Source: Luteibacter sp. dw_328
Lineage (GTDB): Bacteria > Pseudomonadota > Gammaproteobacteria > Xanthomonadales > Rhodanobacteraceae
Assembly (NCBI RefSeq): GCF_018449605.1
Contig: NZ_JAAVUW010000002.1
Location: 558,001 to 622,000, forward strand
Length of the DNA: 64,000 nucleotides
Direction: 5' to 3'
Under the pieces are notes generated by a model that saw nothing but the letters and a program-made list of their open reading frames with translations, had not been told where the DNA came from and did not search any database. Shown piece after piece: positions 1 through 64,000 of the stretch (position 1 is the stretch's first letter; every line of letters starts with the position of its first letter). Both the position numbers and the translations under genes were made by a program.

Positions 1-1
1 G

Positions 2-481
2 CGGCAGATCGCCGAGATCGCGGTGATGGGCGCACGGCAGCGCTCGCGCGCGCAGTGCGCGCTGACGCACTTCGACGAGGCCGGGATGGTGGTGACGTTG
101 CAGGATCCGGCCATGCTCGCTGCGTGGGATGTGCATGACTGGCACACCCTGCTATGGACGCACCGGGAGGCGTGGCTCGACGGCCGGGCCCGCGTGGAGA
201 TATTCGGCCATGCGCTGCTCGAACATGCGCTGACGCCGGACAAGCTGCTCGTCGGCAAGGCACTGGTGGTAATGGGCGAGGGCGACGCCAAGGCGGTCTG
301 CGCCCGTGCGATTGCTGCCGGCAAGGTGCTCAACGATCCACAGGAGCTGCGCCCGTTACCCGTATCGGGCGTGCCAGGCTGGCATGTGGGCACCGCCGTG
401 GAGTCGTTCTACACGACGGCGCCGTGTTTTCAGCCCTTGCGCGCAGGCAGGACGTATCCTGCGCCGTTGGTAAACCGGTAG
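2..481 (+). CDS. DUF3025 family protein, C-terminal part (5' end outside window)
   Basis: The reading frame is open from the first bases of the window and runs to a TAG at 479-481, so only the last 159 codons are present. The text RSRAQCALTHFDE followed by WDVHDWHTLLW and EIFGHALLEHALTP is what I recognise from DUF3025 proteins, a proteobacterial family of unknown function. An internal ATG at 23 could open the frame, but the coding sequence before it (RQIAEIAV) reads as part of the same protein. It converges with the response regulator gene that ends 16 bases further on. Family call is from memory of conserved residues; function unknown. Confidence 0.7.
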   Translation, partial: RQIAEIAVMGARQRSRAQCALTHFDEAGMVVTLQDPAMLAAWDVHDWHTLLWTHREAWLDGRARVEIFGHALLEHALTPDKLLVGKALVVMGEGDAKAVCARAIAAGKVLNDPQELRPLPVSGVPGWHVGTAVESFYTTAPCFQPLRAGRTYPAPLVNR

Positions 482-497
482 GTCTGGATCGGCGGGC

Positions 498-1133
498 CTA
501 GATCAGGCCATGGTCGCGGACATACTCGCCCAGCAGGCTGTCGTGATCCACGCCGAGCTTGCGCATGGCGTCACGTTTCTGCCGGCTGATGGTTTTCACC
601 GACTTGCCTTCCTGGTCGGCGATCTGCTGTAGCGACATGCCCTGGACGAACATGCGGATGACGTCCACCTCGCGTGGCGACAAGGGCGTGCCGGGCATCG
701 CCACGGACGTTTCGTCGGCCTCGTTGAGGATGTCGAGCAAGGTTTCGCTGAGGTAGGTTTCGCCGTCGTGCACGGCACGCGCGGCGGTCGCCAGCTCATC
801 CATCGGCGCCCGCTTGTCGATGATGCCGCGTGCGCCGCGGCTGAGCATGGACTGCAGCGCGGCGGGGCGATTGATCATCGTCAGGACGACCAGGGCGACG
901 TGCGGAAATTTCTTCGTGATCGTCTCGAGCAGGGGGAATCCATCGTCCTGCCGATCGCTCGGCATGAGAAAATCCGTAATGACGACATCGCATTCGTGCT
1001 CTGCGAGCATGCTCAAAAGCTCGTCCGCTGCCTTGGCCGCACCGACGACCTCGATGTGCGCATTCTCCAGCGCAAGCCTTCCCCCAACCAGAACCAGGGG
1101 GTGATCGTCTGCCAGAATGACCTTGAGTGGCAT
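498..1133 (-). CDS. RcsB-like response regulator (NarL/FixJ family)
   Basis: A 211-residue two-domain response regulator. The receiver domain (about 3-125) has the acidic pair D9-D10, the phospho-acceptor D54 in VVITDFLMPSD, a conserved threonine near 85 (VVLTM) and K107. The C-terminal LuxR-type helix-turn-helix (about 148-205) carries LSPREVDVIRMF and SVKTISRQKRDAMRKLGV, closest in wording to enterobacterial RcsB. It is divergent from the large hybrid kinase gene with an 82-base gap, so the pair very probably forms one phosphorelay in which the kinase Hpt domain phosphorylates D54. Targets cannot be read from the sequence. Confidence 0.9.
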   Translation of the reverse strand: MPLKVILADDHPLVLVGGRLALENAHIEVVGAAKAADELLSMLAEHECDVVITDFLMPSDRQDDGFPLLETITKKFPHVALVVLTMINRPAALQSMLSRGARGIIDKRAPMDELATAARAVHDGETYLSETLLDILNEADETSVAMPGTPLSPREVDVIRMFVQGMSLQQIADQEGKSVKTISRQKRDAMRKLGVDHDSLLGEYVRDHGLI

Positions 1134-1215
1134 GCCTTGTGTTCTCCTGTTGGCGTGTCAACGCGGCGTATAGAGCTGATTATGCCTATGAAGTTCCCCT
1201 GACGAAGCCTGTGAC

Positions 1216-4200
1216 GTGATTCGACGAATCCTCCTGTTAATACTGGTTGTGCTCGCGGGCCCGGTCTCGGCCATGCCCGATACGCCGCTGCCGCCTGAAG
1301 ACCGCGAATGGCTACGCCACCATCCGGTGCTCACGGTGGGCGCCTATCGCGAGGGCTATCCGCCGTTCGAAGAACTGCGCGAGGGTGAGCTGGAGGGGTT
1401 GGGCCCGGACTATCTGCACGAGATCGCGGGGGAGCTCGGGGTGACCCTGCAGACCCGCACCTACGCTACGTGGCCAGAGTTGCTCAAGGCGCTGGCCCGC
1501 GGCGACATCGATGTCGCTACCTCCGTGACGCCGCTGGAAAAAGGCATGCCCGGCATCCGCGTGGGTGCCACGTATTTCGAGTCGCTGCCGGCGCTGGTCG
1601 AGCGGATCGACGTGCCGATCATTCATCGCCCGGGCGAACTGAGCGGCAAGCGCCTTGCGGTACATACCGGCTATTTCGATATCGGCGCATTGCGTCGCGA
1701 GCTGCCTGAGACGACGCTGGTGGAGACCGGCACAACCGCGGAGGCACTTGCGCTGGTGCGTTCCGGCGCCGTCGCCGCCTATATCGATAACCCCTACTCG
1801 GCACGCGAGTTCGTCGCCCGGCTGGGGCTCGAGAACGAACTGCGTGTTGGAGGGCCACTGGCGCTCCCGATCAGTGCGCTCGCGTTCGCTGTGCCTGCCG
1901 ATCGCGCGCCCCTGGGGGACGCCATCGACCATGCCCTTGGTGAACTCACCGCAGCCGACCATGGCCGCCTGCGTGCGCGCTGGGTCGGTCGCGATATTGC
2001 TCCCCGGCCTCGCCAGGACGGCATCCCGCTAAGCGAGCGCGAGAAGGCCTGGCTGGCGGCGTTGCCACCGCTGCGGTTGGGTGTCGACCCGAGCTACGCG
2101 CCTTTCAGCCTGATCACCGGACAAGGTGAGGCCGAAGGTCTTTCCCTCGACTACGTACGTGAGATCGCCGCGGAGTTGGGCATCCGGATCACCCAGGTGC
2201 CCAGCGAAAACTGGGCCGGTACGGTCGACCGGGTGAAGAAGGGCGAAGTCGATCTCGTCGCCGCGATCAATCCGCAAAGCGCGACGTTTCCCATCCTCGA
2301 AGCCAGCGTTCCCTACCTCGACTTCCCGATCATGATCGTCACCCGCGAAGGCGCGCCGACGATTGCCGGCCGTGACGACCTCGCGGGCAAGCGCGTGATC
2401 GCCAACATGACGCGCGAGCCGATCCGGCGCCTGCTGGGACGGATTCCGGGCGTCCAGGCCATTCCGGTGGACACCGAAGCCGAAGGCTTGCGCCGGCTTG
2501 CGGCCGGCGAAGGCGACGCCTTCGTCGGCAACCTCGCCTCGGTCGACTACCTGATCCGCGAGAACTTCCTTGGTCAGCTGAAAGTCGCTGCCCCCACGGG
2601 CGAGTCGGAAGCCATCGCGATCGGCGTCCGTCGCGAACTGGCACCGTTGCTCCCGCTGGTGAACCGCGTACTGGTGAACCTGCCGACGCATCGCCAGCAG
2701 GAGATTCGCAATACCTGGTTCGCGTCGCATTACGTGGTCGGTCCGACGTGGCGGGAGGTGGCCGGGCGCGTGCTGCCTTTCGTCGCGGTCCTGCTGTTCT
2801 CGCTCATTGCGATCAGTTACGCCTACCTGAACCTGCGTCGGGAGACGCGCCGTCGCGAGCGCACGGAACGGCGTCTGGCCGAAGTCACCGCCCATGTGCC
2901 GGCCGTGGTCTATGAAGCCCTGCGTGGTACGGATGGCAGCTATGCGATGACTTACGTCGGCGGCGATCCGCAGCGTGTGCTAGGTATGGAACCTGCCGAA
3001 GTGCTCGGCGGTGGTGAGGCCATGCTGGCGCCCATCCCGCCCGAGGATCGGGAAGCGCTGCGCGCGGCCTTCGAGCGCTCGGCACGTGAGCTCGCACCGT
3101 TGCACGTGACGGTGCGCGCGCAGATCGGCGGCCGTGTGCGCTATCTCAGTTCGGATGCCGTGCCACTGGCCGCTGCCGACGGTACGGTGCGCTGGAACGG
3201 CTACTGGGTGGACGTCACGGCGCAAGAGCAGGCAGCCCGGGGCCTCGCGCACGCACGCGACGAGGCCGAAGCCGCGACGCGTGCGAAGAGCGACTTTCTC
3301 GCCACGATCAGTCACGAAATCCGTACGCCGATGAACGGCGTGATCGGCTTGCTCGACGTGCTCGAACGCACGCGGCTGGATACGGAGCAGCGCAAGATGG
3401 TTTCCACCATCGAGCACTCGGCGGAGGCCTTGCTGCACATCCTCGACGATGTGCTCGATTTCTCCAAGATCGAGGCGGGGCATCTCACCTTCGAGCCGCG
3501 GCCATCCGATCCTCGCAGCATCGTCGAAGGGGCGGTGGCGATCCTCGCGGCGCAGGCGGAAGCGAAGGGGCTGACGTTGCAGACCCGCTTCGACGAGGCG
3601 CTTGCGGCCGGTGTTCTGGTGGATGATGGGCGGCTGCGTCAGGTGTTACTCAACCTCATCGGTAACGCCATCAAGTTTACGGGTTCGGGCAGCGTCGACG
3701 TGGAAGTGCGGGTCGATGAAGCACTCGCCTCGAGCCAACGCCTGCGTTTCATCGTTACCGATACCGGTATTGGCATTCATGCCGCCAAGCTGCGCCATGT
3801 GTTCGCGCCTTTCAGCCAGGCTGAGTCGTCGACTACACGTCGGTTTGGCGGCACGGGCCTGGGTCTGAGTATCTCGCGGCGCCTGATCGAACGCATGGGC
3901 GGTCACATCGCCATCGACAGCGAGCCGGGGCAGGGCACGACGGTGACCGTGACGCTGGATCTTCCCATCGCGGAGCTACCGTTACCCACGGCCGACATGC
4001 GCGCCGACCTGCCCTTGCCGACGCGAGCGCTCCGTGCCGGCGCGCGCATTCTTCTGGCCGAAGATCATCCGGTGAACCAGGCCCTTGTGCGCGTGCAACT
4101 GGGCATGCGCGGCTATACGTGTGACGTGGTCGAGGATGGCGTAGCGGCGATCGAGGCGATGGAAGCGCAGTCCTATGACCTTCTTCTCGTGGATTGCCAC

Positions 4201-4767
4201 ATGCCGCGTATGGATGGTTATGCGGTGGCGCGTGAAGTACGTCGCCGCGAAGCCGGTACCGGGCGTCGTCTCGCTATCGTCGCCATGACGGCGGACGCGC
4301 GTGCCGACCAGCGCGAGCTTTGCCTGGCGGCTGGCATGGATGATCTGTTGCGGAAGCCGATCCGGCTGGAAGCGTTCCACGACGTCGTGGCGCGTTGGCT
4401 GGAAGAGGGCGCGTTGGCCGAGCCGGTGATCGACATGGCGCGTCTGCGACGTGCGTTCGGTTCGGACGAGAACGTTGCCAGCGTCATTCGCGCCGGCGTG
4501 GACGCGACGCGGGAGGCCTTGGACCGCCTGCCGGATGTGATCGAACGCGCCGACCGCGATGAAGTCGCGGGGTGGATTCATCATGTGCTTGGCGGGGTGA
4601 ATGTGTTCGGGCCGTCGAAGGTTGCCGTGGACGGCGAGCGGATGGAACTGGCGCTGCGGGAAGGGGGCGATGTCGATCGCGATGAGGTGGGGGTGTTCGC
4701 GCGGGAAGTAGGGGGGTTCACCGATGGACTGGAGCTCGTGGCCAGCCGGTTGGGTATTGCTTCGTAG
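1216..4767 (+). CDS. BvgS/EvgS-type hybrid sensor histidine kinase with two periplasmic SBP domains
   Basis: A 1183-residue unorthodox sensor kinase starting at a GTG. Order of parts: signal peptide (1-19), two tandem solute-binding (SBP_bac_3, Venus-flytrap) domains in the periplasm (about 30-255 and 275-505), one membrane helix (about 520-542), a PAS-like segment (about 560-670), HisKA with H700 in ATISHEIRTPMNG, an HATPase domain with the N box NLIGNAIKFT and glycine boxes DTGIGI and GGTGLGL, a receiver with D993 (LVDCHMPRMDGY), and a C-terminal Hpt domain with H1123. This is the BvgS/EvgS layout. Such proteins sense small periplasmic ligands through the flytrap domains. In the Hpt motif the usual HxLKG reads HVLGG, so the common lysine is absent. 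The divergent response regulator is the likely partner. Confidence 0.93.
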   Translation: MIRRILLLILVVLAGPVSAMPDTPLPPEDREWLRHHPVLTVGAYREGYPPFEELREGELEGLGPDYLHEIAGELGVTLQTRTYATWPELLKALARGDIDVATSVTPLEKGMPGIRVGATYFESLPALVERIDVPIIHRPGELSGKRLAVHTGYFDIGALRRELPETTLVETGTTAEALALVRSGAVAAYIDNPYSAREFVARLGLENELRVGGPLALPISALAFAVPADRAPLGDAIDHALGELTAADHGRLRARWVGRDIAPRPRQDGIPLSEREKAWLAALPPLRLGVDPSYAPFSLITGQGEAEGLSLDYVREIAAELGIRITQVPSENWAGTVDRVKKGEVDLVAAINPQSATFPILEASVPYLDFPIMIVTREGAPTIAGRDDLAGKRVIANMTREPIRRLLGRIPGVQAIPVDTEAEGLRRLAAGEGDAFVGNLASVDYLIRENFLGQLKVAAPTGESEAIAIGVRRELAPLLPLVNRVLVNLPTHRQQEIRNTWFASHYVVGPTWREVAGRVLPFVAVLLFSLIAISYAYLNLRRETRRRERTERRLAEVTAHVPAVVYEALRGTDGSYAMTYVGGDPQRVLGMEPAEVLGGGEAMLAPIPPEDREALRAAFERSARELAPLHVTVRAQIGGRVRYLSSDAVPLAAADGTVRWNGYWVDVTAQEQAARGLAHARDEAEAATRAKSDFLATISHEIRTPMNGVIGLLDVLERTRLDTEQRKMVSTIEHSAEALLHILDDVLDFSKIEAGHLTFEPRPSDPRSIVEGAVAILAAQAEAKGLTLQTRFDEALAAGVLVDDGRLRQVLLNLIGNAIKFTGSGSVDVEVRVDEALASSQRLRFIVTDTGIGIHAAKLRHVFAPFSQAESSTTRRFGGTGLGLSISRRLIERMGGHIAIDSEPGQGTTVTVTLDLPIAELPLPTADMRADLPLPTRALRAGARILLAEDHPVNQALVRVQLGMRGYTCDVVEDGVAAIEAMEAQSYDLLLVDCHMPRMDGYAVAREVRRREAGTGRRLAIVAMTADARADQRELCLAAGMDDLLRKPIRLEAFHDVVARWLEEGALAEPVIDMARLRRAFGSDENVASVIRAGVDATREALDRLPDVIERADRDEVAGWIHHVLGGVNVFGPSKVAVDGERMELALREGGDVDRDEVGVFAREVGGFTDGLELVASRLGIAS

Positions 4768-4770
4768 CCT

Positions 4771-4873
4771 TCGCCGATGAATCGGCTCCTACCAGGCAGG
4801 TCATCGCACCCTGCAGGTCACCGAACCCTGCAGGTCACCGAACCCTGCTGGGTAGGAGCCGATTCATCGGCGA
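4771..4873. repeat. Inverted pair of REP-like palindromic elements with a 17-bp tandem repeat between them
   Basis: Two perfect 21-base copies in opposite orientation, at 4771-4791 and 4853-4873, each containing GGAGCCGATTCATCGGCGA or its complement. Between them the 17-mer ACCCTGCAGGTCACCGA occurs twice in tandem (4808-4824 and 4825-4841) with a third partial copy. The pair lies between the converging kinase and greB genes and can form a large hairpin in RNA from either side, so it may also end transcription. Confidence 0.85.
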
Positions 4874-4900
4874 TGGCCGCGGCAGCGGCCGCACTGGCCG

Positions 4901-5401
4901 TCAGGTGTACTCGACGGCCAACACCGCGAACCGCGTACGCCCACCCGGCAGATCGGCGTCGAACTCATCGTCGACGCGCTTCTTCAACACCGCGCGCGCC
5001 ATCGGCGAATCGATGCTGATCCATCCCTTCCGGGCATCCGTCTCGTCCGGTCCCACGATGCGGTAGCGCACCGTCTCACCGGTCTCGACGTTCTCGATGT
5101 CCATCGTCGCGCCGAAGAAGACAGCGTCCCGCTGCGAGGCGACAGCCTCGACCACCTGCAGTACCGGAATACGTTTGCTCAGGTAGCGCGCACGGCGATC
5201 GATCTCGCCGAGCTGCTTCTTTCGATAGGTATATTCCGCGTTTTCGGAGCGGTCGCCTTCCGCCGCCGCTGCGGCCAGCGCCTTGACGACCTCGGGTCGC
5301 ACGGTGTGCCAGAGATGGTCGAGCTCACTCTTCAAGCGCTCGAAGCCGTCACGCGTGATGATCGCCGTCGACGAGGGCGCAGGTGGACGCCAGCGACTCA
5401 T
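4901..5401 (-). CDS. greB: Transcription elongation factor GreB
   Basis: 166 residues. The N-terminal coiled-coil domain is recognisable from [17 protein letters not shown] and the very conserved [18 protein letters not shown], where the acidic tip residues D and E coordinate the second Mg2+ in the RNA polymerase active site during transcript cleavage. The C-terminal FKBP-like domain includes [10 protein letters not shown] and [11 protein letters not shown]. The extended [12 protein letters not shown] stretch and basic character favour GreB over GreA. Its start codon overlaps the stop codon of the upstream membrane protein gene by four bases (ATGA at 5398-5401), so it is translationally coupled to that gene. 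Confidence 0.93.
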
Positions 5402-6660
5402 GTCGACACCTTGCGCATCGTGCCGAGGGTATCGAGCAACGCCTCGATGTCGACACGGAGCGGATGATCGGGATACGCGGCCAGCAGTTGTCGTCCCAGT
5501 GCGGCCGCTTCGGCGGGCTCACGCTGGCGTTCGTGCATGCGCAGGGCGAGCAGGCCGTAGTGGGGTGCGCCCATGTCGCCGGGCCAGCTACGCAGGTAGC
5601 CAAGCGCGAGGTGGAGGGCGAGGCGGGTCATCCCGCCGTGGGCCGCCGTGTCCGCAAGAGGTCCGCAGGTAAGCGTGGCATCGGGAAGAAAGACAGGATC
5701 GACGTCGATGCAGTCCTGGACCACGCCGAGCGCGCGACGCTCTTCCCGCGCCTGGACGAGTGCGGCGATCCATATCTGGCCATGCACGAGCAGCTCGGGA
5801 AGGCGACCCTGCACGCGCAGCAGTTCGCGATAACGCGTGTGCATCGCCACGGGCGCGATGCCCTCGCGCAGCCGCTCGGTGAGGATATCGGTGGCGCCGG
5901 GGATATCGTCGCGGGCGATCAGGTTTACGTGCCCAAGCAATGCCACGTCATCGTCCGGATTCGCGGCATCGGCGATCACCTCGGATTCGGGCTGGTAACC
6001 CAGCGTTTCGTGGCGATGGTGGATAAGCGCACCCATGAGGTGAAAGGTGTAGATGGTGAGGTAATTGGCGATGACGTAGAACACGGCCGTACCCAGGAAC
6101 GCGGGACCGTGCTCGGCCAGGGCATACAAGGCGCCGGCCTGGAGCAGCGTGGCCGCTGTGACGACCACGAACAACAGCAGGTAGTCGCTTCCAAGGCGTC
6201 CGACCACCTTGATCCAGGTCAACGGATTCAGCGCCGCCTCGACGCCGTCAAAGGTCAGCGACATCGTCATGATCGGCAAGACGAAGGCAAACACCGGCAA
6301 GACCAGTAGCCCCGGGGCGCCGAAATAAAGGGTCGCGAGCACAGCGAGGGCATTGCCCGTGAGCTGGATGACGATAAGGGCGATGCTGGTGCGGTCGTCC
6401 GTGTTGAGTGCCACTTCCGGTGGATCGGCGAAGCCATCGGCGGTATGCCGCAGGCACTCGATGGCATAGGTATAGGTCGCGACCCAGCCGAAAAACATGA
6501 CGATCAGGCGCAGGAACGTGATCGGGAAAAACGTCAGCAGCTCGAATGCCGCGACGGCGAGGATTGTGACCGGTGCGGCACCCCGGAACGGGTAACGCAC
6601 GCCGAGGAGGATCCGTTGCGCGAAGGGCGTGCTGGCATCGGCAAGTGCGTGTCGCGGCAT
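5398..6660 (-). CDS. Polytopic membrane protein with C-terminal TPR-like region, function unknown
   Basis: A 420-residue protein if started at the ATG at 6658-6660 (MPRHALAD); this start lies two bases after the stop of the upstream ATPase gene, which supports coupling, whereas the longer open frame has an implausible arginine-rich front. About six hydrophobic segments fill residues 25-245, including [20 protein letters not shown] and [20 protein letters not shown]. The rest, from about 270, is soluble and helical with TPR-like spacing ([20 protein letters not shown]). I do not recognise the family with certainty; it resembles DUF4013-like membrane proteins. It sits between a YjgR-like ATPase and greB in one overlapping unit. 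Confidence 0.7.
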
Positions 6661-6662
6661 GG

Positions 6663-8171
6663 TCAGCGCTTTCCGCCGAAAATGCTGCCGAGGATGCCGC
6701 GTACGATCTGCTGCCCGGCGCGCGAGCCGGCCGTGCGCACCACGGACTTGGCCATGGTTTCGATCATGCCCTGGCGACGGCTGGTCCCGAATACGGCGTC
6801 CCGTACGGCGCTGCTCCACCCCGCGCCGGAGGCTGCTTCGTCGCTTTTGCCTGCCGTGGATCGGGCCGCAGGCACATCCGGCGCACTCTTCTGCGAGGCA
6901 CGTGCCGCCAGCATTTCCTCGGCGGATTCGCGATTCACCGTCGTATCGTATTTGCCGCCCACGGGCGAGCGCGAACGCACGGCCGTGCGTTCCTCGGCCG
7001 TGATCGCACCGATGCGGCAGACGGGCGTTGCCACGAGCACTTTCTGCACCGGCGATGGCACGCCGCCTTCGCCAAGCGTCGAGGCGAGGGCTTCGCCCGT
7101 GCCGAGCGTGCCGATGGTTTCGACCACGTCGAGCTTCGGGTTACGCGCGAACGTTTCCGCAGCGGCCTTCACCGCCTTCTGGTCGCGCGGCGTGAAGGCG
7201 CGAAGGGCGTGCTGCACGCGATTGCCGAGCTGGCCGAGGATGTCGCCCGGGACGTCGTCCGGATTCTGCGAGCAGAAATACACGCCCACGCCCTTCGAAC
7301 GGATGAGCCGCACGACCTGTTCCACGCGCTGGCGAAGTGCGGGAGGCGCATCGTCGAAAAGCAGATGCGCCTCGTCGAAGAAGAAGACCATCTTCGGGAC
7401 ATCCAGGTCGCCCACTTCGGGCAACTGTTCGAACAGCTCCGAAAGCAGCCAGAGCAGGAAGGTGGAGTACAGGCGCGGCTTCATGATGAGCGCTTCGGCC
7501 GCCAGCACGCTGATGACGCCGCGGCCACTCATGTCCTGGCGCATCAGGTCGGCCAGTTCCAGCGCCGGCTCGCCGAAGAATGAGTCCGCACCGTCCTGCT
7601 CCAGCCTGAGCAGGGAGCGCTGGATCGCGGCGACGCTCTGCGCACTGATCAGGCCATATCGCGAGGAGATGTCCTTCGCGTGGTCGGCGGCGAAGCCGAG
7701 GATGGACCGCAGGTCGGCCAGGTCGAGCAGCAGCAGGCCTTCGTCGTCGGCGACGCGGAAGACCACCTCGAGCACGCCTTCCTGGGTGTCGTTCAGTTCG
7801 AGGATGCGCGAGAGCAGGGTCGGGCCCATCTCCGAGACGGTGGCGCGCACCGGATGGCCAAGCTTGCCGTAGATGTCCCAGAACACCACCGGATTGGCCT
7901 GGGGCTTCCAGTCGGTGAGGCCCAGCTTCGCGAGGCGGGCGGTGAGTTTGTCGGACGGGGCGCCGGCCGCCTGCGACAGGCCGGCCAGATCGCCCTTGGC
8001 GTCGGCCAGGAAGCAGGGCACACCGAGTCGGGAGAAGCCTTCCGCCAGCAACATCAGCGACACGGACTTACCCGTACCGGTGGCGCCGGCGATCATGCCG
8101 TGCCGGTTGCCGTAGCGGGAATCCAGTTCCACGGCGGCCTCGTCATTGCGGCCGATCAGGATGTTTGGCAT
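6663..8171 (-). CDS. YjgR/DUF853-type HerA-like ATPase
   Basis: 502 residues. The N-terminal P-loop GATGTGKSVSLM follows LDSRYGNRHGMIA, then ADAKGDLAGLS, a Walker B region VFFFDEAHLLFDD, and the arginine-rich LVRLIRSKGVGVYFCSQNPDDVP. This matches E. coli YjgR (about 500 residues), a HerA/FtsK-related hexameric ATPase family of unknown role. The start at 8171 was chosen because AAGGA precedes it at good distance; an in-frame ATG 13 codons upstream lacks this. The C-terminal third is low-complexity and ends in a glycine-rich IVRGILGSIFGGKR tail typical of the family. First gene of an apparent operon with the membrane protein and greB. Confidence 0.88.
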   Translation of the reverse strand: MPNILIGRNDEAAVELDSRYGNRHGMIAGATGTGKSVSLMLLAEGFSRLGVPCFLADAKGDLAGLSQAAGAPSDKLTARLAKLGLTDWKPQANPVVFWDIYGKLGHPVRATVSEMGPTLLSRILELNDTQEGVLEVVFRVADDEGLLLLDLADLRSILGFAADHAKDISSRYGLISAQSVAAIQRSLLRLEQDGADSFFGEPALELADLMRQDMSGRGVISVLAAEALIMKPRLYSTFLLWLLSELFEQLPEVGDLDVPKMVFFFDEAHLLFDDAPPALRQRVEQVVRLIRSKGVGVYFCSQNPDDVPGDILGQLGNRVQHALRAFTPRDQKAVKAAAETFARNPKLDVVETIGTLGTGEALASTLGEGGVPSPVQKVLVATPVCRIGAITAEERTAVRSRSPVGGKYDTTVNRESAEEMLAARASQKSAPDVPAARSTAGKSDEAASGAGWSSAVRDAVFGTSRRQGMIETMAKSVVRTAGSRAGQQIVRGILGSIFGGKR

Positions 8172-8304
8172 GGCTTCGTCCTTAAGGATGTCCTGAACAA
8201 GTTTACGCAACAGTGCGCCGTTACGGAGATTTCCTCATCGCGACGCTTGAGTCGCAGAGGCACCAGGGGTAACGTGACCGCCATTGTCTTACCCCGAGTC
8301 CCGC

Positions 8305-9846
8305 ATGTCTGTTCGCGTCCCGCGCCCCCTTCTATTCCTGCCACTGGCGATCCTCGCCGGTTGCGCTTCCGGTGGCGCTCCGCGTCCGGGCAAGGCCGCA
8401 ACGCCCGAGGTCAATGCGTTGTACGACCGGATGAACCAGGCAAGCAAGGGCTACGAGTCCTCGATCGACCAGGCGCGCCGCGGCGATACACCCCAGGCGG
8501 CACAGACGCGCAAGCAGGCCCTCGACCAGCTCAAGGACGCCTCGGCCCGTTGTGGCCTGACCCCGGGTTGCGACCCGCAGCGCTTCGCCGCCGTTTTCGA
8601 TCGCCTGCTGCGCCTGAAGGACGGCAGCTTCATCGAGGGTGAGGACGCCGACGACACCGAGCAGGGTGCCGAGGTCGGGGCCCAGCCGGGCGATACCTCC
8701 GGTACCGTCGCGGTGGGTACGCTGCCGCAGGCACAGCGCAGCGTGACCATGCTTCGCGGCCAGCAGTTCTCCGACATGATGGTGATGAACGGCCCGGTCA
8801 AAGCCGCACTCGAGATGTGGCTGACCCAGCTGCGCCCGAACCTCATGGACGCCTACGTCAATTACCAGATGATGCGCTACAAGATGTGGCCGGCCTATAA
8901 AAAGGCCGACCTGCCCGAGGCCCTGCTGTTCGGCATCATGGCCAAGGAATCCGGTGGCAAGGTACACGCCGTGTCGCGTTCCGGCGCGTCCGGCCCGCTG
9001 CAGTTCATGTATGCGACCGGCCTGCGCTTCGGCCTGTCCAATGCGGACGGCTTCGACCAGCGCTTCGATCCGACCATGGCCGCACAGGCCAACGCCGAAT
9101 ACATCGACGAGCAGCTCGGCGCGTTCAACAACAATCTCGAGATGACCCTGGCGGCCTATAACGGCGGGGAAGGGCGCATGCGCCGCATCGCCGCCGGCAG
9201 CCCGGGAGCCAGCTTCTACGACCCGCAGATCTACGGCCAGATGTCGGCCGAGACGCGCGACTACGTGCCGATGGTGCTCGCCGCCGCCTGGCTGTTCCTG
9301 CACCCGGACAGCTACCACCTGAAGTGGCCGAAGATCGATGGCGAAGGCGGGCAGATCGTACTCAAACGCCCGGCCTCGCTGTCCGAACTCACGGTTTGCC
9401 TGGGTTCGGCCGAGGACATGCAGCAGGGCTGGTTCCGCACGCTGCGCAACCTCAATCCGCGCCTCGATCCGCAGGTCAGCCAGCCGGTAGGTGCGCGGCT
9501 GGAAGTGCCCAAGCAGCTCGAGAAGGCTTACGCGTCCAGTTGCGCCGACGGTCCGTGGCCGATCCTCGCCAGCGACCTGCATAACGCGGTAAAGATCATC
9601 GCGCCGCCTCCGCCCGCGGCTACCTCGGCGGCACTGGCCAGCAGCTCGTCGCCGGGCTCGTCATCGTCGTCGTCGAAGTCCTCGGGGAGCTCGTCGAAGA
9701 GCTACACGGTTCGTCGTGGGGACACACTGGTCAGTATCGCGCGCAAGAGCAGCTGCGCGGATGTCGACGACATCGCGAAGATCAATGGCCTCAAAGGCCA
9801 CGCATTGAGGGTGGGTCAGTCGATCCGCGTACCGGTCTGCCGCTGA
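8305..9846 (+). CDS. Membrane-bound lytic murein transglycosylase lipoprotein with LysM (MltD-like)
   Basis: 513 residues from the ATG at 8305 (a TTG seven codons earlier is less likely). A lipoprotein signal ends in the lipobox LAILAGC, giving an outer-membrane anchored enzyme. The SLT goose-type domain lies around 195-330: E215 in LLFGIMAKESGGK is the catalytic acid, followed by GASGPLQFM and MTLAAYNGGEGRM. A serine-rich linker (SSSSPGSSSSSSKSSGSS) leads to one LysM motif at the C-terminus (SYTVRRGDTLVSIARKSS) that binds peptidoglycan. The enzyme cleaves MurNAc-GlcNAc bonds with 1,6-anhydro product formation. The arrangement SLT then LysM resembles MltD, but with a single LysM. Confidence 0.88.
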   Translation: MSVRVPRPLLFLPLAILAGCASGGAPRPGKAATPEVNALYDRMNQASKGYESSIDQARRGDTPQAAQTRKQALDQLKDASARCGLTPGCDPQRFAAVFDRLLRLKDGSFIEGEDADDTEQGAEVGAQPGDTSGTVAVGTLPQAQRSVTMLRGQQFSDMMVMNGPVKAALEMWLTQLRPNLMDAYVNYQMMRYKMWPAYKKADLPEALLFGIMAKESGGKVHAVSRSGASGPLQFMYATGLRFGLSNADGFDQRFDPTMAAQANAEYIDEQLGAFNNNLEMTLAAYNGGEGRMRRIAAGSPGASFYDPQIYGQMSAETRDYVPMVLAAAWLFLHPDSYHLKWPKIDGEGGQIVLKRPASLSELTVCLGSAEDMQQGWFRTLRNLNPRLDPQVSQPVGARLEVPKQLEKAYASSCADGPWPILASDLHNAVKIIAPPPPAATSAALASSSSPGSSSSSSKSSGSSSKSYTVRRGDTLVSIARKSSCADVDDIAKINGLKGHALRVGQSIRVPVCR

Positions 9847-9856
9847 TGCGGCAGGC

Positions 9857-9876
9857 GCCTCACGCTACGGCGTGAG
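9857..9876. terminator. Hairpin between converging genes
   Basis: CCTCACGC-TACG-GCGTGAGG forms an 8-bp stem just after the transglycosylase stop and overlapping the 3' end of the converging hypothetical gene. No long T-run follows on either strand, so its strength as a terminator is uncertain. Confidence 0.5.
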
Positions 9877-10306
9877 GTTCCATCCAACGGTCGCTGGCAT
9901 CGCCGCTGCGGCCGGGAGCCGAGAGCTCCTTGATCTGACGCATCAGGCGGAGGATCTGCCGATGCAGGTCTTCCATGTTCGGCCGACGGGCATCGAGCGT
10001 CTCGTGATAGACCGAGGCGATCCACAGGGCCACGCCACGGGTGGCAATCAGCGGGTTTTCCGACCGGGCTTTGCCCAGGCCGATGTCCGGACCGTGCCCG
10101 TAGGTGCTGTAGCGTTCTTCCGGCGGTGTGCCGTACAGATGGGGGAAGTCACAGGCGGCTGCCTGCTCCATTTCGCGCCGGACCAGCTGTTGCAGGTCGG
10201 CATGCGTGCGGACTGGCAGGGCCAGGACCACGCGTTCGATATCCGCGAGCTGCCTGCGGAGGCGAATTTCGCGATTGACGGCAATGAGATGGCTGACGAG
10301 ACGCAT
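9860..10306 (-). CDS. Hypothetical protein, about 148 residues
   Basis: A soluble, charged and mainly helical protein (NREIRLRRQLADIERVVLAL, later MEDLHRQILRLMRQIKEL) with no signal peptide, membrane segment or cysteine cluster beyond one C. I do not recognise the family. Coding is supported by codon structure: strong G/C in third positions, a clean stop in front of a hairpin, and no better frame on the other strand. It converges on the transglycosylase gene and precedes the psd gene on the same strand, 127 bases downstream of it. That 127-base gap contains a GTCACAAAGTGAC palindrome (about 10412-10424) but no clear terminator. Confidence 0.6.
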   Translation of the reverse strand: MRLVSHLIAVNREIRLRRQLADIERVVLALPVRTHADLQQLVRREMEQAAACDFPHLYGTPPEERYSTYGHGPDIGLGKARSENPLIATRGVALWIASVYHETLDARRPNMEDLHRQILRLMRQIKELSAPGRSGDASDRWMEPHAVA

Positions 10307-10433
10307 GGACGACTTCCCCTAGACGGATGCTTCTTCGGTCCAGGCCCTTCCCCCGAGGGGCACCAGAAGCCCGAAGCATACGCTGCCCATACGTCAAATG
10401 TAAGACGTTTTCGTCACAAAGTGACGCCTGCCG

Positions 10434-11288
10434 TCATGTCTGTGACGGGGCACCCACCCAGCGACCGATGCGTTGTCCGACGACAACCTGCTGTTGTGGC
10501 TGGAGGGCATCAAGCTCGTAACCCTCCGGCAGCAGCAGGATAACCGTGGAACCCATGTTGAACCGGGCCATTTCGGCAAATCTCTCGAGGCGGATATCGC
10601 GGCCGGCGCAGTCCACCCGGATGATGTCCGAGGCGTAAGGCGGGATGGCCATGCCGTCCCAGACCGTCGCCACGCTGGATACCAGGATGGCACCGACCAT
10701 GACCGAGACGAAGGGACCGTGCTCGCCCTGGAACCGGCAGACCAGACGCTCATTGCGGGCGAACAGGCGCGGGATGTCGGCGACGGCAAACGGAGCTACG
10801 CTGAAGATGCGCCCCGGCACGTGGGTGGTCCCGGTGAGCTCGCCTGTCAGCGGCATGTGCACCCGGTGGTAGTCGCGGGGCGACAGGTAGATCGTGGCGA
10901 AGCTGCCGTTGCGGAACGGTGCGGCCGCGGCTTCGTCGCCGAGGAGCTCGGCAGCCGTGTAGTCCTGACCCTTGGCCTGGAAGATCCGGCCGTCGCGAAT
11001 GCGTCCCGACTGGCTGATCCGACCGTCGGCAGGGCAGAGGATCGTCTGCGGGTCCGGATCGGCGCTGCGGGCCCCGGGCTTCAACTTGCGGGTGAAAAAC
11101 GCATTGAAATGCGCATAGCTGAGCGGGTCCGGCTGGGCGGCCTGGCTCATATCCACGTCGTACCGCTGCACGATCTCCCCGATCAGGAAATTCTTCCATG
11201 GGGCCCACTCCCACCGGGTCGCCCAATAAACGATGCGCGACAGGAAGCGGTGCGGGAGGATGTACTGCAGCAGGACGGTTGGCTTCAT
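10434..11288 (-). CDS. psd: Phosphatidylserine decarboxylase proenzyme
   Basis: 284 residues from the ATG at 11286-11288 (MKPTVLLQYILPHRFLSR, the usual Psd beginning). The protein makes phosphatidylethanolamine from phosphatidylserine at the inner membrane. Conserved blocks: FFTRKLKPGARS, PADGRISQSGRI, YLSPRDYHRVHMP (catalytic His region) and, near the C-terminus, FNMGSTVILLLPEG. The serine of the GST triplet is where the proenzyme self-cleaves and becomes the pyruvoyl group; the family text is usually LGST, here MGST, a tolerated difference. Monocistronic as far as can be seen. Confidence 0.95.
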   Translation of the reverse strand: MKPTVLLQYILPHRFLSRIVYWATRWEWAPWKNFLIGEIVQRYDVDMSQAAQPDPLSYAHFNAFFTRKLKPGARSADPDPQTILCPADGRISQSGRIRDGRIFQAKGQDYTAAELLGDEAAAAPFRNGSFATIYLSPRDYHRVHMPLTGELTGTTHVPGRIFSVAPFAVADIPRLFARNERLVCRFQGEHGPFVSVMVGAILVSSVATVWDGMAIPPYASDIIRVDCAGRDIRLERFAEMARFNMGSTVILLLPEGYELDALQPQQQVVVGQRIGRWVGAPSQT

Positions 11289-11561
11289 CGGCGGGAGTAT
11301 AGGGGAGGACGCGGCGACGTTCAGCCCGTTACTTCCGTTCACGTTTTGTGATCCCTGCATCCACGTTTCCTTCATGGGCGCGCGCTTATCAAGGGCCCAC
11401 GGGGCGATTCGCAACGATAACGTGCGAATCGCCGCTTCGCGCGTGGGTCGATGGTGACCACGGCCGGAGCGGAGGGAAGGGGGACTTCCGCCTTGCTGGC
11501 GATCAGGGATGTCAGGACGTGCACCACACCACCGGGACGCGGTGGAACGGGGTACGCGACG
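11289..11561. other. Intergenic region between divergent psd and autotransporter genes
   Basis: 273 bases shared by the two divergent promoters. It contains an imperfect palindrome GCGATTCGCAACGATAACGTGCGAATCGC at about 11404-11432 (written GCGATTCGCA ... TGCGAATCGC), a stem of ten bases around a nine-base loop, which could be an operator or an RNA hairpin for the autotransporter leader. No further gene is supported. Confidence 0.45.
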
Positions 11562-14500
11562 ATGAAAAAGCAGCACGCGACGTTCGGTCGCCCGCGGTCG
11601 GCGATCCGCAGGCACGATGTTTTGTTTCTTGCCGTGATGGCTGCCCTGGCCTCGATTCCCTGGCGAGCTCAAGCGCAAACCGTGACGCTCCCTGGTTACG
11701 ACCCGACGGTCAATGACAACCTCGTGGGTCAGACCGTCGTTCCCGGCGGCGGAACGGTCACGCTATCCGGCCCGCAGCTCTTTGCTGCCGGCGACTCCGG
11801 CACGCGCAACACGACGCTCGGTGCCCTCGATTCCCTGGGCCGGCTGATTTCCGGTACGCAATGGATCGGCGCCGCGCGCCTCAATCCCGGAAGCCAGAAC
11901 TTCGGCGTGAGCGTGCCCGATCCGATCACGGGTGGACGGCGGGTGGTGTCGACGTATGCCACGGCCAACCTCAATCCGACGGCGCCCGTGGACCTCAATA
12001 CGACGGTCCCCGATGTCGTCAACGTGAACAACCAGCAGTACATCAACGCACGTGTCGGCACGGTCACTGCGGCGGGCGGGACGTTGACCGTCAACATCGG
12101 CACCGCCGGCGCTGCGAGCACGGCCGCCACGAACGGCTGGACGATGGCGGCCAAGCAATCGTCGCTGTTCTATGCCGACGGCACCGGCACGGCCGCCAGC
12201 AACATCGACTGGACCTCGAATAACCGGATCACCTTCACCGGCGCGGTAGCCAACCCAACGGTTCCCAATACATTCGGCGTGTCCTTCGTCGCCCACTACG
12301 GCGGGACGTTCAACGTCACCACCAGTGACGGGGTGACCTCGTCGCACACGGTGAACAACGACGCCGATTTGCGGACCTACAACAACTTCCTGATCGCCCA
12401 GCTGCAGGCCGGCAACCTCGATCCAGCGCAGTACAACACGCTGTTCTCCCGCGGCTATACGTCCACGACGGAACAGATTACCTACGGACAGAGCGCTGAT
12501 AGCCCGCCCGACGAAGTCGCCCAACCCATCGGCAATCGCATCGTGATGCACCTGGTGGGAGCGAATGCACACGGAACGATTGCACCGGGCGCCACGCTTG
12601 AAGTGGTGAACGCAAACAATGGCGCGGTGCGCGGTGAAAGCGGTGCCACGGTGACCATCCAGGGCACGCTGGCCACGACGCATACGACGGGCGACGGCTC
12701 GGCCGTCATCCTCACCACCGGTAGCTCGGGGACAAACAGCGGTGTGATCAACGGGAACTTCTTCCGCACGGCGGCGGGCGCGGTGACCAACGGCGAGTTT
12801 GGTTCCAACGTGGTCGATGTGCAGTCGAACAGTACGTTCGCCAACAACGGGATCATCAACCTCGCGACGGGAAACTCCAACGGCGCAGGCAAGTCGACGG
12901 GCATTCGCGTCGGTGCCGGCGCAAGCGCCACCAATAGCGGCATCGTCAACGTCGGGGTCACGGGCTCGCGCTCCAACGGCTCGATGGACGGCATCTACCT
13001 CAACGATGCGACCGCGAACTTCATCAACACGGCCGGCGGCACGATCTACATAGGACGGGGCCCGCAACAGGATCCGGCGGTGGCACCTGCTGATGTCGCG
13101 ATCAACCAGCAAGCGGTCACCACCGGCATCAATGTCGCCGTGGGTGGCACGGTGAACAACCAGGGCAACATCACCATCGGCAGCCTCACGCAAAATGCGG
13201 CAGGCATCCTGGTGACATCGCCTACGGCAAACGTCACTAGTTCCGGCACGATCAACGTGAACGGTCGTGCGGCCGCCGTTCCCCGCGAAAACGATGGCAT
13301 CCTCGTGCAGAACGGTGGTGTCAGCGGCACGGTGGTGAACAGCGGCACCGTTAACGTCAACGGTGTGAATGGCGTCGGTATCAAGGCGCTTTCAACCACC
13401 GCCGCCGCTTCCACGGTCAGCTCGACGGGGACCATCAACGTCAGCGGCGGGGGCGATCCGTCCAGCGGGACACGCAACTTCGGTGTCTGGGCGGAGGGGC
13501 AGGGTACGGGGACGGCACGCGCGAATGTACTAGGGCCCGTGAACCTGCTGGGCGACGGTGCCATCGGCATTCATGCACGCGGTCGTGCGACGGTCACCGT
13601 AGCCGCCGGTGCTGCACCGGCCTTTTCCAGCGGCACAAAGCAGATCGGTTTCTTTGCGTTCGGAAACGACGCGCATATCAACGTCAACGGTGGTTCCAAC
13701 CTCGATGTGTCGACTGCACAGTCCACGCTGTTTCGCCTCGACAGCGGCGCAGACTTCGACGGTACCGGCCTGACCATGAGCGCGTCGGGGGCGCAGTCCA
13801 CCGGCATTCTCGGTAGCGGAACAGGGTCAGTGCTGAACACCCGCAACGCGAACATCACCGTGTCGGGCGCCGCTGCGCAGGGCGTCGTGGCCGAAGGCGG
13901 TTCGGCCGCGACGATCGACGCGGCGACGACCATGTCGCTGACCGGCGTGGGTGCCATCGCCGGCGTCGCGGATGGCCAGAAGCATGACCTTACCGGCGCG
14001 AACAGTGGCTCGGTGGTGCGCAGTACGTCACTCAAGAGCATGGCTAGCCTGACCTCTCCGCAGAGCGGCGTGACCGGGTACATCGCCCGGAACGGTGCAT
14101 CGTTGTCGAATGCCGGCGTGGTGAACTTTACCGGCGCGAACGCCACGGGCTTCATCGTGGAAACCAATGCGGCGGCGACCAATAGCGCGGCCGTCAATCT
14201 GAGCGGCCCGGCGGCGACGGGAGCCATCCTGCGCTCGGGTGGCACGTTCGCGAACAACGGCACGATCCACGTTTTGAGCGGAACCGGCGTGCGCGTGGAG
14301 GGAGCGGGCACGCAGCGCCTGAATCCGGCCGGGTCCATCATGGTGGACGACGGCCTTGCCGGCGTGCAGTTGATCAGCGGCGCGGGCCTCGCACTTGGCA
14401 GCGGCGATTCGGCGATCGTCACCAACGGGTCAGCCCATGGTGTACTGCTCGACGCGGGTGCGACGTCGTTGACGGCTTCCGGCACGACGATCACCACGCT

Positions 14501-17054
14501 GGGAACCGGCAACGCTATCGAGAACGCGGCCGAGATCGGGGCCATTACGCTCAGTGGTGCGACCTTGCACGTCGTCAATGGCGCTGGCCTGCGTACCGCC
14601 ACATCGATCGATCCGGCCTCGACGGCGACGGTCCAGGTGGACGGGGCGGGCGTCGGTTACGCGTTCCGTCGTGCAGATGGCAGTGCGGCGAGTACCAATC
14701 TCGTTACCGGCCCGGGCTTCGTCATCAACGGTAACGGTGCCGGCGCGACGGGCATCCAGGCATTGACCAACGGTGCAGTCGCCAGCGCAGCGACCGTGAA
14801 CATCCTCAATGCGGCGGGTGGCCCCGCGCTTCTCGCAGGCACGGCCTCGTCGGTGACCAACAGCGGCACCCTGAATTCGGTAAGTACGACGGCGCCGGTG
14901 GTGGACCTGTCCAACGGTACGGGTACGAGTTTCAGCAACAGCGGGGCAATCACGGCCGTGTCGCCGGCGGCTGTGGCCGTCCTCGGTAGCGCGGGTGACG
15001 ATACGGTCAACATTACCGCGGGATCGATCCAGGGCGATGTCGCCACCGCCGGTGGGAGCGATAACGTCACCTGGAGCGGTGGCACCCTCAACGGGGGTAT
15101 CACGATGGGCGACGGCCCAAACAATGTAGCGACCATCGGCAACGTCGACACGTCCAGCACGTATCACCTGCTGGCCGGAACGGGTGGCGGCAACACGCTC
15201 ACTTTTGACGGCACGCAGGCGCGAGGTGGCTCCTTCGCCACGGACACCCTCGGCAAAGGCATCAACCTCGGCAGCGGCTGGAACACGATCACCTTTGCCA
15301 ATGGTGCGGCGTTCACCCTGACCGATAACGTGCACCTTGCCAACAGCGACGTAATCATCGATCCGACGTCCACGCTGTTTGCCGGAGACAACGTGCATCC
15401 GGTGATTTTTGGTGCTGCGCCTGGTTCGGCCAACGTGAGCAACGCGGGCACCATCGATCTCACCAACGGAGCGGGTTCGCCAGGGAATACCCTGGACATC
15501 GACGGTTCGTACAGCGCCAGTGGTGGTCGCATCAACCTGGTGACCGACCTCAACGAGGGCGGGGCGCTCGGCAACCAGTCGACCGACCGCCTGCTCGTGC
15601 GGGGTGACGCCAGTGGCGAGACGCTCCTCAATATCACGCCTGCCACGACCAGTACGGGTGCGCTGACCGATCTCGATGCGAACGGCTATGTCAGCGCGAA
15701 CGAAGGTATTTCGGTCGTGCAGGTGGCGGGTGCTTCGACAGGCGGGGCGTTCCGCCTCAACGGCGGATATCTCGCCGTAGGGCCGTGGCAGTACGGACTG
15801 TATGCCTTCGCGCCCGGCAGTAGCGATGCGTCGCAGCGCGTCGTCACCGGTGCCACCTCAGGCAACAACTTCTGGGACTACCGTCTCGCCAACATACTGG
15901 TCTGCGACGGCCCGTGTCCCGCGCCCACGACGATCACACCGGCTCCCACACCCCCTGCGGGTGCGCCTTACGTGGCGCCCCCGTCTCCGCCAGGGACCAC
16001 ACCGCCTCCCGCCGGATCGCCACCCGGGACGCTTCCCACCGTGCCCACAGTGGCATCGTTACCGTCGGCGAATGCCCGCCGGGCAGTCGTTCCGCAGGTG
16101 CCGGCCTATATCGTTTCGCCCTCGGCACTTGCGATGTACAGCTATCAGAACGTCGATAACCTGCACCGTCGCCTCGGCGAGATCCGAGATATGGATGGTA
16201 AGGGTGAAGGGCTGGGCGGAGAAGCTTTCGTGCGTTTCATCGGTGGCGACTACACGTATTCCACCGATCGCTCCTTCAAGGAATTCGGCTACGACGCCGA
16301 CGTGGATACGCGCGCCGTACAGGTCGGCACGAACATCTTCGCCCTGGATACGGACAGCTCGGCATTGCGCGCCGGTGTCGCGTACACCCATGGCACGACG
16401 ACGCTCGACCCGAAGGCCGTGGATGGCCACAGTCACGCGAAGTTCTACGGTAACTCCGTCGCCATGTTCGTCACCTGGCAGCGCGCGAACGGCTTCTATG
16501 TCGACGTCGTGGCTTCGGGTGACCGGCAACAGGGCGATGTCGACACGGCGCGCGCGAAGAGCGAAGCGCGTTTGCGTGCGTCCGGGTGGACGGGCTCGGT
16601 GGAGACGGGGTATCCGTGGCGCTTCGACGACGGATGGGAACTCGAGCCGCAGTTGCAGTTGTCACGCCAGAACATCAGCCTGCACGACCAGGTCGATCGC
16701 GATGGGGTGACCACGCACTTCCAGACGTTCGAGCAAACCATCGGCCGGGCAGGGCTGCGCTTCGACCGCACCTGGGTCAGCGACACCGGGCGCAAGGCGA
16801 CGCCGTACGTGCGGGTGAATTACATCCGCGGCTGGGGCGGCAACGCGAAGGTGGACGTCGGCGCGGAAGGGCTCGATCTGACCCAGGAGTTCACCGGCGG
16901 CAGCTTCGGGCGCATGGGTGAGATCGGTTTCGGCGGCACCGTGGGTTGGGCAAATCGGTTGTCCGTCTACGGCGAGGCGGACTGGCAGAAGAACCTCGGC
17001 GATGCTGGGACACGCGGTTGGGGTCTGAATCTGGGAGCACGCTGGGATTTCTGA
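11562..17054 (+). CDS. Large type Va autotransporter with beta-helix passenger
   Basis: 1830 residues. The ATG at 11562 gives MKKQHATFGRPRSAIRRHDVL followed by a hydrophobic core and AQA, an extended signal peptide of the autotransporter kind. The passenger (about 40-1450) is built of many short repeats with the pattern N-S/N/A-G-x-I/V (NNGIINLA, NSGIVNVG, NQGNITIG, NSGTVNVN, NAGVVNFTG, NAGTIDLTNG), each likely one rung of a right-handed beta-helix. A proline/threonine-rich linker (TPAPTPPAGAPYVAPPSPPG) leads to a C-terminal autotransporter beta-barrel (about 1540-1830) ending in ARWDF, the terminal aromatic residue recognised by the BAM complex. Probably a surface adhesin; no protease or lipase motif was seen. 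Confidence 0.92.
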   Translation: MKKQHATFGRPRSAIRRHDVLFLAVMAALASIPWRAQAQTVTLPGYDPTVNDNLVGQTVVPGGGTVTLSGPQLFAAGDSGTRNTTLGALDSLGRLISGTQWIGAARLNPGSQNFGVSVPDPITGGRRVVSTYATANLNPTAPVDLNTTVPDVVNVNNQQYINARVGTVTAAGGTLTVNIGTAGAASTAATNGWTMAAKQSSLFYADGTGTAASNIDWTSNNRITFTGAVANPTVPNTFGVSFVAHYGGTFNVTTSDGVTSSHTVNNDADLRTYNNFLIAQLQAGNLDPAQYNTLFSRGYTSTTEQITYGQSADSPPDEVAQPIGNRIVMHLVGANAHGTIAPGATLEVVNANNGAVRGESGATVTIQGTLATTHTTGDGSAVILTTGSSGTNSGVINGNFFRTAAGAVTNGEFGSNVVDVQSNSTFANNGIINLATGNSNGAGKSTGIRVGAGASATNSGIVNVGVTGSRSNGSMDGIYLNDATANFINTAGGTIYIGRGPQQDPAVAPADVAINQQAVTTGINVAVGGTVNNQGNITIGSLTQNAAGILVTSPTANVTSSGTINVNGRAAAVPRENDGILVQNGGVSGTVVNSGTVNVNGVNGVGIKALSTTAAASTVSSTGTINVSGGGDPSSGTRNFGVWAEGQGTGTARANVLGPVNLLGDGAIGIHARGRATVTVAAGAAPAFSSGTKQIGFFAFGNDAHINVNGGSNLDVSTAQSTLFRLDSGADFDGTGLTMSASGAQSTGILGSGTGSVLNTRNANITVSGAAAQGVVAEGGSAATIDAATTMSLTGVGAIAGVADGQKHDLTGANSGSVVRSTSLKSMASLTSPQSGVTGYIARNGASLSNAGVVNFTGANATGFIVETNAAATNSAAVNLSGPAATGAILRSGGTFANNGTIHVLSGTGVRVEGAGTQRLNPAGSIMVDDGLAGVQLISGAGLALGSGDSAIVTNGSAHGVLLDAGATSLTASGTTITTLGTGNAIENAAEIGAITLSGATLHVVNGAGLRTATSIDPASTATVQVDGAGVGYAFRRADGSAASTNLVTGPGFVINGNGAGATGIQALTNGAVASAATVNILNAAGGPALLAGTASSVTNSGTLNSVSTTAPVVDLSNGTGTSFSNSGAITAVSPAAVAVLGSAGDDTVNITAGSIQGDVATAGGSDNVTWSGGTLNGGITMGDGPNNVATIGNVDTSSTYHLLAGTGGGNTLTFDGTQARGGSFATDTLGKGINLGSGWNTITFANGAAFTLTDNVHLANSDVIIDPTSTLFAGDNVHPVIFGAAPGSANVSNAGTIDLTNGAGSPGNTLDIDGSYSASGGRINLVTDLNEGGALGNQSTDRLLVRGDASGETLLNITPATTSTGALTDLDANGYVSANEGISVVQVAGASTGGAFRLNGGYLAVGPWQYGLYAFAPGSSDASQRVVTGATSGNNFWDYRLANILVCDGPCPAPTTITPAPTPPAGAPYVAPPSPPGTTPPPAGSPPGTLPTVPTVASLPSANARRAVVPQVPAYIVSPSALAMYSYQNVDNLHRRLGEIRDMDGKGEGLGGEAFVRFIGGDYTYSTDRSFKEFGYDADVDTRAVQVGTNIFALDTDSSALRAGVAYTHGTTTLDPKAVDGHSHAKFYGNSVAMFVTWQRANGFYVDVVASGDRQQGDVDTARAKSEARLRASGWTGSVETGYPWRFDDGWELEPQLQLSRQNISLHDQVDRDGVTTHFQTFEQTIGRAGLRFDRTWVSDTGRKATPYVRVNYIRGWGGNAKVDVGAEGLDLTQEFTGGSFGRMGEIGFGGTVGWANRLSVYGEADWQKNLGDAGTRGWGLNLGARWDF

Positions 17055-17074
17055 CGGCGATGCTCTTGCCCTTG

Positions 17075-17155
17075 TAGGAGCCGATTCATCGGCGATCCCG
17101 CGGCAGCGGGGGCAGGTTCTCGGCTAGCACCCATTCGCCGATGAATCGGCTCCTA
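17075..17155. repeat. Inverted pair of REP-like elements
   Basis: Perfect 21-base copies at 17075-17095 and, in the opposite orientation, 17135-17155, enclosing CCCGCGGCAGCGGG-type sequence. They lie between the converging autotransporter and LysR genes. On the minus strand the first three bases of the repeat (TAG, 17153-17155) are the stop codon of the LysR gene. Confidence 0.88.
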
Positions 17156-18079
17156 CATAAGGCGGGCCCCGTCTGCGACGCGCTCCGTAAGAAAATCGAT
17201 AAACGCCCGCACCCGCAACGGAACAAACCGGCTGTGCGGGTAAAGAAGATTGAATGGACGTGACCGCCCGCCAAGTTGTGGCAGCAATTCAACGAGCGTG
17301 CCCTCAGCCAGGTCACGCTCGACGATGAAACGGTACGTCTGAAACACACCCGCTCCCGCGCGGGCAAGCGTCACCCCGCCCAGCACATCCTCGCCCACGG
17401 TGAATGCGCTCTCGGCTTCGAACTCCACATCGTCACCGGATTCCCGAAACAACCACGGAATCCGCCGCCCGCTGCTGGGCAGGTCGAACTGGATGCATTC
17501 CAGCGTCGCCAGCTCGGCGAGTGTTCGAGGGGGCGGCCTGCGTTCGAGATAAGCCGGAGAGGCGATTACTACAAGCGCCGCGTCTTCGAGGTGGCGCACG
17601 ATCATGGTGGAGTCCGCCTGCGCTCGCACACGAATGGCGAGGTCGAACGCATCGTCGGCAAAGGCGATGTTGCGATTGCTGATGTGCAGGTCGAGCAGGA
17701 CATCCGGGTGCTCGCGGTGAAACGCGGGCAAGAGCGGGAGTAAGCGGTAGTGCGCGTAGGTCGTGGGTACGCTGATACGCAGGCGACCGGCGGCGCGCCC
17801 CTGCTGGCCCGTCGCCATCTGCTCGGCTTCGGCGAACTGGGCGAGTGCCTGGCGGCTTTGGTCGAGGTAAACGCGTCCCGCCTCGGTCAGGCGGATGTTT
17901 CGGGTCGTGCGGACGAACAGGCGAACGCCGAGTCGTGCCTCCAGGCGGGCCACCGAGCGGCTCACCGCCGCCGGTGTGACCCCGGCCGCCGTGGCGGCGG
18001 CGGTAAAGCCCCCAAGCTCGCCGGCCAGGCAGAACAGTTCGATGCTGCCCAGCATCAGGTCGTCGAACTGCCTCTGCAT
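17153..18079 (-). CDS. LysR-family transcriptional regulator
   Basis: 308 residues from the ATG at 18077-18079 (MQRQFDDLMLGSIELF). The N-terminal winged helix-turn-helix shows GGFTAAATAAGVTPAAVSRSVARLE and RLFVRTTRNIRLTEAG, and the substrate-binding domain follows (RLRISVPTTYAHYRLLP, then YLERRPPPRTLAEL). It is divergent from an SDR/tautomerase pair and very probably controls it. A perfect palindrome TTACAC-C-GTGTAA lies just upstream of its start, the T-N11-A type box bound by LysR proteins. The stop codon comes from the flanking REP element. Confidence 0.92.
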   Translation of the reverse strand: MQRQFDDLMLGSIELFCLAGELGGFTAAATAAGVTPAAVSRSVARLEARLGVRLFVRTTRNIRLTEAGRVYLDQSRQALAQFAEAEQMATGQQGRAAGRLRISVPTTYAHYRLLPLLPAFHREHPDVLLDLHISNRNIAFADDAFDLAIRVRAQADSTMIVRHLEDAALVVIASPAYLERRPPPRTLAELATLECIQFDLPSSGRRIPWLFRESGDDVEFEAESAFTVGEDVLGGVTLARAGAGVFQTYRFIVERDLAEGTLVELLPQLGGRSRPFNLLYPHSRFVPLRVRAFIDFLTERVADGARLM

Positions 18080-18083
18080 GACG

Positions 18084-18096
18084 TTACACCGTGTAA
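18084..18096. promoter_or_regulatory. Candidate LysR operator in the divergent promoter region
   Basis: TTACACCGTGTAA is a perfect inverted repeat (six-base arms, one-base centre) fitting T-N11-A, only four bases upstream of the LysR start codon and about 110 bases before the SDR gene. The position suits autorepression and activation of the divergent gene. Confidence 0.55.
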
Positions 18097-18204
18097 TGAG
18101 TCTTGTGTCCCGGATCTTATTTATCCCTGTCTGCCGTAGCAATAGATTGTGTTCCAGCCCGGCGCCGCCTGGCCCCGGAACACACAATCAGGAGTTCAAT
18201 CCTC

Positions 18205-18939
18205 ATGAGCACGAACAAGACAGCCATCGTCACCGGTGCCTCCAGTGGCCTTGGATTCGCCATCGCCAAGGCTTTCCTTGACCTCGGTTACAACGTCGTC
18301 GGTAACGCCCGCACCCAGGAGCGCCTCGACACGGCAGCGGCTGAACTCGGCAACCCGGACCGGTTCCTCGGCGTGGCGGGTGACATCAGCCTGCCGGAAA
18401 CCGCCGAGCGCCTGCTCGATCACGCGCTGGAAGCCTTTGGCCAGGTCGATGTGCTGGTGAACAACGCTGGCATTTTCGTCGCGCGGGATTTCATCGACTT
18501 CACCGCGGCGGAAATCGACTCGGTGATCGACACCAACCTGCGTGGCTTCATCTATCCCACCCAGGTCGTCGCTCGCCACATGGTCTCTCGCAACCAGGGC
18601 AGCATCGTCAACGTGACGGCATCGGTAGGCATGCAGCCGGATCGTAATGTCCCGGGCACGATGGCTGTGTTGACCAAGGGTGGGTTGAACGCCGTGACAC
18701 GTGGACTTTCGATCGAGCTTTCGCGCCATAACGTGCGCGTCAATGCCGTGGCGCCGGGCGTCATCGACACCCCGATGCACTCACCCGAGACACACGACTT
18801 CCTCAGTGGCCTGAATCCTGCCGGTCGCCTGGGTACGCCGGAAGAAATCGCCGAGGCCGTGGTTTACCTCGCGCAGGCTTCCTTCATCAATGGCGTGGTC
18901 CTGCCGGTCGACGGCGGCGGCACCGCCGGTCGCTGGTAA
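18205..18939 (+). CDS. Short-chain dehydrogenase/reductase-like protein lacking the catalytic tyrosine
   Basis: 244 residues, start at ATG 18205 with AGGAG ten bases before. A classical SDR fold is clear: TGASSGLGFAIA (NAD(P) binding, 10-21), NNAG (86-89), N111, S140 in VNVTASVG, K158, and the C-terminal NGVVLPVDGGGTAGRW. In the YxxxK motif the tyrosine position is A154 (PGTMAVLTKGGL), so the normal proton donor is absent. It may be an altered-mechanism enzyme, a binding protein or an inactive relative. Spaced eight bases before a tautomerase gene, and divergent from the LysR gene that probably controls both. Confidence 0.85.
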   Translation: MSTNKTAIVTGASSGLGFAIAKAFLDLGYNVVGNARTQERLDTAAAELGNPDRFLGVAGDISLPETAERLLDHALEAFGQVDVLVNNAGIFVARDFIDFTAAEIDSVIDTNLRGFIYPTQVVARHMVSRNQGSIVNVTASVGMQPDRNVPGTMAVLTKGGLNAVTRGLSIELSRHNVRVNAVAPGVIDTPMHSPETHDFLSGLNPAGRLGTPEEIAEAVVYLAQASFINGVVLPVDGGGTAGRW

Positions 18940-18947
18940 TCGCCAAC

Positions 18948-19160
18948 ATGCCCTACGTCAACGTTCGTATCACCAAAGAAGGCAATACGCCTGAGCAGAA
19001 AGCCCAGGTCATCGCCGAGATCACCGAGACTCTCGAGCGCGTCCTTGGCAAACCACCGGAGGTGACCTTCGTGGTCATCGACGAGGTGCCGATGGAGGAT
19101 TGGGGCTACAAGGGATTGCCCACGTCGAAGTTGCGGCCACCGAATCCCGGCCCGCTCTGA
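18948..19160 (+). CDS. 4-oxalocrotonate tautomerase family protein
   Basis: 70 residues. The start MPYVNVRITKEGNTPEQK places proline directly after the initiator methionine, so removal of Met exposes the catalytic Pro1 of the tautomerase superfamily. Length and the VTFVVIDEVPMEDWGYKG block fit the small 4-OT type subunit, which works as a hexamer or dimer in keto-enol conversions. It follows the SDR gene by eight bases and is followed by a strong terminator, so the two form a two-gene operon; the substrate is unknown. Confidence 0.88.
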   Translation: MPYVNVRITKEGNTPEQKAQVIAEITETLERVLGKPPEVTFVVIDEVPMEDWGYKGLPTSKLRPPNPGPL

Positions 19161-19172
19161 TTACCGACATCC

Positions 19173-19204
19173 AAAGCCGCTGACGAAACTCAGCGGCTTT
19201 TTTG
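19173..19204 (+). terminator. Rho-independent terminator after the SDR/tautomerase operon
   Basis: AAAGCCGCTGA-CGAAAC-TCAGCGGCTTTTTT: an 11-bp stem with a T-run, 12 bases after the tautomerase stop codon. Confidence 0.9.
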
Positions 19205-19310
19205 GTCCTTCGCGGAATGCCAGGGCGCCGAAGGGGTCGGTTCGCTCGCGTTGCGAGTGCGTGTTTTTAGCGGCTCGCGCGCCGCCGATTGCGTGAAGGG
19301 GTTAGGCGCA

Positions 19311-19452
19311 GAGCCTTCGGTGCCCACCCTCGCTGCTCAGACACGTCCTCCGCGTTTCGTAGCGGAAAGGCCGCTGCGCGGCCGTGTACTTATTTGGCCT
19401 ACGGCCGCTCCACTTGTGCGGAACTCGCCTCGAGGGTGGGCACCGAAGGCTC
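19311..19452 (+). repeat. 142-bp module with 22-bp terminal inverted repeats (A-left)
   Basis: Ends at 19311-19332 and 19431-19452 are perfect inverted repeats of 22 bases (beginning GAGCCTTCGGTGCCCACC). Inside are two further GC-rich palindromes (AAGGCCGCTGCGCGGCC and GGCCTACGGCC), so the single strand could fold into a branched structure. Confidence 0.88.
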
Positions 19453-19699
19453 TTCCCATCCTTGAGGTTCGTGCGGGTCGAGCCGACGAAGCAACGCCGC
19501 TTCGGCTGCTGGCGCGTCGCCATCGTTAAGCGGTCAACCGCGTCGCGCCGGTTGCGATCGTCCGCGCGAGGCAGCGCGGTGGCTACGAAGGCTCACCGAG
19601 GAGCCGGAAATGACATGCCAGCACGACCGCCGTAACGGCCCGCTTGGGCGGCCACACCCACGCCAACGGCTCTCCTTCCCGCTGACCGTATCGTCGTGA

Positions 19700-19841
19700 G
19701 AGACCTTGGTGTCCACCCTCGAGGCGAGTTCCGCACAAGTGGAGCGGCCGTAGGCCAGTTAGATACATGGGCCGCGTGAGCGGCCTTCCTTTTCGAACGC
19801 GGAGGACGTGTCTGAGCAGCGAGGATGGGGACCAAGGTCTC
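19700..19841 (-). repeat. 142-bp module with terminal inverted repeats (A-right, opposite orientation)
   Basis: Ends at 19700-19721 and 19820-19841 (beginning GAGACCTTGGTGTCCACC), near-perfect inverted repeats. Read on the minus strand, the interior matches A-left (GCGAGG/CTGCTCAGACACGTCC and the GGCCGCTC-ACTTGTGCGGAACTCG block). Confidence 0.87.
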
Positions 19842-19900
19842 CCCGCGAGACGCCCAAGTGTAAAGAGCGATGGCGCAAGCCGAGCCGCCCGCGAGCGGAC

Positions 19901-20105
19901 GCAGCAATACGCGAATCTTTCAATCGTTGGTGATAGGACGTCGTTGATCCTATGGAGAGAAGGCATTGGCCCGATCCATAGTCAGTCCCTATCGACCCCG
20001 TCACAAATATGAATTTCCCTTATCAGTCGACGGGACCTAACGTTGCACCCACGTCGCGGCCCCCACCGCACGCCTCTCCCACGAACACCAGCAAGGGTAA
20101 GACCC
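19901..20105. promoter_or_regulatory. Catalase promoter region with OxyR-type half site
   Basis: ATAG-TCAGTCC-CTAT at 19978-19992 is an exact ATAG-N7-CTAT element, the half of the OxyR recognition pattern. A second ATAG (19933) and CTAT (19950) pair lies upstream but with 13-base spacing. An AT-rich stretch CACAAATATGAAT at 20002-20014 could hold the -10 box, which would put the OxyR element at or just upstream of the -35 position, as expected for an OxyR-activated promoter. The start codon of the catalase is preceded by CAAGGGTAAGACCC. Confidence 0.6.
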
Positions 20106-21542
20106 ATGAGCAAGCTGACCACCGTATTCGGTGCCCCCGTCGCCGACGACAACAACACGATGACCGCCGGCCCGCGTGGCCCGGCCCTGCTGCAGGACGT
20201 CTGGTTCCTCGAGAAGCTCGCCCACTTCGATCGTGAAGTCATTCCCGAGCGCCGCATGCACGCCAAGGGCGCCGGCGCTTTCGGTACCTTCACGGTGACC
20301 CACGACATCACTCAGTACACCCGCGCGAAGATCTTCTCCGAAGTGGGCAAGACCACCGAGATGATGGCGCGGTTCTCGACCGTAGCCGGCGAGCGTGGCG
20401 CGGCCGACGCCGAGCGCGACATCCGCGGCTTTGCCATGAAGTTCTACACGGAAGAGGGCAACTGGGACCTGGTCGGCAACAACACCCCGGTGTTCTTCAT
20501 CCGCGATCCGCTGAAGTTCCCGGACCTCAACCATGCCATCAAGCGCGACCCGCGCACCGGCATGCGTAGCGCCGACAACAACTGGGATTACTGGACGCTG
20601 CTGCCCGAGGCCCTGCACCAGGTCACCATCGTGATGAGCGAGCGCGGTGTGCCGAAGTCGTTCCGCCACATGCATGGTTTCGGCAGCCACACCTATAGCT
20701 TCATCAATGCGAACAACGAGCGTTTCTGGGTGAAGTTCACCTTCAAGACCCAGCAGGGTATCCAGAACCTCACCGACGACGAAGCCGGGCAGGTGGTCGC
20801 CAAGGACCGCGAGAGCAACCAGCGCGACCTGTACGAGGCCATCGAGCGCAAGGAATTCCCGCGCTGGACGCTGTACGTGCAGATCATGCCGGAGGCCGAG
20901 GCGGCCAATACGCCGTACAACCCGTTCGACCTGACCAAGGTCTGGCCGCATGGCGATTACCCGCTGATCGAAGTCGGCTTCTTCGAGCTGAACCGCAATC
21001 CGGAGAACTTCTTCCAGGATATCGAGCAGGCCGCGTTCGCACCCGCCGTTATCGTGCCGGGCATCGGCTTCTCGCCGGACAAGATGCTCCAGGGGCGCCT
21101 GTTCTCCTACGGCGACACGCAGCGCTACCGTCTGGGCGTGAACTATGCGCAGATCCCGGTGAATGCCCCGCGTTGCCCGGTCCACTCGTATCACCGTGAC
21201 GGCGCGATGCGCGTCGACGGGAACGGGGGTGGCTCGACGAGCTACGAGCCGAACAGCCGTGGCGCCTTGCAGGCCCAGCCGGACTTCTCCGAGCCGCCGT
21301 TGGAAATCGGCGAGACGGTGGCCAAGCGCTGGAATCATCGCGAAGACACCGACTACTTCTCGCAGCCGCGCAAGCTGTTCGAAATGATGAGCCCGGCGCA
21401 GAAGCAGACGCTGTTCGATAACACGGCCCGCGCCATCAAGGGTGCCTCGCAGCCGGTGGTCCAGCGTCATATCGACAACTGCACGGCCTGCCACCCGGAC
21501 TACGGCAAGGGCATCGCCGACGCGGTGGCGAAGCTCGGCTGA
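20106..21542 (+). CDS. katA: Monofunctional haem catalase, small-subunit type
   Basis: 478 residues, the size of clade 3 small-subunit catalases, which degrade hydrogen peroxide to water and oxygen. Catalytic H52 lies in [14 protein letters not shown], the distal asparagine in [13 protein letters not shown] (125-126), and the proximal haem tyrosine in [20 protein letters not shown]-binding residues typical of this clade are around [12 protein letters not shown]. No signal peptide, hence cytoplasmic. The start at 20106 ([12 protein letters not shown]) follows a purine-rich site; a GTG/ATG 21 codons upstream gives an arginine-proline-rich front without family support. It heads the haem/peroxide cluster with hemA, hemH and oxyR and has an OxyR-like site upstream. 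The symbol is by type; katB or another name is equally possible. Confidence 0.95.
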
Positions 21543-21552
21543 TAGCACGGTA

Positions 21553-21585
21553 ACAACAGAGGGGCCGGAAACGGCCCCTCTTGTT
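21553..21585 (+). terminator. Terminator hairpin between catalase and hemA
   Basis: AACAGAGGGGCC-GGAAAC-GGCCCCTCTTGTT forms a long GC-rich stem with a short T-rich end, 11 bases after the catalase stop. It could end most catalase transcripts while letting some reading reach hemA 24 bases further on, allowing unequal expression in one unit. Confidence 0.75.
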
Positions 21586-21608
21586 CAGGCAAGAACGACG
21601 AGGCAACC

Positions 21609-22868
21609 ATGGTCGACTACCTCTCTTACTTCGAACGCAGCATCGACGCCCTCAAGCAGGAGCGCCGGTACCGCGTGTTCGCCGACCTGGAACGCCAGGT
21701 GGGTCGGTTTCCGAAGGCCATGCTCCACGGGGCGGATGGCGCGAAGGAAGTCACCGTCTGGTGTTCCAACGACTACCTCGGCATGGGTCAGCACCCGGAC
21801 GTGATCCAGGCGATGAGCCACGCTGCACGGACCATGGGCGCCGGCGCGGGCGGGACGCGGAACATCTCCGGCAACCACCACGCAATTATCGAACTCGAGG
21901 ATGAACTGGCCGATCTGCACGACAAGGAGGCCGCACTGGTCTTCACCTCGGGCTATGTATCCAATCTTGCCGGTATCGCAACGATAGCCCGGCTCCTGCC
22001 GGATTGCGTGATCCTGTCGGACGCGCTGAACCACAATTCCATGATCGAGGGGGTACGCGCCTCGGGTGCCGACAAGCGCATCTGGCGTCACAACGATCTG
22101 GCACACTTGGAAGATCTCCTGGTTCGCGCAGGAAATCGACCGAAGCTGATCGCCTTTGAAAGCGTCTATTCGATGGATGGAGACATCGCGCCCATCGGGG
22201 CTATCTGCGATCTCGCCGAAAAGTACGACGCGATGACCTATATCGACGAAGTGCATGCCGTGGGCATGTACGGATTGCGCGGCGGTGGCATCGCCCAGCG
22301 TGAGGGCGTGGCACACCGCATCGACGTTATCGAGGGGACGCTGGCAAAGGCTTTCGGCACGTTGGGCGGGTACATCGCGGGTCGCAAGGCCGTCGTAGAT
22401 GCGGTGCGTTCGCACGCGCCCGGTTTCATTTTCACCACCACGCTGCCGCCGCCGGTCGCAGCAGCAGCCACGGCGTCGGTCCGCCATCTCAAGGCGTCGC
22501 AGTCGGAACGGCAGGGACAGCAGCAGGCGGTGCATGCGACCAAGGCCGCGCTGGCTTCTTCCGGTTTGCCGCTCATTCCGAGCGAAACCCATATCGTGCC
22601 GCTGCTGGTCGGCGACGCTGACCTGTGCAAGCGGGCGAGCGACCTGCTGCTCGATCGCCACGGCATCTACATCCAGCCGATCAATTATCCCACCGTGCAG
22701 CGTGGCACGGAGCGCCTGCGCATCACGCCCACGCCTTTCCACGATGCGGCACTGGTCGAACAGCTCAGGCGGGCCCTCGTCGACGTCTGGAATGAACTTG
22801 GCCTGCCGCTCGGCAAGCCGGTGGCCGAGCGCGACCATCCTTCGCTCACGGTAGCCGCCGGAGGCTGA
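21609..22868 (+). CDS. hemA: 5-aminolevulinate synthase (C4/Shemin pathway)
   Basis: 419 residues. A PLP enzyme of the alpha-oxoamine synthase family that joins glycine and succinyl-CoA to give 5-aminolevulinate. Family text is specific to ALAS rather than to KBL or Bio[67 protein letters not shown], the PLP lysine in [16 protein letters not shown], and the C-terminal [22 protein letters not shown]. Gammaproteobacteria normally form ALA from glutamyl-tRNA, so this gene is unexpected and is probably from a horizontal source such as an alphaproteobacterium. It ends two bases before hemH and is the first gene of hemA-hemH-oxyR. Here the symbol means ALAS, not glutamyl-tRNA reductase. Confidence 0.94.
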
Positions 22869-22870
22869 CT

Positions 22871-24001
22871 ATGACCGCCACAGACCCGAACACCGCGCTG
22901 TTCCACGCATGGGAGCCGCCCCAGCGGCGAATGCCCACCACCAGCACAGCGAGCCTGCCCCGATCGACGCTGCGTCCACAAACACAGGCAGCCACTCCGG
23001 TCACCCGAGGCAAAGTCGGCATCCTCCTCTCCAACCTCGGCACGCCCGACGGCACCGACTACCGCTCTGTCCGTCGCTACCTCGCGGAATTCCTCTCCGA
23101 CCAGCGCGTGATCGAACTGCCGAAGCTCGTCTGGCAGCCCATTCTCCAGGGCGTCGTGTTGTTGCGCCGGCCCGCGGTCAAAGGCAAGGACTATGAACGC
23201 ATCTGGAATCACGACCTCGACGAGAGCCCGTTGAAAACCGTGACCCGAAACCAGGCGACAAAACTGGCGTCCTGGGCGGCAGAGATATTTGGAGAGGACC
23301 GGGTGGCTGTCGATTGGGGTATGCGCTATGGCAACCCGTCGATCGAGGACGCCGTGGTTCGTCTTATGTCGCAGGGATGCGAGCGACTCCTGATGTTTCC
23401 GCTCTACCCGCAGTATTCGGCAACGACCACGGCAACAGCCAATGACCGGCTGTTCGAGGTGTTACGAGGCTTGCGCAACCAGCCGGCAGTTCGCGTGGTG
23501 CCGGCGTACTTCGATGAGCCGGCGTATATCGAAGCCCTGGCCCGTTCAGTGCGGACGACACTGGAAAGGCTCGCGGAGGAGCCCGAGGTGATCGTTGCTT
23601 CCTTCCATGGTATTCCCCAGCGCAACATCGCCCTCGGCGATCCCTATTACGAGCAGTGCCAACACACCGGCGAGTTGCTTCGCGATGCACTGAATCTGCC
23701 GGCGACGCGGTTCCGTATCAGCTACCAGTCACGATTCGGCTATGCGGACTGGCTGCAGCCGTATACCGAGGCCACCATGCGTCAACTCGCTCACGAGGGT
23801 GTCCGTCGCATCGCGGTCATTTCTCCCGGCTTCGCAGCGGATTGCATCGAGACGATCGATGAGATCGGTCGCGAGAACGCCCACTACTTTCGGGACGCTG
23901 GCGGCGAGGCATTTACGCTGATTCCTTGCCTTAACGACAGCGACGATGGCATGGCGGTGCTGTGCGACCGCGTGCTGGAGGAGACGCAGGGATGGCTGTG
24001 A
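22871..24001 (+). CDS. hemH: Ferrochelatase
   Basis: 376 residues. Inserts Fe2+ into protoporphyrin IX, the last step of haem synthesis. Conserved blocks are LLSNLGTPDGTDYRSVRRYL, the YPQYSATTTATA segment, the metal-site histidine in VIVASFHGIPQRN, and SPGFAADCIETIDEI with the conserved acidic pair. The first 45 residues (proline/serine/threonine-rich) are an extension of no evident role; a second in-frame ATG at codon 21 is possible, but the start at 22871 lies two bases after the hemA stop and suggests coupling. It overlaps oxyR by ten bases. Confidence 0.94.
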   Translation: MTATDPNTALFHAWEPPQRRMPTTSTASLPRSTLRPQTQAATPVTRGKVGILLSNLGTPDGTDYRSVRRYLAEFLSDQRVIELPKLVWQPILQGVVLLRRPAVKGKDYERIWNHDLDESPLKTVTRNQATKLASWAAEIFGEDRVAVDWGMRYGNPSIEDAVVRLMSQGCERLLMFPLYPQYSATTTATANDRLFEVLRGLRNQPAVRVVPAYFDEPAYIEALARSVRTTLERLAEEPEVIVASFHGIPQRNIALGDPYYEQCQHTGELLRDALNLPATRFRISYQSRFGYADWLQPYTEATMRQLAHEGVRRIAVISPGFAADCIETIDEIGRENAHYFRDAGGEAFTLIPCLNDSDDGMAVLCDRVLEETQGWL

Positions 24002-24948
24002 AGCATGCGACCCGCCAGGATCCGGCCAGCGAACGTGGCAACCTCGCAGGGCTGTCATTGCGCGATCTGGAATACGTCGTTGCCGTGGCGGATCTTGGAA
24101 ACTTCATGCGTGCGGCCGAGCGCTGCCACGTCACCCAGCCCTCGCTTTCAGTGCAGATTCGTCGAGTGGAGGAGCGGTTGGGGACGGTGATCTTCGAGCG
24201 GACCACGCGGAAAATCCTGGTCACGGAGCAGGGCGCCCGCCTCGTGGAACAGATGCGCAAGATACTTGTGGAAGGGAGACGTCTGCTGGATATCGCGTCG
24301 CGCCCGGAGCATGCCTTCGGCGGCACGTTGCGGCTATCGGCCATCGCTACGCTCGGGCCCTACTACTTCCCATACGTTCTGGCGGATATCCAGAAGGCCT
24401 TCCCGGCTGTATCCCTCGAACTCGGCGAAGGGAAGACGGACGATCTTGTCCATGCGCTGCTTCGCGGCGAACTCGACGTCGTGCTGATGTCCGCGCCGGT
24501 CACCCATACGCAGGTGAGCTGCGTTGCGGTTTTTCAGGAGCCCTTCTGGCTGGCATGCCGTGAGGATCATCCGGCAAACACGGAAACCGGGGATCTCTGG
24601 GCATCGCTGAAGCCTCGCGAGCGGCTCTTGCTGGAAGAAGGCCACTGCCTGCGCGAGCAGGCGCTGGCCGCGTGCGACGACGTTGCTCCCGATCAGCGCC
24701 AGGGCACGAGCCTGGAGACGCTGCGCTATATGGTGGCCGCTGGTGAAGGCTGCACGCTCATGCCGCAGCTGGCGACGACGCGCGTGCAGGGCATGCGCTA
24801 TCTGCCGCTACCGGACGATTTTGCCCGGACTATCGTGCTGGCATGGCGCAAGTCGGACCAGCGCGCGGATGATTTCCGCGCGCTGGCTCAGACACTTCGG
24901 GAGGTGAGACATCCGCGGCTTGTTGCGGATTCCGATTTTCGCGAGTAA
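23992..24948 (+). CDS. oxyR: Hydrogen peroxide-sensing regulator OxyR
   Basis: 318 residues, LysR family. The winged helix-turn-helix starts at about 21 (LSLRDLEYVVAVADLGNFMRAAERCHVTQPSLSVQIRRVE; shown only in part as NFMRAAERCHVTQPSLS). The redox pair is intact: C219 and C228 in LLLEEGHCLREQALAACDD, the same nine-residue spacing as C199-C208 of E. coli OxyR, so peroxide sensing by disulfide formation is expected. Start chosen at 23992 (MAVKHATRQD), within the end of hemH; the N-terminus carries about 20 extra residues. Location at the end of a haem operon beside catalase suggests direct control of that cluster. Confidence 0.95.
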   Translation: MAVKHATRQDPASERGNLAGLSLRDLEYVVAVADLGNFMRAAERCHVTQPSLSVQIRRVEERLGTVIFERTTRKILVTEQGARLVEQMRKILVEGRRLLDIASRPEHAFGGTLRLSAIATLGPYYFPYVLADIQKAFPAVSLELGEGKTDDLVHALLRGELDVVLMSAPVTHTQVSCVAVFQEPFWLACREDHPANTETGDLWASLKPRERLLLEEGHCLREQALAACDDVAPDQRQGTSLETLRYMVAAGEGCTLMPQLATTRVQGMRYLPLPDDFARTIVLAWRKSDQRADDFRALAQTLREVRHPRLVADSDFRE

Positions 24949-24967
24949 TGGTACCGCTGCCGCGGGA

Positions 24968-24988
24968 TCGCCGATGAATCGGCTTCTA
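24968..24988 (-). repeat. Single REP-like element
   Basis: TCGCCGATGAATCGGCTTC-TA, one base different from the 21-base consensus found elsewhere (T for C). Lies between the converging oxyR and ester hydrolase genes, preceded by CTGCCGCGGGA, the same spacer seen in the paired elements. Confidence 0.85.
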
Positions 24989-25007
24989 CCGAGCGGGGCG
25001 CTCGTTA

Positions 25008-26951
25008 CTATTTGACGACCGGTAGTTCTACAAACGTTCCGTTACTGCCGTCCCGCACGACCTTTTGCGTTGCCTTGCGATAGTCGCTGGGCTTTGCATT
25101 GAAGATGTTAGGCACGAACGTCTGTGGATTCCGGTCATACAACGGGAACCAGCTGGACTGGATCTGCACCATGACACGATGGCCGGGCTGGAACACGTGG
25201 TTCACCGTGGGCAAGGGAAAACGGTAATCCAGCGGCTTGTCCGGTGTGAGTGCGGCGGGTTTGTCGTAGCCCTCGCGGTAGCGGCCGCGGAAAATCTCCA
25301 TGGCGATCGGTAGCTGGTATCCACCCATTGACGGCTTGTCTTCCACTTCATCCGGGTAAACGTCGATCAGTTTGACCACCCAGTCGCTGTCCGTACCGCT
25401 GGTCGAGGCGAGCAGATGCACCAGCGGTTCGCCGGCGACACCCATCGGCTTGTCCAGTACGGGGGAAACATAAGTGAGCACGTCGGTCCGCGTGGCGAAC
25501 TGGCGCTGGTCGTCCACCAGCCACTCGGGCCAGCTATCCACCTGGTCGGGCGCGCCGTGTGACCACGCCTGGATGGGGCGTACGCGATAGGGCACCGGCT
25601 TGGCGGGGTCGGAGACGTAATCGTCCGAGCCCTGGGACGGAGCCGCAACACCGAGGCCGCCATCGGCTTCCGCATACCAGCGCTGCATCGCCGGGGCACA
25701 ACCCGAGCGACAGGCGGACGGCCACGTATCCAGTTTGCGCCACGTGTTATCGCCGGTAACGAAGGCATTGACCGGCGCGATATTCGCTTTCGGCGCATCG
25801 TCCTTCAGGTACTGGGCGAGGAAGGGGCGCAGGATCTCCTGACGAAAGGTCGTGCCGGTATCGCTGCCCAGATCGAGTGCGCCGATGGTGTTCGCCTTCT
25901 CCCAGGTCTTGGCATGCCGCCATGGCCCGATGACAAGCCACACCTTCTTGTGCTCGGGATCGCGCGGCGCGAGTGCCCGATAGACGGCCATATCACCGTA
26001 GTTGTCTTCCTGGTCCCACAGGCTGTGCACGAGCATGGTCGGCACGGTCATGGGTTCCTTCGCGGCGATCTTATCGAGCGCCTGCCCGGACCAGAAACTG
26101 TCATACGCGGGGTGTGCGAGCACCTTCTGCCAGAAGCCGAGCGCCTCCATACCGTAAGCGCGGCCGATATCGCCGGCCGAGCCGCCACGCAGGTAGAGGT
26201 CGTAGTCATCGCGGTAGCCGCTGGACCAGCCGATGTTGCTCTCGCGCGAGTTCACCATGCCGTAGATGTAGGGAATCATCTGCTGGCGGAACGCCCCGCG
26301 GTGGAACCAGTCATCCCCCATCCAGCCGTCGATCATCGGGTTGATCGGCACAGCCACCTTGAGGGCGGGATGCGGATGGATCGTGGCGATCATCGCCTCG
26401 AAGCCGTCGTAGGAGATGCCGATGATGCCGACCTTGCCGTTCGACTCCGGCACGTGTTTCACCAGCCAGTCGATGGTGTCGTAGATGTCCGAGGATTCAT
26501 CGATCGGCGTCGGGTTGCCAGGGCCGACTGGCGGCCGGTTCATCACGAAGTCGCCCTGGGAGCCGTGCTTGCCGCGGATGTCCTGGATAACCCGGATGTA
26601 GCCGTCCTGGACGATCACGTCGGACGGGTTGTCGTAGCCGCGCAGGGTGGGTCCGAGGTGCGGACTGTCCGCCCGATGCCCCATGCCGTCGGCGCCGTAA
26701 GGTGTGCGTGTGAGTAGCATGCCCGCGCGTTTCGCGCCCTTGGGCAGCAGGATCACCGTGTGCAGCGTCACCCCGTCGCGCATGGGGATGTCGACCGTGC
26801 GGCGTTCGAAATCGAACCCTGCATTCGTCGGTGTGAAATGGGCCGGCGTTTCCGTCGGCAGATTGTCATAGGTCTTCTCGCCGCCGACCGCCGGGGTCGC
26901 GAGGACCCCGGCGGCGAGCGCGACGATACCCAGTCGCAGTAGTGCGTGCAT
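25008..26951 (-). CDS. Alpha-amino-acid ester hydrolase / CocE-NonD family (S15) hydrolase
   Basis: 647 residues with signal peptide MHALLRLGIVALAAGVLATPAVG, so periplasmic. An alpha/beta-hydrolase of the X-Pro dipeptidyl-peptidase (S15) class: nucleophile S180 in IGISYDGFEAM, then PHPALKVAVPINPM and DGWMGDDWFHRGAFRQ, which I know from the Xanthomonas alpha-amino-acid ester hydrolase, including its acidic cluster; catalytic histidine in VIGPWRHAKTWE. A C-terminal jelly-roll domain follows (LVHLLASTSGTDSDWVVKLI). Such enzymes hydrolyse or transfer the acyl group of amino-acid esters and amides, including beta-lactam side chains; the natural substrate is unknown. It starts ten bases after the stop of a TonB-dependent receptor gene, so both are co-transcribed. 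Confidence 0.87.
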   Translation of the reverse strand: MHALLRLGIVALAAGVLATPAVGGEKTYDNLPTETPAHFTPTNAGFDFERRTVDIPMRDGVTLHTVILLPKGAKRAGMLLTRTPYGADGMGHRADSPHLGPTLRGYDNPSDVIVQDGYIRVIQDIRGKHGSQGDFVMNRPPVGPGNPTPIDESSDIYDTIDWLVKHVPESNGKVGIIGISYDGFEAMIATIHPHPALKVAVPINPMIDGWMGDDWFHRGAFRQQMIPYIYGMVNSRESNIGWSSGYRDDYDLYLRGGSAGDIGRAYGMEALGFWQKVLAHPAYDSFWSGQALDKIAAKEPMTVPTMLVHSLWDQEDNYGDMAVYRALAPRDPEHKKVWLVIGPWRHAKTWEKANTIGALDLGSDTGTTFRQEILRPFLAQYLKDDAPKANIAPVNAFVTGDNTWRKLDTWPSACRSGCAPAMQRWYAEADGGLGVAAPSQGSDDYVSDPAKPVPYRVRPIQAWSHGAPDQVDSWPEWLVDDQRQFATRTDVLTYVSPVLDKPMGVAGEPLVHLLASTSGTDSDWVVKLIDVYPDEVEDKPSMGGYQLPIAMEIFRGRYREGYDKPAALTPDKPLDYRFPLPTVNHVFQPGHRVMVQIQSSWFPLYDRNPQTFVPNIFNAKPSDYRKATQKVVRDGSNGTFVELPVVK

Positions 26952-26961
26952 GACCTCTCCG

Positions 26962-29900
26962 TCAGAAGTCGTAGGTGATGCCGAAGCGGGCGTAACGCGG
27001 CTGCGTGTAGCTGATGACCTGGTTGTAGCCGTCATTCACCGACTTGGTGCTGCCGGAAACCGGGTTAAGGGCCTGCGCACGCTGCTGGTTGAGCAGATTG
27101 AATACCGAGACGTTGAAGGCCAGCTTGCGGTCGGCCCAGAGCGGACGGTACTCGACATTGGCGTCGATCAGCTCTTCCCACGGGTTGCGTCCCTTGTCGC
27201 CGGGACGCGACGGCACGCCGAAGCAGTAGTGATAGTAGCTGCCATAGCCGGACGGATCGCTTTCATCCGCGCCGTAACGACCCAGACAGGACTTCGGCGT
27301 ACCGGACTGGATCGTCAGGTTGGCCGAGACCATCCATTCCGGGGTGACCTGATACGAGCCGTAGAGCTTGATCTGGTGCTTGCGATCGTTGGCAAGGTCG
27401 CCGTTGGCGTATTCCATCAGCGTGGCGTAGTCCCAGTCACGCGTGGCCGAGACCGAGCCCTGGCCCACGTCCGAACGCACCTGGCCTTCCGTGTTGCCGT
27501 AGCTACGCGAGAAAAGGTAGTCGACCTTGGCCGACCACTTGCCGTCGAACGGATGCGACAGGTAGGTATCCAGACCGTAATAGTTGCGCTTGAGCTGGGT
27601 GAAACCGAAGTCGTCGTTGGTGACCGTGACGTTGTAGTAACCGCCGTTCTGCTGTGCAAGCTGGTAAACGTTCGCGCGGCCCGGGTTGGACAGATAACAG
27701 CTGCCCACCGTCGTTGCGTCGATATCCGCACCCTGGGCGACCGCGGCACGGGTGATGGCGCCGTTGTCGCAGACGTCATCCAACGCGGTGCGCAGCTTGC
27801 GCACGGTAGCCTTCGTGCCCCAGATCCACGACGCATTGATCTGCTGGTCGAAGCCAAGAATGAACTCGTCCTGGTACTCCGACTTGATGTTCTTCGCGCT
27901 GACCGTGCGCGGATCGGGCGGCTGGCCGTACTCGCCGTTCGGAGACACGGCGCCGCCGGTGGCCGAGTTGACGAAGGTCATGCCGGTCGGCATGCCGCCG
28001 GCGTCGATCCCGGTATAGGTGAAGTACTGGTTGGTCGCGAGCGAGCCGGCCGAGGTGCGCAGGGCCACCGAGGCGGGCATGGCCAGGAAGTAACGACCGG
28101 CGTTGCCGTAGATCTTCATGCTGGAATCGCCCAGCACGTCGTAGCTGAAGCCCAGTCGCGGCGCCCACTGGGGCTTGGTCAGGCGCAGGTAGGCCTGGCC
28201 GGTCGGGTTGTAGTTGGTGAACTGGTCGTTGCGGATGCCCAGCGAGAGCAGCATCTTGTCGGTTACCTGCCAATCGTCCATGACGTATTGCGCACGCTGC
28301 TTCACGCGCACCGAGGCGAGCGTGTTGTAGTGGCGGATATAGCCGTAGTAGCCGGTTTCGCCGCCCGGGTAATTGCCCGGCTTGTCGACGAACGGACTGT
28401 CGCTGATGTTGAGGTTCGGATCCTGTTTCGCGTACCACAGCTCGTAGCCGTCGCCGCCGATGGTGGTGCCATCGTCGATGTCGTGCGAATCCTGATTATC
28501 GATACCGGCCGTAATGGAGTGGTTACCGATCTTGTAGTTCAGGTCGACGCGCAGGTTGCGGTTGGTCGAGGTGTGATCCGGATTGTCGATCGTATCCAGC
28601 GTCTGGCCGTTGGTGATAGGCGTGCCGCCTGTGATCGCCGGGTTTTCCGCGGACGAGTTTCCGATGAACGGCCCGGTGACGCCAGTGTTCGGCGGCTCGT
28701 TGTAATAGGTGAGCTTGGACTTGCCGTAGAGCGCGGTGAGCGTCAGGTCGTCCGTGATGTAGCTGGTGAACTTGGCCGTGTAGACCATGGCCTTGGTCTT
28801 GTACGTCGTGTCGGTGCTGACGAAATCGCCCTTGGTGTTCGTGTTGTAGTCGTAGTCGTACTCGTTACCGTTGGTGCGATGCGTCTGGCTGACGCCGGTC
28901 AGCTCGAGGATATTGCTGTCGTTGATGTTCCAGTCGATCTTGCCGTACCACTTCGGATCCTTGTACGTGTATTTCGTGTCGTACGAGTGGTTGACGTCGC
29001 CGATGCTGTTGCCTTCGGTGCGTGCCATTTCCAAGGCGGTGAAGATGTACAGCTTGTCCTTGATCAGCGGGCCGCCGGCATACGCGCTGACCGTGGAGGT
29101 CCACTCGTGGTTGTCGTCGTTGCGCTGTTCGATCGTACCCGGAGGCGCCGGGTTGCTGTGGCCGTAGGTGATGTTGCGCGCGTCGGCACGGGCGAAATCG
29201 GGTTCCCACAGCACCTGGGCGCCGAAGTGCCATTCATTCGTGCCGCGCTTGCCGACCTGGCTGATCACGCCGCCGTCCGAGCGGCCGTACATGGCGGAGT
29301 AACCGCCACTCAACACTTCTTCCTGGTCCACGGCGCCATAAGGCAGGCTGATGCCACCGAAACCGCTGAGCGGATCGGTAGTGTTCATGCCGTTGATGTA
29401 ATACGCGTTCTCTGTCACCGAGGAGCCCGAGAAACTGACCAGCGAGTTGCCCATGGCGCCCTTGAAGCCGCTGTAGCCGGCCACGGCGCCCGGTGCGAGC
29501 AGGGCGACGCCTTCAGCGGTGCGGGCCAGTGGCAGGCGGGCCATCTCTGCAGCGGTGATGACCGTGCTCGATGCGACGGTGGCGACGTCGATTGTCGGCA
29601 GGTTGTTCGCCGAGACGGTAACGCCTGACAGATCCTGAGCGCCGCTTGCATTGGCGGCAGCGCCGCCATCGAACGACACATCGGTAGCCGCACCCACGCG
29701 CAGCGTGACGTTGTCACGCGAGTCGACGACCTTGCCATCGGCTTTGAGCGAGACCTTGTACGTGGCCAGCGGCAATGCTTCGGCGACATAGCGGCCACGC
29801 GAGTCAACGTTGACTTCGCGGGTGATGCCGTTGCTACCTTCGATCAGGACGGTTTCACCGGCGGCCACGGGGGCCTGGCCGGCAATACGGCCGGACGTCG

Positions 29901-29982
29901 CCTGGCCATGGGCGATGCCGGTAAGAGAGGCCGCGACGGCGGCGCAGAGTAGGGTGCGTCGGAGGGTGATGCGGGAACTCAT
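26962..29982 (-). CDS. TonB-dependent outer-membrane receptor with carboxypeptidase-regulatory-like N-terminal domain (Oar-like)
   Basis: 1006 residues from the ATG at 29980-29982, preceded by GGAG. Signal peptide ends HGQA. Residues about 25-110 look like a CarboxypepD_reg-like beta-sandwich (RIAGQAPVAAGETVLIEG, ... GRYVAEALPLATYKVSLKADG). Then a plug domain with MNTTDPLSGFGGISLPYGAVDQ and SGGYSAMYGRSDGGVISQ, and a long barrel ending in RYARFGITYDF with the terminal phenylalanine. These receptors import large ligands or peptides using TonB energy. Operon partner of the ester hydrolase downstream, suggesting uptake and cleavage of an amino-acid ester, amide or peptide compound. Confidence 0.9.
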   Translation of the reverse strand: MSSRITLRRTLLCAAVAASLTGIAHGQATSGRIAGQAPVAAGETVLIEGSNGITREVNVDSRGRYVAEALPLATYKVSLKADGKVVDSRDNVTLRVGAATDVSFDGGAAANASGAQDLSGVTVSANNLPTIDVATVASSTVITAAEMARLPLARTAEGVALLAPGAVAGYSGFKGAMGNSLVSFSGSSVTENAYYINGMNTTDPLSGFGGISLPYGAVDQEEVLSGGYSAMYGRSDGGVISQVGKRGTNEWHFGAQVLWEPDFARADARNITYGHSNPAPPGTIEQRNDDNHEWTSTVSAYAGGPLIKDKLYIFTALEMARTEGNSIGDVNHSYDTKYTYKDPKWYGKIDWNINDSNILELTGVSQTHRTNGNEYDYDYNTNTKGDFVSTDTTYKTKAMVYTAKFTSYITDDLTLTALYGKSKLTYYNEPPNTGVTGPFIGNSSAENPAITGGTPITNGQTLDTIDNPDHTSTNRNLRVDLNYKIGNHSITAGIDNQDSHDIDDGTTIGGDGYELWYAKQDPNLNISDSPFVDKPGNYPGGETGYYGYIRHYNTLASVRVKQRAQYVMDDWQVTDKMLLSLGIRNDQFTNYNPTGQAYLRLTKPQWAPRLGFSYDVLGDSSMKIYGNAGRYFLAMPASVALRTSAGSLATNQYFTYTGIDAGGMPTGMTFVNSATGGAVSPNGEYGQPPDPRTVSAKNIKSEYQDEFILGFDQQINASWIWGTKATVRKLRTALDDVCDNGAITRAAVAQGADIDATTVGSCYLSNPGRANVYQLAQQNGGYYNVTVTNDDFGFTQLKRNYYGLDTYLSHPFDGKWSAKVDYLFSRSYGNTEGQVRSDVGQGSVSATRDWDYATLMEYANGDLANDRKHQIKLYGSYQVTPEWMVSANLTIQSGTPKSCLGRYGADESDPSGYGSYYHYCFGVPSRPGDKGRNPWEELIDANVEYRPLWADRKLAFNVSVFNLLNQQRAQALNPVSGSTKSVNDGYNQVISYTQPRYARFGITYDF

Positions 29983-30099
29983 AGGGATGCTCCGGAAGGT
30001 CTTTTGACGTGACAGTGAGGTTTCAATCGATCTAAACGTTGGGTGGAACAGGGCCTTCCTGGCACTTTGTTGTTTCAGGTGGATCGACCAGGCCTGCTT

Positions 30100-30125
30100 G
30101 CGCAGGCCCGCAGGATCAGGCGTAC
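30100..30125 (-). terminator. Hairpin downstream of the DeoR/ABC operon
   Basis: GGCCTGC-TTGC-GCAGGCC lies right at the 3' end of the deoR-type gene on the minus strand, within the 133-base gap before the TonB receptor. No strong T-run follows, so termination is only probable. Confidence 0.4.
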
Positions 30126-30871
30126 TCGATCTCGCCGATGGCCTTGCCGATCGCGGCAATCGCCCGCGACTTCTCCGAGCGCCGGTCGGTGACCAGCACG
30201 TCGATGCGATCGGCGGGACACCAGGCAACGCGACTGCGCACACCGATCTTTGAATGATCGGCTGCGATCACGATGCGGCGTGCATTCGCGCACATGGCTC
30301 GCGCGATTTCGGCTTCTTCCATTTCAAAACTGCTGGCACCGGCTTTTCCCTCGATGCCCACCGGCGACAGGATCGCCAGGTGGGGTTGGTAGCGCGCTAT
30401 CTCGGCGATGGTGCCGGAGCCGCCGGTGCAGCCAATCTGCGCGTTGAAACGGCCACCGAGCAGGTGCACCTCGTTGCCGGTACGCGCCGCGAAGCGTGCG
30501 GCGACGTCCACGGCATTGGTGACGATCGTGAGGCCGCTACGCGTGGCGAGCGCCTCGGCAACGAGGGTCATCGTGCTGCCAGCGTCCATGAAAATGGTCT
30601 GGCCACTTTCCACCAGGCTGGCGACTTTCTTCGCGATGGCGCGCTTCTCGCGCACGCGGGTCGCGTGGCGCACGTCGATCGGCGGTTCGTCGCCGGTGAG
30701 TACCGCGCCACCGTGCACGCGGCGGATCTCGCCACGCTCGGCCAGCTCGACGAGATCGCGGCGGATCGTCTCGCGCGATACACCCAGCTCCGTCACGATG
30801 CGTTCGACGGAAACCTGACCGCTGGTGCGGAGGAGGTCGCGGATGCGGGTGTGCCTTTCTTCATGCCACAT
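30116..30871 (-). CDS. DeoR-family transcriptional regulator
   Basis: 251 residues from ATG 30869-30871 (MWHEERHTRIRDLLRTSG). N-terminal HTH: GQVSVERIVTELGVSRETIRRDLVELAERGEIRRVHGGAVL, of which VSRETIRRDL is the diagnostic DeoR text (written here in parts: ELGVSRETIRRDLVELAERG). The effector domain is the sugar-phosphate isomerase-like fold: IFMDAGSTMTLVAEAL, TIVTNAVDVAARF, LLGGRFNAQIGCTGG, IAADHSKIGVRS. DeoR proteins usually sense phosphorylated sugars. Its start overlaps the permease stop by 11 bases, so it is the last gene of the ABC operon and probably its repressor. Confidence 0.92.
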   Translation of the reverse strand: MWHEERHTRIRDLLRTSGQVSVERIVTELGVSRETIRRDLVELAERGEIRRVHGGAVLTGDEPPIDVRHATRVREKRAIAKKVASLVESGQTIFMDAGSTMTLVAEALATRSGLTIVTNAVDVAARFAARTGNEVHLLGGRFNAQIGCTGGSGTIAEIARYQPHLAILSPVGIEGKAGASSFEMEEAEIARAMCANARRIVIAADHSKIGVRSRVAWCPADRIDVLVTDRRSEKSRAIAAIGKAIGEIEYA

Positions 30872-32519
30872 GGCGTCGGTCCTTGAGTACGTGGAGGAGG
30901 AGGCGCATCGCCCCGAGGGCGAGTGCGCCGGCCACGACGACGCACATGGCGTACGCCGCGGCCTGGGCGAGGAACCCGTTTTCGTCCAGTCGCATGACGG
31001 CGACGGACGCAAGTCCCAGACCGGGTGTCACGAGGAAGATCACGCCCGACAACGTCACCAGCGAGCGCATGAACAGATAAAAGAAGGTGGAAATGGCCGC
31101 CGGCATGGCAAACGGCAGCACGGCGTCGCGCAGGACATGGCGCGTGTCGCCGCCGAACGACGCGACGGCATCCTCGAGCGCATCCGGCACCTGGCGCATG
31201 CCGGTTTGCATCGTGAGAAAGGCCTGTGCGTGGTAGTGGTAGAGGCTGCACGCGGCAACGATGGCGGCGCTGCCGTAGAACCATCCCGAGAGCGCGCCAT
31301 GGTTGAACGTGAGCACGTAACCGAGGCCGAGCACCATGCCGGGTACGGCGGCGGGCAGCGATGCGAGGACCTGCAGCGGGCGAGCGATGCGTGGCGAGGC
31401 ACGGCGCAGTCCCGCCGATAGCGCGAAGATCATCACGACGCCGACCACGGCGGCGAGCAGCGAGACGCCAAGTGACGTCGCTACCGGGCCGTAACCGTCG
31501 GGCATGCCGCCGGTGTAATTGGCCAGCGTCAGCGTGCGATCGTAAGGCCATAGCTTGACGGCGCTCACATAGGCCACGGTGCCGACCACCGCGACCACGG
31601 GCAAGAGGGCGATCGCCGCCACCGTGCCGAGCACCGCGTCGCGTAAGGGATGATGCTCCGGTACGAGCGCGCGTCCCGGGCTCGCATCGCCACTGTCCTG
31701 TCGACGTTTCGCGAGGCGGCCAAGCCATACCGAAAGCAACGCCGGCGCCAGCAACACCACGCCGAGCGTGGCGCCCATGGCGAAATCGAGCTGGCCGACC
31801 ACTTCGCTGTAAATCTCCATGGCGAGCACGCGGTAGCTGCCACCGACGACCACGGCGCTGCCGAAATCCGTGAGCGTTTCGGTGAAGACCAGGAAGGCGG
31901 CGGCGAGTAAGGCGAAGCGCAGGCGCGGCAGGGTGACGTCGATGAACTGGCGCCATGGTGTCGCACCCATGGATGCCGCGGCATCGTAGTGGCGTGCCGG
32001 CGTGCGCTCCAGCGCCGCCGAAACGATGATGACGACCTGCGGCAGGCCATAAAGCGTATTGGCGATCAGCAAACCCCAGAACCCGTAGATATCCGTCGGT
32101 ATCCCGGTGAGGCGATGGACCAGGCCGTTACGGCCGAGCAGGCAGACCAGTCCGAGACCCAGCACCAGCGACGGCGCCAGCATCGGCAGCAGCAGCGCGC
32201 CGCGGATAAGGAACTTGCCGCGGAGGCGAGAGCGGTGCAGGGTCATGGCAAGGCAAAGGCCGAACGCCATCGTCGTAAACGTCGTGGCGACGCCGATGCT
32301 CAGGCTGCGAAGCGCCGCGCGAGGCAGGCCCGGATCGTCGAGAAGACGCCCGTAGTTGGCAAGAGTGAATGCGCCGTTCGCATCGGTGACGCTGCGCCAG
32401 AGCACGGTCAGCAACGGGTGCACGAAGAACAACAACAGGCCAAGGAGCGGAAGCGCCAGTAGCAAGGCGGCGCCGAATCGCGGGCGGGCGATGGCACGGG
32501 GTGCGACGACGCTGCTCAC
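30861..32519 (-). CDS. ABC transporter permease, fused two-domain type (2-aminoethylphosphonate/Fbp class)
   Basis: 552 residues with two homologous permease halves and about 12 membrane helices. Each half has a loop with the EAA-type text: YDAAASMGATPWRQFIDVTLP near 200 and LEDAVASFGGDTRHVLRDAVLP near 465 (both abbreviated to key residues AAASMGAT and DAVASFGG). Fused permeases of this class serve iron(III) or putative 2-aminoethylphosphonate importers. Start is GTG at 32519, overlapping the ATPase stop (GTGA); the longer open frame is arginine-rich and rejected. Middle gene of the importer operon. Confidence 0.87.
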   Translation of the reverse strand: MSSVVAPRAIARPRFGAALLLALPLLGLLLFFVHPLLTVLWRSVTDANGAFTLANYGRLLDDPGLPRAALRSLSIGVATTFTTMAFGLCLAMTLHRSRLRGKFLIRGALLLPMLAPSLVLGLGLVCLLGRNGLVHRLTGIPTDIYGFWGLLIANTLYGLPQVVIIVSAALERTPARHYDAAASMGATPWRQFIDVTLPRLRFALLAAAFLVFTETLTDFGSAVVVGGSYRVLAMEIYSEVVGQLDFAMGATLGVVLLAPALLSVWLGRLAKRRQDSGDASPGRALVPEHHPLRDAVLGTVAAIALLPVVAVVGTVAYVSAVKLWPYDRTLTLANYTGGMPDGYGPVATSLGVSLLAAVVGVVMIFALSAGLRRASPRIARPLQVLASLPAAVPGMVLGLGYVLTFNHGALSGWFYGSAAIVAACSLYHYHAQAFLTMQTGMRQVPDALEDAVASFGGDTRHVLRDAVLPFAMPAAISTFFYLFMRSLVTLSGVIFLVTPGLGLASVAVMRLDENGFLAQAAAYAMCVVVAGALALGAMRLLLHVLKDRRHVA

Positions 32520-33517
32520 GTACTCACCCACGCGCCGCGTACGGCATCGATCGATACGGCTTCGCCGCGAACGAGGGGGCTGCGGCCAGGCAGTTCGGCG
32601 AGAACGCGGCGGCCGCGCCACGCGATATGGGCGCGCGCCAGGTTGCCGAGGAAGGTGATGTCTTCAATGACACCTTCGCCGCGCGGATCCGCGTCGATGA
32701 GCAGGTCTTCGGGACGCAGGCAGAGTTCGAAGGTCGAATCGGGGCCGGGCGGCCGGCGTTCGAGGAAGGCCGGCAGGGTCTCGCGCACGAAGCCTGTCGG
32801 CAGCAGGTTGGCATGACCGATGAAGTCGGCGACGAAGCGCGTGCGTGGCCGCTCATAGAGACAGCGCGGCGAACCGATCTGTTCGATACGCCCGTCGTTC
32901 ATGCAGACAATGGTGTCGGCCATGGCCAACGCTTCATCCTGGTCATGCGTGACCATGATGGTGGGGATGCCTAGCGAGCGTTGCAGGGCACGAATCTCCC
33001 CGCGCAGTTGGCCCCGGATAGCCGGGTCAAGCGCGGAGAGCGGCTCGTCGAGCAGCAGCATCGATGGATTGGCCGCCAGCGCGCGAGCCAGCGCCACGCG
33101 TTGCTGCTGGCCACCGGAAAGCTGGTCCGGAAACCGTGTGGCCAGCGTGCCCAGACCCACGCGCTCCAGCCATTCACCGGTATGGGTGGCGATTGCGGCC
33201 GGCGATTCGCCGCGCAAGCGCATCGGATAACCGACGTTGGCGGCCACGGTCATGTCGGGAAACAGCGAATACGATTGGAAAACCAGGCCCATGCGACGTT
33301 CCCGCGCGGGCAGGGCGGTGATGTCCTGCCCGTCGAGGATGATCCGGCCCCTGTCAGGCGCGGTCAGGCCAGCGACGATACGCAACAGGGTGGTCTTGCC
33401 ACAGCCGCTGGGGCCGAGCAGGCAGACGAAATCGCTTTCGCCGGCGTGGAACGACACGCCGTCGAGCACGGTATGTCCGCTCCAGGCCTTCGCGATGTCA
33501 TCGATGCGAAGATGCAT
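32516..33517 (-). CDS. ABC transporter ATP-binding protein
   Basis: 333 residues. Walker A GPSGCGKTTLLRIVAGL, Q-loop VFQSYSLFPDMTV, signature LSGGQQQRVALARALA, Walker B MLLLDEPLSALD, switch histidine in MVTHDQDEA. A C-terminal TOBE-like region (ELCLRPEDLLIDADPRGEGV) places it in the PotA/FbpC/PhnT group of importer ATPases. It follows the binding-protein gene by 28 bases and overlaps the permease start by four bases. Confidence 0.93.
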   Translation of the reverse strand: MHLRIDDIAKAWSGHTVLDGVSFHAGESDFVCLLGPSGCGKTTLLRIVAGLTAPDRGRIILDGQDITALPARERRMGLVFQSYSLFPDMTVAANVGYPMRLRGESPAAIATHTGEWLERVGLGTLATRFPDQLSGGQQQRVALARALAANPSMLLLDEPLSALDPAIRGQLRGEIRALQRSLGIPTIMVTHDQDEALAMADTIVCMNDGRIEQIGSPRCLYERPRTRFVADFIGHANLLPTGFVRETLPAFLERRPPGPDSTFELCLRPEDLLIDADPRGEGVIEDITFLGNLARAHIAWRGRRVLAELPGRSPLVRGEAVSIDAVRGAWVST

Positions 33518-33545
33518 TCCCCTCGTCTCCCCGGCAGCCGGCGCG

Positions 33546-34547
33546 TCAGCGCGTCAGCTGCTTGAACCTGGCAATGAGTGCCGCGCGCTCACGCGCGGCA
33601 GTGGCGAAATCGCGCGCGGGTAGCGTCGCGACGAGATGGGCAGGCAGGCCTTGCCGAAGTTGTTCGTCCGTGGGTTCGCTGCCTGGCGTGGCCACGATCT
33701 CCTTGAAGCCTCGATATAACGCGGCGGCATCGGCGGAGGCTGTCCAGTCGAGAAAGCGCCTTGCCTCGGCGACGTGGGAGGCGCTCTTCATCATGGCCGA
33801 ACCTTCGAGTTCGTAGCCCGCGCCATCGGCGGGAATCACCATGGTCACCGGGTAACCCTGGCGAATCGACTGCATGGCGGAGAACGCAAACGAGATACCG
33901 ATGGGGAATTCGCCGATGCGCGCCAGCTTGCAAGGTGCCGACCCGGAGAGCGTTTCCTGGCCGACATTGCGTGCTATGTCGGTGACCAGGCGCATGCCTT
34001 CGGCGTTACGCCCTGCATCCGATAGTGAGGAAAGCACCATGTAGCCGGTCCCCGACGATGCGGGATCGGGCATGGCGATCTGACCGCGATACATCGGCGA
34101 GGTGAGGTCGCGCCACGTATGCGGCATGGGCAATCCGCGTTCTGCGAGCGCATCCCGGTTGACGCAAAGCGCCGCAAGGTAGCCGGTCGGGGCGAACCAC
34201 GTCGAATCGCTCCCTCGAAAGCTCGCAGGCATGCGGTCGATGTTGCTACCGTGCACCGGCGTGAGCAGGGCGGCGATGCGGGGATCGAGCATATCGGTGA
34301 CGGCCATCCCCCAGATCGCATCGTTACGTGGCTCGGCCGACTCGGCAAGCAAGCGTGCGGCGAGATCGCCGCTGGACAGGCGCAGCACGTGCACGTCGAT
34401 GTCCGGCAGGGCCTTCTTTGCGGCAGCGAGATAGATGGCTATCTCGTCGCTCTCCAGTGCCGAGTAAACGGTCAGGTCCCCGGCACGCACGCTACCGCAT
34501 GCCGCGAGCAGCGCAAGAACGCTTCCGATTTGGCGGTATACGTGCAT
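33546..34547 (-). CDS. ABC transporter periplasmic solute-binding protein (2-aminoethylphosphonate/iron type)
   Basis: 333 residues from ATG 34545-34547 with signal peptide MHVYRQIGSVLALLAACGSVRA. Type II binding protein fold: LTVYSALESDEIAIYLAAAKK, DAIWGMAVTDMLD, FAPTGYLAALCVNRDAL, MPDPASSGTGYMVLSSL, IGISFAFSAMQSIRQGYPV. The wording is that of the family annotated as putative 2-aminoethylphosphonate binding proteins, which overlaps with iron(III) binding proteins; no tyrosine pair typical of FbpA iron sites was evident, so an organophosphorus ligand is favoured. First gene of the operon, divergent from the phosphatase/phospholipase genes. Confidence 0.83.
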   Translation of the reverse strand: MHVYRQIGSVLALLAACGSVRAGDLTVYSALESDEIAIYLAAAKKALPDIDVHVLRLSSGDLAARLLAESAEPRNDAIWGMAVTDMLDPRIAALLTPVHGSNIDRMPASFRGSDSTWFAPTGYLAALCVNRDALAERGLPMPHTWRDLTSPMYRGQIAMPDPASSGTGYMVLSSLSDAGRNAEGMRLVTDIARNVGQETLSGSAPCKLARIGEFPIGISFAFSAMQSIRQGYPVTMVIPADGAGYELEGSAMMKSASHVAEARRFLDWTASADAAALYRGFKEIVATPGSEPTDEQLRQGLPAHLVATLPARDFATAARERAALIARFKQLTR

Positions 34548-34717
34548 GGTTGCCAGTCCAGTCCCCAGGGTTGAAAGATGACACATCCTTGTGGCGATTT
34601 GGGTATATTTGCAAACATGGGGCATATGGTCCAGCAGAGAATTTTCGTTTTTGTCATCAATCCGAAACGTGCAAACGCTAGGTCGCGCACGTTTTTTTCA
34701 GCCCAGGAGTGTCGTTG
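34548..34717. promoter_or_regulatory. Divergent promoter region of the importer and phosphatase/phospholipase operons
   Basis: AT-rich relative to its surroundings. It contains GGGTATATTTGCAAACATGG (34602-34621), which could supply a -10 box and part of an operator; TGCAAAC recurs at 34670-34676. An inverted repeat AAACGTGC ... GCACGTTT (34665-34672 and 34687-34694) with a 14-base loop and a T-run (34691-34698) lies 10 bases before the ribosome binding site of the phosphatase gene and could act as a leader terminator or operator. Confidence 0.5.
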
Positions 34718-35509
34718 ATGGAATCGTTGTCCGCCGCGGAGCGGAAGGAATTCGAGGTGTTTGCCACGGGCATCGCCGACAATGCACGCGCCTTTTCGTT
34801 GCCCCGGTTCCGCCAGCCGGTCGACGTCACCCTGAAGGGTGACATGAGCCCCGTGACAGCCGTCGACCGGGGTGTGGAATCCATGCTTCGCGAACGTATC
34901 GGCAACGCGTGGCCCGATCACGGCCTGCTGGGCGAGGAATACGGCGCGACCCGTATCGACGCCGAGTTCGTCTGGTCGATCGATCCCATCGACGGTACGC
35001 GCAGCTTCATTTCGGGCTGGCCGCTGTGGGGTACGCTGCTCGCGTTGCTTCGCCACGGCAAGCCCATGCTCGGCATCCTCGACATGCCGGCACTCGACGA
35101 GCGCTGGATCGGCCATGTGGGCGTCGGCACGACGATGAACGGTGCGTTCTGCCGCACCAGCGGATGCACGGCGCTGGAAGCGGCTACCTTGTACACGACC
35201 ACGCCGGACATGTTCACGCCCGACGAATGGGCGCGTTTCGACCGTACCAGCCGCGCCGCGTATACCCGCCGCTTCGGTGGCGACTGCTACGGTTACGGCA
35301 TGTTGGCGTCCGGTCATATCGATGCAGTGATAGAAGCGAATCTTATGCCGTACGACTATCTGGCCATCGCGCCGGTGGTCCAGGCGGCAGGTGGCGTCAT
35401 CACCGACTGGGAAGGCCGCACACTCGGCCTGGACAGCGGCGGTCGCGTGGTCGCCGCCGCGACACCGGCCCTGCATGCCGCCCTGATCGAATCGCTTGCC
35501 AAGGACTGA
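34718..35509 (+). CDS. Inositol monophosphatase family phosphatase (HisN-like)
   Basis: 263 residues; ATG 34718 is preceded by AGGAG at eight bases. Metal-site motifs of the Mg-dependent IMPase superfamily are complete: GEEYGA, WSIDPIDGTRSFISG, and PYDYLAIAPVVQAAGG with the expected aspartate. The text is close to histidinol-phosphatase HisN and to inositol-1-phosphatase, which cannot be told apart here. It precedes a phospholipase C by eight bases and is divergent from an organophosphate-type importer, which suggests a role in releasing phosphate from imported alcohol phosphates rather than histidine synthesis. Confidence 0.88.
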   Translation: MESLSAAERKEFEVFATGIADNARAFSLPRFRQPVDVTLKGDMSPVTAVDRGVESMLRERIGNAWPDHGLLGEEYGATRIDAEFVWSIDPIDGTRSFISGWPLWGTLLALLRHGKPMLGILDMPALDERWIGHVGVGTTMNGAFCRTSGCTALEAATLYTTTPDMFTPDEWARFDRTSRAAYTRRFGGDCYGYGMLASGHIDAVIEANLMPYDYLAIAPVVQAAGGVITDWEGRTLGLDSGGRVVAAATPALHAALIESLAKD

Positions 35510-35517
35510 ACCCTTTC

Positions 35518-37659
35518 ATGGTTTCCCGCGATCGCCGTCGTTTCCTCCATGCCGCCGGGACCACGGTGGCGGCGTCACTGCTCGCCCAGGGTTTTCCTGC
35601 CTCCATCGCGCGCGCCTTGGCGACACCGCCGGACCGACGAACGGGCACGATCGCGGACGTGGCTCACGTGGTCATCCTCATGCAGGAGAACCGCTCGTTC
35701 GATCACTACTTCGGTAGTCTGCGTGGCGTACGTGGCTTCGCCGATCCCCGCGTGGTGGAACTGGCCAATGGCGATCCCATCTGGCGCCAGCCGGTCGCGA
35801 CGACGCATACGAAGTATTGGAAATCGCGTGGCGTGGCCGATGACGTGGCCTGGGTCTATCCCTTCCACCTGGATACGCACGCCAGCGGTGACCATCATGA
35901 AGGCACCGACCATGGCTGGAGCACCGGCCACGGCGCGTGGAATCTTGGCCGCAGCGACCGCTGGATCGAACAGAAGCAGGACGTACTGACAATGGCGCAT
36001 CTGCGCCGCGAGGACGCCGCGTTTCATTACGCCCTGGCGGATGCCTTCACGGTCTGCGATGCCTACCACGCGTCTGCTCTGGCCGACACGGCGATCAATC
36101 GCATCTACCTGTGGAGCGGCACCTCGGATCCGTCTGGCCGGCTTGGTCGCAAGTTGAACGGGCCGGGCAGTGAAGAGCGTCCCGATACCAACGGCTACAC
36201 ATGGACGACGTATCCGGAGCGGCTGGAAAAGGCCGGCGTGAGCTGGCGTGTTTACCAGGGCGGCACCGGCGAACCGGATTCCCCGTCCGACAACTACACC
36301 GACAACTCGCTCGAGTTCTTCGCGAAGTACCAGGTGAAAGAGGGCGCCGATCCGACCGGTTCGCTGGTACGCAATGGCGTATCGACGCATACGCTTCGGG
36401 AACTCCGCGAGGACGTGCGGCACGATCGCTTGCCGAAGGTGAGCTGGATCGTCGCGCCGTACAAATACAGCGAGCATCCGACCTCCTCCCCGGCGGATGG
36501 TGCGTTCTACATCCGCAGTGTTCTCGATGCCCTCACGGCGAACCCCAAGGTGTGGGGCCGCACCGTCCTGTTCCTCAACTACGACGAAAACGATGGCTTT
36601 TTCGATCACGTGGTTCCGCCGGCGCCGCCGTTGGAGAGCGGGCAGGGCGGCGAAGGCGTCGTTTCGGACGATCTGGTCGCGGGTCTTTCCGACGAGATCA
36701 TGGACCTCGATGCGCATCCGCGGATCGTCGCGCCTCTTGTGCCTGGCAGCGATCCCGGCGGCGAACAACCCGTGGGAGTCGGAAATCGCGTGCCGATGAT
36801 CGTGGTCTCACCCTGGACCCGTGGCGGCTGGGTGTGCTCGGAAACCTTCGACCACACCTCGGTACTGCGTTTCCTCGAGAAACGGTTCGGCGTCGACGAG
36901 CCCAACATCAGCACCTGGCGCCGATCGATCTGCGGCGACCTGACGAGTGCCTTCGATTTCGCAGGCACGGCCGACAACCACATGCCGACGATCGCCTTGC
37001 CCGAAGGCTCGCCTGGCAAGGCGCCGATCAACGTTCCCTCGTCGCAATCGATGCCCGCGCAGGAGCCCGGCGTGCGTCCGGCACGTGCGATCGGCTATGC
37101 GTGGACGGTCGAGCACCGCCTCCTCGGAGGCAGGAGCCGTATCGTCTTTGCCAACGCAGGAACGTCTGGCGCGGCATTCCTCGTTTACGACGGTCTGGAC
37201 CGGGAGGCCCCGCCGCGGCGCTACGCCGTCAGTGCTGGCGCCAGCATTGTCGACGAATGGAAGGTTGCGAGCGCCGGCGACGCATACAGCCGGCGTATCC
37301 ATGGCCCGAACGGTTATTTCGCCGCCATGCGCGGCTTTGCCGATGATGCGCTGGAGGCGAGCGTTCACGGCACGGCAGGGGCACGTGCTGTCGACGTGGT
37401 GTTGAGCAACCGGGGCGCGGCGCCCGTCGTCTGCTGCGTCGCCAATGCGTACAGCCGCGGCGAGCCCCGGGTCGTGACCCTCGCGACGGGCGCCAACCAG
37501 ACGCTCGCCCTGGACCTTGCATCCAGCGCGGGCTGGTATGACGTCACGATCACGGTGCCGAACGCGCCTCGCTACCTGCGGCGCTTCGCCGGGCACCACG
37601 AGGATGGCCGGCCGTCCACCAGCGATCCGGGCCCAGGCAAAGCTAACGATTCCCCGTAG
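35518..37659 (+). CDS. Phosphocholine-type phospholipase C, Tat-exported
   Basis: 713 residues. A twin-arginine signal (SRDRRRFLHAAGTTVAASLL) exports the folded enzyme. The phosphoesterase domain (about 40-470) carries HVVILMQENRSFDHYFGSLRG split here as ILMQENRSFDHYFG, then DTHASGDHHEGTDHGW, SWIVAPYKYSEHPTSSP, LNYDENDGFFDHVVPP and VSPWTRGGWVCSETFDHTS, all typical of bacterial PlcC/PlcN/PlcH. Two C-terminal DUF756 domains follow (about 500-700). It splits phosphatidylcholine and similar lipids to diacylglycerol and a phospho-alcohol. The TAG stop (37657-37659) is formed by the first bases of a REP element. Confidence 0.93.
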   Translation: MVSRDRRRFLHAAGTTVAASLLAQGFPASIARALATPPDRRTGTIADVAHVVILMQENRSFDHYFGSLRGVRGFADPRVVELANGDPIWRQPVATTHTKYWKSRGVADDVAWVYPFHLDTHASGDHHEGTDHGWSTGHGAWNLGRSDRWIEQKQDVLTMAHLRREDAAFHYALADAFTVCDAYHASALADTAINRIYLWSGTSDPSGRLGRKLNGPGSEERPDTNGYTWTTYPERLEKAGVSWRVYQGGTGEPDSPSDNYTDNSLEFFAKYQVKEGADPTGSLVRNGVSTHTLRELREDVRHDRLPKVSWIVAPYKYSEHPTSSPADGAFYIRSVLDALTANPKVWGRTVLFLNYDENDGFFDHVVPPAPPLESGQGGEGVVSDDLVAGLSDEIMDLDAHPRIVAPLVPGSDPGGEQPVGVGNRVPMIVVSPWTRGGWVCSETFDHTSVLRFLEKRFGVDEPNISTWRRSICGDLTSAFDFAGTADNHMPTIALPEGSPGKAPINVPSSQSMPAQEPGVRPARAIGYAWTVEHRLLGGRSRIVFANAGTSGAAFLVYDGLDREAPPRRYAVSAGASIVDEWKVASAGDAYSRRIHGPNGYFAAMRGFADDALEASVHGTAGARAVDVVLSNRGAAPVVCCVANAYSRGEPRVVTLATGANQTLALDLASSAGWYDVTITVPNAPRYLRRFAGHHEDGRPSTSDPGPGKANDSP

Positions 37660-37734
37660 GAGCCGATTCATCGGCGATCCCGCGGCAGCGGGCCAGGGTA
37701 AGGCGAGCACCCATCGCCGATGAATCGGCTCCTA
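37657..37734. repeat. Inverted pair of REP-like elements
   Basis: Perfect 21-base copies at 37657-37677 and, inverted, 37714-37734, with the CCCGCGGCAGCGGG spacer seen in the pair at 17075-17155. The left copy overlaps the phospholipase stop codon; the right copy ends about 55 bases before prmB. Confidence 0.88.
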
Positions 37735-37787
37735 CAGAAAGCGGGGCGGCTATACTCACGAGCCAGCCACACCGAAAGCCCCAGCCC

Positions 37788-38708
37788 GTGACCAGCGAAC
37801 TGTCCTCCATCATCGATTTCATCCGCTACGGCGCCAGCCGTTTCTCGGCCGCCGGCCTGACCTTCGGGCATAGCCACGACAATCCGATCGACGAAGCCAC
37901 GCACCTGGTCCTGGCCGCCCTGCACCTGCCGCCGGACCTGCCGCCGGCGTATGGCACGGGCAAACTGGTGTCCGATGAGCGTGAGAAGGTCCTCGCCCTG
38001 ATCGAGCGCCGTATTGCCGAGCGCGTGCCCGTGGCCTACCTGGTAGGCGAAACCTGGTTCGCCGGCCTGAAGTTCAAGAGCGACCGCCGCGCCCTCGTGC
38101 CGCGATCGCCCATTGCCGAGCTCATCGAAAGCCGTTTCACCCCGTGGCTGGACGACCGCCATGTGGAGCGCGCGCTCGACCTCTGCACAGGTTCGGGCTG
38201 TATCGGCATCGCCATGGCCGAGTACAACACCGACTGGCAGGTCGACCTGGTCGATGTCAGTGACGATGCGTTGTCGCTCGCCAACGAGAACATCTCCTAC
38301 CAGCACGCCGAAGACCGCGTGCGGGCGATCAAGTCGGATCTCTTCGAAGGCGTGAAGGGCGAGGTCTACGACCTCATCGTCTCCAATCCGCCGTACGTCA
38401 CCAATGACGAATACGCCGCCATGCCGGCCGAATATAGCCATGAACCGGTCCTCGGCCTGACATCCGGCGATGATGGACTGGACATCACGCTGCGCATCCT
38501 CGATGAAGCCGCCGACCATCTCAGCGAAGATGGCCTGCTGATCGTCGAAGTGGGTGACAGCGAGCATGCACTGGTCGCGCTGCTGCCGCGTTTGCCCTTC
38601 GTCTGGCTGGAGTTCAAGGTCGGCCAGATGGGCATCTTCGCGCTGGAGCGCCGCGACCTGCTCGAGCATGCCGCTGATATCGCCGCTGCGCGTGCCGCGA
38701 GAAACTAA
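37788..38708 (+). CDS. prmB: Ribosomal protein uL3 N5-glutamine methyltransferase
   Basis: 306 residues, GTG start at 37788. SAM-dependent class I methyltransferase of the HemK/PrmB group: RVPVAYLVGETWFAGLKF, PRSPIAELIE, LDLCTGSGCIGIA (SAM site), and the catalytic NPPY in DLIVSNPPYVTNDEY. The PRSP block and N-terminal region mark PrmB (glutamine in ribosomal protein L3) rather than PrmC. It lies 18 bases before aroC, the common proteobacterial arrangement. Confidence 0.93.
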   Translation: MTSELSSIIDFIRYGASRFSAAGLTFGHSHDNPIDEATHLVLAALHLPPDLPPAYGTGKLVSDEREKVLALIERRIAERVPVAYLVGETWFAGLKFKSDRRALVPRSPIAELIESRFTPWLDDRHVERALDLCTGSGCIGIAMAEYNTDWQVDLVDVSDDALSLANENISYQHAEDRVRAIKSDLFEGVKGEVYDLIVSNPPYVTNDEYAAMPAEYSHEPVLGLTSGDDGLDITLRILDEAADHLSEDGLLIVEVGDSEHALVALLPRLPFVWLEFKVGQMGIFALERRDLLEHAADIAAARAARN

Positions 38709-38726
38709 ACCCCTATCGGAAGCACC

Positions 38727-39842
38727 GTGTCCTCCAATACGTTCGGCAAGCTCCTCTCCGTCACCACGTTCGGCGAAAGCCATGGCCCGGCGATCGGGTG
38801 CGTGATCGACGGCTGTCCTCCCGGCCTCGCGCTCGATGCCGGTGAGTTCCGCGCCGACCTCGAGCGCCGTGCTACCGGGCGCTCGCGACATACTTCGCAG
38901 CGCCGTGAGGCGGACGACATCGAGATCCTTTCGGGGGTCTACGAGGGTGTCACCACCGGTACGCCGATCGCCTTGCTCATCCGCAATACGGATGCCCGCA
39001 GCAAGGATTACGGCAACATCCTCGATACCTTCCGCCCCGGCCACGCCGACTACACCTACTGGCAGAAGTACGGCGTGCGGGACCCCCGCGGCGGTGGCCG
39101 GTCCTCGGCACGCGAGACCACCATGCGCGTCGCCGCCGGTGTGGTGGCCAAGAAATGGCTGGCCGAACGTTACGGCGTGACCGTTCGCGGCCATGTCTCC
39201 CAGATCGGCGACGTCGTGCCTCGCGGCTTCGACGAGGCAGCTATCGAGACCAGCCCGTTCTTCTGGCCTGACGCCGCGCAGATTCCCGAACTCGAGTCCT
39301 ATATGGACGCCTTGCGCAAGTCGGGCGATTCCGTCGGTGCGCGAGTCACTGTCATCGCGGACAACGTGCCGGCCGGCTGGGGCGAGCCCATCTACGGCAA
39401 GCTCGACGGCGAACTCGCCGCCGCCATGATGTCGATCAACGCGGTCAAGGGCGTGGAGATCGGCGACGGCTTTGCCGCCGTGGCCCAGCGCGGCAGCCAG
39501 CACCGCGACGAGATGACCGCCGATGGGTTCCTCTCCAACCACGCGGGCGGCATCCTCGGTGGCATCGCTTCGGGTCAGCCCGTGGTGGTCTCCATGGCGT
39601 TCAAGCCGACCTCCAGCATCCTGATTCCCGGCCGCAGCGTGGACCGGGCAGGGGAGCCGACCGAGGTCGTCACCAAGGGCCGCCACGATCCCTGCGTGGG
39701 TATCCGCGCCGTGCCCATCGCCGAAGCCATGCTGGCCCTTGTGCTGATGGACCAGGCCCTGCGCCATCGCGCCCAGTGCGGCGATGTGGGCGCGGTACCG
39801 CCGCGGATTCCCGGCACGCTGCAGGGGACATCGCATGACTAA
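38727..39842 (+). CDS. aroC: Chorismate synthase
   Basis: 371 residues, GTG start. Converts 5-enolpyruvylshikimate-3-phosphate to chorismate with reduced FMN. Signature blocks are all present: [67 protein letters not shown] and [10 protein letters not shown] plus [18 protein letters not shown] (each shown at or under the recognisable core, e.g. [26 protein letters not shown]). Its 3' end overlaps the next gene by eight bases. Confidence 0.96.
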
Positions 39843-40833
39843 GCCGAAGGTCTGGATATCCCGGCCGTTCTTCCCCGACATCATCGATCGCCTGCGTGAT
39901 CATTTCTACGTGCACGCCGAGGCCGAAGAACGCGCGTTCTCCCCGGCTGAACTGGCCGAGCGGCTCGCCGATAGCGACGCCGCCATCGTCGGCCTCGCCG
40001 ACAAGATCGACGGCAAGGTGCTCGAAGGCGCGCCGAAGCTACGCTTCGTGGCCAACCTGGGCGTGGGCTACAACAACCTCGATATCGATGCCCTGACCCG
40101 GCGTGGCGTCGGTGCGTCGAACACGCCCGATGTCCTCAACGAAACCGTGGCCGACTACGCCTGGGCGCTGATGCTTGCCGCCGCCCGCCGCGTCGGTGAG
40201 GCCGAACGTTGGCTTCGCGACGGCCAGTGGCACGGCTCGCGTTTCGAGGGCTGGCTGGGCGCGGATGTGCACGGCAAGACCATCGGCATCCTCGGCATGG
40301 GCCGGATCGGCCAGGCCATTGCCCGTCGTGCGGCCGGATTCCGGGCGCCGGTCATTTATCACAACCGGTCGCGGCTCGATGCCGCGCTCGAGCGCGAATG
40401 CGCGGCGACCTACGTCGACAAGGCCAGCCTGCTGGCCCGGTCCGACCATCTGATCCTGGTCCTGCCGTACACGCCGGAAAACCGCCATGCCATCGGCGAG
40501 GCCGAGCTGAAGGCCATGAAGCCGACCGCGGTTCTGGTGAATATCGCCCGCGGTGGCATCGTCGACGATGCCGCGCTGGCCCGAGCCCTGGCCGCCGGCA
40601 CCATCGCCTCGGCGGGGGTCGATGTGTTCGAAGGCGAGCCTTCGGTACACCCCGATCTGCTGAAAATCGAAAATATCGTGCTCAGTCCGCACATCGCCAG
40701 CGCAAGTCGCGACACACGTCGCGATATGGCGGCGCTGGCTGTGGACAATGTGCTGGCGGCGTTCGGACATGGTCCTCACGCCGGCCGGCCACCCACGATC
40801 ATCAATCCGGGTGTGCTGGCCGACGCCAGCTGA
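39835..40833 (+). CDS. D-2-hydroxyacid dehydrogenase (GhrB-like)
   Basis: 332 residues from ATG 39835 ([15 protein letters not shown]), which overlaps the end of aroC. NAD(P) binding [15 protein letters not shown], arginine in [14 protein letters not shown], glutamate in [13 protein letters not shown] and histidine in LSPHIASAS give the Arg-Glu-His catalytic triad of the family. [17 protein letters not shown] and [14 protein letters not shown] are typical of glyoxylate/hydroxypyruvate reductases. Substrate cannot be fixed from the sequence; alternatives are erythronate-4-phosphate-type or other D-isomer dehydrogenases. Confidence 0.88.
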
Positions 40834-40864
40834 CCTGTTCCTCCACGCCCTGACGAAAGCGAAA

Positions 40865-41893
40865 ATGAGCAAGAAGACGAGTTACAAGGTGGCCATGGTG
40901 GGTGCGACCGGCGCAGTCGGCGAAACCCTCCTTTCGATCCTCGCCGAACGGGACTTCCCGGTTAGCGAACTGGTTCCCCTGGCGAGCGAGCGCTCGGCGG
41001 GCGGTACGGTCGACTTCGCCGGAAAACCTTACGTCGTCCAGGATCTCGCCAAATACGACTTCGAGGGCGTGGATATCGCCTTCTTCTCGGCCGGCGGTTC
41101 GGTGAGTCGCGAGCACGCGCCGCGTGCCGCCGCTGCCGGTGCCGTCGTGATCGATAACACCTCCGAGTTCCGCTACCAGGACGACATCCCCCTGGTGGTC
41201 GCCGAGGTGAACCCGCACGCGATCGTCGATTACACGGTGCGCGGCATCATCGCCAATCCGAACTGCTCGACCATGGGCATGCTGGTGGCGCTGGCCCCCA
41301 TCCACCGCGAGGTGGGCATCGAGCGAATCAACGTCGCCACCTACCAGTCGGTGTCCGGCGCAGGTCGTAGCGGTCTCGAGGAGCTCGGCAAGCAGACCGC
41401 CCAGATGCTCAACTTCCAGCCGGTCGAAAGCGCGAAATTTCCGGCGCAGATCGCTTTCAACGTCATCCCGCAGATCGACGACTTCCAGCCTAACGGCTAT
41501 ACCAAGGAAGAAATGAAGATGGTCTGGGAGACCCGGAAGATCCTCGAGGATCCAACGATCCAGGTGAACCCGACGGCTGTCCGCGTACCGGTGTTCTACG
41601 GTCACGCGGAAGCGGTGCACATCGAGACCCGCGAGAAAATCACGGCCGAACGCGCCCGCGAACTGCTCGAGAAGGCGCCGGGCGTGGTCGTGAAGGACGA
41701 GCGGAAGCCCGGCGGTTACCCGACCCCTGTCGGCGATGCCGCCGGCCAGGATCCGGTCTACGTCGGCCGCATCCGCGAAGACATTTCCCATGAGCGCGGC
41801 CTCGACCTCTGGGTCGTGGCCGACAACATCCGCAAGGGTGCGGCACTCAACGCCGTGCAGATCGCGGAGATCCTGATCGAGGACTATCTGTAA
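40865..41893 (+). CDS. asd: Aspartate-semialdehyde dehydrogenase
   Basis: 342 residues. NADPH binding MVGATGAVGETLLSIL, then FFSAGGSVSREHAP, the catalytic cysteine in IANPNCSTMGMLVALAP, and SVSGAGRSGLEELGKQ; histidine in RVPVFYGHAEAVHIE. Reduces aspartyl phosphate to aspartate semialdehyde for lysine, threonine, methionine and diaminopimelate. Start at 40865 (MSKKTSYKVAMVG). The stop codon shares one base with the start of the following small gene. Confidence 0.95.
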   Translation: MSKKTSYKVAMVGATGAVGETLLSILAERDFPVSELVPLASERSAGGTVDFAGKPYVVQDLAKYDFEGVDIAFFSAGGSVSREHAPRAAAAGAVVIDNTSEFRYQDDIPLVVAEVNPHAIVDYTVRGIIANPNCSTMGMLVALAPIHREVGIERINVATYQSVSGAGRSGLEELGKQTAQMLNFQPVESAKFPAQIAFNVIPQIDDFQPNGYTKEEMKMVWETRKILEDPTIQVNPTAVRVPVFYGHAEAVHIETREKITAERARELLEKAPGVVVKDERKPGGYPTPVGDAAGQDPVYVGRIREDISHERGLDLWVVADNIRKGAALNAVQIAEILIEDYL

Positions 41894-42183
41894 TGACCCA
41901 TCGCGCCGCCATCGCCTGCCTGCTCGTCGTGTCCTCGCCCCTGGCGATCGCCGCCCAGCAAACCCAGACGAAGGCGGCGCAGGCCGACCCGGCCGCCGCC
42001 ACCCGCGCCAGGGTGACGGCGGTGCACGGGGAGGTGCAGGCCGAGGACACCAACGTGCGGCAGCTCAAGGCACGCGTCGATGCGCTGGAGTCGGATACAC
42101 AAGCCGCAAGCCGCCAGCTGGACGATCGGGACCGGAAAATCGCCGAACTCGAGCGTCAGCTGGACGCCCAGCGCAAGCCATAA
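41893..42183 (+). CDS. Small exported coiled-coil protein, function unknown
   Basis: 96 residues: signal peptide MTHRAAIACLLVVSSPLAIA, then about 70 residues of heptad-rich helix (NVRQLKARVDALESDTQAAS, DRKIAELERQLDAQ). Overlap TAATG with asd shows translational coupling. Sits directly before fimV. I do not recognise a family; it may be a small periplasmic helical protein similar to the coiled-coil part of FimV or LytB-like peptidoglycan factors. Confidence 0.65.
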   Translation: MTHRAAIACLLVVSSPLAIAAQQTQTKAAQADPAAATRARVTAVHGEVQAEDTNVRQLKARVDALESDTQAASRQLDDRDRKIAELERQLDAQRKP

Positions 42184-42353
42184 CATGTAAGGGGGGCGTG
42201 TACGGGCCTCGTGAACGACAGCAACGTTGTCGTGTAACTGCCCGTAGTCGCTATTGTTAGTTGTTGCTGGGGTGCACTACAGTGGCGCCTTCGCGGCCGA
42301 CCGCCCGAAAGAGGCGTGCCGTCAGCATGGTATTAGTTCGGGGGAAGCGAGTG
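42184..42353. other. Leader region of fimV
   Basis: 170 bases. A GGGGGAAG sequence just upstream of the fimV start is a strong ribosome binding site. The inverted repeat CGACAGCAACGTTGTCG (42215-42231) can form a hairpin and may end the asd transcript or regulate fimV; no T-run is present. Confidence 0.4.
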
Positions 42354-44792
42354 ATGAACCGTACGTTGAAGCTGTCGATCATGCTGGCGCTTGCCACGGG
42401 GGGCGGACATGCCCTGGCGCAGGACCTGGGCGCTGTCCAGGTGCGCTCGACCATGGACCAGCCGCTGGTAGCGGAAATTCCACTGACTGGGGTGTCGGCC
42501 AAGGCCGATAACATCCATGTCGCCCTCGCCTCGGAAGAGGCGTTCTCGCGTGCGGGTCTGAACCGCAGTGGTCTGCCTGTGGCGCTTAGCTTCGCGGTGG
42601 GCAAGAACGCCAGTGGCCAGCCGGTCATCAAGGTGACCAGTAGCGCGCCGATACGCGATACCTATCTCGACTTCCTCGTCGAGGTCTCGACCGACGGCAA
42701 CAAGGTCGTCCGCGAGATCACGATGCTGCTCGACCCGCCGGGCACGCCGGCATCGACGGCCGGCGCCACGGCCAGCACGCCTGCGGCCAAGCCGTCGCGG
42801 ACGTCGGAGGTGCCCTCTCGCGTGCCTGCGCGCAGCGAGTCGCGGGCTTCGCGTAGCGAAGCGACCCCGGCGGCGCCCCGCGCCGCCGCCGCTCCCTCGG
42901 GCGCCAGCGATGGCTCGGTCACGGTTCAACGTGGCCAGAACCTCTCGACGATCGCTCGCGATCACACCAGTGGCGCCGACATCAACCAGGTCCTGCTGGC
43001 GCTGCACAAGGCCAATCCGGACGCCTTCTTCCGGGACAATATCAACGCGCTGAAAACCGGTGCGGTATTGCGCATCCCTTCCACCGACGACATCCAGGCC
43101 CAGTCGGCCGCGGCTGCTCTGGCGGAAGTACGCCGCCAGAACGAGGCATGGCGCTCGGGCACGGCGCGTTCGCCCTCGGTGGTTGCCGACGCAGCCTCCA
43201 CCGGCGCAGCACAGGGCCCGGCCAAGGCCGCTGCTCCCGCCAACGATCGCCTGGCCATCGTCCCCTCGAAGGAGGGCGGCGACGCCGCTTCCACCCGAGC
43301 CGGTACGAAGGACGGCAAGGGCGACGCCCAGGTCGCCGGCCTGAAGCAGGAACTGACGACCTCGCAGGAGTCCGTCGCCTCGCTCAAGCAGCAGGGCGCC
43401 GAGCTGAAGTCGCGCATTGGCGACCTCGAAGAGATCAACACGAAGAACCAGCGCCTGATCAGCCTGAAGGACTCGGAAATTGCCGAGCTCCAGCGCAAGC
43501 TGGCTGAAACGCGCAAGGCCGCGGGGCAGCCCGCACCGGCCGCCACGGCGGCTGCGCCGGCTCAGGAAGCAGCGGCTGCCGCGCCTGCCGCCACGCCGGC
43601 AGCAGCTTCGACGGCTGCTTCGACGGCCGCCACCGTGCCTGCGCATGCGGCCACGGTGGCCGCTCCCGCTGTCGTCACGACGCCGGTCCAGGCACCCGCC
43701 GCGGCGTCGCCGGCTCCGGCCGCCAAGCCCCCCGTGCATAAGTTCAGCCCGGCGCCGGTCGTGGAAGACGATCCCTGGTATCTGCAGACCTGGGCTTGGG
43801 GCGGCGGCGCGATCGTCATCCTCCTGCTTCTGGTGGCAGCCGTGTTCGGCCGGAAGAAGCCCTCGGCCGTGGCCGGACCCGCCTCGGCCTCGCTGGCCGA
43901 TCGTTTCGCGCGTGAACCGAACTTCGACACCTTCGGCCACAACGATGCGATGGACCAGGACCAGCGCGAGATCCTGGACGCGCTGGCCGAGCACCCGGAC
44001 GATATCGGCCTGCACCTGGAGCTGGTGAGCCTGTACTACGGTCGCCGCGACGTCGAACATTTCGAAGCCGCTGCCGAGGCGATGTTCGCCCACGTCGCGG
44101 ATCCCGAGCAGCCGGAATGGCGCGAAGTGGTGACGATGGGCGAAGACCTCGCTCCCACCCATCCGCTGTTCGGTGGCGTGCCGGTCGACGAGATCGACGA
44201 GCCGTACGACCATTACGAACCCGGTCACGTGCATTCCGCCGATGAGGCCGCTGCGCTGGAGCAGTTCGATCTGGGCACGTACGTCACCGGTGCGGACGAG
44301 GAAGATCGTCCCGCCGTGCAGGCGCCGCAGAAGCACAGCGAATACCACTTCAACTTCGACCTGACGCCGGTGCAGCGCGCCGAGGCCGATCGCCGCCCCA
44401 ACGCACCGGACGTCTTTGACGTCGATGCACCGGACTCCCTCTACACCGAGGTGCCGGCACACGGTTCGACCGACCACGGTTTGAACGAGCCGGTTCCGGT
44501 GAGCGACGATCGTGCGTCCTGGTCGTTCAACGAAGAGACCGAAGCGGCTGCTACATCCGCCCACGACCTCCCGCGTTTCGACGAGCCGAACTTCCCGGAC
44601 GAAGAGCCGATCGCCGATCACAATCCGGAAAGCTTCAGCGATGACCCGGTCGACACCAAACTCGACCTGGCCCGCGCCTATCTCGACATGGGCGACGCCG
44701 AAGGCGCACGCCTCATGCTCGACGAGGTGCTGTCCGAAGGCACGCAGATGCAGAAAGACACCGCCAAGCGGATCCTCAACGACATCGTCTGA
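42354..44792 (+). CDS. fimV: FimV family pilus-assembly / polar hub protein
   Basis: 812 residues. Signal peptide MNRTLKLSIMLALATGGGHALA, a FimV N-terminal domain (DLGAVQVRSTMDQPLVAEIP, then PIRDTYLDFLVEV), a LysM peptidoglycan-binding motif (VTVQRGQNLSTIARDHTSG, ending GAVLRIP), a coiled coil (SLKQQGAELKSRIGDLEEIN), an Ala/Pro-rich linker, one membrane helix (WAWGGGAIVILLLLVAAVFG) and a highly acidic cytoplasmic part ending in the FimV C-terminal domain (KLDLARAYLDMGDAEGARLM). FimV organises type IV pili, secretion and polar signalling in Pseudomonas. Start at 42354 supported by the Shine-Dalgarno sequence. Confidence 0.92.
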   Translation: MNRTLKLSIMLALATGGGHALAQDLGAVQVRSTMDQPLVAEIPLTGVSAKADNIHVALASEEAFSRAGLNRSGLPVALSFAVGKNASGQPVIKVTSSAPIRDTYLDFLVEVSTDGNKVVREITMLLDPPGTPASTAGATASTPAAKPSRTSEVPSRVPARSESRASRSEATPAAPRAAAAPSGASDGSVTVQRGQNLSTIARDHTSGADINQVLLALHKANPDAFFRDNINALKTGAVLRIPSTDDIQAQSAAAALAEVRRQNEAWRSGTARSPSVVADAASTGAAQGPAKAAAPANDRLAIVPSKEGGDAASTRAGTKDGKGDAQVAGLKQELTTSQESVASLKQQGAELKSRIGDLEEINTKNQRLISLKDSEIAELQRKLAETRKAAGQPAPAATAAAPAQEAAAAAPAATPAAASTAASTAATVPAHAATVAAPAVVTTPVQAPAAASPAPAAKPPVHKFSPAPVVEDDPWYLQTWAWGGGAIVILLLLVAAVFGRKKPSAVAGPASASLADRFAREPNFDTFGHNDAMDQDQREILDALAEHPDDIGLHLELVSLYYGRRDVEHFEAAAEAMFAHVADPEQPEWREVVTMGEDLAPTHPLFGGVPVDEIDEPYDHYEPGHVHSADEAAALEQFDLGTYVTGADEEDRPAVQAPQKHSEYHFNFDLTPVQRAEADRRPNAPDVFDVDAPDSLYTEVPAHGSTDHGLNEPVPVSDDRASWSFNEETEAAATSAHDLPRFDEPNFPDEEPIADHNPESFSDDPVDTKLDLARAYLDMGDAEGARLMLDEVLSEGTQMQKDTAKRILNDIV

Positions 44793-44826
44793 CGATCGCC
44801 CTGCTGACTACCTGCATGCCTCTATG

Positions 44827-44876
44827 TAGGAGCCGATTCATCGGCGATGCCCTTGTAGGAGCCGATTCATCGGCGA
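44827..44876 (+). repeat. Two REP-like elements in direct orientation
   Basis: Copies at 44827-44847 and 44856-44876, both on the plus strand and only eight bases apart, unlike the inverted pairs elsewhere. Confidence 0.88.
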
Positions 44877-44884
44877 GCTCTGAA

Positions 44885-44913
44885 CAGAAGCCCCGGCCAC
44901 CCCGGGGCTTCTG
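44885..44913. terminator. Strong hairpin after fimV
   Basis: CAGAAGCCCCGG-CCACC-CCGGGGCTTCTG, a 12-bp stem immediately before truA; no long T-run, but the stability suggests a terminator separating fimV from the truA-trp genes. Confidence 0.65.
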
Positions 44914-44982
44914 CATGTGTGGGCCGGCTATGCCGGCGATGGGGTGCTACCCTTTACCGTTTCCACCGTACCGAACCGCCCC

Positions 44983-45750
44983 ATGCGTATTGCCCTTGGC
45001 GTCGAATACGACGGCACCGACTTCCTTGGCTGGCAGCGGCTGAGTCACGCGAAGACCGTCCAGGGTTCGCTGGAGCGGGCGCTCAGCTTCGTCGCCCATA
45101 CCCCGATCGAGGTGACCGCCGCCGGCCGCACCGACGCGGGCGTGCATGGCCGTTGCCAGGTCGTGCACTTCGACACCGACGTGGTTCGCGACCTGCGCGG
45201 CTGGATTCTCGGCGCCTGTTCCAATCTGCCGCATTCGGTGGCAGTCACCTGGGCCCAGCCGGTCCCGGACGATTTCCACGCGCGTTTTTCCGCGCGCGGG
45301 CGCCGTTATCGCTACCGCATCCTGCCGCGTTTCGTCCGGCCTGCGCTCGATGCGCGTTTCGTCGCCTGGGAGCGGCGCCAGCTCGACGCCGAAGCAATGA
45401 ACGAGGCGGCACAGGCGATCGTCGGCGAGCACGACTTTTCCGCATTTCGGGCCATTTCCTGCCAGGCCGTGCATGCGCGCCGCAACGTGCGTTCGATCCG
45501 CGTGTTTCGCGAAGACATCCATGTCGTGGTGGAGATCGAGGCGAATGCCTTCCTGCACCACATGGTCCGCAATATCGTCGGCTCGCTGCTGCCGATCGGT
45601 CGTGGCGAGCAGGACGCCGGCTGGATGGCCGAACTGCTCGCCGGCCGCAACCGTGAGGTGGCCGGTGCGACGGCGCCTGCCGAAGGCCTGACGTTTATCG
45701 GCCCTCTCTACGAATCCCATTGGGGCCTGCCGGCGGAAGTGACGCTATGA
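44983..45750 (+). CDS. truA: tRNA pseudouridine(38-40) synthase
   Basis: 255 residues from ATG 44983 ([18 protein letters not shown]). The catalytic aspartate is in [19 protein letters not shown]; further TruA blocks are [16 protein letters not shown] and [20 protein letters not shown]. It modifies the anticodon stem-loop of many tRNAs. TruA precedes trpF with an ATGA overlap, the usual order in this bacterial group. Confidence 0.95.
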
Positions 45751-46358
45751 CCCGGATCAAGTTCTGCGGCCTTACCCGGCTCGAGGATGTCGAGCTGGCT
45801 GCGCGGCTGGGCGTCGATGCCATCGGTTTCGTCATGACCCGCCGGAGCAAGCGATACATCGAGCCGACTGCCGCCGCGCGCCTGCGCGACGCCCTGCCTC
45901 CCTACATCACGAGCGTGGCGCTGGTGATGGACGATGAGCCTGCGTATATCGACGAAGTGCTGCGCGTGCTGCGTCCGGACATGCTTCAGTTCCACGGTGG
46001 CGAAACCGACGAGGCATGCGCTGCGTTTGGTGTGCGCTACACGAAGGCCATCGCCATGGGTGAGGGCGAGGGCGCGCTCGAACGCCTCCGGCAGTTCCCG
46101 CGGGCAGCCGGTCTGCTCCTCGACGGCCACGGCCTTGGCGAGCAGGGCGGCAGTGGCCAGCGCTTCGACTGGTCGCTCATGCCGAAGGATCTTGCGCAGC
46201 CGCTGATCCTGGCCGGTGGCCTGGATGCCGACAACGTGGCGGAGGCCATTCGCGTGGCGCGGCCCTGGGCGGTGGATGTCTCCAGCGGGATCGAGTCGTC
46301 GCCCGGCATTAAGGATCGGGCTAAGATGGAACGCTTCATTTCTGCTGTACGAAGATAA
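45747..46358 (+). CDS. trpF: Phosphoribosylanthranilate isomerase
   Basis: 203 residues. TIM-barrel enzyme of tryptophan synthesis: catalytic cysteine in [19 protein letters not shown], general acid aspartate in [15 protein letters not shown], phosphate-binding [14 protein letters not shown] and [15 protein letters not shown]. Its ATG overlaps the truA stop codon, and trpB begins ten bases after its end. Confidence 0.95.
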
Positions 46359-46368
46359 CGAGAAGGCA

Positions 46369-47580
46369 ATGACCGAGATTGCGGATTTCCACGCCTACCC
46401 GGATGCGCATGGTCGCTTCGGGGCTTACGGCGGCATCTACGTGGCTGAGACGCTCATGGAGCCACTCGCCGAACTGACCGCTGCTTATGAGAAGTTGCGG
46501 AAGGATCCCGCTTTCATCGCCGAGCTCGATCGCGACCTCAAGTACTACGTCGGTCGTCCCAGCCCGGTGTATCACGCTGAGCGCCTTTCCGCGCATGTCG
46601 GCGGCGCGCGCATCCTGCTCAAGCGTGAAGACCTGAACCATACGGGCGCGCACAAAATCAACAACACGGTGGGCCAGGCGCTTGTGGCCCGGCACATGGG
46701 CAAGACCCGGATCATCGCCGAGACCGGTGCTGGCCAGCACGGCGTGGCCAGCGCGACGGTTGCCGCGCGCATGGGCCTGAAGTGCGTGGTCTACATGGGC
46801 GCCGTGGACATCGAGCGCCAGAAAATCAACGTCTACCGCATGCGTCTGCTCGGCGCCGACGTGGTGCCGGTCACGTCAGGCTCGAAGACGCTGAAAGATG
46901 CGCTCAACGAAGCGATGCGCGACTGGGTGACCAACGTCGCGGACACCTTCTACATTATCGGCACGGTGGCGGGTCCGCATCCGTATCCGCAGATGGTTCG
47001 AGACTTCAATGCCATCGTCGGGCGCGAAGCGCGCGAGCAGGTGCTCGAGCAGTTCGGTCGCCTGCCGGACGTGATCACGGCGTGTGTCGGTGGCGGATCG
47101 AACGCGATCGGCCTGTTTCACGCCTTCCTCAACGACCGCGATGTGCGCATCGTGGGTGCTGAGGCTGCGGGTGATGGCATCGAAACCGGTCGGCATGCCG
47201 CCTCGCTCGCTGCGGGCAAGCCGGGCGTGCTGCACGGTAACCGCACCTACGTGCTGTCGGATGCCAATGGACAGATCGTCGAGACGCATTCCGTCTCCGC
47301 CGGCCTGGACTACCCGGGCGTCGGTCCCGAGCATGCCTTCCTGAAAGACGCCGGCCGTGCCGAGTACGTCGGCATCACCGACGACGAAGCGCTGGAGGCC
47401 TTCCACCTGCTGGCGCGCACCGAGGGCATCCTCGCCGCGCTGGAGTCGAGCCACGCCATCGCCCAGGGCATCAAGCTCGCGCGTGAACTGCCCAAGGACG
47501 GCCTGGTGCTCGTCAATCTTTCCGGTCGTGGCGACAAGGACGTGCACACGATCGCCGAGCGTGAAGGAATCGAACTCTGA
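46369..47580 (+). CDS. trpB: Tryptophan synthase beta subunit
   Basis: 403 residues. The PLP lysine is in [17 protein letters not shown]; other blocks are [41 protein letters not shown] (phosphate grip) and [13 protein letters not shown]. Catalyses indole plus serine to tryptophan. Start at 46369 with GAGAAGG in front. The last base of its stop codon is the first base of trpA (TGATG), giving coupling of the two subunits. Confidence 0.96.
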
Positions 47581-48380
47581 TGAGCCGTATCGAACGCCGT
47601 TTCGCGGCGCTGAAGGCCGCCGGTCGCACCGGTCTGATTCCTTTCGTCACCGCGGGAGATCCACTGCCCGACGCCGTCGTGCCGATGTTGCACGCCCTGG
47701 TTGCCGCCGGCGCCGACGTGATCGAGCTGGGGGTACCGTTTTCCGACCCCATGGCCGATGGCCCGGTGATCCAGCACGCGAGTGAGCGTGCTATCGGCAA
47801 AGGCGTCGGGTTGCACAACGTGCTTGCCTGGGTCGCAGCATTCCGTGAGACCGACGATGAAACACCGATCGTCCTGATGGGCTATCTCAATCCGGTCGAA
47901 ATGTACGGTTATGAGGAGTTCGCCGAAGATGCCATAGAGAAGGGCGTCGATGGCGTCCTTATGGTGGATTGTCCGCTCGAGGAGTCGCACGTGCTCGCGC
48001 CGCTCCGTGCGGTGGGTCTCGACCAGATCCTGCTGGCCTCGCCGACCACTACCGAGATGCGCCTGGCCGCCCTGAGCGAGGCGGCTTCGGGGTTCCTGTA
48101 TTATGTGTCGTTCGCTGGCATCACCGGCGCGGCCCAGCTGAGCACCGGCGACATCGCCGAGCGCGTGGCAGGCATCCGGGCCCGGTCGAAGGCTCCGGTG
48201 GCCGTCGGTTTTGGTGTTCGCGACGCGGCAAGTGCCGTGGCGATTGGCGCCTTTGCCGACGCCGTGGTCATCGGCAGCGCCCTGGTCGATCGCCTCTCCG
48301 GCGCGACCTCGGCGGACGATCTCGCCGGCAGGGCACACGACTTCCTCGCGCCGATCCGCGCTGCGCTCGACGCGCGCTGA
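47580..48380 (+). CDS. trpA: Tryptophan synthase alpha subunit
   Basis: 266 residues. Catalytic glutamate in ADVIELGVPFSDPMADGPVIQ and aspartate in DGVLMVDCPLEE; phosphate site SFAGITGAAQ and VAVGFGVRDA. Releases indole from indole-3-glycerol phosphate and passes it to TrpB. Followed by accD after 37 bases, the conserved gammaproteobacterial order. Confidence 0.96.
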   Translation: MSRIERRFAALKAAGRTGLIPFVTAGDPLPDAVVPMLHALVAAGADVIELGVPFSDPMADGPVIQHASERAIGKGVGLHNVLAWVAAFRETDDETPIVLMGYLNPVEMYGYEEFAEDAIEKGVDGVLMVDCPLEESHVLAPLRAVGLDQILLASPTTTEMRLAALSEAASGFLYYVSFAGITGAAQLSTGDIAERVAGIRARSKAPVAVGFGVRDAASAVAIGAFADAVVIGSALVDRLSGATSADDLAGRAHDFLAPIRAALDAR

Positions 48381-48417
48381 ACGGCCGTTGGGTTAGAACA
48401 GATACACGGAGAGAACC

Positions 48418-49296
48418 ATGAACTGGCTGCAGAAAATCATGACGCCGAAGACCCGCGCGCAGCAGCGCGCGGCCGGCGACAACAAGGGCAAGGTGCCCGA
48501 GGGCGTGTGGGAAAAGTGTGCCGGTTGCGGCACCGTCCTTTACAAGCCGGAGTTGGAAAAGTCGCTGATGGTGTGCCCGAAGTGCGGTCACCACCACGCG
48601 ATCAGTGCGCGTGTTCGTCTGAATGCCTTCTTCGATGAGGGCAGCACCACCGAGCTTTGGCCGAAGATGGAAGCGGTCGATGCGCTGAAGTTCAAGGACC
48701 AGAAAAAGTACAAGGACCGCGTCGCTGCCGCTCAGAAGGCAACGGGCGAGAAAGACGCGCTCATCGCGATGTCCGGCCGCCTGCTGGATCGCCCGGTGGT
48801 GTCGGTGGCCTTCGAATTCGCCTTCATGGGCGGCTCAATGGGTTCGGTGGTCGGCGAGAAGTTCGCCCGTGCCGCTGAGCGCGCCCTGGCCGACAAGAGT
48901 GCCTTGGTCTGCTTCGCCGCCACGGGTGGCGCGCGCATGCAGGAAGGCCTGTTCTCGCTGATGCAGATGGCGAAGACCTCGGCCGCCCTGGCACGGATGC
49001 GCGACGCTGGCGTGCCGTACATCTCGGTGCTCACGCATCCGACCACCGGTGGCGTCTCCGCAAGCCTGGGCATGCTGGGTGACATCAACGTGGCTGAGCC
49101 GAAGGCGCTTATCGGCTTCGCCGGTCCGCGCGTCATCGAGCAGACCGTTCGCGAGACCCTGCCGGAGGGCTTCCAGCGTCCCGACTTCCTGGTCGAGCAC
49201 GGCGCCATCGACGTTATCGTCGACCGCCGCGAAATGCGCGACAAGCTCGGCGCGATGCTCGGCATCATGCAGAAGGCGCCGCGCGCCGCGGCGTGA
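48418..49296 (+). CDS. accD: Acetyl-CoA carboxylase carboxyltransferase beta subunit
   Basis: 292 residues. N-terminal zinc ribbon with four cysteines ([15 protein letters not shown] and MVCPKCGHH), followed by the crotonase-like carboxyltransferase core: [61 protein letters not shown]. With AccA it transfers CO2 from biotin to acetyl-CoA to form malonyl-CoA. Preceded by GGAGAGAACC. Confidence 0.96.
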
Positions 49297-49300
49297 TATG

Positions 49301-49322
49301 TGGGAGCCGCTTCAGCGGCGAT
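49301..49322 (+). repeat. Degenerate REP-like palindrome
   Basis: TGGGAGCCGCTTCAGCGGCGA resembles the common element with GCTTCAGC in place of GATTCATC; a self-complementary GCCGCTTCAGCGGC core. Close to the accD stop. Confidence 0.65.
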
Positions 49323-49374
49323 ATCCACGTTGCCGAAACCCTTCGCCGTGACAGCGTGTTATCGCGGAGCAAGC

Positions 49375-49402
49375 AAGCCCGACTCAGGTCGGGCTTTTTT
49401 TT
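49375..49402 (+). terminator. Rho-independent terminator after accD
   Basis: AAGCCCGA-CTCA-GGTCGGGCTT stem followed by eight T residues, about 80 bases after the accD stop. It abuts composite repeat B. Confidence 0.9.
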
Positions 49403-49477
49403 GGTTCTTCGCGGAATGCCGGGGACGCTGAAGACGGTGAGGCGCAGAGCCGTCGGCGTGCAGACGTCGCGGCGCAG

Positions 49478-49619
49478 AGCCTTCGGTGCCCACCCTCGCT
49501 GCTCAGACACGTCCTCCGCGTTTCGTAGCGGAAAGGCCGCTGCGCGGCCGTGTACTTATTTGGCCTGCGGCCGCTCCACTTGTGCGGAACTCGCCTCGAG
49601 AGTGGGCACCGAAGGCTCT
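49478..49619 (+). repeat. 142-bp module (B-left)
   Basis: Ends 49478-49499 and 49598-49619 form 22-bp inverted repeats with one mismatch. The body is almost identical to A-left at 19311-19452, differing at only a few bases, which over 30 kb of separation indicates recent copying or gene conversion. Confidence 0.88.
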
Positions 49620-49824
49620 CCCGGACCGTGAGGTTCGCGTGGGTCGAGCCAAAGCGCGCGGCAGCGTCGTCGGCAGGCACGCCGGCACGCAGGCACAGAC
49701 GCGAGGACGTGACCGGCAACCGGTGCCAGCAACCGCTTCCGCATCGGCGCGGGTTCCGGGACCGGCCGGTCCCGACGACGGCACCACGCAACGGCTCTCC
49801 TTCCCGCTGACCGTATCGTCGTGA

Positions 49825-49967
49825 GAGACCTTGGTGTCCACCCTCGAGGCGAGTTCCGCACAAGTGGAGCGGCCGTAGGCCAAATAGAACCATGGGCCGC
49901 GTGAGCGGCCTTTCCTTGTCGAACGCGGAGGACGTGTCTGAGCAGCGAGGGTGGGCACCAAGGTCTC
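49825..49967 (-). repeat. 143-bp module (B-right, opposite orientation)
   Basis: Ends 49825-49846 and 49946-49967. Near-identical to A-right at 19700-19841 with a one-base length difference and changes near the middle (CAAATAGAACC against CAGTTAGATAC). Confidence 0.87.
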
Positions 49968-50033
49968 CCCGCGAGACGCCCAAGTGTAGAGAGCGATGGC
50001 AAAGCCGAGCCCGCGAAGCCGAAGGCGAGCCAT

Positions 50034-50089
50034 GCGCGAGGTGCGAGGTGCGAGGTGTGACGTGCGACGTGCGACGTGCGACGTGCGAA
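50034..50089 (+). repeat. Heptanucleotide tandem repeat
   Basis: Eight consecutive seven-base units of the form GTGCGAC or GTGCGAG (GCGCGAG, two GTGCGAG, GTGTGAC, three GTGCGAC, GTGCGAA). Lies at the right edge of composite repeat B, outside the part shared with copy A. A possible slippage locus; noncoding as far as visible. Confidence 0.85.
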
Positions 50090-50248
50090 AGACTGCCCCG
50101 CCTGAAGCCCGTGCGGCCGGGCCCCGGTCTTCCGCGAAGCTCTTTTTTTGGCGGAGAGCCGCGACGTGCACGTTCCGGTCGCCGCGCTGATACGACGCGT
50201 CTGCAAACCCTGACGGGAATCGCCTTGACGAGGTCATCCGGGTGGGTA

Positions 50249-50268
50249 ATATACAGAAAACCGTATAT
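50249..50268 (+). promoter_or_regulatory. Palindromic operator in front of the XRE antitoxin gene
   Basis: ATATAC-AGAAAACC-GTATAT, six-base arms with eight bases between, ending 12 bases before the XRE start codon. The position over the presumed -10 region fits autorepression by the XRE protein. Confidence 0.65.
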
Positions 50269-50280
50269 CCGAGACTCCCC

Positions 50281-50619
50281 ATGTCGAATGTCCCTAACGA
50301 TCCACACCGGCTTCGCTACGAAAATCCGTTCGACGCGATCACCGACGATCCGGCCGAGGCGGCTGACCTGCAGTACCGGTCCCGAGTCATGGCCGCGCTT
50401 CGCGAATACTTCAAGGCAAAGGCCCTGAGTCAGGCAGACATTGGCGAGGTGCTCGGTGTGCCGCAACCCAGGGTAAGCGAGCTGATGACAGGCAAGATCA
50501 CAGCCTTGTCCTCTGCAACGCTCAACGGTTACATGGGGCGTATCCGCGTCGGCATCATGGTTTCGTTCGAGCCGGAACCTATCGGTCGGATCGAGGCTCG
50601 CGCAGTCGAGTACGCATAG
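50281..50619 (+). CDS. XRE-family helix-turn-helix antitoxin (HTH_37 type)
   Basis: 112 residues from ATG 50281 (MSNVPNDPHRLRYENPFDAI). The HTH is at about 50-75: LSQADIGEVLGVPQPRVSELMTGK. The N-terminal text (NPFDAITDDPAEAADLQYRS) and size match antitoxins that pair with Gp49/HigB-type toxins. A perfect palindrome overlaps its promoter. The probable partner lies on the opposite strand, tail to tail, five bases after its stop, instead of in the usual toxin-antitoxin operon order. Confidence 0.87.
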   Translation: MSNVPNDPHRLRYENPFDAITDDPAEAADLQYRSRVMAALREYFKAKALSQADIGEVLGVPQPRVSELMTGKITALSSATLNGYMGRIRVGIMVSFEPEPIGRIEARAVEYA

Positions 50620-50624
50620 GCGCG

Positions 50625-50972
50625 TTAGCCTCTGTCACGTACGCGTCCCATGAGTTCCTTGTATCGTGCGCTCGCCGTTGCGATGTTTTTCGTATCAACA
50701 CCGTTGGTCGATTTTGCGAAGGCATGTAGGACGAACAACGTATCGAGGTATTTCAGGCAGCACACGACCCGGTGGGCAGGGCTCCCGTTGCGCTTTAGTT
50801 CGAATGCTCCCTTGCCAACGCTGCCCACCAGGTAAGTGATGGACGAAGAGGGAGAAAGTCCTTGCTGAAGTGAGTCGAAGTCAGACAGGAAGGCCGTCTG
50901 CTCATCCACAGGCAATGCGCGAAAATCCCGCTTCGCGGCAGCGGAAACGAATTCGAATCCTTTCTTCACCAC
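50625..50972 (-). CDS. Gp49/HigB-like toxin (RelE superfamily, phage-derived Gp49 family)
   Basis: 115 residues, GTG start at 50970-50972 with GGAG before it. KRDFRALPVDEQTAFLSDFDSLQ, ITYLVGSVGKGAFELKRN and HRVVCCLKYLDTLFVLHAFA match the Gp49-like (DUF891/PF05973) family, where the F-x-L-R and Y-R-V-x-Y-like core forms the mRNase fold. Here the family's usual arginine-rich LR...YRVxY reads ELKRNGSPAHRVVCC. The C-terminus ends in ASARYKELMGRVRDRG, which resembles the helix seen in such toxins. Convergent with the XRE antitoxin gene, with only five bases between stops. Confidence 0.8.
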   Translation of the reverse strand: MVKKGFEFVSAAAKRDFRALPVDEQTAFLSDFDSLQQGLSPSSSITYLVGSVGKGAFELKRNGSPAHRVVCCLKYLDTLFVLHAFAKSTNGVDTKNIATASARYKELMGRVRDRG

Positions 50973-51055
50973 GACGTGCTCCGGTAAACCCGGAGCAAAG
51001 CATCGTGATTCGCATTATCCCTGTATGTCGGCTAATGCCTCCGGTTGGCCTGGCT
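50973..51055. other. Gap between PAP2 and toxin genes
   Basis: 83 bases with a GCTCCGG-TAAA-CCCGGAGC hairpin (50979-50997) overlapping the toxin ribosome binding site on the minus strand; this could be the terminator of the PAP2/glycosyltransferase genes or hide the toxin start from ribosomes. Confidence 0.5.
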
Positions 51056-51604
51056 TCAAACCAACACGCGCTCAGCCCACAACGACAGCGTCCCGAGACC
51101 CGCGCCGATCACCGTCGCAGCCAGTACATCGCTCGGGTAATGCAGGCCGAGCACCACGCGGGACGCGCCGACGAGCGCCGCAAAACCGATCAGGAACGGC
51201 GCCAGGATGGGGTAGTGCGCCACCGCGACGACGGTGAATGCGACGGCCTGCAACGTGTGGCCGGACGGGAAACTGAACTCGTCCAGTGGCGGCACGTGCG
51301 CGATCACGCCGGGACAGGTGCGGAACGGGCGCGGGCGGCGCGTCCAGCGCTTTAATACGCGATAGAGCATCAGTGCGGTCAGACCGGTCACGGCCATCTG
51401 TGCCGCCACGGCGACGCCGTGCCAGCCGCCGACCAGTGCGATGACCGTCATCAGCGAATACCAGAACACGCCATCACCCAGCCGGCTGATGGCGCCGAAG
51501 AAGATGCCGATGGCCCGGCGCGCGCCCCAGCGATTGGCGGCGACGCACATGCGCCGGTCGAGGCTCGCCCTACGCGGCGACGGCGGTGCTGCGTTCATGG
51601 ACAT
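51056..51604 (-). CDS. PAP2-family phosphatase (lipid phosphatase)
   Basis: 182 residues with several membrane helices. The three PAP2 motifs are present: KRWTRRPRP, PSGH in FSFPSGHTLQAVAF, and SRVVLGLHYPSDVLAA. Such enzymes remove phosphate from phosphatidic acid, phosphatidylglycerol phosphate or undecaprenyl pyrophosphate. Start at 51604 (MSMNAAPPS; an ATG two codons later is also possible). Its 5' end overlaps the upstream glycosyltransferase gene by 35 bases, implying co-transcription and perhaps a joint role in glycolipid formation. Confidence 0.9.
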   Translation of the reverse strand: MSMNAAPPSPRRASLDRRMCVAANRWGARRAIGIFFGAISRLGDGVFWYSLMTVIALVGGWHGVAVAAQMAVTGLTALMLYRVLKRWTRRPRPFRTCPGVIAHVPPLDEFSFPSGHTLQAVAFTVVAVAHYPILAPFLIGFAALVGASRVVLGLHYPSDVLAATVIGAGLGTLSLWAERVLV

Positions 51605-52730
51605 TCTCCTCGGAAAGGGACCGCATGATGGCTTCGAAGTCGTTCACGACGGACTCGGGCGAAAGGCCGGCGACGGAGGCGCGGGCTGCATGGCCCATGG
51701 CTGTGCGCACCGTGGTATCCGCACCGAGGGTGGCGGCGCGTTCGATCAGGCCACCTTCGTTGCCTGGCGCGACACGAATACCGTTCTGCCCGTTGCGGAT
51801 GAACTCACGCGCGGCGGCTTCGGCGTAGGCGACGACCGGTATGCCCGATGCCATCGCCTCGAGTACCACGTTGCCGAAGGTTTCCGTGAGGCTGGGGAAG
51901 ACGAACAGGTCAGCGCTGGCGTAGAACGCCGCCAGCTCCTCACCACGACGCGTACCGGCGAAGATCACGTCCGGATTGGCCGCCTCGAGTGCGGCGCGCC
52001 CCGGACCGTCGCCGACGATGACGCAGCGGGCCTGTGGCACCCGCCGAACCAGGGCACGATAGGCCTCGATGACAACGTGCAAATTCTTTTCGGGCGCGAC
52101 GCGTCCCACGCTGAGCACCACTGGTGTATCGGCACCGGCGCCCCAGCTCTCGCGCAGCGCGTCGTTGCGATGCTCCGGATGGAAGCGCGCGGTATCGACG
52201 CCGCGGCGCAGGACGCGCACGTCATGCACGCCGAGATCGTTGAGCTCGCCCGCCAGCTGGCCGGTGGGCACCAGGGTGGTCTGCGCTCGGCGATGGAAGC
52301 GGGCGAGATAGCGGCGCACGAAAGGCGTGAGTGCGCCGAAACCGTAATGGCCCACGTAGAAGTCGAAGCGTGTGTGGAAACCGGTCGCGACCGGAATGCC
52401 GAGTCGGCGAGCAGCGCTGACAGCAGTCCAGCCGAGGGGGCCTTCCGTCGCCACATAGATCGCGTCCGGGCGCTCTGCGCGCCAGCGGCGTTCGATACGG
52501 AAGCGGGCAGGGAGGCCAAAGCGAAGGCCGGAGTATCGCGGCATCGCGGCGCCTTCGACGGCGAGGACATCCATGCCCGCGTCGGCCAGCGGTGGCGTAT
52601 CCGGGTGGATCGGCCGGATGAGGTCGACCGTGTGCCCTCGCCGGACAAGTCCGCGGGCGAGCGTCTGGACGGTAAGGGCTACCCCGTTCACGTCCGGTGC
52701 GTAGGTCTCGGTGACGATGCCCACTCGCAT
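51570..52730 (-). CDS. Glycosyltransferase family 4 (GDP-mannose-dependent mannosyltransferase-like)
   Basis: 386 residues from ATG 52728-52730 (MRVGIVTETYAPDVNGVALT). GT-B fold, GT4: acceptor-side GIVTETYAPDVNGVA, GFHTRFDFYVGHYGFG; donor side VLSVGRVAPEKNLHVVIEAY, IVGDGPGRAALEA, FVFPSLTETFGNVVLEAMASG (E-x7-E motif). The wording matches the MgtA-like alpha-mannosyltransferases acting on diacylglycerol glycolipids. Overlap with the PAP2 phosphatase gene suggests lipid glycosylation after dephosphorylation of phosphatidic acid. Confidence 0.88.
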   Translation of the reverse strand: MRVGIVTETYAPDVNGVALTVQTLARGLVRRGHTVDLIRPIHPDTPPLADAGMDVLAVEGAAMPRYSGLRFGLPARFRIERRWRAERPDAIYVATEGPLGWTAVSAARRLGIPVATGFHTRFDFYVGHYGFGALTPFVRRYLARFHRRAQTTLVPTGQLAGELNDLGVHDVRVLRRGVDTARFHPEHRNDALRESWGAGADTPVVLSVGRVAPEKNLHVVIEAYRALVRRVPQARCVIVGDGPGRAALEAANPDVIFAGTRRGEELAAFYASADLFVFPSLTETFGNVVLEAMASGIPVVAYAEAAAREFIRNGQNGIRVAPGNEGGLIERAATLGADTTVRTAMGHAARASVAGLSPESVVNDFEAIMRSLSEENVHERSTAVAA

Positions 52731-52863
52731 GGCGGTGCCCCTTCTGGCCTGGCTTGACGCATGCTCGCGCAATGGCGTGTCCGCGCGGTTATCAGGGCAT
52801 GACCGGCATATGACAGCGGGGCTGGGTTAAAATCGCGGTCTTGCCTGCCTGACGACCCCAACG

Positions 52864-54267
52864 ATGACCGTCCGTACCCGCTTCGCTCCCAGTCCTACCG
52901 GCTACCTCCATATCGGCGGTGCCCGCACCGCGCTGTATTGCTGGCTGGAGTCCCGCCGTCGGGGCGGTGAATTCGTGCTGCGAATCGAGGACACGGATCG
53001 CGAACGGTCCACCCAGGAGGCCGTGCAGGCCATTCTCGACGGCATGTCCTGGCTCGGACTGGTGCATGACGAAGGCCCGTACTACCAGACGTTGCGCATG
53101 GAGCGCTACCGCGAGGTCGCCGACCAGCTGCTGCGCGAGGGCAAGGCGTACTACGCCTACGAGACGAAGGAAGAGATCGAGGCGATGCGCAACGCGGCCA
53201 TGGCGGCGGGTGTTAAGCCGCGTTACAACGGCTACTACCGCGATCGCAACGAGCCGCAGCGCGATGACCCGAACCGGGTCATCCGTTTCAAGAATCCCGC
53301 TACCGGCAGTGTTGTCTTCGACGACAAGGTGAAGGGGCGCATCGAGTGGTCCAACGAAGAACTGGACGATCTGGTGATCTTCCGCTCGGACGGTTTTCCC
53401 ACGTACAACTTCGCGGTTGTCGTGGACGACATCGACATGGGCATCACCGAAGTGATTCGTGGCGACGACCATGTCAACAACACGCCGCGCCAGATCAACA
53501 TCTACAAGGCCCTGGGCGCGGCGGTACCTGAATTCGCGCACCTGCCGATGATCCTTGGCCCGGACGGCCAGAAGCTGTCCAAGCGTCACGGCGCGGTAAG
53601 CGTCATGCAGTACCGCGACGATGGTTTCCTGCCACACGCGCTGCTCAACTATCTCGTGCGTCTGGGCTGGTCGCATGGCGACAAGGAGATCTTCTCGGTC
53701 GACGAAATGAAGACCCTGTTCGACGTTGCCGATGTGAACAAGGCGGCATCGCGTTTCGACGTTACCAAGCTGTCCTGGCTCAACCAGCATTACCTGAAGA
53801 CGGACGATCCGGCTCTGCTCGGCGCCGAGCTGGCCTGGCACCTTGAGAGGATCGGTATCGACGCCTCGAAGGGTCCGAATCCGGCGGATGTCGTCGTCGC
53901 CTTGCGCGACCGCGTGCAGACGTTCAAGGAAATGGCCGAACGCGCGAAGATCTGGTACGGCCCGATCGTCGAGTGGGATGACAAGGCTATCGAAAAGCAC
54001 CTGCGCAACGAGACGGCCCCGGCCGCACTCGAGGCCGCAAAGGCTGAAATGGCCGCACTACCCGACTGGACGCCTGAAGCCATCCATGGCGCAGTCGAGC
54101 GCGTGGCGGCTGCGCTGGAGCTCGGCATGGGCAAGGTTGCCGCGCCGTTGCGCGTGGCGATGACCGGAACCCAGGTGTCGCCGTCCATCGAGCACACGAT
54201 TTTCCTGGCGGGCCGCGAGGGTGCCATCTCGCGCATCGACGAGGCGCTCGCCCGCTCGCGTGGATGA
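52864..54267 (+). CDS. gltX: Glutamyl-tRNA synthetase
   Basis: 467 residues, class I. HIGH-type motif in [19 protein letters not shown] and the KMSKS-type [32 protein letters not shown] and [20 protein letters not shown] between. Upstream, TTAAAAT at 52827-52833 could serve as the -10 box of its promoter. Note that in most gammaproteobacteria this enzyme also feeds ALA synthesis; here a second ALA source (ALAS) is present. Its last codons overlap the following small gene by eight bases. Confidence 0.96.
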
Positions 54268-54568
54268 GCTTCTCGCCCGGGCGATGCAAGGCGTCGATCC
54301 CGACGACCCCGGTGCCGCCCTGCGCATCTTCAGCAACCTGATGGGCCTGGTGCCCTGGTGGAACCTGATCGCCTGGCAGGTTTTTTTCGTCGTCGTCGGC
54401 GCGCTGCTGGGCTGGTGGCGCGGCCGGACCACAGCAGGCATCGTCGGGGCGCTGTTACTGGGTCCCTTCGGCTGGGTCGTTCCCTTCCTGCCAAAGCGGG
54501 CTCCGCCGGCGCCACCGGCCGGTGCAGGCCCCCAGCCGCCCCCGCTGCCGGGCTCGAAAAAGCGTTGA
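54260..54568 (+). CDS. Small membrane protein, function unknown
   Basis: 102 residues starting at GTG 54260 inside the end of gltX. Two hydrophobic segments ([20 protein letters not shown] and [20 protein letters not shown]) and a proline-rich C-terminal tail ([18 protein letters not shown]). I do not recognise a family. The overlap with gltX and the next gene only 40 bases away suggest it belongs to the gltX transcript. Confidence 0.6.
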
Positions 54569-54608
54569 CGTGGCCTCATGTTAGACTGACGCACACGAGG
54601 ATTTCGAT

Positions 54609-55082
54609 GTGACCACGCAAGCCGCCCACCGACATGACCACGAGCACCACGACGACGCACGCAGCTTCGTCGCGGCGGTCGAGCACGCCTCGAATGAGCG
54701 TGGCCTGCGGTTGACTCCGTTGCGCCGGGAAGTCCTCGAGTTGGTGGCCAGTGCAGGCAAGCCCGTGAAGGCCTATGACCTGCTGGACAGGCTTCGCGAG
54801 AAGCACGGCAACGCCGCGCCGCCGACGGTCTACCGGGCGCTCGATTTCCTGCTCGAGAACAGCTTCATCCACAAGCTCGAGTCCATCAACGCCTACGTGT
54901 CCTGCCACCATCCGGCCGAATCGCATCAGGTGCCCTTCCTGATCTGCGACAAGTGCCAGTGCGCGCAGGAGGTCTGCGACGAGCGCGTCGCGGAGCTGAT
55001 CGAGTTGCAGGCCAAGGCCCTGGGGTTCCGTCCGCAGGCCCAGACCCTCGAAGTCCACGGCATCTGCAAGAACTGTCGGTAG
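54609..55082 (+). CDS. zur: Zinc uptake regulator Zur (Fur family)
   Basis: 157 residues, GTG start at 54609 (the ATG two bases earlier meets a stop at once). Winged-helix domain LTPLRREVLELVASAGKPVKAYDLL and APPTVYRALDFLLENSFIHKL, then the dimer domain with the CxxC pairs CDKCQCAQEVCDE and GICKNC that hold structural zinc, plus the HxxH-like ESHQVPFLICDKC. The histidine-rich N-terminus (HRHDHEHHDD) is typical of Zur-like members. A Zur-box palindrome lies just downstream in front of the next gene. Confidence 0.9.
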   Translation: MTTQAAHRHDHEHHDDARSFVAAVEHASNERGLRLTPLRREVLELVASAGKPVKAYDLLDRLREKHGNAAPPTVYRALDFLLENSFIHKLESINAYVSCHHPAESHQVPFLICDKCQCAQEVCDERVAELIELQAKALGFRPQAQTLEVHGICKNCR

Positions 55083-55129
55083 CCCTTGTGTGGGGCCGGG
55101 TACAGAAATCGTTGATTTGCTTGGCTTCT

Positions 55130-55152
55130 GCAATGTTATAAAGTAGCATTGC
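55130..55152. promoter_or_regulatory. Zur box upstream of the merC-like gene
   Basis: A 23-base palindrome with arms GCAATGTTAT and GTAGCATTGC (arm complement GCAATGCTAC, two differences in ten), the GnAATGTTATAnnATAACATTnC type bound by Zur of gammaproteobacteria. It begins 48 bases after the zur stop codon and ends 30 bases before the downstream start. Confidence 0.8.
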
Positions 55153-55181
55153 TTGCCTGGACCCGTCCAAGAAGTCACGCT

Positions 55182-55649
55182 ATGCATCTCATGACCGATC
55201 TCCCTGTCGAATCCCCAGTCGATTCAGAGGCGCCCCGGCGCTGGTGGCACGCCGCCGACCGCGTCGGTGCGACGGCGTCGTTCCTTTGCGCCATCCACTG
55301 CGCCGCGCTGCCTTTCGTGCTGGCGCTGCTTCCGGTGCTGGGTCTTTCGTTTCTCGCCGACCACCGTTTCGAAGCGGGCTTCGTCGCTTTTGCATGCGTC
55401 CTGGCCAGCGCGGCGCTCATATCCGGTTTCCGCCGTCATCGCCGCCGCCTGCCGTTGATCCTGGCGACACCTGGCCTGATGCTGCTGGTGCTGGGAGTGA
55501 CCTTCCTGCACAGCGACTCGCTCATCATTCATAGCGTGCTCGTTGCGTGCGGCGGTTTCCTGCTGGCTTCGGCGCATTTCGTTAACCTGCGAGTAGACCG
55601 CAGCGAGCATGCGGGCCACATCCACGGCCCGTCCTGCGCGCACCCGTGA
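55182..55649 (+). CDS. MerC-domain membrane protein
   Basis: 155 residues (an alternative ATG at 55191 gives 152). Four predicted membrane helices, with the conserved cysteine pair in SFLCAIHCAALPFVLALLPV as in the mercury carrier MerC, and a histidine/cysteine tail SEHAGHIHGPSCAHP that could bind zinc. Directly preceded by a Zur box, so expression should rise under zinc shortage; this suggests zinc uptake or handling, not mercury. Next gene is a zinc exporter of the CDF family 36 bases on. Confidence 0.85.
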   Translation: MHLMTDLPVESPVDSEAPRRWWHAADRVGATASFLCAIHCAALPFVLALLPVLGLSFLADHRFEAGFVAFACVLASAALISGFRRHRRRLPLILATPGLMLLVLGVTFLHSDSLIIHSVLVACGGFLLASAHFVNLRVDRSEHAGHIHGPSCAHP

Positions 55650-55685
55650 TTGTGTAACCGCGGCACGATTCCCTAGCCTTCGCGC

Positions 55686-56651
55686 ATGGCACACGATCAC
55701 TCCCAAGCCCACGCCGGCCACTCGCACGGCGAGGCGCACGCGCACGACCATAGCCACTTCGAAGGGAGCAGCGAGAAGAAGCTGCTGTTCGCTTTCGTCC
55801 TCACCCTGATCATGCTGCTGGTGGAGGCGGCCGGAGGCATGGTCTCCGGATCGCTGGCCCTGCTGGCGGATGCGGGTCATATGCTGGTCGATGCACTGGC
55901 CCTGTTGCTGGCCTTCCTCGGGGCGCGGTTCGCCGCACGACCTGCCGACGCGCAGCGCAGCTTCGGCTACGGCCGTATCGAGGTCCTTGCCGGCTTCGTG
56001 AACGCGCTGACGCAGTTCGCGCTGGTCGCCTTCATCATCGTCGAGGCCGTGCAGCGGCTCTTCGATCCCCAGCCCATCCTGTCCGGTGTGATGCTGGTGG
56101 TGGCGCTGATCGGCCTCGTTGCCAATGTGGTGGTTCTTCGCACGTTGCACGGTCACGACCCTGACGACGTCAACATCGCCGGCGCCAGCCTGCATGTCCT
56201 CGGTGATCTGCTCGGCTCGGTCGCCGCGGTGCTCGCGGCCCTGGCCGTGCGCTGGGCCGGCTGGCTCTGGGCGGATCCCGTGCTGTCGATCCTGGTCTCG
56301 CTGCTGATCCTGCGCAGTGCGTGGTCGCTGCTGCGTCGCTCGGGTCATATCCTGCTCGAAGGCACACCCGAAGGCGTGCACCTGTCCGATATCGAAAAGG
56401 GCCTGCGCGAGGCGGACGAGAACATCCTCGACATCCACCACGTGCATGTCTGGCAGGTCACGGCCGGCTCGCGGATGGCCACGCTGCATGCCGAGCTGAA
56501 GCCCGGTGCCGATCAGTCGCGCTGTCTCACCGCCATCAAGACCATGCTCATCGAGCGCTGGCAGGTGGGTCATGCCACCGTCCAGTTCGACCCGGGCCCG
56601 TGTCCGGACGAGCTCGAAGGCTGTGGTAAGGGCGGCCGGGGCGTTCCCTGA
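55686..56651 (+). CDS. Cation diffusion facilitator (zinc exporter, CzcD/ZitB type)
   Basis: 321 residues. Histidine-rich N-terminus (MAHDHSQAHAGHSHGEAHAH), six membrane helices, metal site residues in ALLADAGHMLVDALALLLA (HxxxD) and SLHVLGDLLGSVAA, and a cytoplasmic C-terminal domain with HHVHVWQVTAGSRMATLHAE. Zn2+/H+ antiporter that removes cytoplasmic zinc. It lies behind a Zur-box gene, so an export function under Zur repression would be unusual; no separate promoter is clear in the 36-base gap. Confidence 0.93.
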   Translation: MAHDHSQAHAGHSHGEAHAHDHSHFEGSSEKKLLFAFVLTLIMLLVEAAGGMVSGSLALLADAGHMLVDALALLLAFLGARFAARPADAQRSFGYGRIEVLAGFVNALTQFALVAFIIVEAVQRLFDPQPILSGVMLVVALIGLVANVVVLRTLHGHDPDDVNIAGASLHVLGDLLGSVAAVLAALAVRWAGWLWADPVLSILVSLLILRSAWSLLRRSGHILLEGTPEGVHLSDIEKGLREADENILDIHHVHVWQVTAGSRMATLHAELKPGADQSRCLTAIKTMLIERWQVGHATVQFDPGPCPDELEGCGKGGRGVP

Positions 56652-56664
56652 ACGGGGCTCAGGC

Positions 56665-56692
56665 TTGCCATTTGCGGCTCCGCTGATACGAT
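56665..56692 (+). promoter_or_regulatory. Candidate sigma-70 promoter of the THX gene
   Basis: TTGCCA (56665-56670) and TACGAT (56687-56692) with a 16-base spacer, 43 bases before the start codon. Confidence 0.55.
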
Positions 56693-56735
56693 GGCGGGCC
56701 GTTCCTCATCATTATTCAGAATCAAGGAGTTTCCC

Positions 56736-56903
56736 ATGGGCAAGGGCGATCGCCGCACCCGTCGCGGCAAGATCAACCGTCATAGCTATGGCAACGCTCG
56801 TCCGCACGTTGACGTCGTCACCGGTGCAGCCGTTGCAAAGCCGGCTGCTGCCAAGCCGGCCGCCGCTGCCGCCAAGAAGGCGGCCCCGCGCAAGAAGGCT
56901 TAA
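56736..56903 (+). CDS. 30S ribosomal protein THX family
   Basis: 55 residues: MGKGDRRTRRGKINRHSYGN followed by ARPHVDVVTGAAVAKPAA and an Ala/Lys-rich tail. The first 20 residues are diagnostic of bacterial THX (bTHX), a small basic protein bound in the 30S head. AAGGAG stands seven bases before the ATG. Followed directly by a terminator, so monocistronic. Confidence 0.9.
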   Translation: MGKGDRRTRRGKINRHSYGNARPHVDVVTGAAVAKPAAAKPAAAAAKKAAPRKKA

Positions 56904-56923
56904 TTGCCTTTCCAGCGTGAGAT

Positions 56924-56952
56924 GAAAAGCCCCGCATTGCGGGGCTTTTTGT
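56924..56952 (+). terminator. Rho-independent terminator after the THX gene
   Basis: AAAAGCCCCGC-ATT-GCGGGGCTTTTT, an 8-bp stem flanked by A and T runs; works for the plus strand and, from the other side, for the converging FkbM-like gene. Confidence 0.9.
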
Positions 56953-56962
56953 TGGGCCCGAT

Positions 56963-57691
56963 TCAGAGCTCGAGCCGGTCGCCGAACTCGAAGTGGCCGT
57001 CCGCCGGAGCGGCGATCGCGTTCTGCTGGACGATGCCGGGGAAGATGTTGTTTTCGATGCCGGCGTGGTTATCGCTGTTGTACAGATAGGGTACGTGCGA
57101 CCACACACGGTAACCGAGGGCCTTGATCGACGCGATTTCCGCCGCCGCCTGGTCCATCCCGGACAGGCGTACGTAGAGCAGGGGACGGTGCTCGCGCAGG
57201 GTCTCCGTGGCTCCGGCAAGCGCGTCCACGAGCGTGTCGGCGAGGTTGAACTTCATCAGGTGTACCGATTCCAGTTGCAGGCTGTCGATCGTGATCGCGC
57301 GAACGGCCTCTTTCGCGCCAAACGAGTGCAGCCCCGTGCTGCGACCCAGCCAGGCCGGATGCGTGAAAACATTGTCGAGCTGGTTGAGCGCCACGTTCGC
57401 GCACAGCTGTTGGAATCGTATGCGGCGCGGTTCCACGACATGCACCTGTCCAAGGGGACCGACGGCGTGAGCCATCCACAGCGCATGTGCGGCGAAATCG
57501 CCGCCGAACTCGAGGATGGTCTGCCCCTCTTCGATGAGCCCGCTGAGCAGGTTGGTCTCGTGCTCGGCCCATTCGCCATAGAGCTGGAGTGAGCGCGCGA
57601 CGACGTTGTCGGTGGCGACTGCCGCGGTAATGCCATAGCGCGTGGTCCAGAACGGGGAAGACGCGCCGTTGGGGGGATGCGGGGAATTCAT
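56963..57691 (-). CDS. FkbM-family methyltransferase-like protein
   Basis: 242 residues. A SAM-methyltransferase-like fold is suggested by LIEEGQTILEFGGDFAAHAL (motif I variant, usual E-x-G-x-x-G), VGPLGQVHVVEPRRIRFQQL and the FkbM type ITIDSLQLESVHLMKFNLADT. The motif I here, LEFGGDFAAHA, keeps the acidic start and glycines. Function unknown; FkbM proteins methylate sugars and secondary metabolites, but a standalone copy like this has no clear substrate. It starts 20 bases after the end of the unrecognised lipoprotein gene upstream. Confidence 0.7.
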   Translation of the reverse strand: MNSPHPPNGASSPFWTTRYGITAAVATDNVVARSLQLYGEWAEHETNLLSGLIEEGQTILEFGGDFAAHALWMAHAVGPLGQVHVVEPRRIRFQQLCANVALNQLDNVFTHPAWLGRSTGLHSFGAKEAVRAITIDSLQLESVHLMKFNLADTLVDALAGATETLREHRPLLYVRLSGMDQAAAEIASIKALGYRVWSHVPYLYNSDNHAGIENNIFPGIVQQNAIAAPADGHFEFGDRLEL

Positions 57692-57711
57692 GGGTGTACT
57701 GCCTTCCTGTT

Positions 57712-59490
57712 CTAGAGAGTGGCGCGTGCGATTGCCAGCTGGCGCACGGCCTGGGCGAGCGCATGGCGGTCATGGCCGGTGGTGTCGGCTGTCTGGGTCC
57801 AGCCGCGACACGTGTCGCGCCAGAGGTTGAGCAGATGGCTGTCGCCACCACCGCTGCGCCATGCGGCCTCGCACAGTGCGCTGGCGCCGGCGAAATCGCC
57901 TTCGCGCAGGCGCGTCGCCGCCATGGCGGTGCGTGCACCGACGGAATCGGCCTCCATGGATGCGAGTTCGCGTCCCAACGATGCGGCAACTTCGCCCTGG
58001 ATAGCGCGGCCAGGTAACGATTCGTAGGTCAGCTGGATAGCGAGGCGACATTCGAGCGCGTCCATTCGCCAGGCGGGATGTTGCTCGGCGAGAAAGGCGT
58101 GGGTGAGCGCCAGCGTGCAGGCGTCGACGGCATCGGCGGGTGGTAGCACCATGGCGCGCAGTCGCGCACAGCGCGCGAGCAGGAGCGCGGTTTCGGCCTC
58201 GCCGTCGCGCGTGTGAGCTTCTTCGAGCAGGGCCTGCGCGCGGTCCAGGCTGGCGAGGCGTGCCGCGCCTTTCGCGCCTTCCGCTCGCTGGAGGAAGACC
58301 TCCGCTCGCCGACGCAGGGCGCGCGTCATCGCCTCCGGCCCGATGGTCGCGAGACGATCGCACAGGGCTTCGGCTTCGGCCTGTCGCGCGGACGCGCCAC
58401 CACCGAGCAACCAGCCCGCCCAGGTCAGCTGCACGTCGATCCATGCGTCGAGCACGGGCGTTTCTTCCGCGCCGAGGTCGACGGCCTGGCGGGCCTGGAG
58501 CGCGCGCAGGGCAAACAATCGTGTCGCTCCCGAAAGGCGCTCGATGCGAGCCAGCTCCACACGAATGGCGCGGGCTACCCAGTGCGGACGATCCGTGTCG
58601 GTCGCGCGATTTATCCCGTCGCGAGTACGCTGGGCGGCCTCCTCGAGTGGCGCCTCGGCGCCTCGCCGGTGATGGTCGCGAGAGCGCAGCACGAGAATGG
58701 CCGGCAAAAGCCAGCGTGCCAGCCGGGCGTCGTCATCACCATCTTTGCCTGCGTCCTCGAGGATGGCTTGCCAGGCTTCGACGCTGGTCGTGCCTTCGCC
58801 GACGCGGCGAATTTCCGGAAACCGCTCGTCGCCGATGAGGTGAAGGGCGGGGCTCGCATCGATGGCGTGGAGTGCATTCAGTAGCGAAGCCACCCGAACG
58901 AACGAGGCGGGTGGGGAGGCCGCTGCCTCGGGCGCGTGTGTCGGTGACAGAAGCAGGTCGACCGGCTCGGGGACCACGTAGAGCAGCGGGGTGGCGTACG
59001 GTGAGTCTTCGTAGACCCATTCAGGCGATTTCATCTCGGTGGCCTCGGAGGGCGCCAAGGGGGTGACGTCGGCGAATGCACCCGCTATCGACGGGGGTGG
59101 GGATGGCGCGCGCCGCGCGCGGCGCCGACGCTGCCATGTCAAATGGGCGAGGACGCCGCCAATTATCATGGCCACGACGGCCAGCACCCAGACGAGCCGG
59201 TCGCCAGCAGGCTCCGGGGTGGGAGCGTTTGCCGTTGCGGGTGCCAACAGGAGGGTGGCCACGGCGGGATGGCGGGCAAGTCCAGGCGCCGTGCTGGCGG
59301 ACGAAGGCGGGGCTTCCATCGCGTCGAGCATGCGCGACACGTCTCGCATCTGCCGGGCACGCGTGGCGCGTTCGACGGCGGTCTCCCGGGGATCGGCGCA
59401 CGCGCCGAGCAGCGACAGGGCGAACATCAGGCTTGCGACGCGGCGGGACGTGGCGCGATTCCCGCGGTGTGCTGGCGGTGGTGCGTTCAA
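57712..59490 (-). CDS. Putative lipoprotein/membrane protein with long helical region, unrecognised
   Basis: 592 residues. Near the N-terminus VASLMFALSLLGACADP looks like a lipobox; however, a second hydrophobic segment (VWVLAVVAMIIGGVLAHLTW, about 105-124) makes topology uncertain. From about 190 on, the protein is a helical array rich in Ala, Leu, Arg and Glu (ARQAEAEALCDRLATIG, ARLASLDRAQALLEEAHT, YESLPGRAIQGEVAASLGRE) that reads like TPR or SEL1-type repeats without a clear consensus. No family recognised. The downstream FkbM-like gene follows in the same direction after 20 bases. Confidence 0.65.
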   Translation of the reverse strand: MNAPPPAHRGNRATSRRVASLMFALSLLGACADPRETAVERATRARQMRDVSRMLDAMEAPPSSASTAPGLARHPAVATLLLAPATANAPTPEPAGDRLVWVLAVVAMIIGGVLAHLTWQRRRRARRAPSPPPSIAGAFADVTPLAPSEATEMKSPEWVYEDSPYATPLLYVVPEPVDLLLSPTHAPEAAASPPASFVRVASLLNALHAIDASPALHLIGDERFPEIRRVGEGTTSVEAWQAILEDAGKDGDDDARLARWLLPAILVLRSRDHHRRGAEAPLEEAAQRTRDGINRATDTDRPHWVARAIRVELARIERLSGATRLFALRALQARQAVDLGAEETPVLDAWIDVQLTWAGWLLGGGASARQAEAEALCDRLATIGPEAMTRALRRRAEVFLQRAEGAKGAARLASLDRAQALLEEAHTRDGEAETALLLARCARLRAMVLPPADAVDACTLALTHAFLAEQHPAWRMDALECRLAIQLTYESLPGRAIQGEVAASLGRELASMEADSVGARTAMAATRLREGDFAGASALCEAAWRSGGGDSHLLNLWRDTCRGWTQTADTTGHDRHALAQAVRQLAIARATL

Positions 59491-59596
59491 CGGTGTTCCT
59501 TACAACGCGCGGCGTGTGCCACGCGAGATCGACATCAACGATCTTAGGCGAGAAGTTCCCGCCTATCGATGGAACAATTCGGAAAAATCGCGCGGA

Positions 59597-60835
59597 TTAC
59601 GTCGTATTGGGACGCTCGCCGGCCACTCGCACTTCGTGTAACAGATCACCGCCAATCCAGTAGCAAAGCTCCGGTAAATGGCGAATGTTCCAGATGGCGA
59701 GATCAGCACGCCGACCCGGCGCAAGGACGCCGCGGTCGTCGAGGCCGAGCGCGCGCGCGGCGTGGATCGTCGCACCACGAAGCGCTTCTTCGGGCGTCAG
59801 GCGGAACAGGGTGCAGGCCATGCCCATCGCAAGGCGAAGCGACAGGAGGGGGGATGTGCCGGGATTGAGATCGGTGGCCACGGCCATGGCTACGCCGTGC
59901 CGACGGAATGCTTCGATGGGCGGCGGGCGGGTGTCGCGCAGGGCGTAGTAGGCGCCGGGTAGCAACACGGCCACGGTCCCGCCCTGCGCCATGGCGCGCA
60001 CGCCGTCTTCGCTCGTCCATTCGAGATGATCTGCGGAGAGGCCGCCGTAGCGCGCGACCAGCGCCGCACCGCCCAGGTCGGACAGCTGTTCCGCGTGGAG
60101 CTTGACCGGCAGGCCCAGTTCGCTGGCCTTGCGGAAAAGTCGCTCGGTCTCGGCATGGGTGAAGCCGATGCCTTCGCAGAATGCATCGACCGCATCGACC
60201 AGCGATTCTTCGGCCAGCGAAGGCAGCATGGTGTCGCAGACCAGGGCGACGTAGTCGTCGCGGCGTCCCGCGTATTCGGGCGGCAGGGCATGCATGCCGA
60301 GGAAGCTGGTGCGCACGTCGATGCCCAGCTCGACACCGATACGCCGCGCCACACGAAGCATGCGCCGCTCGGCGTCGGGCTCCAGGCCATAGCCGGACTT
60401 GATTTCCAGCGTGGTCACGCCGTCGGCCAGCAAGGCTTTCGCACGCGGCAGGGACTGTCGCAGCAGTTCGTCTTCGCTGGCCGCACGCGTCGCGCGCACG
60501 CTGGAGACGATGCCGCCGCCGGCACGCGCGATCTCCTCGTACGTCGCGCCCTCGAGGCGTTGCTCGAATTCCTGCGCACGGTCGCCGCCGAAGACCAGAT
60601 GCGTGTGGCAGTCGATGAGGCCGGGTGTCACCCAGGTGCCGGGCAAGGATTCGACCCGGTGCGCCAGCGCATGGGGCTCGCCGTGCAATGCGCTGCGCGG
60701 CCCCGCGAACGTGATGACGCCGTCGCGCCAGCCGATCGCACCGTCCGCGATCGCCCCATAGGGCACGCCATTGTCGACGAGCGTGGCGAGGCCGACGTCC
60801 AGTAGCAGGCCGTCCCAGCGGTCATCGGTGGTCAT
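59597..60835 (-). CDS. hutI: Imidazolonepropionase
   Basis: 412 residues from ATG 60833-60835 ([17 protein letters not shown]); the longer open frame is rejected. Amidohydrolase of histidine breakdown: metal-binding [57 protein letters not shown] and [20 protein letters not shown]. Opens 4-imidazolone-5-propionate to N-formimino-L-glutamate, the substrate of HutF encoded divergently at 63810. Its start overlaps the stop of the ClC gene (ATGA), so translation is coupled. Confidence 0.95.
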
Positions 60836-62187
60836 GCGGGTGTCGCTCCTTCGGTAGCGGGAGAGTCGCGGCGCACGCGCTCCTCCTCGTATTTGTCGAT
60901 GAGCACATCGGCCAGTGCTTTGTAGACGGGAACACGGCAGACCAGGCCAGAGACCGCTCGCGCCAGCAGGCAGGCCGCCATGATCGGCAACGCCATCTGG
61001 TGATTGGCTGTGAGTTCCAGCGAAATCACGACGGCCGTCAGCGGCGCCTGGGTGACGCCGGCGAGATACGCCGCCATGCCGAGCAGCACGACGGCCGAGT
61101 TGTCCGCGCTGGGCAGGAGCTGGGCGATGTTGCCCCCGAGGCCGGCCCCCACGGCTAGTGCCGGGGAGAAGATGCCGCCCGGAATACCAGCCCACGACGA
61201 AGCGATGTTGCCGAGGAACTTGAGCACGCCGAACAGGGGGCCGGTGTCGCTGTGGCCCTGGAGGATGTCACGCGCCTGGCCATAGCCGGTGCCGTAAAGG
61301 CCGTTGGCACTCAGCAGGCTGAGCAGAACGAGTGCGAGGCCGCAGGCCGCGGCGAAAACCACGGGCTGGCGGGCGCGCAGTCGCCCCATCGCCCCGCGAA
61401 AGCCGGTAGCCGAGGGAATGATCAGGCGCGCGAACAGGCCGCCGGCAAGGCCACCGACGATGCCGGTGAGAAGGACGGCGATCCATGCCCTGCCCAGTGG
61501 CAAGGCGGCCGTGATATCGCCGAAGTAGGCGTAGTTGCCGACGATGCCCAGCGAGACGACACCGGCCACGACGATGGCGGTGAGCAGCGTGCCACTGATG
61601 CGGTGTTCGAACGTGCCGGACATTTCTTCGATGGCAAAGACGACACCGGCCAGTGGCGTGTTGAAAGCCGCGGCGAGGCCGGCGGCCGAGCCGGCAAGGA
61701 TGAACCGGCCGGCGGCCGTGGGATCGTCGAATCCGAACCGGCGCCCCATGGAATACAGCAGTCCCGCGCCGATGTGCACGGTGGGTCCTTCGCGACCGAC
61801 CGAAGCGCCACCGAGCAAGGCGGCAAGGGTGAGCGCCATCTTGCCTGCGGCCACCTTGAGCGAGAGCAGGCGCGTGCGGAAGTCTTCGTCCTCCACTTTC
61901 AGCGCGGCGATGGCCTGCGGGATGCCGGACCCGCGAGTGGCCTTCAGGGCTCCCTGGGTGAGCCAGCAGAGCAGGGCGAACACGGCAGGCGTGATCAGTA
62001 GCGGCACCCACCAGCCGTGCGAGGCCACGCTGTGGAATAGCTCAAAGGCGAAATCCGCGGCCTTCGCGAAGAGCACGGCGGCAAGGCCGACCACGATGGC
62101 GCCGCTCCAGAACAGGATGCGGCGGCGCCATTGCTCGGGTGACAGCCAGTCGTGCTGGCCGAACGCCCGGAGTCGATCGAGATTCAC
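60832..62187 (-). CDS. ClC-family chloride/proton antiporter
   Basis: 451 residues, GTG start at 62185-62187. Ten or more membrane helices. Selectivity motifs: [10 protein letters not shown] (serine of GSGIP), [18 protein letters not shown] with the gating glutamate, and [18 protein letters not shown]. The internal glutamates in [14 protein letters not shown] match the proton-path position of bacterial exchangers, so an antiporter is more likely than a channel. Its start overlaps the stop of the upstream GNAT/nitrilase gene by four bases and its stop overlaps hutI, so it is embedded in that transcript. Confidence 0.93.
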
Positions 62188-63755
62188 TTGCCCTCCGGCA
62201 TGCGCGACCAGCGCACCTGGTAGAGGTCGAAGCGACGGTCCTTCAGGTTCGTCACCGCGCCAGAGTTGCGGGCACGGGCGAGATTTTCCAGGCGTAAGTC
62301 GGCAAACAAGACGGTCTCGATATTGGGTGTGGAGTCCGCGGCGATACCGTCACGGGCGAAGGGCAGGTCGCTTGGTGTGAGGATGCAGCTCTGCGCGTAC
62401 TGGATGTCGAAATTGTTGACGCCGGGCAGGTTGCCGACATTGCCGGAAAGCACCACGTAGCATTGGTTTTCGATGGCGCGCGCCTGCGAGCAATAACGTA
62501 CGCGCAGGTAGCCCTCGCGCACGTCGGTGCAGAACGGTACGAACAGGATCAGTGCGCCCTGGTCCGTGAGGTGGCGGGCCACCTCGGGAAATTCCGAGTC
62601 GTAGCAGATCATCACGCCGATCGGTCCGCAGTCGGTCTGGATCGTCGCCGCGGTATCCCCGCCGGTGATATTCCAGACGTTGCGCTCGCTGGGGGTAGGG
62701 TGCAGCTTCTCGCGCTCGTGGATGGAACCGTCGCGCAGGCACACGTAGCAGACGTTGTGGATATCGCCGTTCGGCTGCCGTGTCGGGTGTGAACCACCGA
62801 TGATGTTGATGTTGTAGTGCACGGCCAGCCGATGGAACATCGCCTTGACCTCGTCGGTGTACTCGGAGAGTCGACGAATGGAATCCACGGGCGACAGCTC
62901 GGCGTTCTCGATCGAGAGCAACTGCAGCGTGATCAGCTCGGGAAAGGCAACGAAGTCGGCGTCGTAATCGGCGGCGATATCGACGAAGTATTCGACCTGC
63001 GTGGCGAATTCGGCAAAGGAGCTGATCCGCCGTTGCTGGTACTGGACCGAAGCCACGCGCACGGAATCCGGGAGACGATGGCTCTGTGAGACCTTCGGCG
63101 TATCCGGGTGATCGTGGAGCTGCGGGTTGCGCCAGATCAGGTGCGCCGCGTAACCGAGCGATTCATGGTCCGACGGCACGTATTCGCGCAACAGGCCAAT
63201 GACTTCGAAACCGTTGCGCAATTGGAAGCTGAGCGTGGCATCGCGACGGCTGCCGTCGACCACGGCCTGCACATAGCCTTCCGCGCTGCCGTAGCGGGCG
63301 ATCGCGCGGGCCAGTCCCGGCATGCGGCCGCCGAAGACGATACCGCGGAGTTTCAGGTCGGTGCACAGTCGCTTGCGCGCCATGTACAGGCGCTGCCCGA
63401 TGCGCATGCCGCGGTAATCCGGGTGGACCACCACTTCCATGCCGTAGAGCCAGTCGCCCTTCGGGTCATGGCGCGAGGCAAAGCCGCCGCCGGTGATCTG
63501 CATCCAGGTGTGCGGCGCGAGCGCCACGGCCTCGTTGATGCGGAACGTGGCGCAGAAGCCGACGATCTTCCCCTCGTACTCGACCACGAACTGGCCTTCG
63601 GGGAAGTGGGTCTGCTGGCCCTGCAACATTTCCGGCGAATGGCCCCATTCGGGCGTGTAGACGCGGGCGGTGAGGGCGACGAGTTCAGGCACGTCGGTCG
63701 GACGCGCCAGACGAAGCAGCAGCTTCGGCGATTGAGCGGCGATGATCTCGGTCAT
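62184..63755 (-). CDS. Bifunctional GNAT acetyltransferase / carbon-nitrogen hydrolase
   Basis: 523 residues from ATG 63753-63755 (MTEIIAAQSPKLLLRLARPT). The N-terminal half is a GNAT domain (about 15-215): GMEVVVHPDYRGMRIGQRLYMARK carries the acetyl-CoA binding Q/R-x-x-G-x-G/A-like loop. The C-terminal half (about 225-510) is a nitrilase-superfamily amidohydrolase with the catalytic Glu in FVAFPELITL, Lys in HEREKLHPTPSE and Cys in GVMICYDSEFPE. Fusions of this kind are known but have no firm substrate. The gene heads the ClC-hutI unit and is divergent from hutF by 54 bases. Confidence 0.9.
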   Translation of the reverse strand: MTEIIAAQSPKLLLRLARPTDVPELVALTARVYTPEWGHSPEMLQGQQTHFPEGQFVVEYEGKIVGFCATFRINEAVALAPHTWMQITGGGFASRHDPKGDWLYGMEVVVHPDYRGMRIGQRLYMARKRLCTDLKLRGIVFGGRMPGLARAIARYGSAEGYVQAVVDGSRRDATLSFQLRNGFEVIGLLREYVPSDHESLGYAAHLIWRNPQLHDHPDTPKVSQSHRLPDSVRVASVQYQQRRISSFAEFATQVEYFVDIAADYDADFVAFPELITLQLLSIENAELSPVDSIRRLSEYTDEVKAMFHRLAVHYNINIIGGSHPTRQPNGDIHNVCYVCLRDGSIHEREKLHPTPSERNVWNITGGDTAATIQTDCGPIGVMICYDSEFPEVARHLTDQGALILFVPFCTDVREGYLRVRYCSQARAIENQCYVVLSGNVGNLPGVNNFDIQYAQSCILTPSDLPFARDGIAADSTPNIETVLFADLRLENLARARNSGAVTNLKDRRFDLYQVRWSRMPEGK

Positions 63756-63809
63756 TCCCGCATTATGCCCGTCGGTTAACATGCCCGCTGGATCCCACAG
63801 GACACCCCC

Positions 63810-64000
63810 ATGTCACAGACCCCCTTGACCGCGGATTTCCTCTGGCAGGACGGTACCTGGCAGGCGGGTGGCGCAGGCCTGTCGGTGTCCGGTGCCCGGT
63901 TCGCCGCGGCGTCCGGTGCGACGGCCGAGCGGATCGGCCGTTTCGTATTGCCCGGCATGCCGAATCTGCATTCGCATGCCTTCCAGCGCGCGATGGCCGG
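63810..64000 (+). CDS. hutF: Formimidoylglutamate deiminase, start only (3' end outside window)
   Basis: The first 63 codons are present, from ATG 63810: MSQTPLTADFLWQDGTWQ, then RFVLPGMPNLHSHAFQRAMA. The last stretch, with the metal-binding HSHAFQR, is the HutF signature in the amidohydrolase superfamily. HutF turns N-formimino-L-glutamate into N-formyl-L-glutamate plus ammonia, following HutI in histidine degradation. Divergent from the GNAT/nitrilase-ClC-hutI genes. Confidence 0.9.
   Translation, partial: MSQTPLTADFLWQDGTWQAGGAGLSVSGARFAAASGATAERIGRFVLPGMPNLHSHAFQRAMA

Follow-up and report, generated by a model that had tools for sequence, protein, structure and literature searches.

The katA–ALAS–hemH–oxyR locus described here is best read as an accessory cassette that was gained by lateral transfer and that links catalase to its haem supply, with a probability of about two in three. 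This second, imported haem gene set probably gives extra haem to its catalase under hydrogen peroxide. A peroxide–haem module had already been proposed in a first-pass annotation of this DNA, and the proposal is supported by the recurrence of the locus in distant genomes, by conserved OxyR-type boxes and by selection acting on every gene.

The four genes and the hairpin after katA

The locus lies in the window, that is, the whole 64-kb stretch of DNA that was analysed, and contains the following features:

19978..19992, plus strand: putative OxyR-type box, ATAG-N7-CTAT, 128 to 114 bases 5' of the katA start codon
20106..21542, plus strand: katA, monofunctional haem catalase by profile (PF00199, 635 bits), 478 aa
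21558..21581, plus strand: 10-bp GC hairpin of strong predicted fold, without a clear T run, 3' of katA
21609..22868, plus strand: accessory 5-aminolevulinate synthase (ALAS, Shemin pathway; TIGR01821, 645 bits)
22871..24001, plus strand: hemH2, accessory ferrochelatase (TIGR00109, 275 bits)
23992..24948, plus strand: module OxyR-like regulator of the LysR family, with C219/C228; start at the ATG at 23992

The layout agrees with the first-pass annotation. The gene coordinates (20106–24948) place all four genes on the plus strand in the order katA–ALAS–hemH–oxyR, re-reading them returned the same 2-base gap between ALAS and hemH2 and the same 10 bases shared by the hemH2 and oxyR reading frames, the ATAG-N7-CTAT element reported before katA is an exact match, and both redox cysteines reported in the regulator are present, nine residues apart. 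The spacing is compatible with a predicted joint ALAS–hemH–oxyR transcript. Genes for the middle steps of the haem pathway are absent from the cassette.

In a profile search KatA passes the PF00199 gathering score, and it reaches 829 bits against the solved catalase 2isa, as expected from the sequence of a monofunctional haem catalase. ALAS exceeds the TIGR01821 cut-off of 338.55 and matches the solved ALAS 7x98 over its full length (530 bits, covering 7x98 residues 2–400); on these scores it is assigned as an ALAS, and ALA production is predicted. HemH2 fits the ferrochelatases by family score (274.8 bits against a TIGR00109 cut-off of 124.6). Purifying selection acts on each of the four genes, with dN 0.010 and dS 0.411 for katA compared with its copy in the congener G426, and dN 0.042 and dS 1.067 for ALAS.

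The hairpin is predicted to be a terminator-like structure, an attenuator or a processing element, and it may split katA from ALAS–hemH–oxyR. Because of this strong structure, a single transcript of all four genes is unproven. Stems of different letters also form downstream of katA in G426 and G089, and a strong stem is likewise found 3' of katA in G047, which has katA only, so that the idea of a device specific to the module was dropped.

Foreign copies and their recurrence

The first-pass annotation had supposed that this organism concentrates the first and last steps of haem synthesis at the locus. This does not hold, as the genome encodes the glutamyl-tRNA reductase (GluTR) of the C5 pathway on another contig, another ferrochelatase that scores higher than hemH2, and a canonical OxyR whose gene adjoins an AhpC-like one; ALAS, hemH2 and the module OxyR are extra, foreign copies. 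The ALAS is the only one in the genome above the family cut-off. GluTR was also found in the tested genomes with a module-type or catalase-adjacent ALAS (G426, G437, G125 and G178). G165 has an ALAS without catalase in the 18 kb read, and no GluTR match. G604 combines ALAS and GluTR with no catalase within the stretch read, which indicates that an extra ALAS can occur independently of catalase.

The ALAS, HemH and OxyR of the locus cluster with the Bradyrhizobium module copies, apart from the genome's own copies, which argues that the set was acquired laterally. The ALAS falls in a module clade of 12 rows (10 distinct) with support 96, in a quick tree of 50 of the 100 extracted rows (the named loci plus 33 random ones, with two duplicates). 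HemH2 belongs to a module-HemH clade (support 99/97; 23 of 24 named rows, a length filter having left out the Halomonas row), and the module OxyR grouping has support 98. These placements point to Alphaproteobacteria as the probable source. A recent import visible in base composition was discarded, since GC is flat at 0.60–0.65 over 15–30 kb.

The gene order is not confined to one strain, a possibility raised at first pass, because it is shared with G426 (L118) and with Bradyrhizobium erythrophlei GAS478 (L012). In G952 and G878 katA–ALAS–hemH is accompanied by oxyR on the opposite strand; these two and G991 came to light through their OxyR genes and do not count as independent evidence of catalase linkage. 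Partial and rearranged versions occur in further genomes, and related oxyR/catalase/hem sets are found on plasmids. In nine distinct loci, with three catalase types, ALAS lies less than 500 bases from a catalase, which is signal-bearing in G125 and a KatG in G178. A search with ALAS as its sole query gave two catalase-adjacent loci among the best 80 matches, both of the module clade. Per-genome scoring took four candidates in the search that gave the ALAS matches of G370 and G382, and five in another.

Within the genus, the site between an autotransporter and a CocE hydrolase, read in 21 of 23 genomes, is variable: it may be empty, hold just katA or carry some of the module genes; its content was resolved except in G101, G112, G033, G133, G143, G396, G123 and G076. 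This variability would suit a chance pile-up of functionally uncoupled neighbours at a site prone to gaining foreign genes. Such an origin is nevertheless very improbable, as Bradyrhizobium has identical partners in identical order, further genomes join the genes in other orders and with other catalases, hemH2 overlaps oxyR and lies 2 bases from ALAS, and purifying selection is strong; it was dropped on recurrence and selection. Least credible of all is that ALAS supplies a C5N unit for a secondary metabolite rather than haem: the cyclising ALASs that the available part of one source describes in actinomycetes (PMC4525017) offer a precedent, and the ALAS matches of G370 and G382, which score 417 bits, may at a guess be such enzymes, but the present ALAS sits among rhizobial ALASs, separated from those two by a branch of support 100 (the ground on which this reading was dropped), a ferrochelatase adjoins it, and neither an amide synthetase nor an acyl-CoA ligase is among the seven profile-scanned proteins in 17.2–27.0 kb.

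Regulatory signals and the proposed mechanism

The box at 19978 is the sole exact ATAG-N7-CTAT in the 64-kb window, and it is likely, as a putative assignment, to be a peroxide-sensor site. Sites with one mismatch number 4 in the window against 3.67 expected, so that only the exact box carries weight, chiefly through its conservation in relatives. An exact box precedes katA in 9 of 15 loci, about 120–130 bases upstream and with differing spacer letters (distances for the Bradyrhizobium katA of L012 and L133–L139 are approximate, off by a few bases); the other six have none within 400 bases upstream of katA. Among the other 79 loci of the best 80 ALAS matches, it occurs three times (L015, L052, L069). 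In this genome exact boxes also lie between oxyR and the AhpC-like gene and 5' of a Dps-like gene. Genome-wide enrichment of the exact box is absent in G000 (11 sites, with 15 for the reversed control) and in G125 (20, with 26 for the control). The consensus OxyR target consists of tandem ATAGntnnnanCTAT sites (PMC10580950); at 19978 there is one ATAG-N7-CTAT, and inspection by eye shows no evident second copy after a further seven bases. Three congeners with katA only retain the box though no oxyR adjoins it, and the box therefore need not respond to the module OxyR.

The module regulator is called OxyR-like rather than an OxyR equivalog because, at 232.9 bits, it misses the NCBIfam cut-off of 329 (NF008361), whereas the housekeeping OxyR exceeds it at 349.9 bits. 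The C219/C228 pair is conserved in all 11 aligned module OxyRs (this one and 10 others), with the spacing of the E. coli redox pair, C199/C208, and activation by hydrogen peroxide is predicted.

It could be argued that catalase and OxyR form the functional unit, while ALAS and hemH2 travel along as a general haem supply, perhaps for when GluTR is shut by feedback, and have no peroxide link of their own. Several loci have indeed lost ALAS and kept hemH and oxyR, mostly with katA: G089 retains katA–hemH–oxyR, ALAS is reduced to fragments in G832 and G957, and it is short in G834. The strong hairpin 3' of katA fits this reading too, as do the lack of any sigma-70-like promoter across 18900–25100 and of a further exact box in front of ALAS within the window. 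Against it, G437 keeps ALAS–hemH at the site while lacking katA and oxyR there, and an exact box, in the katA-type box region, stands directly 5' of ALAS–hemH; in G125 exact boxes precede both ALAS and catalase; and ALAS adjoins unrelated catalase types. An uncoupled haem supply is rather unlikely.

The model of coupled haem supply proposes that hydrogen peroxide would activate the module OxyR, the housekeeping OxyR or both, acting at the 19978 box, which would raise katA and, by read-through past the hairpin or by processing, also ALAS, hemH2 and oxyR. ALAS would form ALA from glycine and succinyl-CoA, and this ALA is proposed to by-pass the genome's glutamyl-tRNA reductase. HemH2 would add ferrochelatase capacity at a step that can limit when free iron drops in peroxide stress, and the extra haem would load KatA; haem is presumed to be limiting for catalase in this organism.

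More tentatively, and at slightly less than even odds, the locus may be one of a class of mobile cassettes in Proteobacteria that set off a surge of haem in response to peroxide. In these, a catalase, which may be KatA, KatG or a secreted enzyme, would be paired with an OxyR of a distinct subfamily, and the pair would recruit whichever haem steps are limiting in the host: ALAS, hydroxymethylbilane synthase or ferrochelatase. Where the host uses the C5 route, the foreign ALAS would override feedback-controlled GluTR, raising haem entry, haem exit and catalase jointly. If so, haem supply limits catalase so strongly under natural conditions that it has been packaged and exchanged among bacterial classes, and organisms already using the C5 route employ a one-step ALA synthase as a by-pass under stress. 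The natural variants at the single genus site, with or without ALAS, katA and oxyR, make the limiting haem step under peroxide testable.

Comparison with known systems

Co-regulation of peroxide defence and haem synthesis is already known from E. coli OxyR and B. subtilis PerR. Mancini and Imlay (2015) is reportedly the primary paper on the regulation of hemH and hemF by OxyR in E. coli. In B. subtilis, katA and the hem genes, the latter encoding C5 enzymes, occupy separate loci. Literature searches turned up no mobile cassette that brings a foreign ALAS into an organism using the C5 route. According to the available part of one source, E. coli OxyR raises ferrochelatase (hemH), hemF and catalase (katG) in peroxide stress, which agrees with the precedent invoked at first pass and links ferrochelatase and catalase to peroxide as the cassette would; in that part, however, the genes are separate on the chromosome, with no ALAS or added gene set, and the first haem step is missing from the tabulated targets (PMC8115020). 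PerR of B. subtilis, in the portions available, controls katA and hemAXCDBL (PMC5189952, PMC8115020), so that a peroxide regulator coordinates catalase with early haem steps as in the cassette, but the regulator is not OxyR and ferrochelatase is outside its regulon (PMC8115020). Phage cassettes (valaS with hemO and pcyA/X) also carry a mobile extra ALAS, which can substitute for the C5 step in a mutant, although their context is a bilin pathway and the available text mentions neither catalase nor OxyR (PMC11480375). In Alphaproteobacteria, finally, no hem gene is annotated in the stretches shown around the catalase–OxyR pairs of Azospirillum and Rhizobium plasmids, yet there, as in the cassette, catalase adjoins an OxyR of the same subfamily, in divergent orientation in Azospirillum.

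Gene content and regulatory signals

Four adjacent genes make up the module. Their positions agree with the first-pass annotation, as do the identities of the catalase, the 5-aminolevulinate synthase (ALAS) and the ferrochelatase:

20106-21542, katA, catalase, confirmed by family score
21609-22868, ALAS, confirmed by family score
22871-24001, hemH, ferrochelatase, confirmed by family score
23992-24948, oxyR, OxyR-like regulator with C219 and C228

The alignment shows that the regulator, originally read as OxyR, does harbor both redox cysteines, but it scores 232.9 bits against an NCBI OxyR cut-off of 329, and it is therefore named OxyR-like and placed in a separate subfamily. Cysteines at window positions C189 and C254 are present in 11 module OxyRs and absent from two non-module OxyRs aligned; C45 is also common to the 11, although one non-module OxyR of Bradyrhizobium erythrophlei GAS478 has it too, and the redox loop of the module OxyRs is shorter by three residues. 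C189/C254 and the shorter loop mark a subfamily that usually lies beside a catalase in the loci read. At its C-terminal end, KatA carries a CXXCH-like motif, CTACH (21480-21500), where the solved relative 2isa has CYKAD; this is probably chance.

The ATAG-N7-CTAT element (box) noted before katA is an exact match at 19978-19992. An exact box precedes katA at 9 of 15 loci (this genome, its congeners G426, G089, G369, G047 and G392, GAS478, and genomes G832 and G957), standing some 120-130 bases ahead of the start codon with spacer letters that differ between loci. None lies within 400 bases before katA in congener G010, in G952, G991, G961 and G878, or at L014, a second katA-ALAS pair carried by GAS478. 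Exact boxes also occur shortly 5' of oxyR in GAS478, G832, G957, G991 and G878, while in congener G437 a katA-promoter-like region with an exact box stands directly before ALAS. In genome G125, ALAS and the catalase each have one in front, at distances of about 100 and about 95 bases respectively; together these are 2 of the 20 exact sites of that genome. As background, three exact matches were found in the 79 other loci of the ALAS search (best 80). The tandem consensus reported in PMC10580950 is ATAGntnnnanCTAT.

The box is not enriched genome-wide, since the own genome holds 11 exact sites and the reversed control gives 15. Of the 11, one precedes katA, one separates oxyR from an AhpC-like gene (151 bits against a cut-off of 272), and one stands about 90 bases 5' of a Dps-like gene (77 bits against 114); AhpC, Dps and catalase are among the E. 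coli OxyR targets named in PMC8115020. No AhpC-, Dps- or catalase-type neighbor was recognized, mostly by eye, at the other eight, and the 7.0- and 7.5-kb stretches surrounding the housekeeping glutamyl-tRNA reductase (GluTR) and ferrochelatase genes contain no exact box.

A 10-bp hairpin follows katA at 21558-21581. Stems with different letters occur there in G426, G089 and the folded Bradyrhizobium loci, and also after katA in G047, which has katA only. The hairpin may terminate katA while still allowing read-through, or it may mark a processing site that leaves katA mRNA in excess of that of the haem genes. A scan of 18900-25100 gave no sigma-70-like promoter, where shuffled sequence would be expected to give 1.2. 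Further upstream, 19306-19846 holds nested inverted repeats (72 nt, 88%; 51 nt, 86%), perhaps dispersed repeat elements; by eye, G426 and G089 have other hairpin repeats at that place.

Distribution of the module and of ALAS-catalase linkage

At E <= 1e-120, ALAS turned up in 2 of 147 genomes sampled from the family, 8 of 398 from the order and 4 of 369 from the class, each count including the own genome, and in 3 of the 20 genomes of the genus listed in the order-wide search. The cluster site is flanked by an autotransporter/LysR/SDR group on one side and a CocE hydrolase/TonB receptor on the other. It was read 21 times in the genus, and its content was assigned at all but 8. G426 has all four genes there (identity 98, 93, 82 and 87%); G089 carries katA-hemH-oxyR and shows no trace of ALAS; G437 has ALAS-hemH without katA and oxyR; and G369, G010, G047 and G392 have katA only. 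In five genomes (G338, G371, G1002, G400 and G062), the autotransporter adjoins the hydrolase with nothing in between. Parts of the module have clearly been gained and lost over time at this site, where katA may predate the haem genes or, alternatively, the others may have been lost from katA-only sites.

The gene order is identical in GAS478 (identity 83, 77, 57 and 62%). In its genus, 8 of 195 sampled genomes gave a match to OxyR at E <= 1e-75, and GAS478 alone among these has all four genes collinear. Partial arrangements are katA-ALAS-hemH with oxyR on the opposite strand about 2.1 kb off (G952 and G878), katA-ALAS with divergent oxyR (G991), katA with divergent oxyR (G961), katA-hemH-oxyR plus ALAS fragments (G832 and G957), and oxyR, a short ALAS and hemH, with katA absent from the 18 kb read (G834). 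In three of these Bradyrhizobium modules (L133, L134 and L138) ALAS is decayed or shortened; hemH and oxyR are kept in all three and katA in two.

Across Alphaproteobacteria, module-type OxyR at E <= 1e-65 occurs in 3 of 385 sampled genomes, and in the two other than GAS478 it adjoins a catalase, with no ALAS, hemH or hemC match at the locus. Five plasmids, chosen out of the 15 listed among 4131 matching records, serve therefore as examples and give no count. A Pseudoroseomonas cervicalis plasmid (L218, 4216-8924) has oxyR divergent from catalase-hemC-hemH, and on two Azospirillum plasmids and one Rhizobium plasmid OxyR adjoins catalase with no hem gene annotated. The Ensifer canadensis conjugative plasmid pT173a (L217, 3680-7912) carries katG-hemC-oxyR, linking a different haem step (hydroxymethylbilane synthase) to a different catalase type.

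A genome search by ALAS alone was read at its best 80 loci, of which 69 extended 2 kb to either side. Two of the 80, both from GAS478, have a catalase at a distance of up to 2 kb. Among 106 ALAS matches, duplicates included, ALAS lies less than 500 bases from a catalase at nine distinct loci. The neighbor is KatA in the window, G426, GAS478 (twice), G952, G991 and G878, the last three of which were found through OxyR and thus add no independent count toward the linkage. In G125 the neighbor shares 46-47% identity with KatA and is a catalase whose N terminus, judged by eye, looks signal-like. G178, from another family of the order, has ALAS directly 5' of katG (L121, 7012-10709). Five further ALAS loci read in gammaproteobacteria (G165, G370, G604, G617 and G545) gave no catalase match.

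Phylogenetic origin and selection

In the ALAS tree, the module clade (12 rows, 10 distinct; SH-aLRT 96) unites the window genus, G125 and the Bradyrhizobium modules, separate from ordinary Bradyrhizobium ALAS; its members without an adjacent catalase are G437 and Bradyrhizobium cenepequi L023. The G178 ALAS falls outside this clade, so that its linkage to catalase looks independent. Module HemHs form one clade (99/97) inside alphaproteobacterial HemH, distant from the genome's own copy, and window-type OxyRs group with the GAS478 type and Ensifer canadensis (98), away from housekeeping OxyR. Because of these ALAS, HemH and OxyR positions, the module appears to have been acquired laterally, probably from Alphaproteobacteria. 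The ALAS nearest to that of G125 is that of GAS478, which suggests more than one transfer.

Between the own genome and G426, dN and dS are 0.042 and 1.067 for ALAS, 0.077 and 1.127 for hemH, 0.074 and 1.153 for oxyR, and 0.010 and 0.411 for katA, values which at the sequence level indicate that the function of all four genes is kept.

ALA routes and comparison with known systems

ALAS (the Shemin route) is described for alphaproteobacteria and most eukaryotes, and the C5 route for other bacteria (2024; PMC11480375). In the own assembly (5.05 Mb, 99.95% complete), the window copy is the sole ALAS to exceed the family cut-off, and GluTR is encoded as well (420 bits); the genome therefore combines the entry enzyme of the C5 route with an additional enzyme of the Shemin route. 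It also carries a second ferrochelatase, which at 311 bits outscores the window copy, as well as a canonical OxyR of 349.9 bits, encoded divergently to the AhpC-like gene. GluTR was found in this genome, G426, G437, G125, G178, G089 and G604; G165 and GAS478 gave no match at E <= 1e-40. As all five gammaproteobacterial genomes tested with a module-type or catalase-adjacent ALAS have GluTR, each such ALAS is an addition to C5. G604, with ALAS, GluTR and no catalase match at the ALAS locus read, shows that this addition is also possible without catalase. In G165, of the same order (L120), ALAS may replace the C5 entry enzyme.

The cassette would supply both ends of the haem pathway at once through dedicated genes, and its ALAS would by-pass GluTR, which in enteric bacteria is broken down under haem control. 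Induction, binding and flux are what we infer from the genetic and comparative evidence. Among the matches listed from a mainly open-access literature, whose titles and abstract openings were covered, no description of a catalase-ALAS-ferrochelatase-OxyR cluster was found. According to PMC8115020, both hemF and hemH are induced by OxyR in E. coli, and the reason given for hemH is that low ferrous iron may make ferrochelatase a bottleneck; in B. subtilis katA and hemAXCDBL are reported to be coordinated by PerR (PMC5189952). The regulatory logic is already known; the packaging appears to be new.
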